Of a stretch of 64,000 nucleotides of DNA, positions 1 to 64,000 are shown piece by piece. Every line of letters begins with the position of its first letter. The stretch's first letter is position 1. The stretch lies in contig JADGKB010000054.1 of the NCBI GenBank assembly GCA_027604185.1, forward strand, positions 1 to 64,000, in the 5' to 3' direction. The position numbers were made by a program, and so were the translations under genes. The stretch comes from Boothiomyces macroporosus. Taxonomy: Eukaryota; Chytridiomycota; Chytridiomycetes; Rhizophydiales; Terramycetaceae. A model generated the notes under the pieces. That model was not told where the DNA came from. It saw only the letters and a program-made list of their open reading frames with translations, and did no database searches.

Positions 1-51
1 CCGGTCTTCCGCGTGACAGGCGGAGATACTAACCACTATACTAACAAAGAA
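1..51 (-). tRNA. tRNA-Asp (anticodon GTC), 3' part outside the window
   Basis: Read on the minus strand, the first 51 bases give the acceptor 5' strand TTCTTTG, a D arm containing AGTGGTTAGTAT, and an anticodon stem-loop TCCGC-CTGTCAC-GCGGA with anticodon GTC, followed by the start of the variable region and T stem. This matches the eukaryotic tRNA-Asp consensus closely. The T loop and 3' acceptor strand lie beyond the window edge. There is no intron after the anticodon. It sits about 60 bp upstream of, and divergent from, the PAQR gene. Confidence 0.9.
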
Positions 52-112
52 CTTGAAAAAGAAATCCCAGTTTGATCCCCAACCATTCAAAAATAGTTTC
101 CACTATTGTTCA

Positions 113-1230
113 ATGGCAGAGATCCGTATTCGATCCAGACAATCTTCAAAAGACCCATCCACAAAACTACGAGTGGTAAACACGTCCAAAATCCAGCATG
201 TGGGCGAACCTCTCCTCCAACCAAATCTACCACCAAAACAGCAACTGCAAGTGTTTTCTACATTTGCTGATTATAAAATATTTGAAAACGATTATAGGAA
301 TTCTATAAATATTTACACTACTACAATAAAACACGCTCCTGTTTGGTCCGCTGACAATGAGTATATTCTTACTGGATATAGAAGACAAACCAACTCATGG
401 AGAGGTTGCTTACTATCATTATTATATCTTCATAATGAATCTGGAAATGTTTATACACATTTATTAGGAGCACTCTCCTTGATTCCATTAATGTACTATA
501 CTTTTTTTATTGGAATGAATGGATTTCAGACAAATACAATATATGATTACTTTAGTATCATGTCATTTTTTATCGGATCTTTTGGTTGTTTGGGTTGCTC
601 CACTATATTTCATTTATCAACTTGCCATTCGCGAAGGATTTCAGTCACTTGTAACAAAGCAGACTATGCAGGCATAGTATTTTTAGGAGTGTAAGTATTG
701 CTAAATTAGTGGGCAGTATGTGCCATCTCTATATTATGGGTTTTATTGCGATACTTTTTACAAGCCTTTGTATTTGATTTGCTCGATTCTTATAGGAGCA
801 TTAACAGTAAAAATGTCTGATGTAGATGTATATAACTTTGGGACACAAGTATGAAACTGCTCAGTATAAATGGTTGCGCACCTGTGTGTTTACCTTGTCT
901 GGAGCAACAGGCACAATTCCATTACTGCATCATGTCTACAGATACGGCCTTACAATGTCTGCAAAATCTTACTCGTTTGAATATTTATTAGTGATGTGGA
1001 GTCTATACTTGATAGGAGTGGTGTTTTATATGCTGAGAATCCCTGAACGTTGGATTCCAACAAAATTTGATATTATTGGCAGCTCACATCAAATCTGGCA
1101 CCTGTTTGTATATTCCGCCGTGATTGTAAATTATGTTGGAATATATCAAATGTATCACTGGTGGCATACTAATAACGCGCACTGTATTCACTCTGATCAA
1201 AAGATGATTAGTTGGTTCCAAAGGCCGTGA
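113..1230 (+). CDS. PAQR / adiponectin-receptor (hemolysin III) family membrane protein
   Basis: Three exons (113-690, 710-806, 826-1230) give a 359-residue protein. Both introns are 19 nt (691-709 GTAAGTATTGCTAAATTAG; 807-825); removing them restores the continuous family sequence DYAGIVFLGVGQYVPSLYYG and then GALTMYITLGHKYETAQ. A roughly 100-residue hydrophilic N-terminus is followed by the PAQR seven-helix core. GNVYTHLLGAL and IFHLSTCHS form the N-terminal conserved motifs, and SSHQIWHLF near the end carries the H-x3-H zinc ligands. The family includes yeast IZH proteins and adiponectin receptors, thought to act as membrane hydrolases linked to sphingolipid and zinc homeostasis. ATG 113 is the first in-frame ATG; the frame is open upstream only to a TTG. 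The ligand and cell location cannot be told from sequence. Confidence 0.9.
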
Positions 1231-1775
1231 ATAAACTAGAATGCTGTCTATGCTTTTATTTACAGGAACCATGGTGTACTTGGAGTACTTTAGCACCTTC
1301 AGTCTGAGATTCATTTGTAATCCAGCATGTTTGTAAAGATACACTCTCTTACAAGGGATTGGAGAGCTAAGGCTTCATTTTGTCGTTACAAATAGTAATT
1401 TCAAGCTTTTATAGACCTTTCATTATTGGTACGGACTCGGATTACTTGGTTTATAACTACACTTGTCATTAAATATTGATCCGAGAATAATTTGTCCCAG
1501 ATTGACCGAATTGATTTTTACCGTTTACCATTTCCCCGAAAAAGCATTGCTTTTAAAAAAGCATTTTGAACACAGAAATTCCTGGTTTTTGAATACCGCA
1601 GTCAAGCACTGACATAAGGGTTTAATGCAAGCATTCGAAATGTATTTTTGGTGGATCACATCTTTCGTCACAATTTAGGGATAGTATATATTCATTAATT
1701 CAAAACAAATGCAATAAATGTGAGCAATGTCTGGTAATATCAATCGAGTGATTGGGAAAGATGGTTTATTCTAGT
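1231..1775. other. Intergenic gap between convergent PAQR and GST genes
   Basis: About 545 bp of AT-rich sequence holding the 3' ends of two convergent genes. I see no ORF with coding character, no tRNA arms and no repeat. It probably contains both 3' UTRs. Confidence 0.5.
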
Positions 1776-2411
1776 TTAAAACTTGTTCATTTCAGCATGG
1801 GCTTCCTTGACAAAGTCCAATTCTGAAATACCTTTAAAATATCGTTCGACTTCTGGATACTCTGACAAGTCAACGCCGACGTACTTTGACCAAGAGAGTA
1901 CAATGTACAAGTAGGCATCAGCAACAGTAAAAGAATCACCAACAATGTATTTTTTCCCAGCCAATTCGACCCTGTTCAAATAATCGAGCTTGGTTGCAAT
2001 CTTGGCTAGAGTCCACTTTTTGACTTCATCACTAAGAGCTGGGTTGAACAACGGACCATAAGAAGAGTGGACTTCCGATGAAATGTATGAAAGCTTTGAT
2101 TGCAACAAGTATCTTGCATTTGTTCCATTTGCTGGTGCCAAAGCCCCAGATGGTGCAAGATCAGCAATCTTTTGCAAAACAGCAGCATTTTCATTCAAAA
2201 CTGTGCCATCTTCCAATACCAAAGTTGGAACATTTCCCTTTGGATTTACTTTATAGTAGTCAGTGTCTTTTAAAGCACCAGATTTCACTTTGTGTTCTCT
2301 GATATCGACGAGATTAGGAACGACTTTGTCCCCAATTAACCCAGCCTTCTTTGCAGAAATATAAGATGCAGCGCCGCAAGAGGTAGCAGTAAAGTAGAGT
2401 TGATACGACAT
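1776..2411 (-). CDS. Glutathione S-transferase, beta-class (GstA-like)
   Basis: An intronless 211-residue protein. The N-terminal thioredoxin-like half has FTATSCGAASYI, where Cys12 is at the place of the beta-class catalytic cysteine (Cys10 of bacterial GstA, context GACSLAPHI). The cis-proline glutathione loop follows (NPKGNVPTLVLEDG), then NENAAVLQKIADL. The all-helical C-terminal half shows the GST N-capping motif in GDSFTVADAYL. It conjugates glutathione to electrophiles or reduces peroxides, presumably in the cytosol. Beta-class GSTs are mainly bacterial, with scattered fungal members, and this gene lacks introns in an intron-rich region, so an old bacterial origin is possible but unproven. 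Upstream there is a TATA-like box and a CGG-N4-CCG palindrome. Confidence 0.9.
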   Translation of the reverse strand: MSYQLYFTATSCGAASYISAKKAGLIGDKVVPNLVDIREHKVKSGALKDTDYYKVNPKGNVPTLVLEDGTVLNENAAVLQKIADLAPSGALAPANGTNARYLLQSKLSYISSEVHSSYGPLFNPALSDEVKKWTLAKIATKLDYLNRVELAGKKYIVGDSFTVADAYLYIVLSWSKYVGVDLSEYPEVERYFKGISELDFVKEAHAEMNKF

Positions 2412-2506
2412 TTGAATTTGATGATGCCTATGTGCGATATTATTTTATTTATAGTTTAGGCGGAAAATATCTTTTCTATTTTTCCATATTGATAGGTCGG
2501 TTATTG

Positions 2507-2518
2507 ACGGATATCCGT
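2507..2518. promoter_or_regulatory. 12-bp perfect palindrome CGG-N4-CCG upstream of the GST gene
   Basis: ACGGATATCCGT is a perfect inverted repeat about 100 bp upstream of the GST start codon, with a TATA-like TATAAA (minus strand) between them at 2448-2453. Inverted CGG triplets with a short spacer are the classic half-site arrangement for fungal Zn2Cys6 dimeric regulators. Binding here is inference; a single 12-bp palindrome can occur by chance. Confidence 0.3.
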
Positions 2519-2808
2519 GAGTGCAGCAATGAATATATCCAACTTAATGGAGCGTTAACTTTAAAGCATTACGACCTGAATCTTGATTATTACTATTGGT
2601 CTATCTAAATTTTTAGTTATGACAAAACCTTTGTAACTGATGGGAAACTTCAACATCATTGATACTATAGTTGTATACATGTAAGTTTGAGATTGAAAAG
2701 CAAGTACTTGACCAAAAAGCTTATTTCTATTTTAATCTTCAGTCATACGCGTCAAGATAACATGGTATTTTAAATAATTAAGCACATTTATTAACAATAA
2801 TTGTTGGT

Positions 2809-2940
2809 CTATTGTTGGTTTGGTAATCCATAGCAGATTTGACTGGAAGTATCTGGATGGCATTCAATAACGTCTCCTCTGGGAACAGGTGTGGCCATGG
2901 ACAAGGTAACAAGAACAAGAGCAAAGAGAGATTTAAACAT
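2809..2940 (-). CDS. Micro secreted peptide, C-x8-C 'SSQIC' family, copy 1
   Basis: A 43-codon gene, too short for usual ORF cut-offs. It has a start MFKSLFALVLVTLSMA typical of a signal peptide with a small-residue cleavage site, then a mature part beginning TPVPRGD. The core is CHPDTSSQIC followed by YGLPNQQ and stop. It contains exactly two cysteines with eight residues between them, presumably one disulfide loop. It is identified by comparison with six further copies at 7.2-9.8 kb that share signal peptide, AP-type cleavage region, loop length and SSQIC[WY]. A TATA box lies 32 bp upstream of the ATG. Function unknown; secretion and disulfide formation are inferred. Confidence 0.75.
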   Translation of the reverse strand: MFKSLFALVLVTLSMATPVPRGDVIECHPDTSSQICYGLPNQQ

Positions 2941-2971
2941 TAGTAGATAGTTTCAATTACTACCATGTCAT

Positions 2972-2977
2972 TTTATA
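2972..2977 (-). promoter_or_regulatory. TATA box of peptide gene copy 1
   Basis: Minus-strand GGATATAAAA lies 32 bp upstream of the start codon. The same element is found 27-52 bp upstream of copies 3, 5 and 7. Confidence 0.45.
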
Positions 2978-3269
2978 TCCTAATTACCGAAATCCAATTG
3001 CGGATCTCTGTATCCCATTAAAAAAGCAACGACCGCACCAATAAAAAGCGGTGTCCTGTGTCCAGAAAATAAAAGCGATTCGAACACAAAAACAGTGAAC
3101 CAGTACGTCTAGGGTTTAGCGGTAAAGGTTTAATCAAACTCTTAGCCTTCAAAACTTGCGGTACGTAGCTTCACCAAACACCCCCAGAATAGATATCAAG
3201 AAACTTAATAGAGTATAATGAATCGCCTCCTAAAAAGATGGCATGTTAAAAAATCCAGGCTTTATTTTC

Positions 3270-4616
3270 TTACTTGTTTTTTTCATTGTCATCTACTTGA
3301 CTTACCCAATCTTGACAAGAGAATATCGAAGCAGACTCTGGGTTAATCTTTCGAGTTTCTGGGAATACTTTGCTGCTCTCTTCATCTTCTTTTGAATATT
3401 CAGCAAACTTTTTTTCAATCGACAATTGTTCATTCTTGAATAAAGTATTTTTCACCAGTGGCTTTTGGACATTTTTGTCTTGTTTTTGAAGGTTTGGAGT
3501 TGTATGCTCATTCGGCAAGATGAATGTTGGGCTCTTTACTGTATTTCCCTTTTCCACTGCGTGTCTCCTTGCCACTGGACTATTGCTGAAACTATTAGAC
3601 TCGCGCGTGTTGGCATGTAAAGAAGGACTCAAGTAATTCGATTGTCTTTCAAGCTGCTCTAATTCGTTTAGTTTTCTATTGGATCCAGTTAATGCACTGA
3701 GCGAAGTAAATGAAGTTGAATGAACAGATGGATGCAAATAACCTTCTCGAGTGTCACTAGATCCCCTGCTGGGCTTTTCTACATTTGCTGAAAGGACAAT
3801 AGATGGCATCAATACTGATTTCCTTTCATATTCACCTTTTATTTGTTCAGCAGTAAGAGTGCTATTTGACATTTTGGCTGCTGAATCAGTTACCTTTTTG
3901 GTCGAATCAATTGAATATATAATTGCAACTGCCATGGCAAAAGTTGGAAATGCGATGTATATCGAGTAATAGAATTGAGGGTTTTCCACAGGTTGAAAGC
4001 TGAAAACAGCATAGACCAAATTAGCAAGAATGAGTCCAACATACAACCAACTTTCTAGGTCCAGCAAAGAGCAGAACGTATTCAATACATTTCCCTCTCT
4101 ACTATTTGCGTAGATTAGATATTCCACGAAAACGGAAATTTCTGCAAATAGAGTTGTGAAAATGTCAAAATACAGTGCAAACGGATCAAGCCCACTGGTA
4201 CATGGGCCATATTCGTCAAAGATATCCAATTCTTCCGAATTTACCATGTATACGGTTACAATGCATGATCCTAGTTTCAAAAATACCGCTCCAACCAGCA
4301 AGCATGACCCAAACTTGCTCGATTTTGCAATCTGTGCTACCTTTTTTACTTGCCCTAAAACATAAACCATCATTCCGCATCCGAAACAAACATAAGTCAG
4401 CTTTCTACCGAGAGTGCATTCAAACGAGAGCCCAAAAGAATCAGAAAACAGGATACAACAGCTATAGCCAAGAATATAAAAGAGAAGCGACCCAGCATTG
4501 TATATGCGCTGTCTTTTAGGAATGAAATGCCATCGGAAACCAACGTACATTACAACTACATACAAGTAAACCAAAATCAAAGAATAAACATAAAAGTTTC
4601 CAGGACCTAGAATCAT
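3270..4616 (-). CDS. Seven-helix integral membrane protein of unknown family
   Basis: An intronless protein of 448 residues. The first ~235 residues contain about seven hydrophobic segments (for example YSLILVYLYVVVMYVGF, SLLFYILGYSCCILF, WLYVGLILANLVYAVF and YIAFPTFAMAVAIIYSI), with a topology like a 7TM receptor or transporter. Residues ~240-448 are hydrophilic, Ser/Asn/Lys-rich and probably disordered, with many S/T-P and RxxS sites, resembling a phosphorylated cytoplasmic tail. I recognise no family signature, so GPCR-like is only a topology statement. It lies within the span of the SSQIC peptide genes, which makes it a speculative receptor candidate. Confidence 0.75.
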   Translation of the reverse strand: MILGPGNFYVYSLILVYLYVVVMYVGFRWHFIPKRQRIYNAGSLLFYILGYSCCILFSDSFGLSFECTLGRKLTYVCFGCGMMVYVLGQVKKVAQIAKSSKFGSCLLVGAVFLKLGSCIVTVYMVNSEELDIFDEYGPCTSGLDPFALYFDIFTTLFAEISVFVEYLIYANSREGNVLNTFCSLLDLESWLYVGLILANLVYAVFSFQPVENPQFYYSIYIAFPTFAMAVAIIYSIDSTKKVTDSAAKMSNSTLTAEQIKGEYERKSVLMPSIVLSANVEKPSRGSSDTREGYLHPSVHSTSFTSLSALTGSNRKLNELEQLERQSNYLSPSLHANTRESNSFSNSPVARRHAVEKGNTVKSPTFILPNEHTTPNLQKQDKNVQKPLVKNTLFKNEQLSIEKKFAEYSKEDEESSKVFPETRKINPESASIFSCQDWVSQVDDNEKNK

Positions 4617-4726
4617 TGCAATGCTAAATTTTCAAGAATCGCAGCTTTAAGAAGGATAATGTAAATATTTACGTTTGACGTAAACAATTAATCTGGTTCC
4701 ATTGTTTTGCAACAATCGAATTGATT

Positions 4727-5830
4727 TTATTTGCCAAACATGTAATTGAGCCAACGAAAGAAAAAGTCTTTTAGCGATAGCTGTTTTTCAAGCTTCAATT
4801 CAATAGGAATGTCAGTAGATTTAGCCAAAATATTGTGGAAATGGACATAATCATTTTCGTAATTCTAGGTTAGTGGAAAATACTTGATGATTGCGAATGA
4901 GGACAAAGCCAGTATTCTTCTTTGGGTTTACCCTGATTATGCTCTTAAAACCAATAGTTTCGCCTTGGACAGAATACAAGTCATTTTCATGGTGCCAACC
5001 AAATATTTCCGGTTTGGTACTCTTTAGATTGATGGAAGTCAAAGGGCTAAGCAGACTATCCCACTCTTCGTTTACACATTTACAAAATTGGATCAAGAAT
5101 AATGCCAGATCTTTTGAAGTAGTCCAGAGCCCTTTTACTGCTGGAGGATAGCTTGCATATGGATATACTCTCTTTTTGAAATAAATGGGGTTGCAATACC
5201 AGATATGACCGACAGACAAATTACCAGTGGTTTCAAAAGAGGAATTATCCATTCCACATGGTCCCAGAATCTGTTCGTACATTATTTGATGAAAAGGTTT
5301 TTTAGCGACAGTTTCCATAATATGCTGTAATATAACATACCCTATATTATCGACATTCTACCAGCTTCATTGTATCTGTACTTTCCAACTGATTTAATCA
5401 AAATATCCTTTTTCATTGACTTGCCCAACAGCAATTCCTGAATAGAAGGCAGCTTTTGATTAGCCGAATATCCCTGAAAATACTGGTATTCGATATCAAC
5501 TAAGTGATTTACTAGTTTCCTAATGGTAACTTTTTCTTGAGATTCATTTCTAAATTGTAAATCAGCGATATATTGCAAGATATCTTGATCCAAATCCACT
5601 AGTCCTTGATCAACCAATCTTAAAATTGCCAGAGAAACCAATACCTGTGAGATTTCACCAACTTGAAATCTGGTATCTCTTGTCAATTTGGTTTTGGTAA
5701 AAAATGGCAAAAATGGTGCTTTGGAATAACCGAATGAGCTTTCAAATGATATCGTTCCGTTGGATACCGTAGAGCAAGTGATCCCAAATGGTTTTCCTCC
5801 ATATATCTTTTCCAGCTGTGTTTGCATCAT
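4727..5830 (-). CDS. Beta-lactamase-fold (class C / LACTB-like) protein with altered catalytic motifs
   Basis: Three exons (5830-5362, 5341-4884, 4864-4727) give 354 residues. The introns are 20 nt (5342-5361) and 19 nt (4865-4883, GTATTTTCCACTAACCTAG); splicing restores NEAGYVILQHIMETVAKKPF and then NHQNYENDYVHFHNIL. The fold is recognisable from ILRLVDQGLVDLDQDI, IRKLVNHLV and AGYVILQHIMETV. The serine-type active site is not conserved. The S-x-x-K region reads FQVGEISQV, with Glu59 at the nucleophile and Gln62 at the lysine; the Y-x-N region reads YNEAGY; the last HxGG-like motif reads VQGETIGF. It is probably a non-catalytic member of the family. There is no signal peptide. The reading frame is intact, so it is not a pseudogene. 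Confidence 0.82.
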
Positions 5831-5843
5831 AAAAAGTAAAAAT

Positions 5844-6257
5844 TTAAACTTTTGTATTTAAAGAGTTGATTGCAGAGTCAATATCGACCCAGGGATTCAC
5901 CAAATACCAGTTTTGAAATAGAGCAGATTTAATGGTGCTTGTAAATGGCTTTCCGATTACATGTAAATGCAAATGAGGAACAAACACAAACGGAGGGACA
6001 TGGAATCCAACAACCTGATCTTGTTTAAGGATATTCTGATCATTCAACAGCCTGTCTGCAATTTCCTTCATTCTGGAAAGCATATCAGAGTGACTGTTGT
6101 TTAATTCGCTGATATTGCCCAAGTGAGTCTTTGGAATCAAGAGAAAGTGAACCGATGCTGCAGGACTGATATCTTTAAAGGCAACAAACTGGCCGTCATT
6201 GTACAGAATTATATTTGAATCATTCTTTTCCACGATATCACAAAATACGCAAGACAT
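5844..6257 (-). CDS. HIT-family nucleotide hydrolase (HINT3-like), copy 1
   Basis: A 137-residue protein counted from MSCVFCDIV. The frame is open to an upstream start at 6401, which would add 48 residues. The N-terminal CxxC (CVFCDIV), the strand LYNDGQFVAFKDISPAA, LLIPKTHLGNI, and the histidine triad PHLHLHVIGKPF near residues 105-115 identify the HIT fold. The family hydrolyses or transfers AMP from adenylated substrates. The short start matches known HINT3-like lengths. It is arranged divergently with a second HIT gene at 6452; the two proteins align throughout, indicating a local inverted duplication. Confidence 0.88.
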   Translation of the reverse strand: MSCVFCDIVEKNDSNIILYNDGQFVAFKDISPAASVHFLLIPKTHLGNISELNNSHSDMLSRMKEIADRLLNDQNILKQDQVVGFHVPPFVFVPHLHLHVIGKPFTSTIKSALFQNWYLVNPWVDIDSAINSLNTKV

Positions 6258-6451
6258 GAAAAAAGCAAGAACTCTCTCAATTGTGATTCGGAACCAGCGA
6301 ATTACCAGAGATTCAAACCCGACTAGTTGATAGGAGGTAACGATAAAACCAAGTGGAATAAGTCTCTCTAGGCAGTTGTCCTCTGTATCCCTTATTTGCA
6401 AAGAGCACCCTTGTTCAATTCTACCTACTGTTTTTTCAAACTAAAAATTGC

Positions 6452-7081
6452 ATGCGCTGGCTGGCGCTTTTCATTGTACTTGCAGCACTTTTACTTTCAC
6501 CAATTGTTCGGCACTACCTTTACGAATCAATAATTATTCTGGAAATCGTTTGTGTTAATCAGTTACTACATCCACAGTTAGACAAGTTGCTCAGTTGCAA
6601 AGATATTAGAATGACCACACCAAGCGACCAGTGCATATTTTGTGATATTATTAAAAATAATGGGCCAAACAAGATTATTTACAGCGACGAAGAATTTGTT
6701 GCTTTTGAAGACATAAATCCAGCTGCGAAATTGCATTACTTGCTTATTCCCAGAAGCCATATTGGTAATTATCTGTAATAAATAGGGTCAGTAAAACAAC
6801 TAGGACCTAATCATATTCCCATGCTACATAATATGACTCGAATAGCCAAGCAAATCACAAGTAATAATGTAGTATTGGGTTTCCATGTACCACCATTCAA
6901 TTCTATTGACCACCTTCATTTGCATATACTCGAAAAGCCCTTCAAGAATGTGTTTAGGTCATTGAAATACCCAACCTCGTGGGTTTGTAATTGGTTTGTT
7001 CCACTTGACAAATTGATTGCTTCGCTGGAAAGAGGAAAGCAGAAATATCATAATAATTTTACATGGGATTGGGATATTTAA
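6452..7081 (+). CDS. HIT-family nucleotide hydrolase (HINT3-like), copy 2
   Basis: Two exons (to 6764, and 6786-7081) separated by a 21-nt intron. Removing it gives PRSHIGSVKQLGPNHIPMLH, which matches copy 1. The HIT core starts at QCIFCDII and ends with DHLHLHILEKPF, the intact histidine triad. Two starts are possible. ATG 6452 gives 202 residues with a hydrophobic N-terminus (LALFIVLAALLLSPIV) that could anchor the protein. ATG 6611 gives a 149-residue soluble protein like copy 1. The coordinates use the longer frame; I cannot decide between them. The promoter is shared with the divergent copy 1. Confidence 0.85.
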
Positions 7082-7225
7082 TACATTTTTATATTTGAAT
7101 GTTTTTGTCAACACTGCAATCTTGAGCCGAATTCTATGAACACAAAAACAATGACAGGAAATTGATAGTGAGCCTCTTGCGGTAAACAATAATAAACTCA
7201 AAAGAGAAATTATTTATTTATTGAA

Positions 7226-7366
7226 CTACATGTCTCTTCCGTGAGACCAGCATATTTGATTGGAAGCTTCTACCAGGCAACCATGAGGATCACCGGTTTC
7301 CTTTGGTAGTGGTGCACTAGATACAGAAAGAAAAACTGCTGCAAGAGAAATGAATAATTTCAGCAT
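7226..7366 (-). CDS. Micro secreted peptide, SSQIC family, copy 2
   Basis: 46 residues. A signal peptide MLKLFISLAAVFLSVSSA is followed by PLPKETGDPHG and the loop CLVEASNQIC, then WSHGRDM. This is the only copy with SNQIC rather than SSQIC. It has two cysteines, eight residues apart. ATG 7366 is chosen because it gives a signal peptide like the other copies; an in-frame ATG at 7396 would add ten residues. No clear TATA box was found at the usual distance. Function unknown. Confidence 0.7.
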   Translation of the reverse strand: MLKLFISLAAVFLSVSSAPLPKETGDPHGCLVEASNQICWSHGRDM

Positions 7367-7562
7367 TTTATAATTGTACTTGGCAAGAAGTTTCATGTCT
7401 AAAAACGGACTGTCAATCAGTCTAGTTCCCGAAAAAGCACCGACTATTGACACGAATATTCTCCCAAAAGATTATGCTTGCAAAAACACATACCATGGTT
7501 TATGCTATATCCGGAATACCACATTTATAAAAACAAATCTAGTTTATTGAGCAATTAAATAG

Positions 7563-7703
7563 TTATTCATCTTTTCCATGATGCCAGCATATTTGGCTGG
7601 ATGTATCAGAGTAGCACTCTGGGGTATTACTTGGAGCTGGAGCAGGCACAGGTGCTGCACCAGATGTGATCACCAGAATAGCTGCAATGAGGATCTTGAA
7701 CAT
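7563..7703 (-). CDS. Micro secreted peptide, SSQIC family, copy 3
   Basis: 46 residues. The signal peptide MFKILIAAILVITSGA is followed by a Pro/Ala-rich spacer (APVPAPAPSNTPE), the loop CYSDTSSQIC and the tail WHHGKDE. The ending QICWHHG is shared with copy 5. A TATA box (minus-strand AATATAAATA) lies 27 bp upstream. Same orientation and layout as its neighbours; function unknown. Confidence 0.75.
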   Translation of the reverse strand: MFKILIAAILVITSGAAPVPAPAPSNTPECYSDTSSQICWHHGKDE

Positions 7704-7729
7704 TTCAAACTTGCAAAAAAGCAAGACTA

Positions 7730-7735
7730 TTTATA
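7730..7735 (-). promoter_or_regulatory. TATA box of peptide gene copy 3
   Basis: Minus-strand TATAAA 27 bp upstream of the start codon, in the same relative place as in copies 1 and 7. Confidence 0.4.
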
Positions 7736-8247
7736 TTAAAAGTTGCGATTGCGGCCAGTTGAGCAATGAACCAAAACAATGTAGGATTTTGATTTGGTGA
7801 ATATATGGAGTAGCAAATTCCGAATATATCCTTGCCTATCTATCTCATGCATGGTACTATCACAATCTTTTAGAATTTAAACGCTGGAATTTCTTTTGGT
7901 TTCTATATTTGGATCACCAAAGGAATCACAAAATTAAATTAAAAACGATTCAGTACAGCGCATACATATCCGCTTACCAAACTGACTAATTCAAGCCTGT
8001 GGAGAGGGAATAATGCTTTATCTAGCTCTAATTGTTCATGGAGTTACTTTATTATTGTCTACTTGAATCGTTCAACATAATGCGCACTTGCTCATTCTTG
8101 ATTCAGACGATATAATTCAAAAAGTATTCAAAGAACATTTACCTAATCCCCAAATTGAAGGGCCATTTTCTACAATACAGCGAAAAAATAATCAAATGAG
8201 TTCATCAGTACTACAAATTACAGGTTTATTCTATTCTATAAATACAA
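7736..8247. other. Gap between peptide copies 3 and 4
   Basis: About 510 bp. I searched both strands for an additional SSQIC peptide and found none. A plus-strand frame from 8088 is open for 97 codons, but it runs into copy 4 antisense and has no coding character. It presumably holds the promoter of copy 3 and the 3' end of copy 4. Confidence 0.4.
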
Positions 8248-8394
8248 TTATTCAAGTGGTGGGCCAACATAGCAGATTTGCGACGAAGAGTTTTGCTTAC
8301 AATCGGTTGTATCTCCCGGTTTGTTTGAATTTATTGGAGCCGAGAGCGCCAATCCAGCAAGTAATAGAAGCACTGATTTGATTGAGAACTGCAT
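8248..8394 (-). CDS. Micro secreted peptide, SSQIC family, copy 4
   Basis: 48 residues. The signal peptide MQFSIKSVLLLLAGLALSA is followed by PINSNKPGDTTD, the loop CKQNSSSQIC and the tail YVGPPLE. It shares loop length and SSQIC[WY] with the other copies but is the most divergent in start and tail. The frame is open upstream to 8457; ATG 8394 is preferred because the signal peptide begins there. Function unknown. Confidence 0.72.
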   Translation of the reverse strand: MQFSIKSVLLLLAGLALSAPINSNKPGDTTDCKQNSSSQICYVGPPLE

Positions 8395-8653
8395 TGCTTG
8401 TGCGTTATTTTTTCGCTCCTTAAAAGCTTCCCAGTTTATCGACGTGACTTGTGACAATTACGGGTTTCGTAAAAGGTAAATCGTGGTCCTTGTTTGGAAG
8501 TATCACACATCAATCAGGCATTCGTAATTGGAGAATGGTCATTACAGCATTGAATATGAATGGTTACTAGTGAACAAGATGGGTAAAAAACCACCCGAAA
8601 TGTGGTTTGAGTACGATATTTTAGTCTAATGAAAATATTCATATTAATTTATT

Positions 8654-8782
8654 TTAGTTTTGACCATGATGCCAGCATATCTGGCTAGATGTATCAGTGT
8701 GGCAAACATCATCTGGAAGGGTGATTGTTGGGAGAGCTGTAGACAATAGGGCAAGGGCAAGAGAAACAAGTACTTTAAACAT
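8654..8782 (-). CDS. Micro secreted peptide, SSQIC family, copy 5
   Basis: 42 residues. The signal peptide MFKVLVSLALALLSTA is followed by LPTITLPDDV, the loop CHTDTSSQIC and the tail WHHGQN. The nucleotide sequence around the loop and tail is close to copy 3, suggesting a fairly recent duplication. A TATA box (minus-strand GGTATAAATA) lies 52 bp upstream. Function unknown. Confidence 0.75.
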   Translation of the reverse strand: MFKVLVSLALALLSTALPTITLPDDVCHTDTSSQICWHHGQN

Positions 8783-8833
8783 AAGAATATTAGAGTATTA
8801 ATTTATAACTATTCGAATGAGAATACAGTGATA

Positions 8834-8839
8834 TTTATA
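8834..8839 (-). promoter_or_regulatory. TATA box of peptide gene copy 5
   Basis: Minus-strand GGTATAAAT, shared almost exactly with the element upstream of copy 7. Confidence 0.4.
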
Positions 8840-9198
8840 CCAATTTTCTGTCACCGACCAAAGGAATCAGGCTGAATTTCCTGTTTTGCGGTAAGGTGGA
8901 TACCGTTAAAATGTTGGCGGAAATAGGAACAAAATTCCTAAAGGATAGATTAGTGCTTTTCAGTCTTTTTTGAGTTTGAACGAAAAAGTAATACCTGTCT
9001 TAAACACTGAATTAAAAGTTATTTTTTCTTTGGTTCGAGTTATGGAGCGGCCATAGAATGTTTAGCAAAGACTCTTTGTGAGATGTATTCCATGTTGCCC
9101 TTTGCGAATGGTAGTCTTAGAAAAGGATCACATGATACAATCTACACTAAAAATTGTAATTAAACCCTCAATTACACTATTCAAAAAATATATTAAAG
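8840..9198. other. Gap between peptide copies 5 and 6
   Basis: About 360 bp of AT-rich sequence without ORFs of coding character, RNA genes or repeats that I can see. It should hold the promoter of copy 5 and the terminator of copy 6. Confidence 0.4.
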
Positions 9199-9324
9199 TT
9201 AATTTCCCGGTCCATTGTGATAGCAAATTTGGCTAGAGACGTCAATTAGACATGGCGGATCTATTTTTATCGGGGCTGCCAATGACAACGACGATAAGGT
9301 AAGGAAGATTATTTGCCCAAGCAT
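9199..9324 (-). CDS. Micro secreted peptide, SSQIC family, copy 6
   Basis: 41 residues, the shortest copy. The signal peptide MLGQIIFLTLSSLSLAA is followed by PIKIDPP, the loop CLIDVSSQIC and the tail YHNGPGN. It has two cysteines with the same eight-residue spacing. It lacks the MFK start seen in copies 1, 3 and 5, and no TATA box lies at the usual distance. Function unknown. Confidence 0.7.
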   Translation of the reverse strand: MLGQIIFLTLSSLSLAAPIKIDPPCLIDVSSQICYHNGPGN

Positions 9325-9649
9325 TTAATATATTAAAATTTAACTTGGTGCAACATGTATCACTTTTCAGTAAGTTACACAAGAACCTAGGCTGAGGTCT
9401 GTTTCTTGGTCCCCGTCTCTTCACAAAAGCGTGGCATCAAAGGAGTGCTTTTTTTCAAAGAGCAAAAATAAAGCACCGAATATTGTGATACATCAATAAT
9501 TTTCAATCCAGTTCCACCACCGTACCGGGGTCTTTATAAATTTAAGATGGAATCTCTCTGACACTTTGGGATTGTGAATCGTGCAAACCAAGTGGTAATA
9601 CAACACCAAATTACAAATGATGATATTCTATTAAAAATAAACAAGTGAA
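9325..9649. other. Gap between peptide copies 6 and 7
   Basis: About 325 bp. A minus-strand TATAAAG-like element occurs near 9533-9540, roughly 210 bp upstream of copy 6, too far for a simple promoter unless there is a long leader. Nothing else is recognised. Confidence 0.35.
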
Positions 9650-9778
9650 TTACATTGGGTTACCGTCTATCCAGCAAATCTGGCTTGAAGTATTCTCGTT
9701 ACAGTCGGTTTTAGGATGGTTTGGAGTTGGAGCAGAATAGATAAGGGCAGCTAACAAGAAAACAACGAATCTAAACAT
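9650..9778 (-). CDS. Micro secreted peptide, SSQIC family, copy 7
   Basis: 42 residues. The signal peptide MFRFVVFLLAALIYSA is followed by PTPNHPKTD, the loop CNENTSSQIC and the tail WIDGNPM. It is the last member of the minus-strand array, located just downstream of the TMEM62-like gene. A TATA box lies 30 bp upstream. Function unknown. Confidence 0.75.
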   Translation of the reverse strand: MFRFVVFLLAALIYSAPTPNHPKTDCNENTSSQICWIDGNPM

Positions 9779-9807
9779 TTGTAGATTCGATTCACAATGC
9801 TGCTCAA

Positions 9808-9813
9808 TTTATA
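9808..9813 (-). promoter_or_regulatory. TATA box of peptide gene copy 7
   Basis: Minus-strand TGGTATAAATT 30 bp upstream of the start codon, nearly the same sequence as upstream of copy 5. Confidence 0.45.
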
Positions 9814-9948
9814 CCATACACGCTGACCCTTTACGAAATCCGTGATGCTTTTTTGGTCGTACAGAATACAGCAATTCACAAACAGAAGTCCTCAATGGAC
9901 ATGCGCTTCACATACTGTGGACAAAACTAGATGCTCCAAATTGCTTTA

Positions 9949-12303
9949 TTAATCTTCTTTTGCAACAGGTCTTGTAAAGTCTGAAGAAGAGAATGCTTGA
10001 TATTTATACAATATGTAAATTGCCCAAATCATAATCCACGTTTTCCCAGGAGAGATAACTGTCGCTATTGGACCATAGAAGATTGTCATTGAAAGCGTAT
10101 CTAGAAAATGATAGTAAACTACTGCATATAGGATGTATCTTGAATACCAACGCTTGTGGATTGGTGAAAGTAGTCTAACATTTGTCTTTGAGTACAGCAG
10201 CGACGGCGGAGTAATGCAAAACGATAGATAAAAAGTTAGCGGAAAGAGTGTGTACACTATTCCATACCAAGCTGATAATTAATATCGATTTACCATATAA
10301 CCACGTATCAAACACAGGCTCCCAACTTCCGTCAGAAAACCAAAATCCGTAAACCATCAGCCATCCATATCTTTTGCCAGGGTCAAGAGAACTTGGAACA
10401 AAATCTCCTAAAAACCATGGCCCAATAGTTATGTATAAGGTAAATAGATATAGCGGATAAAAGATATCTGGTTTTTGCGACATTTCACAAAACCGCAAGA
10501 ACGTAGCTACCATTGTAAATTTGAAATCGTTCCATCTGTGACGGACCCTTTGTTTAAGCGATGGTCGCAACATTCTCCAAAACTGCTCAGAGTTCTTGTC
10601 TATTTCAATCAACATCTTTGAAGTATCCATTTTCCATGATTCGTAAACATTTACTGACTGGGTCATTAGTACAAACGACTTTGGAATTAGCAAGAATCCA
10701 AATGCTACAATAATGTAGAATAGTACAAACAAGTCTTTAAACTATAATGAGCTTAGCTGTTACTAAAATCCCTAATGGAAGAGATATTATAAAACCTCCT
10801 GGTCCTGCGTCCATATTGATAATTCTATTACCATCTACTCGGAATCTCACTGTATGATTAGCCTCCCTGCCCAATTTGTCAACTGCGACAACTGCCAAAA
10901 CATGATCTTCACCATCGTCATAAAGCTTAGCGTTCCAATTAATCAGATATAGTGGGAGGTAGGGTTCCTGCTGATCAACTTTTTCAATAGAGTCCCAAGG
11001 CTGCCCTTTTCCTGCATAAACTGCCGGCTCATTTATTACTTGGGAATCAATGACTGCCCAAATTCTTTCTATTTGCTTTGACCAAATCATCACTCTGATG
11101 TGTGGAGAGGTTTTGATCAAGTATTTCGGTTCCTTGTTCATCAGCATATATCTAGCATCTTTGGGATTGGTTATAACAACAATTGGAGGAGGGTCTGGTA
11201 TCGTTGATACATCGTGGTTGATTGAAAGTGGTAGTTTCGGGCCATAAATGGGTAAATCCACAAATGAAACCAAATCATGGTCAACGACAATAATCCGGTA
11301 AACACCATGTGATTTTAAATCTCCCAGCTCCAATTCGAGCATTTTGTTATCCTGATATGCGTACATGGTTTCTCCAAATCCACCAGCACTAACTTAATCT
11401 ATAATTACAGCTTGTGTAAATGCCCACAAAACCAAACAGAGAAATGTTGAGCAGTGTCCCAGAACCCTATTCCATCGCTTGTTTTCCCAAATAATGTTGT
11501 TCCAGTAGGATAATGCGACATTCCAAATATATGATTATGCTTCTTTTCAATACTGTCAAGCAAAGCTTCCGCCATGAAATCCATATCTTTTGTGTCCATA
11601 TACCCGAAAAAGTTTAATGGTCGCCCAGCACCAGTTTCCGGACTAGTTCAGTGACAAGTTACCATCCATCGAGGGCAATAAATGCATAGGTCCCAAAGTC
11701 CTTCTTGACTAAAAAAGTATACCCTGCTTCTTTGACAGCCGAAAGTTCTAAAAACATATTTTCTGTACTTTTGAATGAAGGGACGTTCCAGCAGTCGTGA
11801 TTTCCTCTCTGGTCCCACCAAAACTTTCCGCCTTGTCTATCCAAGACTTTGGACTTTAGTAGCGAATTATAATAGGATAGCCTTGATTAAATATAGGTAC
11901 CATTCTTGCCGATGCTGAATGGAAGTTAGAGTATGTGAGGCTTTTGCGTCGGTTAAATCCCCGGTACATAATACCAGATCAGGAGCAATCAATGGCAATT
12001 CATTGTACAAAAAGGCGTCCAGATGTACCTGACCTCCAGTCTGGAAGAATTTCGACACATGCAGATCAGTAACCTAATATTAACATTAGCAACTTGTGCA
12101 AAGTGAAATATATTATCCGCATTTGGTTCAAATTGCTTGTATTTGAATGTTTTGTATGGATGCTGGAGTAACTTTGAATTGGGGTTGTATTGCTTCTTGA
12201 TTTGCTCTACTTGTTGATTCGCAATGTCATTCAGCTGGAATGCTCTCTTCCACGTAAGGGCAGAGATTATAATGAGAAGTGCGAGGGTGAGCAGATTGCT
12301 CAT
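9949..12303 (-). CDS. TMEM62-like calcineurin-type metallophosphoesterase, membrane-bound
   Basis: Seven exons and six introns of 19-22 nt (12074-12093, 11882-11900, 11643-11662, 11389-11408, 10742-10763, 10272-10293) give 743 residues. An N-terminal signal anchor (NLLTLALLIIISALTW) is followed by the phosphoesterase domain with all metal motifs: VTDLHVSKF (DxH), CTGDLTDA (GDxxD), RGNHDCWN (GNHD), MSHYPTG and CGHLHKL (GHxH). A beta-rich middle region (~280-480) precedes several C-terminal membrane helices (LFVLFYIIVAFGFLLIP onward). This order is that of TMEM62, an animal/protist family with no firmly known substrate. Start at 12303 is chosen for the signal anchor; the frame is open further upstream. 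Each splice restores family sequence, for example EWLSYYNSLLKSKVL. Confidence 0.9.
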
Positions 12304-12373
12304 GTTTTCGCGGAAAAGACAAAGCCAAATTATTGATAATAATAGTTTAATAATAAAAAAGACAAAAAGGGTA

Positions 12374-13121
12374 TTATGGTGTTGACTTTTGCGACTGCGC
12401 ATACATCTGCATCCATCTCCTCTTTTTCGACATTATACACTCCTTCTCTTGCTTTACTGGTTTGTCCACTTTTTCAGGAAGGCTAGAGTCGGAATCGTCT
12501 GTTATCGACCTATTTGGAGATGGCAATGAATATATGGCTTGTTTTATATCAACGTGTGTATGATCTTCAAAGTTTGGTGATGTGGGTGAATGCGAGTTTG
12601 GCGTCCCAGGTGATTTAATTTCCGCTTTCTTCAATACCGGCGATTTCGTCTACATTAACAACGATTACCACTTTTCTCTTCTTCCTCGAATCAGACAGCC
12701 AAGAGAAATATGAAGGGGCATGACCAGTCTGCCAATATACAGTCGCTAACACTACACCCTTGTCTTTACAAAACTTGTTTCCCACTGCAACATATTTTGT
12801 GTATGGTTCTGTGAAAGGAGAAAACGGAAGAGTGTCCTTTTCGCTTACGACCGAACTAGGATTAAATACAACTTACAATGAGCCGTCTTCAAAATAAGAC
12901 ACCAGTAACTCTCCCTCTTTAGGTACAGGGACCTTTACTCCCTGACTTTTCTGAAATAATGGCCATTCTTCCTCCGGGACAACCTAAGGTAAACTAGCAA
13001 TTACCATTGCTGGCCACCAATGAGTAGCTTTTGGGTCGTCAGGATCTACAAAGACTAGCTTCTTTTCAGGTTGATTTCGATTTGGACTTTTAGGTGGAAC
13101 TGCAAACTGTGAGTAGTCCAT
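12374..13121 (-). CDS. PWWP-domain protein
   Basis: Four exons (introns 12984-13004, 12856-12876 and 12650-12668 of 21, 21 and 19 nt) give 228 residues. Residues ~20-60 contain KKLVFVDPDDPKATHWWPAM, the aromatic PWWP signature with a preceding beta strand, followed by PVPKEGELLVSYFEDGSLF, a typical chromatin-reader barrel strand pair. The C-terminal ~100 residues are Lys/Ser/Pro-rich and probably disordered (KSPVLKKAEIKSPGTPN). PWWP domains bind methylated H3K36 nucleosomes and DNA, so a nuclear role is likely. No catalytic domain is present, so it is presumably a subunit or adaptor. Confidence 0.8.
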
Positions 13122-13506
13122 TTTGAATTTTTGAAAGTGAGAAAAATTTGACTATTCGCCCAATTTAGAAGTCACGCCACTATGATTCTGAAGCGGCTGT
13201 TACAAGCATCCTGTCGCATGGATATAAAACACCAACCAAATTTGCCTGGAGGCGGTTGACTTCATGTTGAATTTGAAAAGTTCTTGTATTCATGCACATT
13301 GGGAATAGCCAGTCCGGCACTGTTTCACAAACTTGAAGCCAATCAACCCCAACCGAAACAGTGAAGCAAAAAAATACCCTGGGGTTCTGAAAGTGCAGAA
13401 ACGACTGGGATTGAGTGTTTGTTATGCATTGACGAATGGCGCAGAAAAGATTGGAAAAAAGATGAGAAAACGGCAAACTGGGGCATTTTATTTTCAAGAC
13501 ATCAGG
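13122..13506. other. Gap with an unassigned ORF between PWWP and BRK1 genes
   Basis: A minus-strand frame of 105 codons (13180-13497) ends NLVGVLYPCDRMLVTAASES. A second minus frame starting at ATG 13482 or so reads MPQFAVFSSFFQSFLRH, which resembles a mitochondrial presequence. No 19-23 nt intron joins them convincingly, and I recognise no family. It could be a small real gene with one further intron or just spacer. Confidence 0.25.
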
Positions 13507-13738
13507 CTATTGAGAGCTGCTAGGATTAACTCGAGCTTCTAGTAGCTGATAACTTCTCTCCAATCGATCCAATTTTTCATCCAGCTTTGCTATCTGAGAG
13601 TGAGCGTGGACATCTATCTTAGAACCAGTTACCAAATTTTGTAATAAACTCTGTTAGCTCTGTCAATGATCTGGTTGTAGCGCGAATGAAATCTCTGCTT
13701 CGCCAATCCTCTTGAAGTACTTCAGACAAGTTGGACAT
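13507..13738 (-). CDS. BRK1: BRK1/HSPC300 subunit of the SCAR/WAVE complex
   Basis: Two exons with a 19-nt intron (13614-13632, GTAACTGGTTCTAAGATAG) give 70 residues. The spliced protein reads as a short coiled coil: QEDWRSRDFIRATTRSLTEL then FDVHAHSQIAKLDEKLDRLE and LLEARV. This follows BRICK1 (75 residues in animals) along its length, including the W-x-x-R-x-[YF]-I start and the LxxLxEKLxxLERxxxxxEARV heptads. BRK1 is the smallest subunit of the five-part WAVE regulatory complex that activates Arp2/3 at the leading edge. Its presence suggests lamellipodial or pseudopodial crawling. Its start codon is 43 bp from the divergent cullin-like gene. Confidence 0.9.
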
Positions 13739-13781
13739 TTCGAGTGTCGCGAAAAGAATCAACACTACACCTTTTCCATTA

Positions 13782-14219
13782 ATGACTGCTTTCCAACAAA
13801 TAATTTCCCTAATGAATTATTTGCTGAATGAAATACGCCCCATTGTAAAGCATCTTTTCGATGGAGAAATGACAAGGTCGGAATACTCTGAAATTCTCAC
13901 TCGGGTTTATTCATTTAAATTCTTTTCAGATTTGTACCAGTATCAAATTCTATATGACTGGGTGCTGCAGCAAATCAGACTACAAGTTGCAGAGCTGGAC
14001 TCCTCCCCACTTTGCTATACTCAATTCATGAACAGTTGCCGGATTATAGACTTTATATTTTCTCCAATTTATCTCAATATCGGCCAGTTATCAATTACTG
14101 AAGCAGCCATTCGAATATGGAACCAATCTAATACCCCATGCAACCACAGTGAAACCAACATTGATTTCAACGACATCGACTCGGTTCTGAATTCAATTAA
14201 GCAATTAAAGATCCTTTAA
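13782..14219 (+). CDS. Cullin N-terminal-domain-only protein A
   Basis: An intronless protein of 145 residues; an in-frame TTG at 13731 precedes ATG 13782. It resembles only the first part of a cullin N-terminal domain: LNEIRPIVKHLF, TRSEYSEILTRVYSF, then helices LYQYQILYDWVLQQIRLQVA and FMNSCRIIDFIFSPIYLNIG, ending in EAAIRIWNQ, equivalent to the ALVTWRD region of CUL1. It aligns over its full length with protein B on the opposite strand (14216-14703). The rest of the cullin (repeats 2-3, cullin-homology and RBX1-binding region, neddylation domain) is absent. In CUL1 this segment contacts SKP1/F-box adaptors, so a truncated paralogue could compete for or sequester adaptors; this is inference. 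Confidence 0.68.
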   Translation: MTAFQQIISLMNYLLNEIRPIVKHLFDGEMTRSEYSEILTRVYSFKFFSDLYQYQILYDWVLQQIRLQVAELDSSPLCYTQFMNSCRIIDFIFSPIYLNIGQLSITEAAIRIWNQSNTPCNHSETNIDFNDIDSVLNSIKQLKIL

Positions 14220-14703
14220 AGTTGCATTTCATTTATTGACGTTATTATACTTCCAATATCATCTGGCTCATAATTATCGAATTTTTCCAAGTTTGAATTC
14301 TCCCATTCCTTGATAGCTGTCTATATTAGCTAAGCTCACCATATATATAGAATCTTTTTTCCAAGCGGCAGTTTGGACATTGTATCTGTTGATGGATTTG
14401 TGTATTGGTACAAATAGATTATCTATGATCTTTACACTTGTCTTGAACCGCTCCCATATATACTGCTGCTCCGAATCTAGTGTTTCTAAATGGCGAATGA
14501 AACCTTTTATTCTTTCAATCATCCAATGGTATATATCATGCTTGTCCTGCTTGTTTATGACAGAGTACAATGCGCTTGGTTAATAAAAGGTACGTATAAC
14601 ATTCCATATACTGTTCCTTGGTAATCTTGTTGTGTAAAAGGATTTGGTCTATGGTGGGTTGAATATTATTTACAATCAACACAAATTGTTCGGAACAGTT
14701 CAT
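14216..14703 (-). CDS. Cullin N-terminal-domain-only protein B
   Basis: Three exons (19-nt introns 14575-14593 and 14321-14339) give 149 residues. The cullin signature is clearer than in A: IQPTIDQILLHNKITKEQYM, then ECYTALYSVINKQDKHDIYH, matching the WDDLxxGIDQILxxxxxTxEQYMELYTxVYNY start of cullins. It continues FKTSVKIIDNLFVPIHKSIN (the adaptor-binding helix region) and stops at AIKEWENSNLEKF. It is encoded tail-to-tail with protein A, and the two stop codons overlap. It lies directly downstream of the full-length cullin gene on the same strand, suggesting partial tandem duplication followed by inverted duplication. The start is uncertain: the frame is open upstream without an ATG. Confidence 0.72.
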
Positions 14704-14882
14704 GAAAAAACGAAAAGTTTCAGAGGGTTTCACTTTGCGAGAGGCTTTCTTTGATCGAAATTGATCTGGCTTTGAACTCGTTGCAGATCATCTGGAATAT
14801 ATGGACACCAATTCCTACAAGAAAAGTCATGAATTGGAAAATGATATTTCTGTTATAGCAAAGAGTATATTAAGTACACAGC

Positions 14883-17341
14883 TTAAGCAACATAGCTGTA
14901 CATATCCTTCTGGCCATCCATTCGCTCAATATATTCTTTTTCAAACAAAATGTCAATACATCTCTTAATGTCTGGAATTTGAGGTTTGAATCTTGCTTGG
15001 ACTTGTGCAATGACTTCTTGGACCAACTGGACGTGCTTCATTGTTTTACGAGTCTTCATGATACGGACAATAGCAGCCTAGATTATATATAGAGTACCTG
15101 AATCACCAATTCACGATCCTTTGCAATAGTCTTGTGAGTGTCATCAGATTCCTGTTTTTGTTCAGATTTAATAGCAATGTTTAGGTTTACTTTCAACTTC
15201 TTTGACTTGAATCCATCATTAAGAGTATATTTCTTGTCAGATTCGGTTAAAATCTTTGCTTTAACCAAAAGTGCCAAGTTGCCTTGAAGAGTTTCTGGGT
15301 TTAATCCAGTAGTTTGTAACAGCTCGTCCCACGAATAAGTGAGTGCGGTATTGAATGGCAGCAAAATACCCATTTGATAAGTAGAAACTTGTAAAGTGTA
15401 AGTTTTGTTTCCTGGAAGATAATTTGTTTTCAATTCACCTTTGCTCAAGTGAGTTAGCCACACCAACTTTCTTCCTTGATATTTGCTCTGATAGTAAGCC
15501 AGGAAACGCTCATATGGTTTGATGAGCTAGGATTAACTTGAAAGTACATCTTGAGGGATATTGAATCCACTGGTTGGTGCATATAGTGGCCAAGAGCCAC
15601 TTCCAAGAACTAGAATACTGAAATCAATGTCTTGCTTTCCATGTGAAGTTTCCATCTTTTCTCTAAACTCACTGTTCAAATCTTTACTGACAGACATATC
15701 TCCAAACATCTTTTGAAGCTTCGAAGTGTATTCATAACCGCAAGCTTCTTTCAACTTGCTGATCATGGATGCTTCAGCATCATCAGAGGCAGAAGTTGAG
15801 TTCACTAGACGCTTTGCAAGGTTCTTTGTATAGAATTTCTGGAAAACATCCTTGTCTTCAATGAACTTGAAAATAGTCATCTAACGTCAATAAAACGTAC
15901 GGCTCCGTTTAATAAATCTTCAATTTCGTTATCTTCGTTGATCTTTGACCCTTTGCGAAGAAGTGAATCGGTGTATTTTGCCAACAGTTCCGAACTCTTA
16001 CTTGATCCAGTAGTACAGAATGCATTTCTATTGATAAATTCACGGCAAGCTTTATCCAACGAAGCTACAAATCCTGCTTCAGATTTAAATGCAGCAACTG
16101 TGATTGCAGCAAATTTAGTGTGGACAAATAGTAAAGCTTCCATATAAGTTTTTGGATCAACTTCAAGAGGCGAATTGGACTTCCTGGCTGGTTTCTCTCC
16201 TTCTTCGACTGGAGTAGCAGCACCACTAGCAGCAATTTCGGCCATTGACTCTTGCACTTTGCGGACAGCATCCAAGCCCTGCTGTTTTACATGGTTGAGG
16301 AAGAGGTCACGTAATCTTTCTAGGGTAGAAGGTACTCTCGACAATAATCCAAACATTCTTGTCAAATCATCAATCTTGTCTTTTTCAATAAGAGGTTGGA
16401 ATTGATCTTGAATAATTGTCGCATGGTTCGCAATCAATACAATTTCAGCTTTGGCAATCAAGCCATCCCTAGTTGATTGGTGCAAGTAACTTTTGACTCT
16501 GTTTTCTTCTTCCTCCAGCCATATTCCAGCTTTCTTCATGTAATCTGTGATTGGGTTTGAACCAATATAGATTTCACTCTCTGCCTTGTAAAATATCTCG
16601 GTTTGTTCAATGAATTCTTTTTCAAAGTAAGTCTGATACAGATCCAAAGTGGTGAGTTTTGAATCAATGTCATTGATACCAAGGGTTACTGTAATTAAAA
16701 ATCAGTTACCGGTGCTGTCAGTAATAGTCTGTAATAATCCAGAGTCGATGGTTTCCCCTTTTCGCTCTCTATATATCATCTTGAGCATGGATGGTAATAA
16801 GCGAGGATGCAAAGTTTTGAAAAAGTGATCTCTCCACAAGATTAGGCAAGTCTAGATTAGCAACAGCTTACAGTGTTGATATCAAAGACTTCCCCAATGT
16901 TTTCTTCAGCAACTCGCTTGATCCACATGCGGTTAAGGTACCCAAGCAAATGGTTAAGAATCCTGCATGATACAGTGAATGCAAGCCATTTCTTTGAATA
17001 AAAGATCAACAGTGATTCGTCGTTGTGACCTTGGGATTCCAAAACCATCTTTTGTAAATGGGAGGTAATGTGCGATTTAAAGGAATAGTACAATTCACCG
17101 CCAGCAATCTGCGCTCCTAATATTAGTAGAAAGAACCTCTGTTTGTTGAGGAAGTCGTTGGCTGAGTGTGATTGGTTGCAGTACAAAAAGTAATAATAGC
17201 CCTAACATCAAAAGCAAATTACGTATAAGATTTCATAAATATATCTGGAGGTAAGCTGCGATTGACCGTTCCTAGAATTGCATCTATGGTGGGAACAATT
17301 TCAGCCCAGACTGAATTCGCAATATCTTCTGTAGATGCCAT
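14883..17341 (-). CDS. CUL1: CUL1-type cullin, SCF ubiquitin ligase scaffold
   Basis: Eight exons and seven introns of 20-21 nt (17202-17222, 17117-17136, 16852-16871, 16689-16709, 15881-15900, 15527-15547, 15078-15097) give 771 residues, the usual cullin length. The N-terminal repeats include [20 protein letters not shown] and YLNRMWIKR. The cullin-homology region has [20 protein letters not shown] and [20 protein letters not shown]. The C-terminal winged-helix domain has [15 protein letters not shown] with the neddylation lysine at about Lys715, ending [12 protein letters not shown]. It scaffolds SKP1/F-box at the N-terminus and RBX1 at the C-terminus. CUL1/CDC53 assignment is by overall similarity; CUL3 is less likely. 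Confidence 0.92.
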
Positions 17342-17611
17342 TTGGATTTCGAAAACAATTTTTACACCCTGTAAATAGAGCCACAAAGATCGATCCTAGC
17401 CCTCTCATAAACACTGCTTGCAAATAGAAGAAGCAATACCGAATATAAATCCTGGATATCGGTCGCTCTCTACTGGTCCGATTTCTGACTAAACTATCCG
17501 AATTGGAGACTCCCTTAATGAGTCACACACTAAACGAAATCTCTATTAATTTATAAGAGAAAATACTCTGCGAGTATATTCCTTTTATTAGAAAACAGTG
17601 AATTACAAAGC

Positions 17612-18283
17612 CTAGTTCTTGTTTCTCAATTTAACAAGTCTTTTCTTTGAAAGTCTAGCAACAGTTGCTGGTGCTTCAGCTGCCTTTTCAACTTGCTTTT
17701 CTGCTTCAACAAGAATTAATTCAACATGGCAAGGAGAAGACTTGTATGCTTGTTGTTAACAAAAATCTTACCGTTGATACGACCGTGAGCACGGAAAGTT
17801 CTGCGACGTTGTTTTGGAGCTTGGTTGACTTGGATGTGACGAACGACCAAGTTGTCCAAATCTAATCCTTTAACAGTTGCGTTGGATTCAGCATTCTTGA
17901 GTAATCCAAGAACGTATTCAACAGACTTTACTGGCCAACGAGCTCTGGAAACACCGTGTGCTTTTCCTTGAGCGGTTCTGCCAATACCACCGGCATAGCG
18001 ACGGAATGGTACAGCTTGTTTACGTTCCAAAACATCTTTGAGGAAACTGACTGCTTTAGTATATTTGTATCCTGCAATGGTTGCTGCAACTTCGCGAGTG
18101 TTCTTGTAGTGAACACGAACGTAGGATGCTTGAGCTTTGGCAGCTAATGGTTAGTGCTGTAATTTATAAAATGAAGAAGTGCATTATAAATATTTCCTGC
18201 AAATCCTCGTTGTTTGTTTCTTACATTTTGCGCTAGTTTCAATGGCAGCGTATCTAGAATTAATTGATACATTACCTTCCCAT
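17612..18283 (-). CDS. RPL17: Cytosolic ribosomal protein uL22 (RPL17)
   Basis: Four exons give 181 residues, with introns of 22 nt (18254-18275), 81 nt (18144-18224) and 23 nt (17749-17771). An 8-nt first exon begins the protein [20 protein letters not shown], then [68 protein letters not shown] and [17 protein letters not shown]. This is uL22 over its full length. It lines the exit tunnel of the large subunit. The tiny first exon was found by requiring the conserved MGRY start. The long second intron is unique in this window. Confidence 0.95.
18144..18224 (-). other. 81-nt intron 2 of the RPL17 gene
   Basis: It begins GTAAGAAAC and ends CACTAACCATTAG, so it has the same branch-site/3' splice-site signal as the short introns but about 60 nt extra upstream of it. 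I find no C/D snoRNA boxes (no CUGA) and no convincing H/ACA hairpins. It may serve regulated splicing of a ribosomal protein gene, or simply be an unshortened ancestral intron. Confidence 0.7.
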
Positions 18284-18829
18284 ATTAAAGTGTAAAAGAA
18301 ATGCAGTTGAATTTTTTCACTTTGGTTTTTTTTTCAGTGACTGACAGCCAATTAAATTCTCCGTGGTCACATGATTTTAAATGTTGCAGAAGTATAAATG
18401 AAATACTTTTTATCATAGTTGGCTCTGCAAAGACATAGTTCCAAGTTCAAGTACATACAAAATAAGCAGAGTTTATTCACGATACCATTGTGCGAATGAA
18501 TCAACTATTTCCTGATTGAGAGTAGTCTTGGAAATCTGGGATTTATTGTTGATTGAGGCTATTTGGATGTATAATCTTTACTACTCCATGATACAGTAGA
18601 GTATCTTTTGATTTTATATTTTCATATGCGGGGTATCCTTATGCGTATCTTCTGGTGGTAGAAGACCATTGGATTTTGTACATTTAACACTCGGAAAGTT
18701 GGCAGTGGTTACAATAGAGCCATTAGGGCCCATAAATTATACCGGCAAGTTAAATTATAGTGTGTAATATTGACGAATATCGAACGTGCAAGAAAATCAC
18801 GCTCAGCTTGCATGAAATTACTTGCCGAA
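18284..18829. other. Intergenic region between divergent RPL17 and fasciclin genes
   Basis: About 545 bp, the promoter region for both genes. It contains T-rich tracts near 18325-18340 and a plus-strand ATAAATTATA element at 18732-18741, about 90 bp upstream of the fasciclin ATG. No RNA gene or ORF with coding character is seen. Confidence 0.4.
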
Positions 18830-19859
18830 ATGAAATTATTTTTGATCGCTAGTATCGTAAATGCCATCGTTTTAAATTTCCAACAACCGCTCAAAGTCAA
18901 AGAACAAACACTGTTGCAAGTTATCCAGTCACGCCCTGATCTTGTGGTCCTTGGACAATTATTGGCAGAAAGACCAGAATTTGAAACTGCACTTTCAGAT
19001 CCTAATGCTGACCTTACTGTATTTGCTCCTTTGGATTCCGCATTTAGCAAGATTGGACATCCACCACCACCTGAAGCTGTCACCGAAGTATCATATACTA
19101 ACCGCAGATATTGTTTTATCACCTAGTTAATGGTACTATTCCTTCATCAAACTTGTTGGACGGAGATCTATTAGAATCTGGTTTAACTTTGGAGTCTCTC
19201 GATGGGCAAAATCAAGTCATCAAGGTAACTACCAAAGATACTGGTTTAATCACGCTAAACTACCACTCTGTAGTTCATGAAAGCGATATTGTTGCTTCTA
19301 ATGGGGTTATTCACACAGTTGAAAAAATAGTGCTTCCTCCACCATCTCTGTTTTTCACTGCTGCTCATCTACCATTAAAATATGCTGGATTCATTTTAGC
19401 TTTGAAATACACTGGTCTAGATGATATTGTGCGATCCCAGAATTCTTTGACTGTCTTTGCCCCTACAAACAAGGCTTTCCAACAAGTACTTTTTCAAACT
19501 AAAATAGCTTGGATGGGCAAAACTTCGATTCCTGTTCAGCCCTGCAGGAAAAAGAATCCTCACTACAGGATTAAAGTCGCATATCGCCCCAAAGATATTG
19601 TACACTGAAACTGCATTTGCTCACACGCTTCCATTCGTCGTCCAAACATTGAATATTCCATTGTTGGTTAAAGCCGATGCAAAAGCAAAGACAGTAACTC
19701 TTACTAATCCAGATTTTGCTGAATGGAATCGCTCACGTTGAAGATTTTGATGTAATTGGGGCTAACGGAGTTTTGCACGGAATCGACTCGTTCATTGGAG
19801 TAGACTCTGCTGATGACCAAGTACCTGATGATTGGGTCCATATCCTCAATAAAAACTAG
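18830..19859 (+). CDS. Secreted protein with two fasciclin (FAS1) domains
   Basis: Four exons (introns 19088-19107, 19486-19507 and 19694-19712 of 20, 22 and 19 nt) give 322 residues. A signal peptide MKLFLIASIVNAIVLN is followed by FAS1 domain 1 (LTVFAPLDSAFSKIG, ILFYHLVNGTIPSSNLLDG, SNGVIHTVEKIVLPP) and FAS1 domain 2 (YTGLDDIVRSQNSLTVFAPT, FSPAGKRILT, IGANGVLHGIDSFIG). FAS1 domains mediate cell adhesion in extracellular matrix or cell wall. The C-terminus (DDWVHILNKN) is hydrophilic, so there is no GPI signal. ATG 18812 six codons upstream is an alternative start. The last splice is needed to reach the conserved VLHxID motif. Confidence 0.9.
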
Positions 19860-20052
19860 TATTTTTTTGGTTTGATGTTGACACTGAAAATCAGACACTA
19901 TGAAAATAGATGCCCCACTAATTACATAGATTATATTTCCATTGCGTTTTAAATGCATTCAATTTATAGTTCGGTTCTCCCGTTTTGGCATCGGACGAAG
20001 TAGTCCCAAGACACAATGGCATGTGATCCATCTTTTTTTCTTTCAAAATTTA

Positions 20053-21010
20053 ATGTACACTGAAAACAAGGATAAAAAGGGATTCGAATATATTGTAAAG
20101 TCATTGATAGCAGGGGGAATTGCTGGAAGCGCAGCAAAAACAGCAGTAGCACCTTTGGACAGGGTGAAAATATTATTCCAAACTTCACAACCTGCATATG
20201 AGAAATATCAAGGTAATTGGCTTTAATTCAGGCTCAATTCTTGGATATTTTAGAGCATTAAAAGATATACAATTATCTCAAGGAAGCACAGCTCTGTTCA
20301 GAGGTCACTCTGCAACGTTATTGCGTATATTCCCTTACAGCGGAATTAAATTCATGGCATTCGAACAGTGCAAGAGAGTGTTAATTCCAACTAAAGAATA
20401 CAATACCGGACCGCGGAATTTCATTGCGGGATCAATTGCGGGATGTATTGCTTCTGGCATTAGTTACCCATTCGACTTGATTCGAGTCCGTTTAGCATTC
20501 GAAGTCAAATCCAGCCCGCTATCAATTAGCCAAGTGTGCAAAATCGTTTACAACGAACCTAATCATTTGGTAAAGACCAAAGGAACAATTTTGAATTTTT
20601 ATCGTGGACTAACAGTTTCACTTGTTGGAATGATACCTTATGCAGGAGCATCTTTTTACACTTATGAAATGTTGAAAAAGAGAGCCATGGATATATCCAT
20701 TTGTAGAAATGATAACCCTCCACCAGCGCTGAATTGGTGGTCAACAGTGACAATTGGAGCAGTCAGCGGATTGATTGCTCAGACTGTTTCTTACCCATTT
20801 GAAGTAATTAGAAGACATATCCAAGTTTCCACAATCAATGACACATCGAAACAGAGTAGCTTCTTTGGCACAGCCAAGGGAATCTTTAAGCGCAAGGGAT
20901 TCAAAGGGTTTTGGGTTGGATTAGGAATCGGATACTTGAAGGTTACCCCAATGTTTGCAGTGTCTTTTTATACATACGAGTACTGCAAAATACTGTTTAA
21001 TATCGCATAA
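20053..21010 (+). CDS. LEU5: Mitochondrial carrier, LEU5/SLC25A42-like (coenzyme A) transporter
   Basis: Two exons with a 19-nt intron (20213-20231, GTAATTGGCTTTAATTCAG) give 312 residues. Three carrier repeats carry the signatures PLDRVKI, PFDLIRVRL and PFEVIRRHI, each followed by glycine-rich helix pairs. The first repeat reads SLIAGGIAGSAAKTAVAPLD, then RVKILFQTSQP, which is close to yeast LEU5 and animal SLC25A42/A16, carriers moving CoA (with adenine nucleotides) across the inner mitochondrial membrane. ATG 20053 begins MYTENKDKKG just before the first helix. Substrate assignment is by family resemblance; other adenine-nucleotide carriers are possible. Confidence 0.85.
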
Positions 21011-21057
21011 TAAACCAGTCCAAGAAGATAATTTATCAAATTTTTATTAACAGCTTT

Positions 21058-21759
21058 TTAAACAATCAAGGGTTGTCCAACGACATGTAAACGAGTTTTG
21101 CCAGAGCATGATGACCAGATGGCAATCCATAACCCAACAGTCCCAGTCAATCCAATAACGGTCAAGAACAGCGCCAAGAATACTACTGTAATCGGGAACC
21201 CAAAAATCTCTGCCAACACCTCATTGTCGTCCCAGCCAAAAATTACAATAGTTGCACCTGAGCCTACCATTACTATTGATACTATAGTCAAGATGATAAC
21301 CAAAAACCTAAGCCATACATCCTGCCACATTATAACTAGCGGAGAAATTGGTCGTTCTTCGACGATATACGGATCTCTGCATCGGGTACAATCATACAAC
21401 ACTACAGGTGGTTGCTCTTCCGCTAGGAATTCACTTACACTTTGCTGATCTCTTCCTCTTGGTCTAGGAGATCTTGGACGTCGAGGTTGAGGCAAAGATG
21501 AAATATAGCTATCGATACATTCTTGATGGATATACTGCAGTTCAGGGTCTTTACAGCCTTGACATACTCTGATTAGAGGATTTGAAGCCGAGGAGAAAGT
21601 TTCCCAACATGCCCAGCATTTGAATGTTGTATTCTTCTTTGCAGAAAGTAAATTGAGAACAGTTTGATATGGCGATATATAGGATTGGGATGAAGATTCT
21701 TCCTCAAGCAGTGGTGTATTTTCCGTAACCTGTTCTGTAATTATCAAGTCCATTTCCAT
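21058..21759 (-). CDS. RING-CH (MARCH-type) E3 ubiquitin ligase with two membrane helices
   Basis: An intronless protein of 233 residues. Residues ~48-140 form an RING-variant: CWAC, then VCQGC, IHQEC and finally YDCTRC, with the C-x2-C ... H-x2-C ... C-x2-C order. The loop before the last cysteine pair is enlarged by an Arg/Pro-rich insert (PQPRRPRSPRPRGR). Two C-terminal hydrophobic segments follow (FLVIILTIVSIVMVG and FPITVVFLALFLTVIGL). An acidic N-terminus (NTPLLEEE) contains a dileucine-type sorting signal. MARCH proteins ubiquitinate membrane cargo in endosomes or the ER. The spacing C-x2-C in the second pair differs from the usual C-x-C of RING-CH, so activity is not assured. Confidence 0.75.
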   Translation of the reverse strand: MEMDLIITEQVTENTPLLEEESSSQSYISPYQTVLNLLSAKKNTTFKCWACWETFSSASNPLIRVCQGCKDPELQYIHQECIDSYISSLPQPRRPRSPRPRGRDQQSVSEFLAEEQPPVVLYDCTRCRDPYIVEERPISPLVIMWQDVWLRFLVIILTIVSIVMVGSGATIVIFGWDDNEVLAEIFGFPITVVFLALFLTVIGLTGTVGLWIAIWSSCSGKTRLHVVGQPLIV

Positions 21760-22078
21760 TCTAATTGTTGAAATTGATCAAACTTTTCAGGGTGGCTGGT
21801 TGTCAGTTTTGAAACAGGTCACACTCGACACAATCAAGAGATTAACTGTGATCAATACTAATAGTAACTGGTTGTGGATAGCATTTAAATCTGGTTAAAA
21901 ATTAATACCAGGCTGTGGTGAAAAATTGGAATTCAAGTAGTCGGCTACTCGGTTCAATTATCTTGCAATACTTGGAAATAACAATTTAATCGCATCAAGT
22001 GTAATTGGAAGAGTATCTCCAAACACATGATGTCATCCAAGGTGGTTGAAACGCGTCTCGCATACTTCAACTTTTGAA
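21760..22078. other. Intergenic region between divergent MARCH-type and Ca2+-ATPase genes
   Basis: About 320 bp that must contain both promoters. The sequence is AT-rich with no clear TATA box at a fixed distance and no RNA gene or small ORF of note. Confidence 0.35.
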
Positions 22079-25000
22079 ATGTCGATAGAGTTTAAAAATT
22101 CGAGCTATGAGCTTCGAATTGAAGAACTTGGGGAAATTGTGTGTTTCGATAGAAGGTCAGACCCACAGTTAGTTGAAGTGCTGCTTGACACTTATGATGG
22201 AGTTCAAGGAATCGCAATTAGACTAAAGTCGGATATCGAAAAGGGGATTCCGTTAAAGTATACACATAGTCACAATATGCCCACTAAATATGGGCAGGAT
22301 GTCGGCCAAGATATGACCGTAATTGACCAAGAAGATAGGAAAGAAGTGTTTGGAGAGAATATCATTCCTCCGCCCCGCTCTTTAACTATTTTGGAGATTG
22401 TTTGGGACACCATTGTCGAGGACCCTATTCTTAAAATCCTTATCGTTGGTGCTGTTATTGTGCTATCTCTAGGTACCGCGACTTGTCCAGCGGAAGGCTG
22501 GATTGAAGGTCTTGCCATTGTAATTGCGGTTTTCATTGTTTTGTCTGTAACTGCTGGAAATGACTGGTCTAAAGATAGAAAATTCAAGAAGCTTATGCTG
22601 CTCCAAACTGATAAGAGGTGTAGGGTTATCAGAGGCGGTGTAAAGAATGAAATATCTTCATGGGATATTCTGGTTGGTGATGTTGTTGAATTGGTAGTTG
22701 GCGACGAGGTACCAGCAGACGGCATATATATTTCAGGAAACAGATTAATTATCGATGAATCTCCATTGACAGGTGAAACGCAACCTATGAAGAAAAGTAG
22801 GGAGATGCCATTCTTATTTTCCGGCTGTCAAGGTTAATTGCTACTAACGATAGTTAGCGAAGGTAGTGGCTTAATGTTGGTGACTGCTGTTGGGGTTCAA
22901 TCCAGTGGAGGAAAAATCCAAGAACTGCTCAATGCTTCTCAAGATGAAATGACTCCTCTGCAAGAGAAGCTCAAAGATGTGGCAATCCTGATTGGTAAAG
23001 TTGGAGTGGCAGCTGGTGTAATTACTTTTATTGGACTTGCAGTCAGATGGGGAATAGATATTGCTAATGCGACGCCTGTCTCTAGTACAGCCTGCAGCTC
23101 TGCCTCTAGTGGAGGAACCGGTGTCTTGGATCGCTTAGCAGCTATTGTTGAAGATTTCGTTATTGCAATAACTGTCATTGTCGTAGCTGTACCGGAAGGT
23201 TTGCCACTTGCAGTTACTCTTGCATTGTCTCTTTCAATGTTCAAGATGATGCGGGATAACTGCTTTGTTCGACATTTAGATGCCTCTGAAACCATGGGCC
23301 AAGCTACGACGGTCTGTACAGATAAAACAGGAACCCTCACTTACAACAGAATGTCTGTAGTGCGTATTATGGTTGGTGATCGTATCTACAAAGGAGAAGG
23401 CTCGGGTGACAAAGATGCAATGCCATTTTCACCAAAAACATTTGCAAACGAAATTAGGGCGGTATTGGCTGATGGTATCTGCATCAACTCGAATTGTTTC
23501 ATCAAAAATGAAGAGCTTTTAGACGAGCCTGGAGTGCTACCAATCTTTGTTGGCTCTGCAACTGAAGGTGCTCTCTTGGTATTTGCAAGAAAAATAGGAG
23601 TTAATTATAAAACAGTGCGTCAGAGAATCAAGATTGTTGAAAATGGAATTTGGTCATTCTCTGCTGAAAAAAAGAGAATGTCTACTCTGGTTGAACATGA
23701 TAACAGTTACCGCCTATACACTAAAGGTGCTTCTGAAATTATTTTATCTCTCTGTACCAAAGCTTTGAATTCGGAAACAATGGAAGTAGCCCCAATCACC
23801 GCTAACGAAATTTCCATCATTAGTAAAAACATTAAAGCCTGGGCTTCTGAAGGGTTGCGTACTTTTGCGCTTGCATACAAGGATGTCACAACCAAATACG
23901 ACAGCAGCATTGATGACAACATTGACTCTGATTTAATTTTCATAGCTTTAATTGCAATTAAGGATCCTCTCAGAAAAGAAATTCCGGGAGCAGTTGCAAT
24001 GTGTCAGAAAGCTGGGTTAACGATTAGAATGGTCACTGGAGATAACATCTTGACCGCGACCAAGATAGCTAAAGAATGTAATATTTTTCACGGTGATGGT
24101 ATAGCTTTGGAAGGCCCTGTTTTCCGAGCAATGTCGGACGAGGAAAAATTAGCAGCAGTACCAAAACTACAAGTAAATATTTATAACATTAGGTAATGGC
24201 CCGTTGCTCCCCAGCTGACAAATTTGAACTGGTTACACTGCTGAAATCTCTGGGGGAAGTTGTTGCTGTAACTGGGGATGGTACTAATGATGCGCCAGCA
24301 TTGAAAGCTGCAGATATTGGCTTTTCTATGGGAATCTCTGGGACTCAGATTGCAATGAATGCTTCTGACATTGTCCTTCTTGATGACAACTTTGCTTCCA
24401 TTGTCCAAGCCATTCGATGGGGGAGAAACGTTCTTTGTACCATTAGAAAGTTCTTGCAATTTCAGCTTGGTATCAACTTGGCTGCTGTAATTGTCACGTT
24501 TTTAGGGTCCGTTATTACTGGTTCATCTCCATTAAGCACTGTGCAGCTGCTATGGATCAACTTAATCATGGATTCGTTTGGTGCCATTGCGCTTGCATCA
24601 GATGAGCCAGATGCAAACATATTGGATGAAGCCCCACAAAGAAAGCAAGATCCCATGCTGACAAATGGAATGAAAGAGTACATTTTGCTTCAGACTGTTT
24701 ACCAAACGATTGTATTGCTGTTCTTGATAATTTGGGGTGACACAGTTATCCCTAACTATAACACCAATCTGGCTTTTGTCACCGGCTTTCCATCTATTCG
24801 AACTAAAACTCTGGTGTTCAATACCTTTATTCTGATGCAGCTGTCAAATTTAGTGTGCGCGAGGAATATCAATGGTGAATTGAACATGTTCGTTGGGTTT
24901 TTCAAGAACAAGTACTTTCTAATGATTTTAACGATCATCATTCTCGTTCAGCTGTTTGCCGTTTGTATTGCGTATAGTCTATTCAACTGCATTCCTTTGT

Positions 25001-25269
25001 CCCTAACAGAGTGGGGTATCTGCTTTATATTTATGGGTATCAATATCCCAGTAGTGTTCATTGAAAGAATCTTCAGTAAAGTGGTTAATGCAATTAGAAA
25101 AAAGAAACAGCAAAGAAGAGTACAAGTAGAAAAGACAGACAAGCAATCCTACACCACAATACTCCATTCTGAGAGAGATTACGCTGGCCCTGACCATGTC
25201 ATTAATATGCCTGCGAGTAATCTACCGGATATCAGAGCTGCTCCACGAATGATGCCTCTAGCCGACTAA
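22079..25269 (+). CDS. PMC1: Plasma-membrane/vacuolar-type Ca2+-transporting P-type ATPase (PMCA/PMC1)
   Basis: Three exons (introns 22833-22853 and 24173-24192, 21 and 20 nt) give 1,049 residues. The actuator motif is LTGETQPMKK. The P-type hallmarks are VVAVPEGLPLAVTLALSL in M4, the phosphorylation site CTDKTGTLTYN with Asp408, KGASE in the nucleotide-binding domain, MVTGDN, and VTGDGTNDAPALKAADIGFS at the hinge, followed by the six C-terminal helices. PEGLP with one Ca2+ site and the order of segments is that of PMCA (P2B) pumps, which export Ca2+ from the cytosol. The C-terminus has a basic stretch (IRKKKQQRRVQ) that could be an autoinhibitory calmodulin-binding region. Confidence 0.93.
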
Positions 25270-25378
25270 TCTTAATAGAAAATTTAGTAAATCAAAATTA
25301 CTTTATTAATTTGATTTCTTTGTCAAATTTACATTCCTTTCCAAGTTTGTTTTGGAGAGTGTGTTCAATGCTTCTTCC

Positions 25379-28300
25379 TTACGTATGTCTAGTCGAGATA
25401 CTTCCGTTACTTGCTCCACCTACTGTTATAGCTTTGTTTACCTTCATCTTTTCAACGGCCATTGAAATTCTATTCGTATACCATTTCTTATTCTTTGGCT
25501 GAAGTACTTCAGGGATTGCTGGAGGTCTTACTACAAATGGGCCTATCTCTGGCCTTGCTACATTTGGCTCAATTGGAGGTATCCATTGCATTTCTTGGCT
25601 TGGGAGCTTTAACCCAATCCTTACTACAGGTAAAAGTACCTTCCAAAGATTTTGATCTGTTTCCGCGTATCTCTCTTCTTGCTTAATCAGGTCATATTTT
25701 GCATCTAGCGATTCATCTGCTCGAACATATGTCTTCATGGCCTCGAATTCAGCCGAAGTGTGGATTGTTGCTGAAACTTGCACCACTATACACTTATTGA
25801 CATAAAGGTTTTTCGTTTTGACCACGAATGAAAAGGAGTCAGATCCATCAATTATTCCCTACAGTCAAATCTCTTTTACCTCTATTACAACATAGATTTT
25901 TTCCTTTTTATGTGGAGGGATTTTGCAGTTGCATGGTGATACTGAGTATGATATTCTTTTCTCTGCGCTAAGGTATAAAAAGTTTTCTGCCAGAGGATCT
26001 CCTTTCATATTAAATGCTCCAAGCTCCAAATATGTGTCACCAGAATTCTCAATTTCAAACATTTTTCGAACTTTGGTCTTTGAGCTGATTTTGTTGAACT
26101 TGATTTGAATTTTGGAAACTTCCACTCCTCCCAATTCTGATGATATTTTCGATATGTCTAAATCATCATCTAGTGACTTGATATCTTGTCCTTCAACATG
26201 GAACCCAAAAGTTCCTCCTTGGCCCGCGAATACTATATGATCTAGTGCGACCACTTCGCTTCTGTTACTAGCAGGTCTCTCTGCAGGTGTTCCTAGGCGT
26301 ATTTCTTGCCAAGTCATTGGAATTTCGTGTTCTTTGTATTGCATTTCCCCATCGTCTCCTTCAGCAATTTCATCCAACTGGAAAAATGTAATTCTTCCTG
26401 TTTCGGCTGCCATTTGGTCTTTTGGTGCGTAAAGCACTTTTACGACTTTTGTTTCTCCTGGAGCCAATTCGAATTCCGATATTGTTGCGAAAAAGTTTGG
26501 ATTGTTGGATTTAGGTCGAATTCGCATTCTTAATTCCGTAGGATTATGGACAGTCACCTCCTTGTATTCCGGTTCTTTCACACCAACAACGCCAAAATCT
26601 GTTTCTGGACTACTAACGTCTAGCTTGGGTCGAACAGCATTACCTAAAAGTACAATAGTGAATTTCTCGCTATCTACCTCAAACGTTGCTTCAGCTTGAT
26701 AGTGAACATCATTTTGGGGAACAAAATGCAGAGTGATTGAATATTCGCCACCAGCGGCAGCGACTCCTTCAGTAGGCAGATCGACCCGGAATATGTCTTT
26801 ATAGTTTTCTTCCACAGCCAACTTCCAATTTTTAACTCTCTTTCCTGGATTCATAAAGGTAAAGGACCTAGTAGCTTGATTTTGAACGAAAATGGACCCA
26901 AAATCTATCTCTTCAGGGATAACTATGGATTCTCCAATCTATGTTAAAATGCTCTTACATCAAACAATGTAGCTGATACAGAGATTGATTGCCTTTCCAA
27001 ATAATCCATATTGGTATTTACGATCAGCAGGCCTTCAATTACAATATTCTTCTCGACAATGTTTTGTATTTGCTCTTCGGACAGGCCCAGCACATTTATT
27101 TGAAGATCTTCGCTACTTCCGCCGTCTATTTGGTCACGGTATGGGGAAATATCAAATTTCTACATTAAAAAATAGTACTGCAATTGGTTCAGCAGAAAAT
27201 TCCAGATCTAACTGATATTTGATCATGAAACTATTTGGATTAAATATAAAATATTTCTTGGATGCACCTCTGTCCATCGGCTAAATTAGAAAAAGGAATA
27301 CCACTAAACCAAAGTCTATCTTTTCAATCGGCGGTGCAGATCTAAAATCGCTAGGCTGCACGGTGCGATACAAGAGGGACAACGGCAGGATTTGAATTGT
27401 GTATCTCACTGGGATAGTCGCTAAAATGACAGAACCTCTTTGTATGATTAAAGAATGCTCTTGTAGGTTGCCAAGCGGTAGTGAATGCACAAATTCCGGA
27501 TCAAGCAACTCTCCAGTACTATATTTGGGTTCGACATAGAAATTTAGGACTATCGCGGCGTGAGATCGGTTGTCTTCACTTTCACTTCCTTCTAATCTAA
27601 TATTCCTTTGAGTTACTTTGACAAATTGACTCTCAATTGTTGAGCCTGTTTCACAAACTGATACTTCCAGGTCAAGCCCCACTTTGCAATCATTCTCTAT
27701 TATAATCTGTGTCAAATATTTCTTTACCTCCTGTTCTATCAGTTCAGCGATATTCATTTCCCCAAATTCGACCGAGGCTGGAAGGCCATCCTGGTATATA
27801 GCAACAGGTTCTGATATACCTTTAGCAACAAAAGTTGCCGCGCCAACTGAAGTCTGAAGAGTAACATTGGTTTCATAATCACTGCTGATGATGCCGGTAA
27901 AGGTCACTTTTATCGAAATAGTTTCGCCAGCTTTAATCACACCTTCCAACGGAGAAATTGTAAATTCATCCGAGTTATCCCACGAAGTAATATTGTATAC
28001 ACAAAGTGCTGTACCAGGGTTTGAAAACTTGGCTTCGAGAGTTTTACTATCACCAATCGCGATCAACCCAAAGTCCAACAGCGGAGTGTCAATAACGAAT
28101 AGAGGGTTTCCAACTCCTCCCTGAAGTTCAAGCTGGGAAAACACTACCCAATTACCTTGATCGTCATCCTAATATCAGAAATAGGGTTACAGAGCATTTT
28201 TCAATGATTAGTTGAGCATTTTGCAAGTCGTCTCCTCTACCTTTGACTGCTTGGAAGATAGCCTGGATAATTCCAGTTGCATTTGGCTCCAACGTTCCAC

Positions 28301-31300
28301 TTTCACCGCCTTCATCAATTTTCCAGTCCAGAATTTCATCATTCCCAGCACTATTCAATATCTTTGCCCTATAATGTATCTTTTTGTTACTAAAGTTTGT
28401 TATTTTTCTGGTTGCTACCATGGATTCCCCAGCGGCAATCCTGCCTATATTGATTGCTTCTTGGTTATCCAAAGCCATCTCTGTGGAATAATATCTGAAT
28501 TGAAAAGGAAATTCTGTTGATGCTTTTTCAATCAATTCAGTATTTACAACCAGTTTCCCTTCCACTAGTGCATCTTTTGTAAGGCATATGGAAACAGTGA
28601 TTTCAACTTCTTGATTTGGCGCAATGGGTTGACCGATTTCCCAATTTTTAAATGACAAATTAAACGAAGCAGCAAGCTTGATAGGCTCAAATTTTAGTTC
28701 AAGTGGTATATCTGCAGTTCCTGTGTTTTTGATAATCAATTTTCTGGACTGTTCGACATTAATTGGTGTGTTTTCAAAATCAAGAGCACCTGAGGCTGCC
28801 CAAGTCTTTAAGATAGATCTTCCTTTCACAGCGATGGACTGGTATCCTGCTTTATTCAGACCTGAAGTAAAAAGTAAGTTGTCTCTCAATTTTTCTACTT
28901 GTTCGGGTGTATAGATAACTTCCATGGTCAGTGTATTTCCTGGTGCGATGATTATTGCCCCGTTAATCCTTTCCACAAGGATAATAATGTTCTTGTTTGG
29001 ATGGCTAACATCTAAATTCGCTTCAATTTGTCCGATATTCTTAACAGTGATCTTTTTACTATATTGCAAACCTATTAGACAGTTTCCAAAATCAAGTCCA
29101 TTGAAATCCTTATCTTCTTGGCAATGGTATTGAAACTCTAACTTTGAAACTCCACCTTCACCCCGCAAGGACATAACTGTTGGTCCGTCTTTCCATGCCA
29201 TTTTTAATGTTGCTAGATAGTATCCTTCCCTTTGCGGATTAAACGTTATTGTAATATGCGTTTTATAGGTCGGATCGGTTTTTCCAGCTTGCGGGTCTAT
29301 TCTAAACGATGAAAGATCCGACTCATTTTTAGAAACAATATCTAAATCCCAGGCGCCTTCGAACGAACCGACATTGTTGATGAATATCTTTTTTGTAGCT
29401 AACTGGCCTTTGGTTACAAGTCCAAAATCAACAGAGTCGTTTGATAATATCAATTCCGGGTTTCCTATGGAGCCAGTTAACGCAAATGAAAAGATTTCTT
29501 CATCGTTGGAAGTTACAGAAAATCCTTGTCTGTAAAATCCTGACGTGATTCCGGTAAAGGTGGCCGAAATATTCACTGCTTCGCCAGGCGCCAATATCCC
29601 TGCTGCATTTTCGATATTAAAGAATTCCGTCGTTTTGTCACTACAATTTTTAGGAACAACAAAATCAGATTTGATTGGGATAATATTATACTCCAATGGT
29701 ATATTTCCTTCATTTGGAAGATTGAACAATAGAGTAGAGCTGGTTCTTTCTCCTCCACAAATAAGATCTAATGGATATACGTTATTTTCAAATTTCCATA
29801 CAGATTTGTTATGGAGCTCAATTGTTTCAAGAATTGAATCAATTGCTATCGCAGACATGTGTAGTTTTTTGAGTGACTGTTGCAAGAGTTCTCTATTCGG
29901 TATCCATGCATCATTGATCAATTTCGTCTTCACTGTTTTAATGGTAGTTTTAGTGCTGGCCATAAATTTGGATATGATGTCTTGCAGTTCAGCAATCTTT
30001 TCAGGTTCTTCCTCGGCAATTTCAAGAGATACACCAAATTTTTGGGCAGTCTCCAATATTCTTTCGAATTCACCCCTGTGCTGTTGTATTTCACGCAGGT
30101 TGATCATTTCTTTACCAGAATTTAAGATGCCTTCATTTTCGCTCGCAGAAGGGTTTTTTTCTTTGGCTAGCTGGCTGGTCTTTTCCTTTTCAACCTTTTT
30201 CTGCTCACCAACTTTCTTTTGAGTGGTGTATGAATCATCCAACTGAGTTTTCCGAGATTTATCTTTCATATCTGTGAGAGGCTCCAAATCTGACTTTGCT
30301 TGACTACTTGAAACCTCTGGTTGTTGATGTTCATCCCTAAGCTTTTCTGTTTCATTAAAACCAGAGGGTTGCTTCATATTTTGGGGCGATTCCGCAGTAT
30401 TTATTCTGGATTCAAATTTAAAGTCGCCACTGGCAGGTTGAGATTGTAGAGCCTCTCTGCTGTCAAGTGAATTTCCTTCCAAGCTATCCAATTTGTTGGA
30501 TACAGGAGTGGTTACTAGTGAATAAGAATTAGATCCTGACTCTTGAGAGTCAGTTTTCCTTACGACCCTTCTTCCGGGATGATAGCTCCCGAAGCTACGT
30601 GAATTTCTGCTTGATGGCAAGGAAGACAACCTTTGGTCAGGAGATCTGACAGCAGATGGTGTTGCCCCTCGACCTTTCATCAGTGTTTCATATGAATAGG
30701 CGGGATCGAGTTGAGTAATCACATTTTCTAGCTCCTCCTCCATTCTACTTAATTCTTCCATAAAGCCTTTGGACGAAGCTCGGCTATCTGTCGATGGAGT
30801 ACTTGCACTACCACTTTTATCTTGTGTAGTTTTTCCCGGTCGAGGTTTGAACGAAGGGTCCTTTTTTGGAATAGTGGCTGTTTCAATAGCTAATTTCTTA
30901 TTGTTGTTTTGCATAATTTCAACTTCGGCAGTTTTCAGTCCCGCAAGACATTCATAAAGGTTATCTATATGGTTTTTCATCAGATTTTTTGTAGTTTCCA
31001 GAGTATTTGCAGGAAGTTCTGGGACATTCTTCTTTGATTTAGTCTGTTTTTTATCGCTTTTGGGAGTTGCTATTTGTCTCGCATAATTGGTCGTTACCAC
31101 TGGGGCTTTAATTTTCACAATTGCCTGTCCACCAACGGCTTTTACTTGGATCAAGTGCCTTTCTCCAACTTTTGTGGAAACTGAAAACGTTGCTTGGTAG
31201 TTCATCGCATAATCCTTGGGTAAAACTGATAATTTAAACGCCATCATCTCTCCTGATGCTATAATACCATGAGTAGGTTCGACAAAAAAGAAATCAAATT

Positions 31301-34300
31301 CCTCCATATCAATAGGATTCCCATCTTTCATCATATCCACCCATTTAACTTCAAACTCTATTGGATCAATACCGGTATTAGCAATATCAATGAAGCTGTG
31401 GTGCGTTTGACCAATTGTAACAATTCCAAAGTCGACCTCTCTCTGTTCTTTCATTACCTTCAAATATGGAACTCCAACTACCCCAAAGCATACCAACTTC
31501 ATGAGCCCAGCATCGGTCCAAAATGAAATTGCACTATCCAACAGTTCATAATCTGTGGGGCTAAATTTAATTTGAAGGATAATAGAGTCCTTTGGCGGGA
31601 TATTTCCAGCAGAAATATCCAACGACAACACTGAAGACTCGCATTCAGCCCTCCATGTGCAAGGAGCATTTCCATCATTAGTAATTCTGAATTCGATTGT
31701 CTTGTTGATGCCAATATAGGTTGTTTTGAAATCAACCTCTCCGCTCTGCATCTTGAATTCCGGATAGCCAGTTGAAAATCGCAAAGGAATCCGAATGGTT
31801 TCTACTTTGCTGTTTGGAACTCTTTTCCACTTTATGATAATTTCACCAGGTTTACCATCCTTTTTCTTGCTTTGACAAAGAACAAACTTTTCTACTGTCT
31901 GTCCACTTGCAATCACTCCTTCGCAATCGAAAGGATCTGGGCTATTTTTCAGCGAGAAAATGTGTGTATCTTGGATGATATCAAGTTCATATGAACAATC
32001 AAGAATACCTCGATTATGTAAATGCTAAATTACATTGCAATTACCAAAGTTTTTTCAGCAACAACGTCCAATTTTAAATTTCCAAAGTCAATCAACTCGT
32101 CTGTTACTAATTCTGCACTAGCCCCTGTTCCAGTTAGATTAATTTCAATAGTGCCAAATTGATGGAGAAATTCAGCAACGCCTAGGTATTGCGTCTGCTC
32201 CCGCTGTGGATGAAATTCTACTGGAATTTCAATTATTGAATTCCCAGGTAGATGCCATTTTCGAAGGTGCACAGTAAATTCAGGACTGATTTTAGTTAAT
32301 GACAAATTTTGTGGCAATGATGATCTGTTTGCTGCCTTTAAGGTCAGAACCGATAAATATTCACTTTTTTGACTACTTGCAGAAACACCATAACGAGGTT
32401 CTGGATTATTTTTCAGAAATTGGTTTTCTGAATACATTTCTGCTGGCAAAAATCCAAAATTGAGATTATATGGAGTAATCTCTAACGGGACATATGGCTG
32501 ACAGTTTAATTCGATAGTGCAATATTCAATCAAATTATCCATGTGTCCTGATTCGACCTCTTCACAAATTGGAACGTAGCAGAAGGAGAGCTCGTTCACC
32601 CCTTCCTCGTGATAATTCACGGCATAACCTACTCTGAAAATAAAACTGGATAATGGTGGCAACTCTGGGAGAGAAACTTGTGAATTTTCAATATCAAAGT
32701 CCAAAATGTCTGATACTGGGATTCTTTTTCTATTTGGATCAGGCTTAACTTTGATAATTGGTCCAACTATTCTTTTGGAGGAAATGCGTTTGCTGTTCGC
32801 CAACAAGAACTTGAATACTTTAATTTTTCTTCTAACTGCCCTCCAATAATCTCTTTTAACTTCCATCTAAAATTAGTTCGAATATTTACTTTTGGTGTTT
32901 CAGTATTGCTTACCACAGAGGTTACACCCAAATACTCCAGTCTAATTCGCGCTGGGCTAGAAGACGTCACACCCTTCAAATTTAACGAAATAGATCCTTT
33001 GTTTTTCAAATAAATTTGAGTCCAAACAATATTTCCGTCTAATTGAAGTCCCAGGTCAATTGGCTTGTCCAAATACTCCTCGCATACAAGCTGGGCTGTT
33101 CCGCCTACACCAGTCAAGTTCACACAATACAGTTTTTGATTTGCAAATACTTGCATCACACCATTTACTTTGCGGTGTTCTGTAGGATTGAAGAATACCT
33201 CCACAATTTGATTTGATTTGGCAGGAATTGTGAACTTCTGGGTTGAAATTGAGAATGGTGCCCGCACAAGTACAGTGACATCTAATTCTTGACTTCCATC
33301 GTTTTGGAGAAATAGCTTCTTTCTAGCCATATGGAAAATAATAGTGCTTCCAAATTCAATTGTGTCTGGCAAACCATTCAGTATAGTATACAGAGCGACT
33401 CCTTTTAGTATGATTGTTCCCAACCTTAAGCTCTTGGCATGAGTAGCTATCGGGTCGATAAATATCTCGCATTTTGTTTCAAATGACCCTGATACTTCGG
33501 TTGTGAACCTAAACGGAACAACAAATGTTTCCCATTTATTCAGCTCCCCCCGAATAACAGGCATTTCAAAAGCGAGGGTTTTTCTAGCGGAGGGTGCAAC
33601 CTTTAGTGACCAGTGATATCTAAAGTTGTAAGGATTACATAGCATCAAATGTCTAGTACAATCCTGATTACAATCCCCAGACAATTCTATTTTACCAAAG
33701 TCAAGAACAAACTGCTGCTCGACATGATTTTGAAATGGTAGAAGCATAAACCCAAGACCGAGTCTCTTCACTATTTGAGTAGAGCTGTGCAGATAGTTTC
33801 CGAAATCTACAGCTGCTGCAAATCCGATAACCGTAACCAATGTCCCTACATTTGCGGGGGGATTGAAATAGCTGTCTAGCCTTTGCAATTCTCCCGGTTC
33901 CAATTCCTTTTGTTTTGGATCCAATGTAAATCCAGACGACGCAAAGAAGCGGACCTTTTTTGTACTGCTCCCTCTATTTTGAATAGTTAACGATTGAGGT
34001 GTGGTACTAAAGTCACCCACGGTTTCACATATATAAGGGTCTGTCTTGAATGCAACTTCATAATTGGTATCAGATGGGATTGCAAGGACATCTTTACCGT
34101 CATCCGCCCACATCTCATCAGTATACTCCAGTTTTAAGGTTCGCGTTCGTGAAAACCAGTTTAATACTTGCTCAAATGCAGGGTGAATTTTCAGGTCTGG
34201 ATTTTCATATCGAGGCTCGATACATGTACCAATCAAGTATAGTTCTTTTCCCTTCATTGTAGCATCCAATAGCATTATATTTGGATGGGTCATCTGCATT

Positions 34301-37300
34301 TTAACTTCTTTCATATAGCATCCTGTTCGGAAAGGCTGGAATTTAAAAGTTACTGGAACAATTGAAAAAGCCTGGACTTCCATCAAATTATTCTCTGAAA
34401 AGTTTTGTGCCACTGTAATTTGTTTTACTTTGTTTTGCTCCTCTACAAAATCTGGGAAATAAAGCTTTACATCATACTGAGACTCGTTCACAACCACGGT
34501 GCTAAAATTAACTGACTGCGATAGCCTGACAGGCTTGAAAAAGACGTAATCATAGAGAGGCAGGTAGATGGGGTGTCCAACGTAGGCAGTAATATTTATA
34601 CCGACATTTTCAAAGTCTTGACATGAAACCTCCAGCACAGAACTGTAGTTGCCTCTTGTTTGGAACTTTAAACTATTGTAGGTGAAAACAACATTGATTG
34701 TGCTGGCACTTCTAGGAGCTACTCGTACCAAGTAGGGACACGTTATCAATTTATCATATGGATACAAGCTGCAAGTGATAGGATCATGCCCCCAGTTTAA
34801 GATGGTTAAACATCTCGTTTCTTGAATATTATCCGGGGTGCAAATACCAAAATCTAATGTATGTGAAATTTTTCTTTGAACAGGATCAATTTGCGCTGCT
34901 GTAATTGATTTCATGATCTGCATCTCAAATGGTGTAAGTCCTGATGTACTTGGGTCGTTGTGGTGAGATTTATCAACCTTTTTAATAAGTTGTGTTCTTT
35001 CAAAGGAAAGGGCAGTGATACCAAGCAACGAATTTTTTTCGTTTTCTGGATATATAGCCATTGGCATATCCGTAGTTCCCACCAATTGAACCAATATTTC
35101 TTCTCCTCCAGGTCCATGGAATATAATGTTTTCAGAAACCCTTCCAGGGGTTTTTGGATAGAATATAATCGGGATTTTCAAAGTTTCGAGAGCTTTGAGT
35201 TTGATGGAATCATAATCAATCTGGAATGAGTAGCTATGTCTGTCCCTGATGGTCACTTTCTGTCCTTCCTCATTTTCCATAGTCTTTCCTAATTGTACGT
35301 TGAGTGTGATTTGATATTCTGCCAAATTCTCGATGTGAATGAATAACTCTTTTTTCTTCATTGGAAGTACCCATCCGGCATCAATAAAGGTCGGTGTTAT
35401 CTTGAAGAATTTCTTTTTGATTGCCGATAACCTTGAAGTGGCCATTTTGCGTCCGTATCGATCGAAAACATGCAGCCCGCCATCAATATTGGTGTTTTTC
35501 ATCGAAAGAGGGTAGAATGTGACTGCAATTTCATATACACCCTCTCCTTGAAGTTTGAAATGGAAATCTTTGATAGAAAACACGTTTGGAGGCTCCACAG
35601 CTATAAAGTATTCCCGTTCAGTGTAATCACCTCTCCCTGCTTTAAACCGTAACGCTACAGTTTTAGTCATTGGAGCCCGTGAGCTATGGAAATCACAGTG
35701 TCCTGGCTCGGTTACGATTCTAATGGGTTGTGGTTTCAAATGCGAGAATGCCAAACCTTCTCGCAAGAAATCCGACAAGTTAGCTGGATCATCGACACAG
35801 CTAAAATCTTCAATATTGAAATTTACTTCGTGTTGATATTTTGCTGAAGTATGACCAATCATTCTTGTGTGTGAATCAATAACCTTTTTTCTCAGTGTAC
35901 TATTGTGTTCTTGAAGGTTTTTGTATAATTTTTGTAAAAAGTAGGACTCCAGCTTCCTATATTGTAGACTGCTTGTGTTTGTCTGTTTTGCCAGTATCGG
36001 CAAAAGATCTTCCCAAGTGTCCGTTTCTTGTGGTTCACGACCGTCGTCTCTGAAGAGGTAAGGAAGAGCAAATGTTCCTTGCTGCCTAATAAGTGATGGT
36101 ATGTCATAAAAAGGTATCCCGTCTACAGTAAACCCACTAGGGCTGGGTAAAGTGAATCCTCTTGGAACATAGAATGGATTCCCGTCATTGTCATATCCAG
36201 CCATCATATTCTTTTGAGCAAATTCAGATTGTGTATTCTTCTTGTCGACGGAATAGTATCGATTTCCTTTTAATGTCAAGCCTGCTGGAAGTGCTTTGAC
36301 TGTGGGCGTCCTTCCATAGTACGGAATTAATGATTGAGTATAACCGACTGGAATAGGTGGTAGATTCACAGGCGGTGTGAAGTATGGCTCTCCGGTTGCA
36401 GTATAGTTGTTTGGAACAGGGAAAGAAAAGCATTCTGCATATCCACCAACAAAAGACTGCTTTCTCGATGAAATGGATTCTCTGAAGCTTTCAACTGGCT
36501 GCGCCTGGTTAGGAGTAGCAAAATCAAGTCCATCAACATAGTCTTCATTAATGACTTTGAGCTGTATCGCTTTCCATACTGCCTTTTCTTCTATACCTTT
36601 AATGTATATATTGAATATAGCACCATCATATAATCCCCCACTAGCGTTAGAGTGTCCTTACACATCATTAATACCCTTTTGTACTACAATATTACTCGCT
36701 TCTTCATCAACACTTTCAACAATAGTAAGAATCCTCCGTAATTTTGGTCTGTGAGGCTCTATAATATCCAAAATTACAGGTGCACCTAACGGAAAGTCTG
36801 TCTCTTGTTCTTGCGGTTTGAGACCACTATATTAAAATATAACATACGGTAATTTACAAGGATATAGACAAGTATGTCTGTTTGGGGTCGTTCCTTCAGG
36901 ATAAGAGTGTTCTTTGGGAGTATCGTCTATGGAACCTAATGAAATATAGTCCTGATAATAATTTCTCTCGCTTTGGATAATTTGCTTGGTATTTGCAGAT
37001 GGCTTGCCAATAGGTTTGCCATAAATAGGAGAAATATAAGTTGCATTTCTATCAATTTTCTCTGGATCAAATCCAGGGTAGGGACAAATTAGTGTAAATC
37101 CTTGCGGACAAGCGCCTCCGTCCAAGTCGTCAGTTTTTGAAGGAATTCTTGTAAACCCTTTAGGGATTTCATCAGATTCTTTCCATGTTGAAGGTTCTTT
37201 TGGAACAATAAACCGTCTTAACCCATCTTCAACTTTTTGCACTATAGAAGTGTCTTTTGGCATTGTCGGTACGGGTGATTGAGTATATGCACATGGTATA

Positions 37301-39382
37301 GTTGGAATCAGGCCGCATCTTTCATTGTATTCATGCAACGATCTTGGAGGATATCTTTGTTCTGACCATTTATCTCCTACCATGTACAATGGAGGAGTGG
37401 TTGTAACTGCAGTAGGAACTCCTGGAATTGCTGGAATGGGTCTTGTAAGTGTGACATTGGACTTTGCATGAATGGGTAACTCAACAAGTATTGATTTCGT
37501 CCTGTTCATGATTGCATTTGGCTCACAGAAAAATCCATTACATCCTGGCATTGGTAACAGTCTCGCAACGCATCCAGGAGGTTGAATTAAAGCTCGCAAA
37601 AGTTTTTCACGTAGAGACACCCTACACTCTTCTTTATGCGTCATTTCTACAAAATTCTTCAGTTCCTTCAAGTAAATGGAATCCTGGAAGTGATTGAATC
37701 CAAGAGATTTACTGTACTTTAATCCCCTAACTAGAGAGTCGATTCCAACCAGCATAGCATCTTCATTTGTAATTGGTAGCCAGTTGCTAATGAATTGAAT
37801 AGCCATTTTTTGTAATTCAGTGTGTGGCACCATAATAAGGGGATTGACAAATCCTTGAAAGACTGCTCCGATATAGGCTTTATTTGCAGGCGTTTGCTCC
37901 AACTATAATTAACATAGAATTACGTTGTTATTCAACAGATCCAAAATAGCTAAAACCACAAATAAATCGTTTGATCTTGGTATCTCTTTGAAATCATTCT
38001 TGAAGACCAGTGTCAGTTCTTCATATGCCATGTAAACAATCAAGTTTTCCACATAATTTGAATTTTCAAACTTGAAATTGGCAAACTTTGCGATTGAACG
38101 GAATAAATGAAGACGAATATCTTGATAAACTATGGTTGTCTTGTCATTCTTTCTTGCATACTGTCGCTGGAGGATCTGTCTTGCTAAATGTTTATAAATC
38201 TTGTTTAGCATCGGATGACACTCTCTAGTAGACCCCAGCACATACGCAAATTGCCCCAATAAATATATAGATTTTATCCTATTTTCCAATCGTTCATCTG
38301 AAACTGCTGCGTCCATCAAGACATCTCCAATTTCTGCTCTGGTTGTTGTATCATTCAAAGTATCAATTAAATTAGGGAGTGCTCGACCTAAATCCACCAT
38401 TGCTTCGTATCTAGAGAATGGTTCTGCTTGGGTCAAGCCAATCAATAGCAACTTCCAACCTCTGTTCAATAAAATTTGAAAATTCAATGCACTCACATTA
38501 TTACTGTCTACATCAAGTATAATTACCTCCTTGATTCTGTTTCTTTAATCCTTTTGAGACAGCAAACAAGTTGTCGTTCACATCACAGTTGGGTATACTG
38601 TCAAAAGATAAGCCATGTAACCCCCAATCTCTTTCCAAGATATCTTTTTCTTCTTGATCCATCTCGACCTTTTTTTGCTCTGCAGCATGTAAACTAACAG
38701 TAGTCAAACCAGCTCTTCTTTGGTTCCTCCTATTTTGCCCACCAGATTTAGATATTACTTTGTTGTTTGTAAAATCTAAAGTTGAATCGTTCTCTGGTGT
38801 CAAATTGATACCAGAGTAAACGTAAACGTCTCGCCATAAAGATTCAACAGCTTTTGCAAAGTCTGATAAATCTACATTTTCTCGTTGTTTGAATTTAAAG
38901 TATCCTTGTGTAACTTGAATACGCAGCATATCCCATCTATTTAACGCTTGTTGTTTCCTTGTTTTTATATGCTCGTCGTTGATAATAGACTTTCTCGGTC
39001 CAGATGGAGATAAAGGTGCCAGTAGTTTTGAATTTATGTAACTGGCTTGTTTACCGATATTAGATATCCTTCCTAAAGCGGCATCTTCCAATCGCACATT
39101 CAAAGTACCAGGTTTTTGTTTTGGACGACTGTCTTGTCCATCTTCCTCCATCGTTACTGCTAAGCCGGGAGCAAATAGCGTGGGATTATCTACTACGATA
39201 GTAGGGCTATTCAATACTGATGGTTGTTTAGTAAGACGCCTTGAAAGTGGTCGTTCAGCCTTTTCAGAAGTAGAAGGAGATTTTCCAAACCTTGGGGAAT
39301 CTATTCCAGCCTTTGTTGATTCCTGTTTAACTGAGCTTTGTTTTGTTATATTTGGTGGTTTATCTGGTGGTGTATCAGACAT
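25379..39382 (-). CDS. Giant ASH/MSP-repeat protein of axonemal type (HYDIN/CFAP47-like), 4,591 residues
   Basis: Twelve exons joined by eleven introns of 19-23 nt (38508-38526, 37903-37923, 36827-36847, 36641-36661, 32867-32889, 32025-32044, 28169-28190, 27281-27301, 27160-27178, 26939-26958, 25859-25879) give 13,776 coding bases. Order: a disordered Ser/Pro-rich N-terminus (~1-200); a helical region that may be ARM-like (~290-620); a segment with repeated P-x-G-[FL]-T-x-x-G-x-x-[FY] motifs (~690-960); then many immunoglobulin-like ASH/MSP repeats to the end, recognised by recurrent ...IDFGxVxxG...I.NxGxxxxxW... strands. A coiled/disordered linker (~2780-3060) interrupts the repeats. Such proteins (HYDIN, CFAP47, CFAP65, CFAP74) build the central apparatus of motile flagella. 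Which orthologue this is cannot be decided by eye. The last ~20 residues are uncertain. Confidence 0.8.
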
Positions 39383-39741
39383 TTTCAAAGTTTACACGCG
39401 ATTTTTCAAAAAGAAATCTTTTGATCAAGTTTAAAAAGTTTAATTTCCAGTGCTTAGTTTATTCATGTCCTTGGAATATAGAGATTTTAAATGGAGAGGA
39501 TTCATCATAGAAGAGTGCTGAGTACTCGGATGATAAAATTGTCATTATGGTAATTGTGCAGATTTGCCTAATTGGAAATTGAATGTTCAGTTAATTCAAC
39601 TACCCTAGTACAATCTATTCCCCACAAATGCAATCGAGTATCACAATTATGAGCAGTGTGCAAATAGGACAATCTAACTGACATGAACGAATCCTACTTT
39701 TAAAATTCAAGATTAAAGCAGTATTAAATAGACTGAATATA
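39383..39741. other. Intergenic region upstream of the giant gene
   Basis: About 360 bp of very AT-rich sequence between the start of the giant gene and the stop of the uS14m gene. I see no coding frame, RNA gene or repeat. It should carry the promoter of the giant gene. Confidence 0.4.
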
Positions 39742-40044
39742 TTACCACAAACTAGTTCTAACCCCAGGCAACTCCCCATTCAATGCCTTGTTCCTGAACT
39801 CTGTTGGCGACAATTTAAACGGAAAAACAATATTCCTAGTCCTACCTCCAACAATACACCGTGGCTGAATAGCAGCAGGTCTACTATACCTGCTAAACTT
39901 TTGCAATTCCAATTGTGCTTTAACTCGTACTACCAACGGCAAGTCTCTTGAATGAATAATGTATCGCAGCGCTTGGCGTTTAGGCTCCATTTCAGCTGTT
40001 AATAAACGGGCGATCCTGTCTCTGATTGTATTCGCAACTGGCAT
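39742..40044 (-). CDS. MRP2: Mitochondrial ribosomal protein uS14m
   Basis: An intronless protein of 100 residues. The C-terminal half has the uS14 signature RYSRPAAIQPRCIVGGRTRN, then FKLSPTEFRNKALNGELPGV, ending RTSLW. Only one of the zinc-binding cysteines is kept, as in other mitochondrial members. The N-terminal half is basic and helical (RIARLLTAEMEPKRQALRYI), matching yeast MRP2. It is part of the mitochondrial small subunit; the N-terminus probably contains the targeting information. Confidence 0.9.
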   Translation of the reverse strand: MPVANTIRDRIARLLTAEMEPKRQALRYIIHSRDLPLVVRVKAQLELQKFSRYSRPAAIQPRCIVGGRTRNIVFPFKLSPTEFRNKALNGELPGVRTSLW

Positions 40045-40164
40045 TTATTTTTTTCAAATTTCAAAAATTTTTTTTAATCTGCTTGGTAGCAGGTTGAATA
40101 TTTTTGAAATGAGATTAATGGATCTGTTCACTTTGCGATGAGTTTATTATGAATTTATCGTCAT

Positions 40165-41950
40165 TTATGATTCTACATTTTGAAATAATTTTTCTTTTTC
40201 TATTGGTAGTAGTTTAGCCAATAGTCTCATTGTTGGTCTGCCATGAGGACAATTCCATGGCTGGTCCATGGTTGCCATATTGCCTACAATCAATTTCATT
40301 CGCTTCATATCCAGGTCATCGCCAATCATAACGGAATATCTGCATGCTTTTGAAGCACAATAAGCCAAGTACTTTTTACTTGGTTGAAGTACCCCTTGTT
40401 CCAAATGGTTCAATATCTCGTACAAATCATTTACATCTTGAGTTGAATCTTGCATCTCTGGTAAGCCTGTTAAAACGTTTGATTGGATATCAAACCCTAA
40501 ATATTTCAATTCTTTTTGATATTTGATTACCAAATCCTGTTGTATTGGTGTTAATTCTAGTTTAATTGGCTTAAACAAGGGCTGGATTGAAACATTTCTT
40601 TTCTTTAGGTTTTCGTAATTGTACTTTTCGTCACTATATTAGAAAGAGTTACCTTGCATGTTGATCAATGATGAACAAATGGTTTTCATGTATCGCTAGG
40701 ATGAATCCCTTGTTAAATTGCCCAATTATTCTCATTTCTTTGAAATCCTGTTTTTCAATTACAATCGGCTCAGGGATAAACGTCTTTACATCCTTGTCTA
40801 TATTTTCACTTTCTATTGTTGAATCTTGAGATTGCTGTCTATCTAAATCAAACTCGATTATTGTATTTTTTAGCGGATACAGCATTTTTAAATAACCAGA
40901 GTCGAAATCAAATATCTTTTGGGAAGGTGGAGCTACAATATGCTTGCTTGTTTCTTTTTTCACAAAGTTGGTCTTTGATGGCAGGTATAATTCCCGTACA
41001 TGTTGACTAATTTCTTCAACAATCTTGGTTTCATCTTCAAATAATATCGTTCGTTTATCTGGTGATACGTTTCTATCCAGCATATCCAATGGAATTCTAA
41101 TATGAAGAATGACAATTGGGTAATGGTTGGGATTGTACTCTTTGTATATCTCATTCAACTTTCGCAATAGCTTAGGAAAGACTATAGGCTTGTTGTTTAC
41201 ATATACATACTGTCTATCAGTATCAGCCCTTGCTTTTTTAGTTCCAGAAATCTTTCCATAAAATTCAATTTCATTATCTTCAACAGAAATTTTAGACTTG
41301 AAATCAATCAAGTCAATACTAAACTTTGATCCAAACAAATCATCTAGTACATGTTTCAACCCTTTGCCGCCAGTTTCAAACTCCTTTTTCGTTGTAGTGC
41401 AACTGAACCGAATATCTGGAAAACATATACAGTATGAATAGAGTACGTTTATACACTTTGTAGTTTCCTTTTTAAAATTCCTTTTATATTCCTGATACCG
41501 AACTGGATAACGTAAAAACAGATTTTGTATTTGGATTGTAGTTCCACGTTTCCTATGTGTAGGTTTTGAAGATTTCAGCTCTCCATCTGAGCTGTATTGT
41601 AACAAATATCCAATCGGAGACTGGGTGCTTGTAATTACAGTCAAGTCTGATAGTTGGCAGAGAGCGTGTAGAGCTTCACCTCTAAATCCAAAACTATTAA
41701 TTACTTGTAAATCATTGAATTGCTGTAACTTGGAAGTAAAGCTCTTTCTCCCCAGTAACTCGTGGCTCTCTTTACTGATTCCGTCTCCATCGTCGATTAC
41801 TTGGATTGTATCACCAATCTTTATTTCTATTCTTGTCGAATGAGCATCGATGGAATTCTCTACTAGTTCTTTTACAGCTTCAAATAGACTGGTGATCACT
41901 TGAGATGAAGATATTATTTGGTGGGTATGTTTGTCAATTTTAGAGATCAT
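40165..41950 (-). CDS. PMS1: MutL homologue with endonuclease motif (PMS1/PMS2 type)
   Basis: Two exons split by a 19-nt intron (40634-40652) give 588 residues. The GHKL ATPase N-terminus has KELVENSIDA, DDGDGIS and GFRGEAL. The C-terminal MutL dimerisation/endonuclease domain has the metal-binding motif DQHASDEKYNYE (D-Q-H-A-x2-E-x4-E), which spans the splice junction, plus the accessory motifs ASKACRYSVMIGD and CPHGRP. This makes it the nicking subunit of MutL-alpha in post-replicative mismatch repair, not MLH1. The linker between the domains is short compared with yeast Pms1 (about 870 residues). Start 41950 places M before ISKIDKHTHQIISSSQVI, the conserved N-terminus; 46 further codons upstream look non-coding. 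Confidence 0.92.
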
Positions 41951-41985
41951 GTAACTTGAAAAAGATAAATTTGAACCATTTATTC

Positions 41986-42655
41986 TTACACTCTGGTTCT
42001 GGCACTGGTGCTGAAAAAGGTTTGGATAATGTAAACTTGGGCAGCGGCCATTCCTACCATTGATAGGGATTCTAGAACAGCAAACCAAAACATTCTACTA
42101 CCAGCATCTTTAACCATAGAGAAATTACGATGTTCAGAGCTTCTGATTTGTCTCTGAGTGCGAACAAGGGTAGACATTGTTCTAGAAAGCCCGTTCAATT
42201 CTTCCCTTAATTTCTTGATTGATTCAGGCACTTCATCTTCCTTTTTTTTGCTATTAATATTTCCAACGCTTTCTTCAATCTCTGATTTGAAAATAGAGTT
42301 TGTAACTTCATGTTCCATTGTCAAATCGAAATCGATTAATTTTTCAGCAAATGTCGACATTGCGTTTGAGAAACAAATAGCGTATTCACCCAATAATCCA
42401 ACAGTCATAACATAATCGCCTTGTCTTTCTGCTTGACCTAATAGAATAAGTTTTCCTTTTGGATCGGTCAGTTCGTAATCTACATCAAAGTCACCACCTT
42501 CTTGAACCTACATTAGGGAATCTTACTGCGAAATAGAATCCGAGTTTTTCCCCGATTTCTTTGGAATCTGCATAGAAGCAGGATCTTTCGTGAGGTGCTA
42601 GTTTGAATGATACTGTGACTGCTGTAATAAATTGAATCAATGCAAACACCAGCAT
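41986..42655 (-). CDS. p24/EMP24 family cargo receptor of early secretory pathway
   Basis: Two exons with a 19-nt intron (42508-42526, GTAAGATTCCCTAATGTAG) give 216 residues. A signal peptide (MLVFALIQFITAVTVSF) is followed by a GOLD domain (LAPHERSCFYADSKEIGEKL, FAVQEGGDFDVDYELTDPKG), a coiled coil (SIKKLREELNGLSRTMSTLV, then RTQRQIRSSEHRN) and one membrane helix (FWFAVLESLSMVGMAAAQVY). The cytosolic tail TFFSTSARTRV has the FF export motif but no dilysine retrieval signal. p24 proteins package GPI-anchored and other cargo in COPI/COPII vesicles. Its stop codon is only 35 bp from the start of the downstream PMS gene on the same strand. Confidence 0.9.
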
Positions 42656-42896
42656 TTTTTAGATTGTGAAAAATTGCTTTTTGCTTACCAGTAGATTAAA
42701 CGATGGTTCATTAATCTCATTCAGAAAAAGACATCCAGACAGTGTACTAGTGGTAAAAGTAATTAGCAAATGAGCTCATAGAGAGTAGTCCAGAGGTGTA
42801 CTAGAGTAAACTGTAACTCACTCATTACGTAATCAGCCATCGATATAACCATGGTCATTGCTAATATATTTTAAAGAATCTTGTAATTTTTTGAAA

Positions 42897-43872
42897 ATGT
42901 CCAGTGAAATCAATCGCGAAAAACGAATAAACAGACTGTTGCAAGTACGACAAAAATCCAAGCAGATCCAGAAACAAACCAACAGCAAATACAAAGAGCT
43001 ATTAGAAAAACAGGCTCTGCTTTACCTTGAAGAGCGGTTCAACTTGTTCATCAGTAAAAAGAATGAAGAGATAAACAAACTAAAGGAATTATTGAATATC
43101 GAATCCAAAGGGTTTACAGATGCAGAGAATATTAAACAAGAAAACACAAATACTTTGGTTCACATGTTACTGGATAATCAAATTAGAGCGGAACAGAGAT
43201 TCAACAAAGCGCACGAATTGTTTATTAAAGAGCAACTGCTTTGTAAGCAACCAGAAAAGATTCGCTTTCTATTACTGAAATTGGTTCGAGAACAAGAAGA
43301 AAAGAGATCACGTTATATCGCTAGTAAACCACCAATAATAAAACCAATGGAAATAGAATCAAACAATATTCAAAAACTAAACTACCAGACTCGCCAGAAT
43401 AAAGACTTTGACGACTCTTGCTTCCATAGAGACTATGATATAGTCAGAATAGAAAAGCAACAGGTGGATCCATACAATGAAGCAATCATTAAACAAAAAG
43501 AAACTGAATTGAAACTAAAAGAAAAGGAAAAGGAGAATATTGAAAATATGAAAACCAAGAATCAGCGATACCAGCACGCTATAAACCAAGTGCTATTAGA
43601 CCAAAGAAAAGAGCAGCTAATCAAGCAATTACAGGATCTTAAACAGAGAGACTTGAAAAGAAAGCATGAAAATGCAATCTTGAATGCGAAATTAAACCGA
43701 TCCAATTTCATAGAGTTTCATGATTTGAATAGCAAGTTTGAAAAGCAGTTTCAGATTGGTAATTCCATTTAATGTAGGTGAGAGTTACTTTGAGCCAGTA
43801 GTTGATGTAGTTAAACCCAAACAAGTAATCAAGCAAGAATTATCTTTTGAGTTTATCGATATCGTGCAATAA
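42897..43872 (+). CDS. Coiled-coil protein resembling the CEP295 N-terminal region (centriolar)
   Basis: Two exons with a 19-nt intron (43759-43777, GTAATTCCATTTAATGTAG) give 318 residues, almost wholly helical and charged. The start SSEINREKRINRLLQVRQKS, a lysine/glutamine-rich helix, and EKQALLYLEERFNLFISKKN resemble the N-terminus of animal CEP295/Ana1 (RRRKLRLLQVREQE... then helix). The middle and end are low-complexity K/E/Q coiled coil. CEP295 is a centriole-assembly factor thousands of residues long, so this would be a much shortened version. The resemblance is in composition and a short motif, so another coiled-coil family is possible. Confidence 0.5.
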
Positions 43873-43955
43873 AAACTCCAATATCTTTTTGAAATGAATT
43901 CACAAATATATTTGGCAAGAATTGCACTAATCAACAAAAAAAGTTTCGCGAAAAG

Positions 43956-44170
43956 ATGAACACAAACGAACAAGACACTGAAGATCTCGCTCTAATGGTA
44001 CATATACCTAACCCAGATTGACCAAGTATTACTAAACTTGAAAACGAAATTTGAAGAAATGTCCAGCCAGATTATAGATAAAAGTATCTATTGCTAATGT
44101 AGTGGAAAAGATGGGAAAGAGAGTTGATGAACTGGAGCGTAATATTCAGGAAATGGTTGATAAGGAATAA
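43956..44170 (+). CDS. HSBP1: Heat shock factor-binding protein 1 (HSBP1)
   Basis: Three short exons (42, 67 and 68 nt) with two 19-nt introns (43998-44016 and 44084-44102, both ending in CTAAY-n-[TC]AG) give 58 residues. The spliced protein MNTNEQDTEDLALMIDQVLL, then LNLKTKFEEMSSQIIDKMEK and RVDELERNIQEMVDK follows animal HSBP1 (QDLTxxVQxLLQQMQDKFQTMSDQIIxxIDDMSxRIDDLEKNI). HSBP1 is a trimeric coiled coil that binds the HSF1 trimerisation domain and also helps WASH-complex assembly. It has no counterpart recognisable in a simple ORF scan, because its exons are below the usual length cut-off. Confidence 0.9.
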
Positions 44171-44290
44171 ATAGAATTTGTTTTATTTATGAATTTGATT
44201 TTAATAGTTGTCTATCGACTGTGCTTGAACTCTGCTCGCCTAACAATACACCAGATTCTCGTATTTATTCCTAAGTATCTTAGCCTCTAC

Positions 44291-44361
44291 AATCAGAAAC
44301 CATGAGCTATAAAATACTTCAACCAGAAACCATGAGCTATAAAATACTACAATCAGAAACA
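44291..44361. repeat. 30-bp tandem repeat, 2.4 units
   Basis: Unit AATCAGAAACCATGAGCTAT followed by AAAATACTTC is present at 44291-44320 and 44321-44350 with two mismatches, and begins again for 11 bp. It lies between convergent HSBP1 and SLP1-like genes, in the 3' flanking region of both. Confidence 0.85.
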
Positions 44362-44380
44362 CAGGATTATGATACATAAA

Positions 44381-46104
44381 CTATATTAACTTTTGCTTCT
44401 TCTTTTTCTTTTTTTTCTCTTCATCATCAACCTTCTTTTCAGTAACTTCTTTGATCACATACTCTACTTTTTCTCTTACTTCAGCCTTGTTTACAATCTC
44501 CACTACTGGCTCACGAGTAACTGATCCAAAATAGTATTTACCAAGTACTAGGCAAATGAAAAAGAGGATTTTGTTCCAGAATTGGGTCCACTTCAACTAG
44601 GTTAATATAATGTACTTCTTTGTTTAGAGATTCCATTAAAGCTTGAATCTTGTCCATCTTTTCTTCAATTTCCCTATTCTTTTCATTCAACTTTTCATTC
44701 ATTTGTTTTTCAAACCGGGAAAGCTTTTTAGCTTCTAATTACCTGCTCTTGAAATCTATTTTCACTCAGTGATTTAGAATTTCGTTTGACATTGTACGAT
44801 AGTTCTAGAAAATACAAGTCTAGGTTGGATGTAGTTTGCTCCAATTGATTTAATCGTTTGATTATTTTCGAAAAGATGTTGTTTTGCTTTTCTTTTGGTT
44901 TTTCTTCATTAATGCAGACGTCGTTGAATGGAAGCTCTGGTCGTGCTATCGACTTTACTTCTGGTATAATTATTTCAGTTGTATTGAGTTTATCCAATTC
45001 TTGTTCTAAATCCTGTGCTTGTTCCATCATTGATGTACCATACACTTGTACTGATGTGATTGGACAGTAATACTCGCTTCCATAGTATGAATCAAACTCA
45101 ATTCGTATATACTTTGTCCATAGCACTGGATCATCCAAATTGAATACTTGTCTATCCCGAACATTTTTAGCTTGAAAAGTTCCCAATAACTTCCATTCTG
45201 GTAATTTGGAAGAGCCATACAATTTGAAATCTTTAAACATTGATGAAAAATATTCAAAATTAGCTAATGAAATTGAATTGACAAGGATATTCTGGCAGAG
45301 TTCAATTTCCACATACTTTTGGGCATCACATGGACTAAGCATGTATTCATCTTTGCTATTAAGTAATACTGCTTTTGGATATTTTGCTTCCTTGTTTGAA
45401 CCCAATATCAATGCTCCACAATCAAACGAAGCATAGTTGAACCCAGCCTTCTTTTTAGGGATTTTAATGGTGATATTTTCCTTTTTCTCGTCACTTTTTT
45501 CAGTATTATTCAATAAAACTAAATCTCCAGAATCACTTTCGTCAATAGTGTTTGGAAGATCAGAACTATTGCCTTTGATTACTTCAAGGTATTCTTCATT
45601 AACAATGGGTTCTTCTGAAACTGTAGAATTATCGCTTTCCAGAAACTCTTCAGTATTACTGTTTGCCGTCTCGTCGATTATTGTAGTGGTATTCTCTGTG
45701 ATTTTTACAGGTGGTTCTACTGTGGAGTCTAACTCTTCAGTCGTTTCAATTGTAATATTTTGATCAATTACCTCAACAGCTTCTGTTTCTGGACTGTTGG
45801 TTTCAATTGTTTGTTTTGCTGTTGATTCGCTACCCGCGGGAGTATCGGCTTCAAATGAATCTGTGGGTGCTGGCGGAATAATTTCTTTGACGCTGTATAA
45901 TACTGGAGTCTGAACTACCTCTGCACTTGCAGTAAAGCAAGCGGACGAACACACCTGGTCATTCAGAATACAAGTGCTTTCAAAAATACAGTGATTGTCC
46001 GTTTCAATTATATTGGTATGAGATGCTGTATTTTCTTTGCTACAGACTGGATTAAATGCGTTTTGCGTTGCTAAATAACTTGTAATCAATAAATATATCT
46101 TCAT
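44381..46104 (-). CDS. SLP1: SLP1/SUCO-type SUN-domain protein
   Basis: Three exons (19-nt introns 44724-44742 and 44597-44615) give 561 residues. A signal peptide (MKIYLLITSYLATQNA) is followed by a long Thr/Glu-rich disordered luminal region with NxT sites, and then the SUN-like domain (~240-380): NYASFDCGALILGSNKEAKY, SLANFEYFSSMFKDFKLYGS, WKLLGTFQAKNVRDRQVF, TKYIRIEFDSYYGSEYYCPI. A coiled coil, one membrane helix (WNKILFFICLVLGKYYF) and a lysine-rich C-terminus follow. The mid-SUN position with the helix after it is the layout of SLP1/SUCO, an ER-membrane protein that works with EMP65 in folding soluble ER proteins. This is different from the nuclear-envelope SUN proteins of the LINC complex. 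Confidence 0.88.
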
Positions 46105-46209
46105 TTTGAGGCAAAGAATTTTGGAAAATTTCAGAACTACAGTCAAAGCCACAAATCAGAATTTAACTTTAAGGTTATCCTCAGTATAAATCAACGCTTG
46201 TCAAACACC

Positions 46210-46335
46210 ATGACAGCAGAGAGTACCCAAGTTCGAATCAAGCGAAATCCCAACCACCGCAATAGTAATTCTGGCAGCGTCCAAACCTTCAATAAAACCA
46301 AACTAAAATCTCTAGATATTCAGATTCTCGATTGA
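46210..46335 (+). CDS. Possible 41-residue protein upstream of MNS1
   Basis: ATG 46210 opens a frame MTAESTQVRIKRNPNHRN... ending KSLDIQILD before TGA. It is basic and without hydrophobic segments. Codon use looks protein-like, but I recognise no family and no intron is needed. It could instead be 5' leader of the MNS1 gene, whose start is 57 bp further on. Confidence 0.25.
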   Translation: MTAESTQVRIKRNPNHRNSNSGSVQTFNKTKLKSLDIQILD

Positions 46336-46391
46336 TTGGAATTGGTATCACGAAAAGAGTGACATAATTTTTTCAAAAGTTGAAAATCGAA

Positions 46392-47946
46392 ATGAATCCT
46401 AGTCTACTACACGCAAAGGCTAGACGAGTAGCGTTAGAAAAAAGGGAAATGGAAAGTAGAAAAAGGCAAGATAATCGTCGGGATATTTTAAAGGAGCTTC
46501 ATGACGATACCTTGCTCCTATCCAACATTGCTTCGGACATTAGAGTAGATCATATGCGAAGAACAAGGCAGTATGAAATGCAAAAATTAGAAAGAGATAC
46601 AATTAGAGAACTTTTGGAAGATCAGCAACGCGCCAAACAGATTCAAGAAGAGCTTCGGAAAGAGGAAGAAATGGTGCGGGAAATGGAGCTCTATCATCAA
46701 GAGCAAGTTAAGGAGCAAAAACTTCGACAATCGATCAGGGAAAACAGCTCTGAACTACGAGAACTAGAAAAGAAGCTTAATCATGCCTACATGAACAAAG
46801 AACGAAGTCTTCAAATGAAGGAAAAGGAACTGATGATTGCCAAAAAGAAGGTTAAACTCACTAACACCAGGCAGAAGAGCAAGCCATGTATGCGGTTTGG
46901 AAAGAGCAGGCGGAAATTGCAGAGTTGGAAGAAAAAGAAAGGGAAAAGAAGAACCATGAAAAGGCAATTGAATACCATCAGGCGCTACATCACCAGCTAG
47001 AAGAGAATGAAGAAAAGAAACAAAAGGAATATGAAATATTCTTGAAGGAAAAGGAAATGGTGGACAAGATTGTACAGAAAATCGCTGAAGAAAACGAAAG
47101 GTTATTCAAATTAATGTTAGGGAAGCTGCCTCTAGGCTGGAAAAGCAAGAAGAAACAAAGAAATTCATTGAGCAATTCATGCGTGAACGAGCACAGTGGA
47201 AAGAAGAAGAACGTCGCTTGCAAGAAGAAGAGAATAGAAAAATCGCAGAATTCGCACAGTTGCAAAAAGCAAGAGAGGAAAAAGTAGAAATCAAGAAAAA
47301 GACCATTGCTGCAGGAAAGGATGCAATCTATAACAAATTGGCATCGCAAATTGAACACCAAGAGAAGATGAAAATTGAATTGGAAGACCTTCGCATTGAT
47401 TTGGCTCAAGAAGAACAAGAAGCTCAAGCTAGACGCAAAGAACATGAGATGCTCCAGCAGAGAATTCAGAAAAGATTGGAAACAATTGATGCTTATCAAG
47501 CACAAGTCGCTGATAAAAAGAGACGCATCCAAGAAGAAAGGTTGGAAGAGGACAAGTTCAGAGAAAAAGTACATTATACTAATATAGCTTATGCAAAAAT
47601 TCGCAGAAGATGATCGTATTGAGCAAATGAAACAAGCTGCCCGTCGAATGAAGCAATTAGAACATCGTCGTGCCGTTGATGAATTGGTTAAAGAGCGTAA
47701 ACGAATCCATGAAGCTAACGAAATGGAAAAGAAACGCTTGGAAAATGTAGAGTTGGAGTTAGCAAGATACAGAGCCGAAGTAATAGAGCAAGAACGACAG
47801 AGATTACTCCGCGAACATGCATCCAAACTTGCAGGGTTCTTACCCAAAGTACTTTATTCTAATTTTAGGGTGTTTTGCGCGACAAGAAAGATTTGGATTT
47901 GTTTGACCAAGAGTTTGTAAAGAAATTTGGGGAAACAAAAATATAA
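46392..47946 (+). CDS. MNS1: MNS1, microtubule inner protein of motile cilia
   Basis: Five exons (introns 46851-46870, 47101-47120, 47569-47587, 47849-47868; 19-20 nt) give 491 residues, close to animal MNS1 (495). It is a continuous charged coiled coil of the trichohyalin-plectin homology type. Diagnostic stretches are ENSSELRELEKKLNHAYMNK, EMVDKIVQKIAEENER then EAASRLEKQEETKKFIEQF, and the C-terminal LAGFLPKGVLRDKKDLDLF. Each junction restores this pattern. MNS1 lies inside the doublet A-tubule of flagella, near the outer dynein arm docking complex. It is strong evidence for a motile 9+2 flagellum. Confidence 0.93.
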
Positions 47947-47979
47947 ATTGTACTAGAATATATTTGCTATTTCAGATAA

Positions 47980-49452
47980 CTACAATTTGTACTTTTTTTT
48001 GATTTCATTAATCAAAGCCTTCATTTTTGGCTGGATTAGGTACTACTTACATCTCCTACTTTGGGAAGTGGTCCTTGGGAATGATTTAATTCTGTACTGG
48101 GGAATATCTTGTGGTATCTTCCACATTTCGGAGGGATCCACAAGGTTTTGTTTTTTGCTGTTGGTGCTGGTTGTGCGTCCCCTACATCAACAAGAATTAC
48201 TTTGCCGCTTAGGCTTGATGTTTGATTTATCAAGCTGTTTCTTGAACTCGTATGCCAAGTCGCCATCATCTGCTGCTACATCTAGCAAAAGCATCATATC
48301 TAAAAGTAATGGACGCTTGACACTCAAATCGACCTCAGTATCCACTGAGAGAGCTGGACTAAGGTTTATTTCGAGAATCCAAGTTTTTACATCTGTATCA
48401 ATAATGAAATCAAAGCCGTACAGCTCAAAACAACCTTGTGGTTGTGGAGGTACTTCTTGTGCAACTGGAAGAAGCGTTAGAATTACTAGTGCCTTGATTC
48501 TATGTTAGCATAGGTCACCTTTCCCATATTTTGTCCCAGTCTATATCTCTTCCACTTAAATGTTCCTTTAGCTTAGCAAAGTTCCATTTGCAACCTGGTC
48601 CAACATCATCCTTCTCTTGGTTCAAGGATGGTGAGAGCTTGTTGATTGAGGTATTTGTCAAGTGGGAAAAGACATTCCCCAAATTATTCAAAGAATACGG
48701 CTCCTATTTGTTAGTAGAATGATACAGTGGCAAATCTGGTGAGGCCATCTTGGTAGAGGTAGATTATTAAGGGATTGTAGGATCGAACCAGAACATAACT
48801 TGTCAGTTTGCTCTTACCATCGAACGTCGAATTTATATCCGGATATCAAGAGCGGGTTGTCGATGTATTTTTGCACAACAGCACTTGGTTATATCTGGAT
48901 TACTTGCAGTCATACGCCAGTTCGTGCAGCTCACGGAATACAAATATTCCTCTTCCTCTTGAAAGGTCCGCGGGTTTGCAAATCCAAACAGACTGTAATT
49001 AAGACGTGTTACTTTGTCTCCTTGCTCTTGCTCCTGCTGTATATATCTCATATACTTTTTGAATTCGATTGGAACAGAGAATGAGAGCGGAAAGAAATCG
49101 TAAACTGGTCCATATAGAAACTTCATTGTCCTTAGTAACCTGACTAGGGTATCCTGGCATTAACTATTTCTACTTTTTTGGTTATTATTGAAGTCTTTGG
49201 AAAGTGATTCATTCGCTGAAAATTCTGGCATTCCTCATAGTCAGTCTTTCTAAATCTCGAGCCTGTGTTAATGTATTGAACCTTTCCAGTATAAATTCCA
49301 ATAGCTGGTTTCTCCTTCTTTGTATGGAATCCAACCTGTCAATTAAAATCAAAACTACCGAGACTGTCTAGAACTTGGCGCAACAGTGCAGGAGAAGAAT
49401 CTCCAATTCTGTATACTAGAGGCTTATTAATGTTTCTTTCCTCATACATCAT
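47980..49452 (-). CDS. TTLL-family tubulin glutamylase (TTLL2-like)
   Basis: Eleven exons with ten introns of 19-23 nt (49336-49358, 49263-49281, 49154-49173, 48993-49012, 48884-48903, 48799-48817, 48704-48725, 48500-48518, 48182-48200, 48031-48050) give 423 residues. The conserved TTL core is present: [37 protein letters not shown] (ATP-grasp), [57 protein letters not shown] and EINLSPAL with the metal-binding E-x-N. The C-terminal PKVGD echoes TTLL2/TTLL9. These enzymes add glutamate to axonemal tubulin tails. Many exons are shorter than 100 nt, so the gene is almost invisible to ORF scanning. The start at 49452 is tentative. Confidence 0.9.
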
Positions 49453-49580
49453 TTGTCGCGAATTGAAGTAGTTGGATGTCGGAGATTTTACAATTCAACG
49501 AGGAATCCAGACACATCATCTTACGGCATGAGTAACAAAAATGAATGGAGATATCTAATGATTTCTTTATTGCGAAAAAA

Positions 49581-49994
49581 CTACAATAGTACTAGCAAAC
49601 AGCCTAATGCAGCTATGCCAAAAGATACTTGAGTTCCTGCCGCAGTAGTTTGCGTAGCAATAGTAGATTGGTATCCAACGCTGTTAGTTGGGGTTGACCC
49701 TGAGGCGCTTCCAGCACTTGTTGCAGAGGAAATGGCAGTTGGCACAGCAATACTAGTAGCAACTCCAGTTGGTAGGTTGAATAAGGCAGAGTTGACTGGT
49801 GTGCCTGGGAACACACAGAATCCTCCTGCATTAGGGTCTGATATTTGTGAAGGTGCAAAGACACAGTCTAACCCATTTGGACATTGAATCTTATTTGGCC
49901 CTCCGCATTTAGGAGGAATAACAATGGTATTTTGGCCCAGGTTTTGTGCATTAACAGCTTGAATGGCACCCAAAAGCATCAATCCCAAATTCAT
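49581..49994 (-). CDS. Secreted, probably GPI-anchored CxxxCPxGLxC protein A
   Basis: An intronless protein of 137 residues. The signal peptide MNLGLMLLGAIQAVNA is followed by IPPKCGGPNKIQCPNGLDCV and GGFCVF (four cysteines), then a Ser/Thr/Ala-rich linker and a hydrophobic C-terminus (FGIAALGCLLVLL), as expected for GPI attachment. The four-cysteine pattern C-G-x-C-P-x-G-L-x-C-x-G-x-C recurs in three other proteins nearby. No known domain is recognised. It is probably a cell-surface protein. Confidence 0.72.
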   Translation of the reverse strand: MNLGLMLLGAIQAVNAQNLGQNTIVIPPKCGGPNKIQCPNGLDCVFAPSQISDPNAGGFCVFPGTPVNSALFNLPTGVATSIAVPTAISSATSAGSASGSTPTNSVGYQSTIATQTTAAGTQVSFGIAALGCLLVLL

Positions 49995-50138
49995 TTTTTC
50001 TTAAATTTTGAACTGCGAACCACAAGGATGGCCGTTTTGTACTCAAAAGCTTGTTGAGCTATCAGCAAGGCCAACTAAACTCCGACTTGGGGATTTGTAT
50101 AAATACGCACGGATGTGTTTGAGAATAGACTTTTTGAA

Positions 50139-50858
50139 ATGGAATCAGAGTGGGAAGTCGTTGGAGAAAAGGAAACCGAGGAGCAAGTAGGAGCAACTAA
50201 AGAGTCTACAGGCGAAACTACTCTGCAGGAAGATACTTGTACATCTTTGGAGTGTTATGAACACGGAGCGATAAATAACAGCACCAGACACCCAAACCAA
50301 ACTAAAAGTGAAGCGTATCAACAAGATATTACAATGCGGATAGTTCTAAATGGAAAGGTTTGGTTTCTAATCTTTTTGTTGATGTTTACCCAACCAATAC
50401 TTATTTCTTTAGTCTACACAAACGTTTCGTCACCGCAAACCTCAGCGCAAGTTGATTTTACTGCCCAAGGCGTATATTTAGACTCTTTCTATAGTTTAAA
50501 CAAAGAGCGATGGTTGGCGTTGGAGGAAAAATCTTTGGATTTGTTCAACAAATGCAGGTCAAGTATACCTGATCTATCAAAGCTATCAACTGCAGCCATG
50601 AAATTTTATGGTGGAGTTTCTAGAATGGAACCTTCTGCTGTAGTAACTGTCATGAAGGATTACTGCCACCAAGTTAAAGTACAGTTTCAGAGATTAGTGG
50701 ATAAATGGAGAGATTTCCATAATTGCCTGACAAGAGACGATTGGCTACATCGCATATTTGGTAAAGGAGTGATCACCAAGTTCTTGCTCAGTCTCCGTTT
50801 AGTTTCAAGAGAAAGTGTCTTTGATAAGTTTGGAAGATGCGTCCAAGAGTCATTTTAG
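50139..50858 (+). CDS. Single-pass membrane protein with an LIR-like motif
   Basis: An intronless protein, 239 residues from ATG 50139 (the frame is open to 50115). The N-terminus MESEWEVVGEKETEEQVG contains W-E-V-V flanked by acidic residues, a canonical LC3/Atg8-interacting (LIR/AIM) pattern. About 75 residues of acidic, polar cytoplasmic-type sequence precede one membrane helix (VWFLIFLLMFTQPILISLVY). The ~140-residue helical C-terminal domain has four scattered cysteines (FNKCRSS, MKDYCHQ, FHNCLTR, FGRCVQ). I recognise no family. An organelle-phagy receptor is one hypothesis consistent with an LIR plus membrane anchor. Confidence 0.65.
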   Translation: MESEWEVVGEKETEEQVGATKESTGETTLQEDTCTSLECYEHGAINNSTRHPNQTKSEAYQQDITMRIVLNGKVWFLIFLLMFTQPILISLVYTNVSSPQTSAQVDFTAQGVYLDSFYSLNKERWLALEEKSLDLFNKCRSSIPDLSKLSTAAMKFYGGVSRMEPSAVVTVMKDYCHQVKVQFQRLVDKWRDFHNCLTRDDWLHRIFGKGVITKFLLSLRLVSRESVFDKFGRCVQESF

Positions 50859-50895
50859 GATGATAAAGTATTTATTGCTTTTTATTCTTATTCTT

Positions 50896-51414
50896 CTAAA
50901 TGGCACATGCAGAATTGAATTGAGAAATATCAGCTAGCCGCCAAACTAGATCGCTTCCCGCACATGCGTATAATTCAATTGAATCCGTGGCTGATACTGC
51001 AGCATATACCCCAGTGAAATGTGCAGCCATTTGTTGGATAGACAGTCCTTGTTGGCGCAATTGTGAAAGAGTTTGAAGAGGACCAGCAGCTAATGCGCAA
51101 ACTTGTGTAAAGAAACTACTAGGATCCTTTGCCCCACACACGCCATGTTTTTGCCATTCGTTCGTTTGAAATGTTAAATCATTGTAGCAACTAGCTAGAG
51201 CTACTGGTGCGTTAACATCTCCACCAGCACATTGGGAATTACCAAAATTTCCTACTTCTGGCCATAATCCGTGAACCATAGGAGTTGGTTGGTTATAGTT
51301 GCCCGATCCTCGTCCTGCTTCCAACGCTAGGACACCACAATATGGAGCACCTTGGCAGTCGATGCCACGCTTGTAGATGGAAAGAGCAGAAACAGTAGAA
51401 ATCAAAACTAGCAT
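50896..51414 (-). CDS. Secreted ribonuclease T2
   Basis: An intronless protein of 172 residues from ATG 51414, which begins with a signal peptide (MLVLISTVSALSIYKRG). The two catalytic segments of RNase T2 are present: PMVHGLWPEVG (CAS I, catalytic His) and FQTNEWQKHGVCG (CAS II, with Glu, Lys and His). Paired cysteines (DCQGAPYCG, SCYNDL, VCALAAG, YACAGSD, NSACAI) support disulfides. T2 enzymes cleave single-stranded RNA outside the cell or in vacuoles, for nutrition or host interaction. It is short for the family (usually 220-250). The frame continues upstream to 51543, but that part lacks a signal sequence. Confidence 0.9.
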   Translation of the reverse strand: MLVLISTVSALSIYKRGIDCQGAPYCGVLALEAGRGSGNYNQPTPMVHGLWPEVGNFGNSQCAGGDVNAPVALASCYNDLTFQTNEWQKHGVCGAKDPSSFFTQVCALAAGPLQTLSQLRQQGLSIQQMAAHFTGVYAAVSATDSIELYACAGSDLVWRLADISQFNSACAI

Positions 51415-52052
51415 TATTGAATTTTGTCCATTTCCAGATTTATAGTTTTTTTCTCGCATGCTAGTTATCCGCTCAGGGACACACAAATGAAAGAGCACTG
51501 ACCGGCACAATCCAAAAGATTCAAGCGTTGGATAAAGAGCCAAAATCTTGGCAGAAAACTATGTTGGCAAACCTAGATGGAGTGGGTCCTACAGCATTGG
51601 CCTTTCAAGTGCTAGCAAGTCAGTAGCTATAGTACATTGATCGGTAAAACTCACCAATGGGGCATCGAACCGTAGCTTGCTCATTACCAAAGATGCTGCA
51701 TCTCCATCAAATCGATAGTTTTCATGGTGCATATTTCCATTGAGCTAGTAGTATAATCCATGTTGGAAGTGTAATGCTTCAATTCCAAGAGTAAATATTG
51801 GAGCTTAAGTGACAACCGGATGCGAGTTAAGATATCTGGTACAAGGTATTGTACGCGGCAATTATTGGTGTGCCTGTGATGGCATCAAGACTACTCTTTG
51901 AAGGTGGTTGCATCATCCAGAGTACCTATATTCAACATATATTATATTTAGACATTGCCACGAATATGGATGGATTCCTCATGAGTGACATTCACTTTCT
52001 AAAAAGAAACAGTTTCAGGTAAAAACAAATTGATAATTTATTGTGCAGAAAT
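51415..52052. other. Gap with possible gene relic
   Basis: About 640 bp. On the minus strand short open stretches follow one another with stops between them. One reads SLDAITGTPIIAAYNTLYQI, which recalls the second active-site region of pepsin-like proteases (..DTGTxxIxAxxxxxxxI) but without the catalytic Asp in place. Another reads MHHENYRFDGDAASLVMSKL. I could not join these with 19-23 nt introns, so this may be a decayed gene or chance. Confidence 0.25.
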
Positions 52053-52469
52053 TTAAAGTGCAAATAATACAAGAGCAGCAGCTAGACCTAATCCAACCTT
52101 TTCGGCACCATTTCCAGTTGCGGCGGTAGTAGTAGCAGCAGCTTTGGTAGTTGCTGGTGAAGAAGAGTCAGATGTAGCTGCTGGTGCTGGGTTTTGGGTA
52201 GCTGGAGTTCCAGAATTTCCCTGAGTCATTGGTGCACCAGAAGGCATTGGCATTCCTGATGGCATTGGCATACCAGATGGCATCATTCCAGAAGGCACTG
52301 GCATTCCAGGTCCAGAGATTGCAATGCAAAGTCCAACTGTTCCTTGAGCTGATGAACATGACAATCCAGTTGGACAGCTGTTGTTTGGTCCACACGCTGG
52401 AGGAGCAGCGGTTTTCTGTGGAGCAGGGGAAGCAAGAGCGACAGCAGCAAGAGCAATGAATTTGTACAT
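52053..52469 (-). CDS. Secreted, probably GPI-anchored CxxxCPxGLxC protein B
   Basis: An intronless protein of 138 residues. The signal peptide MYKFIALAAVALASPAP is followed by PPACGPNNSCPTGLSCSSAQ and VGLCIAI (four cysteines). A Met/Pro/Ser repeat then runs as PSGM-MPSGMPMPSGMPM, encoded by near-identical 15-18 bp DNA units around 52230-52310, followed by an Ala/Thr-rich stretch and a hydrophobic tail (VGLGLAAALVLFAL) fitting a GPI signal. Same layout as proteins A and C. The repeats are a likely site of length variation between strains. Confidence 0.72.
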   Translation of the reverse strand: MYKFIALAAVALASPAPQKTAAPPACGPNNSCPTGLSCSSAQGTVGLCIAISGPGMPVPSGMMPSGMPMPSGMPMPSGAPMTQGNSGTPATQNPAPAATSDSSSPATTKAAATTTAATGNGAEKVGLGLAAALVLFAL

Positions 52470-53024
52470 TTTGATGAACTTTGCAAGAATATTCTATTTA
52501 AATAAGCGACCATGGATCGGGAACTAGGGCTTTGAGACATATTTTGCGACGCCTTCTGTTTGACTCTTTTGGTCAAAATTGAAAGGCGTTCAGCCACAAT
52601 TAATACTGCATCAAGCCCCCAACAGAATTCCTTATTGATTAATCTTGTGACTTTTTAAAACAGCATGCCTTATCAAATTACTGGAGAAATAATATCCTAG
52701 CATGGTAATAACGGCGGGAAATTAATGGACAATATTAAGTTGGTGACAAAGAAAATAGTTTGCTTGAATAGTTGAATTTAATAGGTTTTTGTTCAATCTG
52801 GGGAATAGTCAATTCTGCATAATTAGAGTGGCATAAGTGTAGAAAATTCAAGCGGTGTAATATATTATGAGAGGTTGAGGTATTATTTACTTGCTCCATC
52901 ATAGCGAATATCAAGTATAAACACCAGTTTAATTAAATATATATATTTCAAGATAACAGTGTTAAATTGCACGCAACACCACTCTGTACTTTGATACTGG
53001 ATGACTCCTGTTCTATTGACGTAG
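52470..53024. other. Gap between secreted protein genes B and D
   Basis: About 555 bp, very AT-rich, with (TA)n around 52938-52948. I find no further Cys-rich ORF and no RNA gene. It contains the promoter region of gene B, with a minus-strand TATTTAAATA about 25-35 bp upstream of its ATG. Confidence 0.4.
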
Positions 53025-53204
53025 CTATATCACCAAGAGGCCATATGGGATTCCTTGTCCTTCAACACAGATTCCTAGTGTTGCAACACAGATTCCTACA
53101 TTTCCACCATGTGAATTGCATGTGAAACCTGTCGGACAAGGGATATTGGAATTGCAAGTAGCTTGAGCGTAAACAACTGAAAAGAGTAAATGCAACATAT
53201 ACAT
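53025..53204 (-). CDS. Small secreted CxxxCPxGFxC protein D (59 residues)
   Basis: A signal peptide MYMLHLLFSVVYAQA is followed by TCNSNIPCPTGFTCNSHGG and NVGICVATLGICVEGQG. The first part is the same four-cysteine module as in proteins A-C, without the Ser/Thr linker or hydrophobic tail. GIC is followed by a second copy of an 18-bp DNA segment (AACACAGATTCCTA on the plus strand), giving a duplicated GICV. It is short and ends soon after the module, so it may be a secreted soluble member or a truncated copy that lost its anchor. Confidence 0.55.
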   Translation of the reverse strand: MYMLHLLFSVVYAQATCNSNIPCPTGFTCNSHGGNVGICVATLGICVEGQGIPYGLLVI

Positions 53205-53237
53205 GTTTCTTTTTTTAAATATTCTTATCTTTCTTTA

Positions 53238-53615
53238 TTAGAGACACAACAAAATAGCCATCAATGCAACGCTTGCACCGGTATAGAATGCACTATTTGG
53301 CTGTTGAGGAGTAGGATAGGTTGGTGGTGGTCCAGTGGTGGTTGTAGGGAGAGTGGTGGTTGTGTTGGATGAATCAGCCATGGTAGTGGTGCTGTTAGTT
53401 GCAGTTCCATTAGTAAAAGTTCCGTTTGTGGAATCAGTAGGTGCTGGTCTAGCAGTAATAGTGTTTGTTGCAATTTCACTAGGATTCAAACATAGACCAA
53501 TAGTATTTCCACCTGGAACGACGCAGCTTAACCCTTTCGGACACGACTTTTGAGATGAACCTCCACAGGTAGGAATATCAGCAACAACTAGTGAAACTAA
53601 CAATGCAGAAAACAT
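53238..53615 (-). CDS. Secreted, probably GPI-anchored CxxxCPxGLxC protein C
   Basis: An intronless protein of 125 residues. The signal peptide MFSALLVSLVVA is followed by PTCGGSSQKSCPKGLSCVVP and IGLCLNP (four cysteines), then an Asn/Thr-rich linker with many N-x-[ST] sites (NGTFTNGTATNSTTT), a Pro/Thr stretch and a hydrophobic tail (GASVALMAILLCL). It has the same architecture as proteins A and B. A heavily glycosylated surface protein is likely. Confidence 0.72.
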   Translation of the reverse strand: MFSALLVSLVVADIPTCGGSSQKSCPKGLSCVVPGGNTIGLCLNPSEIATNTITARPAPTDSTNGTFTNGTATNSTTTMADSSNTTTTLPTTTTGPPPTYPTPQQPNSAFYTGASVALMAILLCL

Positions 53616-53705
53616 GAATTGAAACGGAAATTCTCATTAACCTTTTTTTAAAGGTCAGGTCCCTTACCGCAAGTTCAACCAGCCTTTCAAATTAGAAAAC
53701 TGTGT

Positions 53706-54080
53706 TTATTTCTTTTTCTTTCTGGTACTCTTACGAGCAGGCGCTTTCTTTTTAGGCGGTGTTCCCTCACTCGCTTCGTCTGCCTTTCGCAGTTTGTCAA
53801 TCAGTTCTTCGTATTCTTCGAACGGCAGGGTAAATTCCTCCTGCGGTATTTCTTCATCTTGTTTCTTTTTATTAATAATTGCTACCTCTGACAAGCCCTT
53901 CAAGTCGTATAGCGTATCCAAGTAATCTTTAATTTCACTAATTGTAATGTTGGTCCCCATATTAGCTACCAGGTATCTATGTATATTTACAAGTCTGAAA
54001 TTAGAGTGTATTCCTATCGGGCGGTATAGTATTATTGCTTGGTATAGAGCGGTTTCTATCTGAGGTGTCCAAATCGTCAT
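53706..54080 (-). CDS. EAF7: EAF7/MRGBP subunit of the NuA4 histone acetyltransferase
   Basis: An intronless protein of 124 residues. The N-terminal domain WTPQIETALYQAIILYRPIG, then IHSNFRLVNIHRYL, matches the CT20/EAF7 family (W...E..LF.A....RPVGI...F.M..I...). A second helical part with IKDYLDTLYDLKGL follows. The tail is a lysine-rich stretch (PPKKKAPARKSTRKKKK), a nuclear signal. EAF7 is part of the TINTIN module, which binds the MRG15-type Eaf3. Its ATG is 18 bp from that of the divergent PSF2 gene. Confidence 0.88.
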   Translation of the reverse strand: MTIWTPQIETALYQAIILYRPIGIHSNFRLVNIHRYLVANMGTNITISEIKDYLDTLYDLKGLSEVAIINKKKQDEEIPQEEFTLPFEEYEELIDKLRKADEASEGTPPKKKAPARKSTRKKKK

Positions 54081-54098
54081 TTTTCAATCTCGAGATCA

Positions 54099-54675
54099 AT
54101 GGAATTTCAAGAGTTTTTGGCAGAGGATGAATTGATTGAAATAATTACAAACAAGAATATAAAACAATTAAAATTGGCGACAGTAAGGATGGATTAACCA
54201 GGGAAACTATGGGCCATTCAGACCATTACAAAAAGTTAAAGTTCCTCTATGGTTGGCTGTATTCCTTAAACAAAAAAAGCAGTGTAATATTACTCCTCCG
54301 TCGTGGCTATCTGTAGGTACTCTCTACTTTACCAGATCGTTTGGAAGAAATCTTGAATCAAGAGAGGGAAACTAATTTTGCCAATCTGCCATTTCATTTC
54401 ATGGAGATCTCTAGTATATTGCTGGACAAGTAGTCGTATCTAATGTAGCTGCTCGGATGATATAGACCAGCATTGGAAAATCCGCAGTTTGTTGACAGAT
54501 ATTAGAGAGCTGCGGCACAGTAAGATTCGTACTGGTATAGAAGCAATAGACGGTCAGTATCTACAAGTAAATATAGTTAATGTAGGTTAATAACCTTGGA
54601 CAGCTGGAAATTGAATCCATCAGACCGTTTTTTACCAAGGCTTCAAATTTACTTCGAGACTTGTCTGTTGAATAA
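54099..54675 (+). CDS. PSF2: GINS complex subunit PSF2
   Basis: Five exons separated by four 19-nt introns (54183-54201, 54317-54335, 54430-54448, 54567-54585) give 166 residues. No single exon reaches 120 codons, so it is absent from a plain ORF list. The joined protein reads MEFQEFLAEDELIEII, GNYGPFRPLQKVKVPLWLAV, FLKQKKQCNITPPSWLSV, RLEEILNQERETNFANLPFH, WKIRSLLTDIRELRHSKI and NNLGQLEIESIRPFF. These are the PSF2 landmarks (FLAE..., GPFxPxxxVxVPLWLAxxLKQRxxCxIxPPxW). GINS joins MCM2-7 and CDC45 in the replicative CMG helicase. Confidence 0.95.
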
Positions 54676-54955
54676 AGTTAAGGTTATGTACCATATGACG
54701 AATATAAAGCTTATAAATCTTATATCTCATGAAACTTTAGGAGGCGTTACCGCTGTTATATTACCAAAATAAATATGGGGAAATCCAACAAGAGATTTAA
54801 ACCCCAAACAAGCTTAAAATACTCAACCACTTTGACACCAAAAACCCTTGACCGCAACCAAAGAACCTAAATCAAATATTCACACAAATCCCAATTCGGG
54901 ACCAGCACGCCACTTGAAAAAGTAACGCCAAAATGATTTTTCCAACAAACCTCAA

Positions 54956-57900
54956 ATGTCCAGCGACAAATTGGAGGTTTACACAAAGGGAACCAAGGCA
55001 TGGTTCAAAGATGCGCAAGAAGGTTACATTGTCGCAACAATGGTTGAAAAGACCATTCAAGACAAAAAGTTAATCATGAAATTCACCATCGATTCTACAA
55101 ACAAAGTAATAGTTTTTAACATCAGGAGGAAAAATTCGAGCAATTGATTTCCAAACTTGAAGCAAACAATTACGATGACTTGCCTCCACTAAAGAACCCT
55201 CCTAGATTAGAAGGAGCTGACGATTTGACGAACCTTTCATACTTGCATGAGTAATTGACTCTAATTGTAGGGCTGCTGTATTGCACAGTGTCAGAATCCG
55301 TTATTTACAAGAAATTATTTACACTTACTCTGGATTGGTGTTGATTGCCATGAACCCCTTCAGAAGAATGAACATTTACACTGCCGAAATTATGAGACAA
55401 TATGCAGGGAGACCAAGACACGAACTTGAACCTCATTTGGTACTTTAAGATTGACATAGTTTGCCATTGCTGAAGAAGCATACCGTAAAATGATTAATGA
55501 AAAAGTTAATCAATCCATCATTGTCTCTGGTGAATCTGGTGCTGGTAAAACTCAATCTGCAAAGTACGTCATGAGATACTTTGCAACTGTTGATGAATTG
55601 TCTGCATCCAGAGCTGGATCAGCAACTGATATTGCAAACAGCTCTACTTCCATTGAAGATGCTGTCTTGTCCACCAACCCTATCATGGAAGCCTTTGGTA
55701 ACTCTAAAACCACTCGTAATGACAACTCTTCCCGTTTCGGTAAATATATCGAAATTCTGTTTGAAAAGAAGCCTCAAGATCCAACTTCAGTTACTATCGT
55801 AGGTGCTAGAATCCGAACCTATCTTTTAGAAAGATCCAGATTGACTTTCCAGCCTGATTCAGAAAGAAACTACCACATTTTCTATCAACTGTGTGCTGCT
55901 GCACCAGCTGCTGAAAGAGCTGAATTAGGCATCGGCTCTTGGGATACCTTCTTCTACTTGAACCAGGGTAAAACAGGAACTGTAAATGGAGTTGATGACG
56001 CTGAAGAATTTGCAATTACTCAAAAAGGTATGTCTGTTGTCGGTATCTCTGTTTCTACCCAGTGGGATATTTTCAAGATCTGTGCAGCACTGCTACACAT
56101 TGGTAACATCAAAATTACCGACTCTAGAGGTGCAGCTCAAATTGATGAAAATGATCACGCCTTGGGGATGGCCAGTAAATTGTTGGGGGTCGATCCTGCT
56201 GAATTCCGCAAGTGGTTGATCAAGAAACAAATCACCACTCGTTCTGAAAAAATTATTTCGGATGCAAATACATACCAAGCTATAACTTCCCGTGACTCTA
56301 TTGCAAAGTACATCTACAGTTTGCTCTTTGATTGGATTGTCAAAATTGTGAATACCAAGCTGGACTCTTCACAGACTTCAAAAGATGGACGATTTATCGG
56401 TGTACTTGATATTTACGGTTTCGAACATTTCCAAAAGAACTCTTTCGAACAATTCTGTATCAACTATGCAAACGAAAAGCTACAACAAGAGTTCACTAGA
56501 CATGTATTTAAATTGGAACAAGAAGAATACGTTGCTGAACAAATTTCTTGGTCATTCATTGATTTCAGCGACAACCAACCTTGTATTGATATGATTGAAA
56601 ACAAACTTGGTATTCTTGACTTGCTTGATGAAGAGTCTCGTTTACCTTCTGGTGCCGACGATTCGTTGATTACAAAGCTATACCAACGTTTCGGTACCGC
56701 AGAACACAAATTCTTTGAAAAACCAAGATTTGGTCAAAAGGAATTCGTCATCAAGCACTATGCCCTTGATGTCAACTATCAAATCGAAGGTTTCATTGAA
56801 AAGAACAAGGATACAGTTTCTGAAGAGCAATTGAAAATGTTGAACGAATCTTCATTTGAATTCTTGAAGGAAGTTATTTACATTGAGCCTGAACCTGAAA
56901 AGGCATCTCCACAGCCGCCAAGAGGAAGAGCTGGTGGAAACAAAAAGCCAACACTGGGATCAATTTTCAAGAACTCTTTGATCAAGCTTATGGACACTTT
57001 AAGACAAACCAACCCTCATTATATCAGATGTATCAAACCTAATCAAGCAAAGGTCGCGTTTGAATTTGAAGCACATAATGTACTCGGGCAATTGGTTGCC
57101 TGTGGTGTGTTGGAAACTATTAAAATTTCTAGAGCTGGCTATCCATCGAAACAAACATTCAGTGAATTCGCTTCTCGTTATTACTTCCTTGTTCCTTCAT
57201 CCCAATGGAAGACTGATCCTAAGCTACTAACAGAAAATATTGTCAAGACTGTCATCAAAGGAGAAAACAAGTACGAGCTTGGTTTGCGTAAAGTATTTTT
57301 CCGTGCTGGCCAATTGGCTTATTTGGAAAAAGTTCGTTCTGAAAAATTCACTGCTATTGTAACCTTTATTCAAAAATGCAGTATCCGTACTCTTCGCCAA
57401 AAGCAATACAAGAAGATGAAGAAATCTGCTACTCTTATTCAAACTGCATATCGTGGGTTCGCTGCTCGTAAATTGTACAAATCTATGCAACAAGAAGCTG
57501 CAGCAATCAAAATCCAAACCTGCATCCGTGGTGCTTTGGCAAGAAAGAAGTACAAGGCTATCCGCTCTTCGACCAGAAAGATTCAACAAGCATGGCGCCG
57601 TTACGTACACAAGAGAGAATTCTTCAAAAACAGAGGAGAAAAATCCGCTTTGCGTATCCAAAAAGTCTGGAGAGGATACAAGGCTCGCAAATGGTACAAG
57701 AAAGAAATTCGCAAAATTGTTTTGGTGCAATCCTTGTACCGTAGAAAGATTGCAATCAGAGAATTTAAGGCACTCAAGATTGAAGCAAGATCAGTGGGTA
57801 AACTCAAGGAAACCAATTACAAACTGGAATCCAAAGTCTTTGAATTGTCCCAATCTCTCGATGCCAAAAAGAAGGAAAATGTCGAAATGTCCAAACACCT

Positions 57901-59797
57901 TGCTTCATTGGAAGAACAATTGGCAAGTTTGAGAGAGAAATATCAGAAAATGGAAACCGACAGCAAGGCCAAAGGAAGCGGTGCTCAGGAAGAAACCGCC
58001 GAATTACGCAAGCAGCTTGCCGCTGCTGTTGAATCCAGAGATACACTTGTCAAGGAAACCGAAAAACTTCATGGTATGATTAGAAAGCGTGATGACAGCA
58101 TCAACCACTTGCAAACCGAAGTTGCAAACAGTCAAGCAGAAATCAAGAGAATGAAGGAAGATTTGAAGAACGCTCCAAAGCAAGAAGATACTGCCACTGT
58201 AAACGCTTTGAAGAAGGAAGTTGCCTCTTTGAGAGAACAAATGGGTCGCTTGGTTGCAGGCAAATACAGAACCGATCGTATTACTGAAAAATTCTTGAAC
58301 AACGATTACGCTGCTGCTAATCCACTACCAACTCCTGCCCCAGTTCACACTTCTGCAGCTGCTCGTATGTCCATGTCCTTCTTTGAATCTGCTGCCCAAG
58401 TTACCGCTCGTGTTGCCGAATCGCTCGGCCGTTCAACTGAAGCCCTTGCTCCAGAACCAAAGCGCAAAGTCCAGGAAATTGTTATCGAAGATGACACTGA
58501 ACAAAAAGAGGTATTTAGTTAGTTAATCTCAGCGTCCAATTAGAATGCTTGAAGCTAGAGAGCTTGAAGATGAAGTTATCGACTCGCTTATCACCAACCT
58601 CAGAATTCCATTACCAAGTACTCAAACAGTTGCAACTAGAAAAGAAATTTTCTTCCCTGCACATTTGATTGGATACTTGTTGTCTGAATTGCTTGAACAT
58701 AAGATGATTGATCGTATGCGTGATCTTCTCAATCACATTATGAGAGGTAATTTTTTGTTTAATTTTAGCAATCCAACAATTAACAATGAAATTCGAAGAT
58801 GATTACGTCTCTGCTTTCTGGCTCTCCAACAACTACGAATTGATGAGTGTTATTAAGACTGCGCGTCTTAGATTACCTCGTCCATCACTTCCAAACCAAG
58901 ACGATGAACAATCAGCATCTGCAGTATTGCAAACTGTACATGTTGATTTGAAGAAAGTTATGCTCGAAATTTACCATGGATGGATTAAAGAGTTCAAGAA
59001 ACGTTTGGCCAACATGATTGTTCCAGCCGTTATCGAAAACCAATCTCTTCCTGGATACATCTGTAAACAAAGCGGTGGAATTTGGTCTCAATGGGCTGCC
59101 AAATCGGCTGCCACTTCTCAATTCTCTATTGACCAATTATTGAACTTCTTGAGCAAGTTGAGTAAGACTATGCGTTGCTACTACATGGAAGAATCAATGT
59201 CTCGTCAAATTCTCACTGAACTACTCCGGGTTATTGGTGTCAGTGCCTTCAACCACTTGCTAATGAGAAAGAACTTTTGTACATGGAAAAGAGGTAAGAG
59301 AAATTAACGCTAGGTGTCCAAATTCAGTACAATGTTAGTAGATTAGAAGAATGGTGTACTGGACATGGTATTGCTGAAGCAACTTTACACTTGCAACAGT
59401 TGATGCAAGCTGCCAAGTTGTTGACTTTGAACAAGACTTCTGCTTCCGATATTGAGATGATCTTTGATGTGTGTTTCTTGTTGAATCCAACCCAAATCAA
59501 GAAATTGTTATCATTGTACTATGCAGCTGATTTTGACTCTCCAGTAAGCATTTGACTTAACTCTAGCTTTCAACTGAATTATTGAAAATTGTATCTAATA
59601 GAGCAGCAGTTAACGAAAAGCTGGATTCACTATTGCTTGATCTCGATAGCTCTCCTGAATTTATTTACCCTGAACCTAGAAATGTTAAACACATTGAAAA
59701 GTTTATTCCAGCCTGGATCGATTTACCATATATCCAAGCTGTCCTTTCCGCTTCATATGGCAGTGGCTCCGCAGTCGAAGCATCCCCACCACAATAA
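54956..59797 (+). CDS. MYO2: Class V myosin heavy chain
   Basis: Eight exons with seven introns of 20-23 nt (55106-55125, 55251-55270, 55440-55459, 58511-58532, 58747-58768, 59294-59313, 59544-59566) give 1,564 residues. An SH3-like start (GTKAWFKDAQEGYIVATMVE) is followed by the motor with P-loop GESGAGKTQS near residue 172, switch I NDNSSRFGK, switch II DIYGFEHF and actin-binding NPHYIRCIKPN. Then come about six IQ motifs (IQTAYRGFAARK, IQTCIRGALARK, IQKVWRGYKARK and others), a coiled coil, and the globular DIL tail (SAFNHLLMRKNFCTWKRG, IQYNVSRLEEW). Class V myosins move vesicles and organelles along actin. The length matches yeast Myo2. Confidence 0.96.
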
Positions 59798-59836
59798 AGA
59801 ATACATTTTCAATTATGAAATGCCAGTTATTGATGC

Positions 59837-61965
59837 TCACATCTTTGATTTTATTGCATAGTAATGTTTCAGACTTTCCGGATTTGCCAAGGAACTACTT
59901 GGTTCAACTTTTTCACCAGATATAATCTTTTTAACCGCAATTTCAACTTTTTTACCAGTCAATGTGTATGGAATATCACCAATTGGCATAATGACTGCAG
60001 GAACGTGTCTTGCTGAAAGCATTGTTTTAATCTTCAACTTGATGCTATCGACCAGCTTCTTGTTGAAAGCTTTTCCTGGAGCCATCTTGAGGAACAAAAC
60101 TACTCTTTCTCCATCTGCTGTTTGCTGTCCGACTGCAAGTGAGTCTTCAACATCTGGAAAAGCGGTTAGAATATTATATAGTTCAGCACTGCCAAAACGA
60201 ACTCCAGCAGGATTTAATGTGCCGTCACTGTATTTAGAGGTGGTTTACCTGCGGCCCAGCATCAATACTCCCCCTGTTTTTGAATTGATAATCAAGTAAT
60301 CCCCATGGTACCATACCCCTCTAATTTGGTTGAAATAGGCAGCCTGGTACTTTGATCCGTCCTTGTCATTCCAGAAAAATACAGGCATCACTGGGAATGG
60401 CTCTAATGTTATTACAACTTACTTGTACAAACTAGATCTCCAGGTGTGTCAACTACAGACTTTCCAGAATCATCCCAAGCTTCTACTGCCATTCCCAAGG
60501 TAATACACTGAATTTCTCCTCTATATACTGGTAATGCGGTATTGTGGCCAGCAAAGAGCGATACAATATCAGTGCCACCAGTTATGCTACCCACTAAAAC
60601 ATCTGACTTGATTTTTTTATAAATGAAATCATAAGAGTTTGGCTTTAGGGATGACCTGCAATTAGTGAAAATTACCCTGTACTATATATCGAATGGATGC
60701 TCGATAGATCACAATCCTGGCCTGGATAGTAATTTGCTTCCTCGACATTTTGAATGAATTTTGCGGAAGTTCCAAAAATAGTAATTCTAATTAGATTGCT
60801 ATTACTTGTACTTTTCGGCCAATTTCCATAGATGGCTAATATGAGGGTACACTGGGTTTCCGTCGTACAGGATTAGTGTTGCTCCTGCCACTAATCCTGA
60901 AATGAGGTAATTCCACATCATCCAGCCAGTCTAATTTAAATTCAAATTACTGTGGTGTAGTAGAAATAGCGATCTCCCGGTTTCATAGATCCATGAATGA
61001 TGTGTTCTTTCATATGTTGAATGAGCATACCACCCTGAGAATGGACTATACACTTTGGTACTCCAGTTGTTCCAGAACTGTACAAAATTACAGCAGGGTG
61101 TTCGAATGGAACCTGTTCGAAATTCTCCTCCTCCACTCCTGCAGCAACAAACTCACTAAACAGCACACCCCTTTTAATTTGAGACAAGTTTGGTTTAAAA
61201 ATATTTGAAATTATCACAACTTTTTCGACAGTTGGTAATCCTGCTATAATTGGATGTAGTTTCGCTAGTATATCATGGGTTTTCCCGCCATATTTTACAG
61301 ACTCTACTGAGAGCAATATTCTTGGCTCAATTTGCTTAAAGCGATCTAATACCGCCTAATGTCAACCTTTGTTTGCCTTTTCTCCGAAATCTGGGGATGT
61401 TGAGGACCAAATGGCCCCAACTGCTGCAGAAGCCAGCATGAAAATGACTGCCTCGGCACAATTTGGAACAAACCCTGCAACTCTATCTCCCTTTTTGATA
61501 CCCGATTTCCGCAATGAATTGGCGCATTTTAGAACCGACCTTCGTAATTCAGCAAAAGACAATTTAACTACCCTATCCGTTTCACCTGCAATTAGATCTT
61601 AGCAACTTGTAGCAATGATTGCGATCTCGTTATCAGTTCGTTTCAACAGATTCTCCGCATAATTGATTCTTGCTCCATGGAACCATTTTGGAATATCATA
61701 GATAGGGAGAGACTCGTCAACCACCTAAATGAGAGCAATTATACTTTGGTGTAGGGTTTCGAATGGATAACTCCGCAATACTCCCAGATATCAGCCCAGA
61801 AGGAAGTAATCGATGTAATTGAATACTTGTGTAGTTCGGGATAAGACGCTATGGTAAGGAAACCGTACTGAACTTGTAGCCGTGCTTATTGTTCACGAAT
61901 TTCATGAATTGATACATTGCGGTGGAATGCACATCCTTGGGTTTCCATAACAGCGAATCAGACAT
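59837..61965 (-). CDS. AACS: Acetoacetyl-CoA synthetase
   Basis: Ten exons with nine introns of 19-21 nt (61849-61868, 61725-61744, 61586-61606, 61356-61376, 60931-60950, 60787-60805, 60656-60675, 60403-60422, 60228-60248) give 648 residues. The fourth intron is GC-AG. The adenylate-forming motifs are PAVILYSSGTTGVPKCIVHS (P-loop), GSITGGTDIVSLFAGHN, PVYRGEIQCITLGMAVEAWD, WYHGDYLIINSKTGGVLMLG and RSDGTLNPAGVRFGSAELYN, with the catalytic lysine in IPYTLTGKKVEIAVKKII. It activates acetoacetate with ATP and CoA, feeding ketone bodies to sterol or lipid synthesis. It is convergent with myosin V, with 39 bp between the stops. Confidence 0.95.
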
Positions 61966-62058
61966 ATCTTTGAAGAAAAGGTGGCAAGTGCAGCGTGACC
62001 TATTTGGGTTTTGGCGTTCACAAAATTAAAAATATAAAATTGAAACTTATATATTGAA

Positions 62059-62910
62059 TTATCTATCGATAGGCTCTCCATCCGCAACAGTGAAGAGCTG
62101 TTCTCCATTTGGATCTAAACCGAGATCTGCAGGAGTGCATTGAGTAGGTTCTGAAGCCCAACCGACGGCCCTATTCAAACAGTCATCAATTCCACTGCAG
62201 AAGTCTCCGTTGGAGTCTAAAAACAAATGTTCCAATTCGCTTTCAATTTCTTTCCATATTTCGTCTCCCCCGAACCCAGTTCCATGAGAAAAGCTTGTTA
62301 GTGGTATTTCTATGTCAATTCCTAATCCATAGTAGCGATTAGATGGCCTACCAAGTCCAATTCCATAGTACTGCGCTGGAGGTTCATTTTCATGATCCTC
62401 ATCTTCTTCAGATTCGGACTCGTGCTCTATAGCAGCATGAGTATTGATCACTGTTATTGGAACTGTTCGATACTGTATCCTGGATGAATTTTGCAACATT
62501 CTTCTAGACCTCTCAAGTACTCCGTTAGCTTCTTGAACAAATGGGATAACAAATGGATCGTTTTGATTTACAATTTCGTCCCACTCATTCAAAGCCTGAA
62601 TAAGTTCGTTCCTAGCAAGATCCAGCTCTTCATGAGCCTGTTCCAGGTCTCTAAGTTGCCGTGCCAATCCTTGCTGGACTCTTGCGACTGATTCTACTTC
62701 TTCAGATTGAGCGCTTTCCTGTGGAACTGGTATGCTTTGATTGATTCTGGCCATGGCCCTTGGTATTCTACTGACTTCTACACTTGTCCATCTAGTTGGA
62801 TTAAAAGTCAGTGCTCTCTGTGGTATTTCAATAGTTTGTGTGTTCCATGGTGATATTTCATCATCAATATCCAGTACATTCATTTGCTGAAGAAGATCAG
62901 TCAGCGACAT
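62059..62910 (-). CDS. Unknown acidic protein (283 residues)
   Basis: An intronless frame from ATG 62910 (MSLTDLLQQMNVLDIDDEIS). A predicted helix/coiled coil (~80-130: QQGLARQLRDLEQAHEELDL onwards) is followed by an acidic stretch (HESESEEDEDHENEP) and a region with paired YYG motifs (QYYGIGLGRPSNRYYGLGID). It contains no membrane segment and only a few cysteines near the C-terminus (DFCSGIDDCLNRAV, TQCTPADLG). I do not recognise a family. The intact 283-codon frame and protein-like composition support a real gene. Confidence 0.7.
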   Translation of the reverse strand: MSLTDLLQQMNVLDIDDEISPWNTQTIEIPQRALTFNPTRWTSVEVSRIPRAMARINQSIPVPQESAQSEEVESVARVQQGLARQLRDLEQAHEELDLARNELIQALNEWDEIVNQNDPFVIPFVQEANGVLERSRRMLQNSSRIQYRTVPITVINTHAAIEHESESEEDEDHENEPPAQYYGIGLGRPSNRYYGLGIDIEIPLTSFSHGTGFGGDEIWKEIESELEHLFLDSNGDFCSGIDDCLNRAVGWASEPTQCTPADLGLDPNGEQLFTVADGEPIDR

Positions 62911-63134
62911 TGCACGACCCAAAATTTGGTTCTTGCATTTATATACTGGGTCTCTGCTTGGGTACAGATGCTTTGTTGACAGGGCCCAAAAGTTTCACTT
63001 CCCACTCCCATTATTCTTTGATAAACAAACCTGAAAAGTGGATATACTCATTATTTTATTATATCTATTATATAATTCATTAGAATTACTCTGATAGTTC
63101 GGTTATAAACTGTTACAAGATTGAGTCTTTTGGT

Positions 63135-64000
63135 CTAGGTATTTGAATTTGCTGAATGCTCATTTGATATTACTCCTATCTGCTCCGCCGATGATAGCTC
63201 TGTGACTTCAGGTATGGTGGATATCGTTGTTGGGGTTTCTAGCACTGGCACAACTACTGGAATGTGGGGCTCCTTTTGAATAGTTTCATTGTGCAACTCT
63301 GATTCATTCACTTCATTTTCATCTTCTTGCTCAGACAAATAGTCTTCATCTTGCTCGTCACTTTCATAGTCGTCCTCCTCATCTTCCTCTTCTTCGTCAT
63401 CGTCGTCGTCATCATCATCTTCATCAAGCTGTTTCTTTCGTAGAATGGCTGCTTCCTTGTACGCACGAAAGTCGAAATTCTCCACATCAAAAATACAGAA
63501 TGGATGATCTTGCAATTCAAGAGCAGTTGGTCTATCATCCGGATTTGTTGCAAACGTGCACTTTAAGAATTCGGTTGCTTCTTTTGAGATGTCAGTTGGT
63601 AAAGGCGGTTTGTCGAATCTGCCCAATCTCCAAAGAGTTTGAATCTCATCCAAGTTTTTCCAAGGATGTGTAGAAGTCATCATTTCCAATACCACACAAC
63701 CTAAACTCCAAATATCGCATTTTCCTGAATATCCTTTTCCTTTAATAACTTCTGGAGCCATCCAATAAACAGTTCCTTGTATAGACATTGTAGAATTGTG
63801 TTTATAAGCCAACTCATATTCTGGGTTAAATAAATTATTACTGCTCCTTTTGGATATTCCAAAATCAGATATTTTCACCCACCCGTCATCATCTATCAGG
63901 ATATTTCCACCTTTGATATCACGATGAATGATTCCATTTTCATGAAGATATTGAAGCCCGCACAATATTTGATTAACAAGTCTTTTCACGAGCTCTTCGT
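63135..64000 (-). CDS. STE11/BCK1-like MAPKKK, C-terminal part (5' end outside window)
   Basis: The visible 288 residues begin inside the kinase domain and the frame stays open to the window edge. Present are LHENGIIHRDIKGGNILIDD (catalytic loop with STE-type HRDIKGxN), ISDFGISKR (DFG), MSIQGTVYWMAPEVIKGKGY (activation segment and APE), DIWSLGCVVLEMMTSTHPW and DDRPTALELQDHPFC. This resembles BCK1-type MAPKKKs of the cell-wall integrity pathway more than PAK-type kinases. A ~120-residue tail after the kinase domain carries a long Asp/Glu run (63385-63430 encodes mostly D and E), which is unusual since BCK1 kinases end near the domain. The regulatory N-terminus is not in the window. Confidence 0.88.
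   Translation of the reverse strand, partial: EELVKRLVNQILCGLQYLHENGIIHRDIKGGNILIDDDGWVKISDFGISKRSSNNLFNPEYELAYKHNSTMSIQGTVYWMAPEVIKGKGYSGKCDIWSLGCVVLEMMTSTHPWKNLDEIQTLWRLGRFDKPPLPTDISKEATEFLKCTFATNPDDRPTALELQDHPFCIFDVENFDFRAYKEAAILRKKQLDEDDDDDDDDEEEEDEEDDYESDEQDEDYLSEQEDENEVNESELHNETIQKEPHIPVVVPVLETPTTISTIPEVTELSSAEQIGVISNEHSANSNT

Follow-up and report, generated by a model that had tools for sequence, protein, structure and literature searches.

Known peptide-signaling systems and the present locus

In basidiomycete mating loci, several tiny peptide genes are clustered with one seven-helix receptor-like gene, and the pheromones, which are leaderless and CaaX-modified, are read by STE3. In yeast, the alpha-factor type precursor carries an X-Pro after its leader. 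Among animal hormones, melanin-concentrating hormone (MCH; C-x8-C-W) and somatostatin each have a single disulfide ring with an aromatic residue in or beside it, and both are recognized by class-A GPCRs. In the available part of one source, the Ste2 and Ste3 pheromone receptors are placed after the split of the Dikarya, and Chytridiomycota hold animal-like GPCRs (PMC3251606); in that of another, STE2-like receptors are limited to Ascomycota, and STE3-like receptors are found mainly in Ascomycota and Basidiomycota (PMC12842992). These receptors belong wholly or mainly to the Dikarya, and no description of a chytrid peptide pheromone was found in the literature searched, as judged by titles and the beginnings of abstracts. 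A different strategy is followed by the quorum-sensing peptide Qsp1 of Cryptococcus, which is reported to be imported by Opt1 and not sensed at the surface (PMC7537855).

The locus described here lies in a window of 64 kb (the whole stretch of DNA that was analyzed), which forms the first part of a 97 kb contig in a genome of 15.2 Mb and 216 contigs. Its source is taken to be a Boothiomyces-like chytrid (Terramycetaceae, Rhizophydiales), because one protein of this genome is 99% identical to a protein of Boothiomyces sp. JEL0838. With high probability, seven short ORFs in this window are genuine genes whose products are secreted and carry a single disulfide. The pheromone systems of the Dikarya appear to be nearest to this array in use, although the array belongs to neither family, having neither Kex2 repeats nor CaaX ends. 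The clustering of tiny peptide genes with a seven-helix gene is common to the array and to the basidiomycete mating loci as outlined above. The ring peptides also resemble MCH and somatostatin in ring size and in the aromatic residue, a resemblance of layout only; unlike the animal hormones, they have no dibasic processing site, and they match no PDB chain by sequence. In contrast to the basidiomycete pheromone/receptor loci (a topic of PMC3236058), the array has a leader and no CaaX, and the genome has no STE3 match above the cut-off. Like the ascomycete alpha-factor type precursors and Kex2-processed repeat proteins (KEPs), in the available parts of the sources (PMC6339444, PMC7329392), the array combines a signal peptide with a short secreted peptide. 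It shares the X-Pro behind the leader with the yeast precursor, and the candidate receptor beside it, for which Ste2 comes first among tied model matches, adds to the likeness to alpha-factor systems. However, the array has one core per gene and many genes, whereas those systems repeat their cores within one gene, and it is further set apart by the lack of Kex2 dibasic sites and by a predicted disulfide ring. Qsp1 is similar to the role proposed below in being a secreted fungal signal that acts on the producer's own kind, but a ring family is not mentioned for it in the part of the source available (PMC7537855).

Seven small genes for predicted ring peptides

The seven frames proposed by an earlier, sequence-only reading all translate as it described, giving minus-strand ORFs of 41, 42, 42, 43, 46, 46, and 48 aa, in each of which the ATG, the leader, the Cys spacing, and the stop codon are intact. 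Gene 1 (2809-2940; 43 aa; ring CHPDTSSQIC followed by Y) is accompanied by TATAAA at 2972-2977 and AATAAA at 2787-2792, and is set apart from the other six copies by four unrelated genes. Gene 2 (7226-7366; 46 aa; CLVEASNQIC, W) has two overlapping AATAAA sequences at most 13 nt from the stop; its sole TATAAA, at -6, is too near to count. Gene 3 (7563-7703; 46 aa; CYSDTSSQIC, W) has TATAAA at 7730-7735 and AATAAA at 7543-7548, and gene 4 (8248-8394; 48 aa; CKQNSSSQIC, Y) has AATAAA at 8225-8230, no TATAAA being found within 90 nt. Gene 5 (8654-8782; 42 aa; CHTDTSSQIC, W) has TATAAA at both 8834-8839 and 8802-8807 and AATAAA at 8648-8653. Neither signal was found for gene 6 (9199-9324; 41 aa; CLIDVSSQIC, Y), the leader of which falls below the hydropathy threshold used below; gene 7 (9650-9778; 42 aa; CNENTSSQIC, W) has TATAAA at 9808-9813, and AATAAA was not found. 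Thus, TATAAA lies 25-57 nt upstream of the ATG in copies 1, 3, 5, and 7, and AATAAA begins at most 18 nt past the stop in copies 1-5. With these TATA-like and polyadenylation-like signals, most copies resemble independent transcription units; the exception is copy 6, which has neither signal.

When aligned, all seven peptides have in common the starting Met, a Pro directly behind the leader, the two Cys residues, and S-x-Q-I-C, and the remainder drifts. The rings fit the consensus C-x-x-[DEN]-[TASV]-S-[SN]-Q-I-C, and W (4/7) or Y (3/7) comes next. The features on which the sequence-only reading rested, namely C-x8-C, QIC, the following aromatic residue, and a Pro near the mature start, are found in every copy, with SSQIC in six and SNQIC in one. 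Two of its details need correction: the H-x-G said to be frequent in the tail occurs in copies 3, 5, and 6 (copy 2 has S-H-G instead), and the leader ends in Ala in some copies, not in all. Metal binding through an HH tail was considered and set aside, as HH occurs in copies 3 and 5 only. The pattern C-x4-S[SN]QIC[WY] had seven matches in the six frames of the window and none in 20 random first-order Markov sequences with a dinucleotide make-up like that of the window, whereas C-x8-C alone barely exceeds chance (155 matches against a random mean of 138).

Leaders were assessed by a home-made, unvalidated rule based on hydropathy (threshold 2.3), charge, and small residues, which was passed by six of the seven copies. 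As background, the other ATG ORFs in the window with a length of 35-60 aa were put to the same rule, and 8 of 151 passed. A lack of signal-peptide scores in most copies, one of the outcomes that would have counted against the sequence-only reading, is not what this rule shows; the hydrophobic leader which that reading gave to every copy passes in six, with the leader of copy 6 reaching a hydropathy of 2.01. When the cut is placed before [ATL]-P, the predicted mature peptides are 25-30 aa long, with a predicted mass of 2.65-3.23 kDa before the ring closes, a net charge of -1 to -3 and a mean hydropathy of -0.08 to -1.07. No dibasic pair (KR, RR, or KK) occurs in any of the seven, and each ORF has a single core, which speaks against a Kex2-repeat pheromone. 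The C-termini are NQQ, RDM, KDE, PLE, GQN, PGN, and NPM, and no Cys was found in the last four residues of any copy, as a CaaX pheromone would have. An acidic character without dibasic sites or CaaX ends excludes the peptides from the Kex2-repeat and CaaX pheromones and from the typical cationic antimicrobials. The invariant X-Pro start could protect the peptide or be trimmed by an enzyme of the DPP IV type; at least one DPP IV-type gene is present in the genome, on contig C154.

Selection and age of the duplications

Differences between the seven copies were expressed as pooled pairwise proportions (pN and pS), which are uncorrected and descriptive. Synonymous differences are near saturation in every gene region (pS 0.73-0.87). 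By contrast, the proportion of replacement differences is 0.26 in the ring and its aromatic neighbor and 0.13 in the six codons of [TASV]S[SN]QIC, compared with 0.49, 0.52, and 0.64 for leader, spacer, and tail, respectively. The corresponding pN/pS values are 0.15 for the [TASV]S[SN]QIC block, 0.30 for the ring, 0.64 for the leader, 0.68 for the spacer, and 0.87 for the tail. This clear contrast points to strong constraint on the half-ring, with the leader being kept in character alone. The earlier claim of selection on the peptide is thus upheld for the core, where pN/pS is far below 1, but the tail stands at 0.87.

At the DNA level, the coding copies match one another over 13-41 nt, always in the core apart from a single 15-nt match that copies 3 and 7 share. 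When sequence of neighboring copies is set aside, their flanks have nothing in common beyond words of 13-17 nt, at a level that resembles chance (E 0.005-0.03). Because DNA likeness is nearly confined to the core and the flanks are chance-like, the duplications are old.

Searches for relatives

Searches of the genome with copies 1, 2, 3, 4, and 7 as queries (copies 5 and 6 were not among them) gave matches in the array alone. A degenerate pattern had 35 matches in the genome, compared with 10 for the reversed control pattern; of the 30 that were read, seven were the copies themselves, and the other 23 had no leader-bearing C-x8-C ORF, with five (on C79, C122, and C173, and two on C195) left out of the reading. 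A family profile was run against every frame of the window, a further 20 kb of the contig, and the surroundings (30 kb) of the paralogues of the seven-helix protein described below; it ranked the seven copies first, followed by a gap to E 0.049, and no second peptide array was found in those 30 kb on C108 and C144.

Outside the genome, a profile was searched against 5.8 billion proteins; 149 candidates were scored, none of them at E<=10. The seven members matched no Pfam family at E<=10, no NCBIfam entry at E<=1, and no PDB chain at E<=10, and the string SSQIC was not found in the literature searched. These results agree with the earlier statement that no described family has this signature. 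A viral origin found no support in a weak test: with copy 3 as the tblastn query, phages yielded no match, and the two matches in PHROGs, each involving a single member (best E 0.068), were taken as chance. Gene callers often leave ORFs so short unannotated. The lack of such a protein among those annotated is therefore a poor guide to Terramyces or Boothiomyces sp. JEL0838, and other chytrids may have comparable families that are being missed.

A seven-helix neighbor

Between peptide genes 1 and 2, an ORF on the minus strand (3270-4616) encodes an orphan seven-helix protein of 448 aa, a candidate GPCR. Seven membrane-length helices are predicted within residues 5-234 of the model (mean pLDDT 45.9), and GPCR chains dominate its fold matches, which are of low confidence. 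C67 and C139 are invariant in this protein, its three paralogues in the genome, and the Terramyces and JEL0838 proteins, and may form a disulfide; a Cys pair at the start of TM3 and in the second extracellular loop is a hallmark of class-A GPCRs. The Terramyces homologue is 48% identical over its full length. The 448-aa protein has this homologue but no match in Boothiomyces sp. JEL0838; its paralogue on C144 is 99% identical (289/293) to HDV04_002184 of that strain. The protein is likely to be a GPCR and is the first receptor candidate for the ring peptides, with which it may be paired.

The STE2 family (PF02116) gave no match in the 448-aa protein or in the genome, but none of the 14 control genomes gave one either, and the fold matches leave room for STE2 and other Ste-type families. 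STE3 has no match above the cut-off in the genome. The sole STE3 match below the cut-off (on C193; 20.9 against 29.2 bits) was rejected, its ORF having class-A features by eye. Class-A GPCR ORFs are present in the genome, and any one of them could be an alternative receptor for the peptides. Three (7tm_1) stand in a row within C108:18000-27999 (4063-4794, 5083-5916, and 6614-7387 of that segment), with two members of the orphan protein's paralogue family nearby. On C193, two class-A-like ORFs by eye are neighbors (838-2361 and 2446-3030 of the segment read), one of them being the weak STE3 match.

Possible function of the ring peptides

Extracellular signaling best fits the combination of a leader, a half-fixed ring with acidic surroundings, and several diverged copies that are clustered with a likely GPCR. 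We therefore propose, at somewhat less than even odds (a probability of about 0.45), that the ring peptides are own-kind chytrid signals read by a seven-helix receptor, with the 448-aa protein as the first candidate. In this model, seven old tandem duplicates would yield short precursors that enter the secretory pathway via an N-terminal signal peptide and are cleaved to an acidic peptide of ~25-30 residues with an X-Pro start and one disulfide ring. The fixed half-ring and the aromatic residue would form the binding face, and the first ring positions and the tail would provide paralogue-specific variants. The peptides would act extracellularly between cells of the same chytrid, in mating, zoospore gathering, or development, and their receptor would be a seven-helix protein, possibly the orphan neighbor. 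Transcription, cleavage, the disulfide, the signaling role, and receptor pairing are steps that we infer. Among the roles raised by the sequence-only reading, signaling would thus fit best, and those of antimicrobials and host effectors are weakened, as set out below.

The same layout, constraint, and leaders would also fit a GPCR-free role on or in the producer's own cells, as a cell-wall component, an adhesive, a protease inhibitor, or a ligand imported by a transporter, as is Qsp1, since the tie between peptide and receptor is conjectural. However, a structural part would probably be longer than the predicted peptides and, beyond the half-ring, less variable, and neither Pfam nor the PDB gave a match to them; we regard such a role as unlikely. 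If the peptides were instead antagonists or antimicrobials, secreted to act on bacteria, other fungi, or grazers and driven apart in an arms race, one would expect diverged paralogues with a secretion signal, as indicated here by the leader rule, and a fast-changing leader, spacer, and tail around a fixed core. On the other hand, this role is weakened by the finding that all seven predicted mature peptides are acidic, with negative mean hydropathy and a single ring, and a half-ring that is kept, not varied, would suit a fixed partner over a shifting enemy; an antimicrobial function is likewise unlikely. Effectors delivered to a host, whether an alga, plant tissue, or an animal, are improbable: small, secreted, lineage-restricted, and clustered genes like these are typical of effectors, but the nearest named organisms, Boothiomyces and Terramyces, are saprotrophs, which weakens this role, and there was no family match. 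The very short length of the frames might suggest that they are ORFs due to chance, or duplicates in decay that yield no product; this is highly improbable in view of the motif count, the near-saturated synonymous change around an almost fixed core, and the intact layout of all seven copies.

In a more specific form of the signaling model, the array would be a chytrid pheromone/receptor locus, comprising a leader-bearing ring-peptide set and its own lineage-specific GPCR, separate in origin from Ste2/alpha-factor and Ste3/a-factor. This form is distinctly doubtful; if true, these would be the first peptides to signal mating or gathering in a zoosporic fungus. Seven clustered ring peptides of 25-30 residues can be synthesized and are directly testable on zoospores, with a candidate receptor adjoining.

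Other features of the window

Two HIT/DcpS_C genes (5844-6401, minus strand, and 6452-7081, plus strand) are divergent and contain an inverted repeat of 95 nt in which they are 72% alike; judged from their sequence, the array includes a gene that was duplicated in inverted orientation. Three very short candidate introns, at 689-716 (28 nt), 807-825 (19 nt), and 6765-6785 (21 nt), lie in the PAQR and HIT genes, and joining of the exons restores the frame. Introns of 19-28 nt are close to the lower limit of known intron size. ARAGORN listed no tRNA in the window; by eye, positions 1-43 look like part of a tRNA-Asp gene that is cut by the contig end. Farther along, four large minus-strand ORFs with HYDIN/CFAP65-type Ig domains (25868-36657) are apparently pieces of one intron-interrupted flagellar gene, and HYDIN-type flagellar genes fit the zoosporic source that was implied when the sequence-only reading suggested roles in zoospores.
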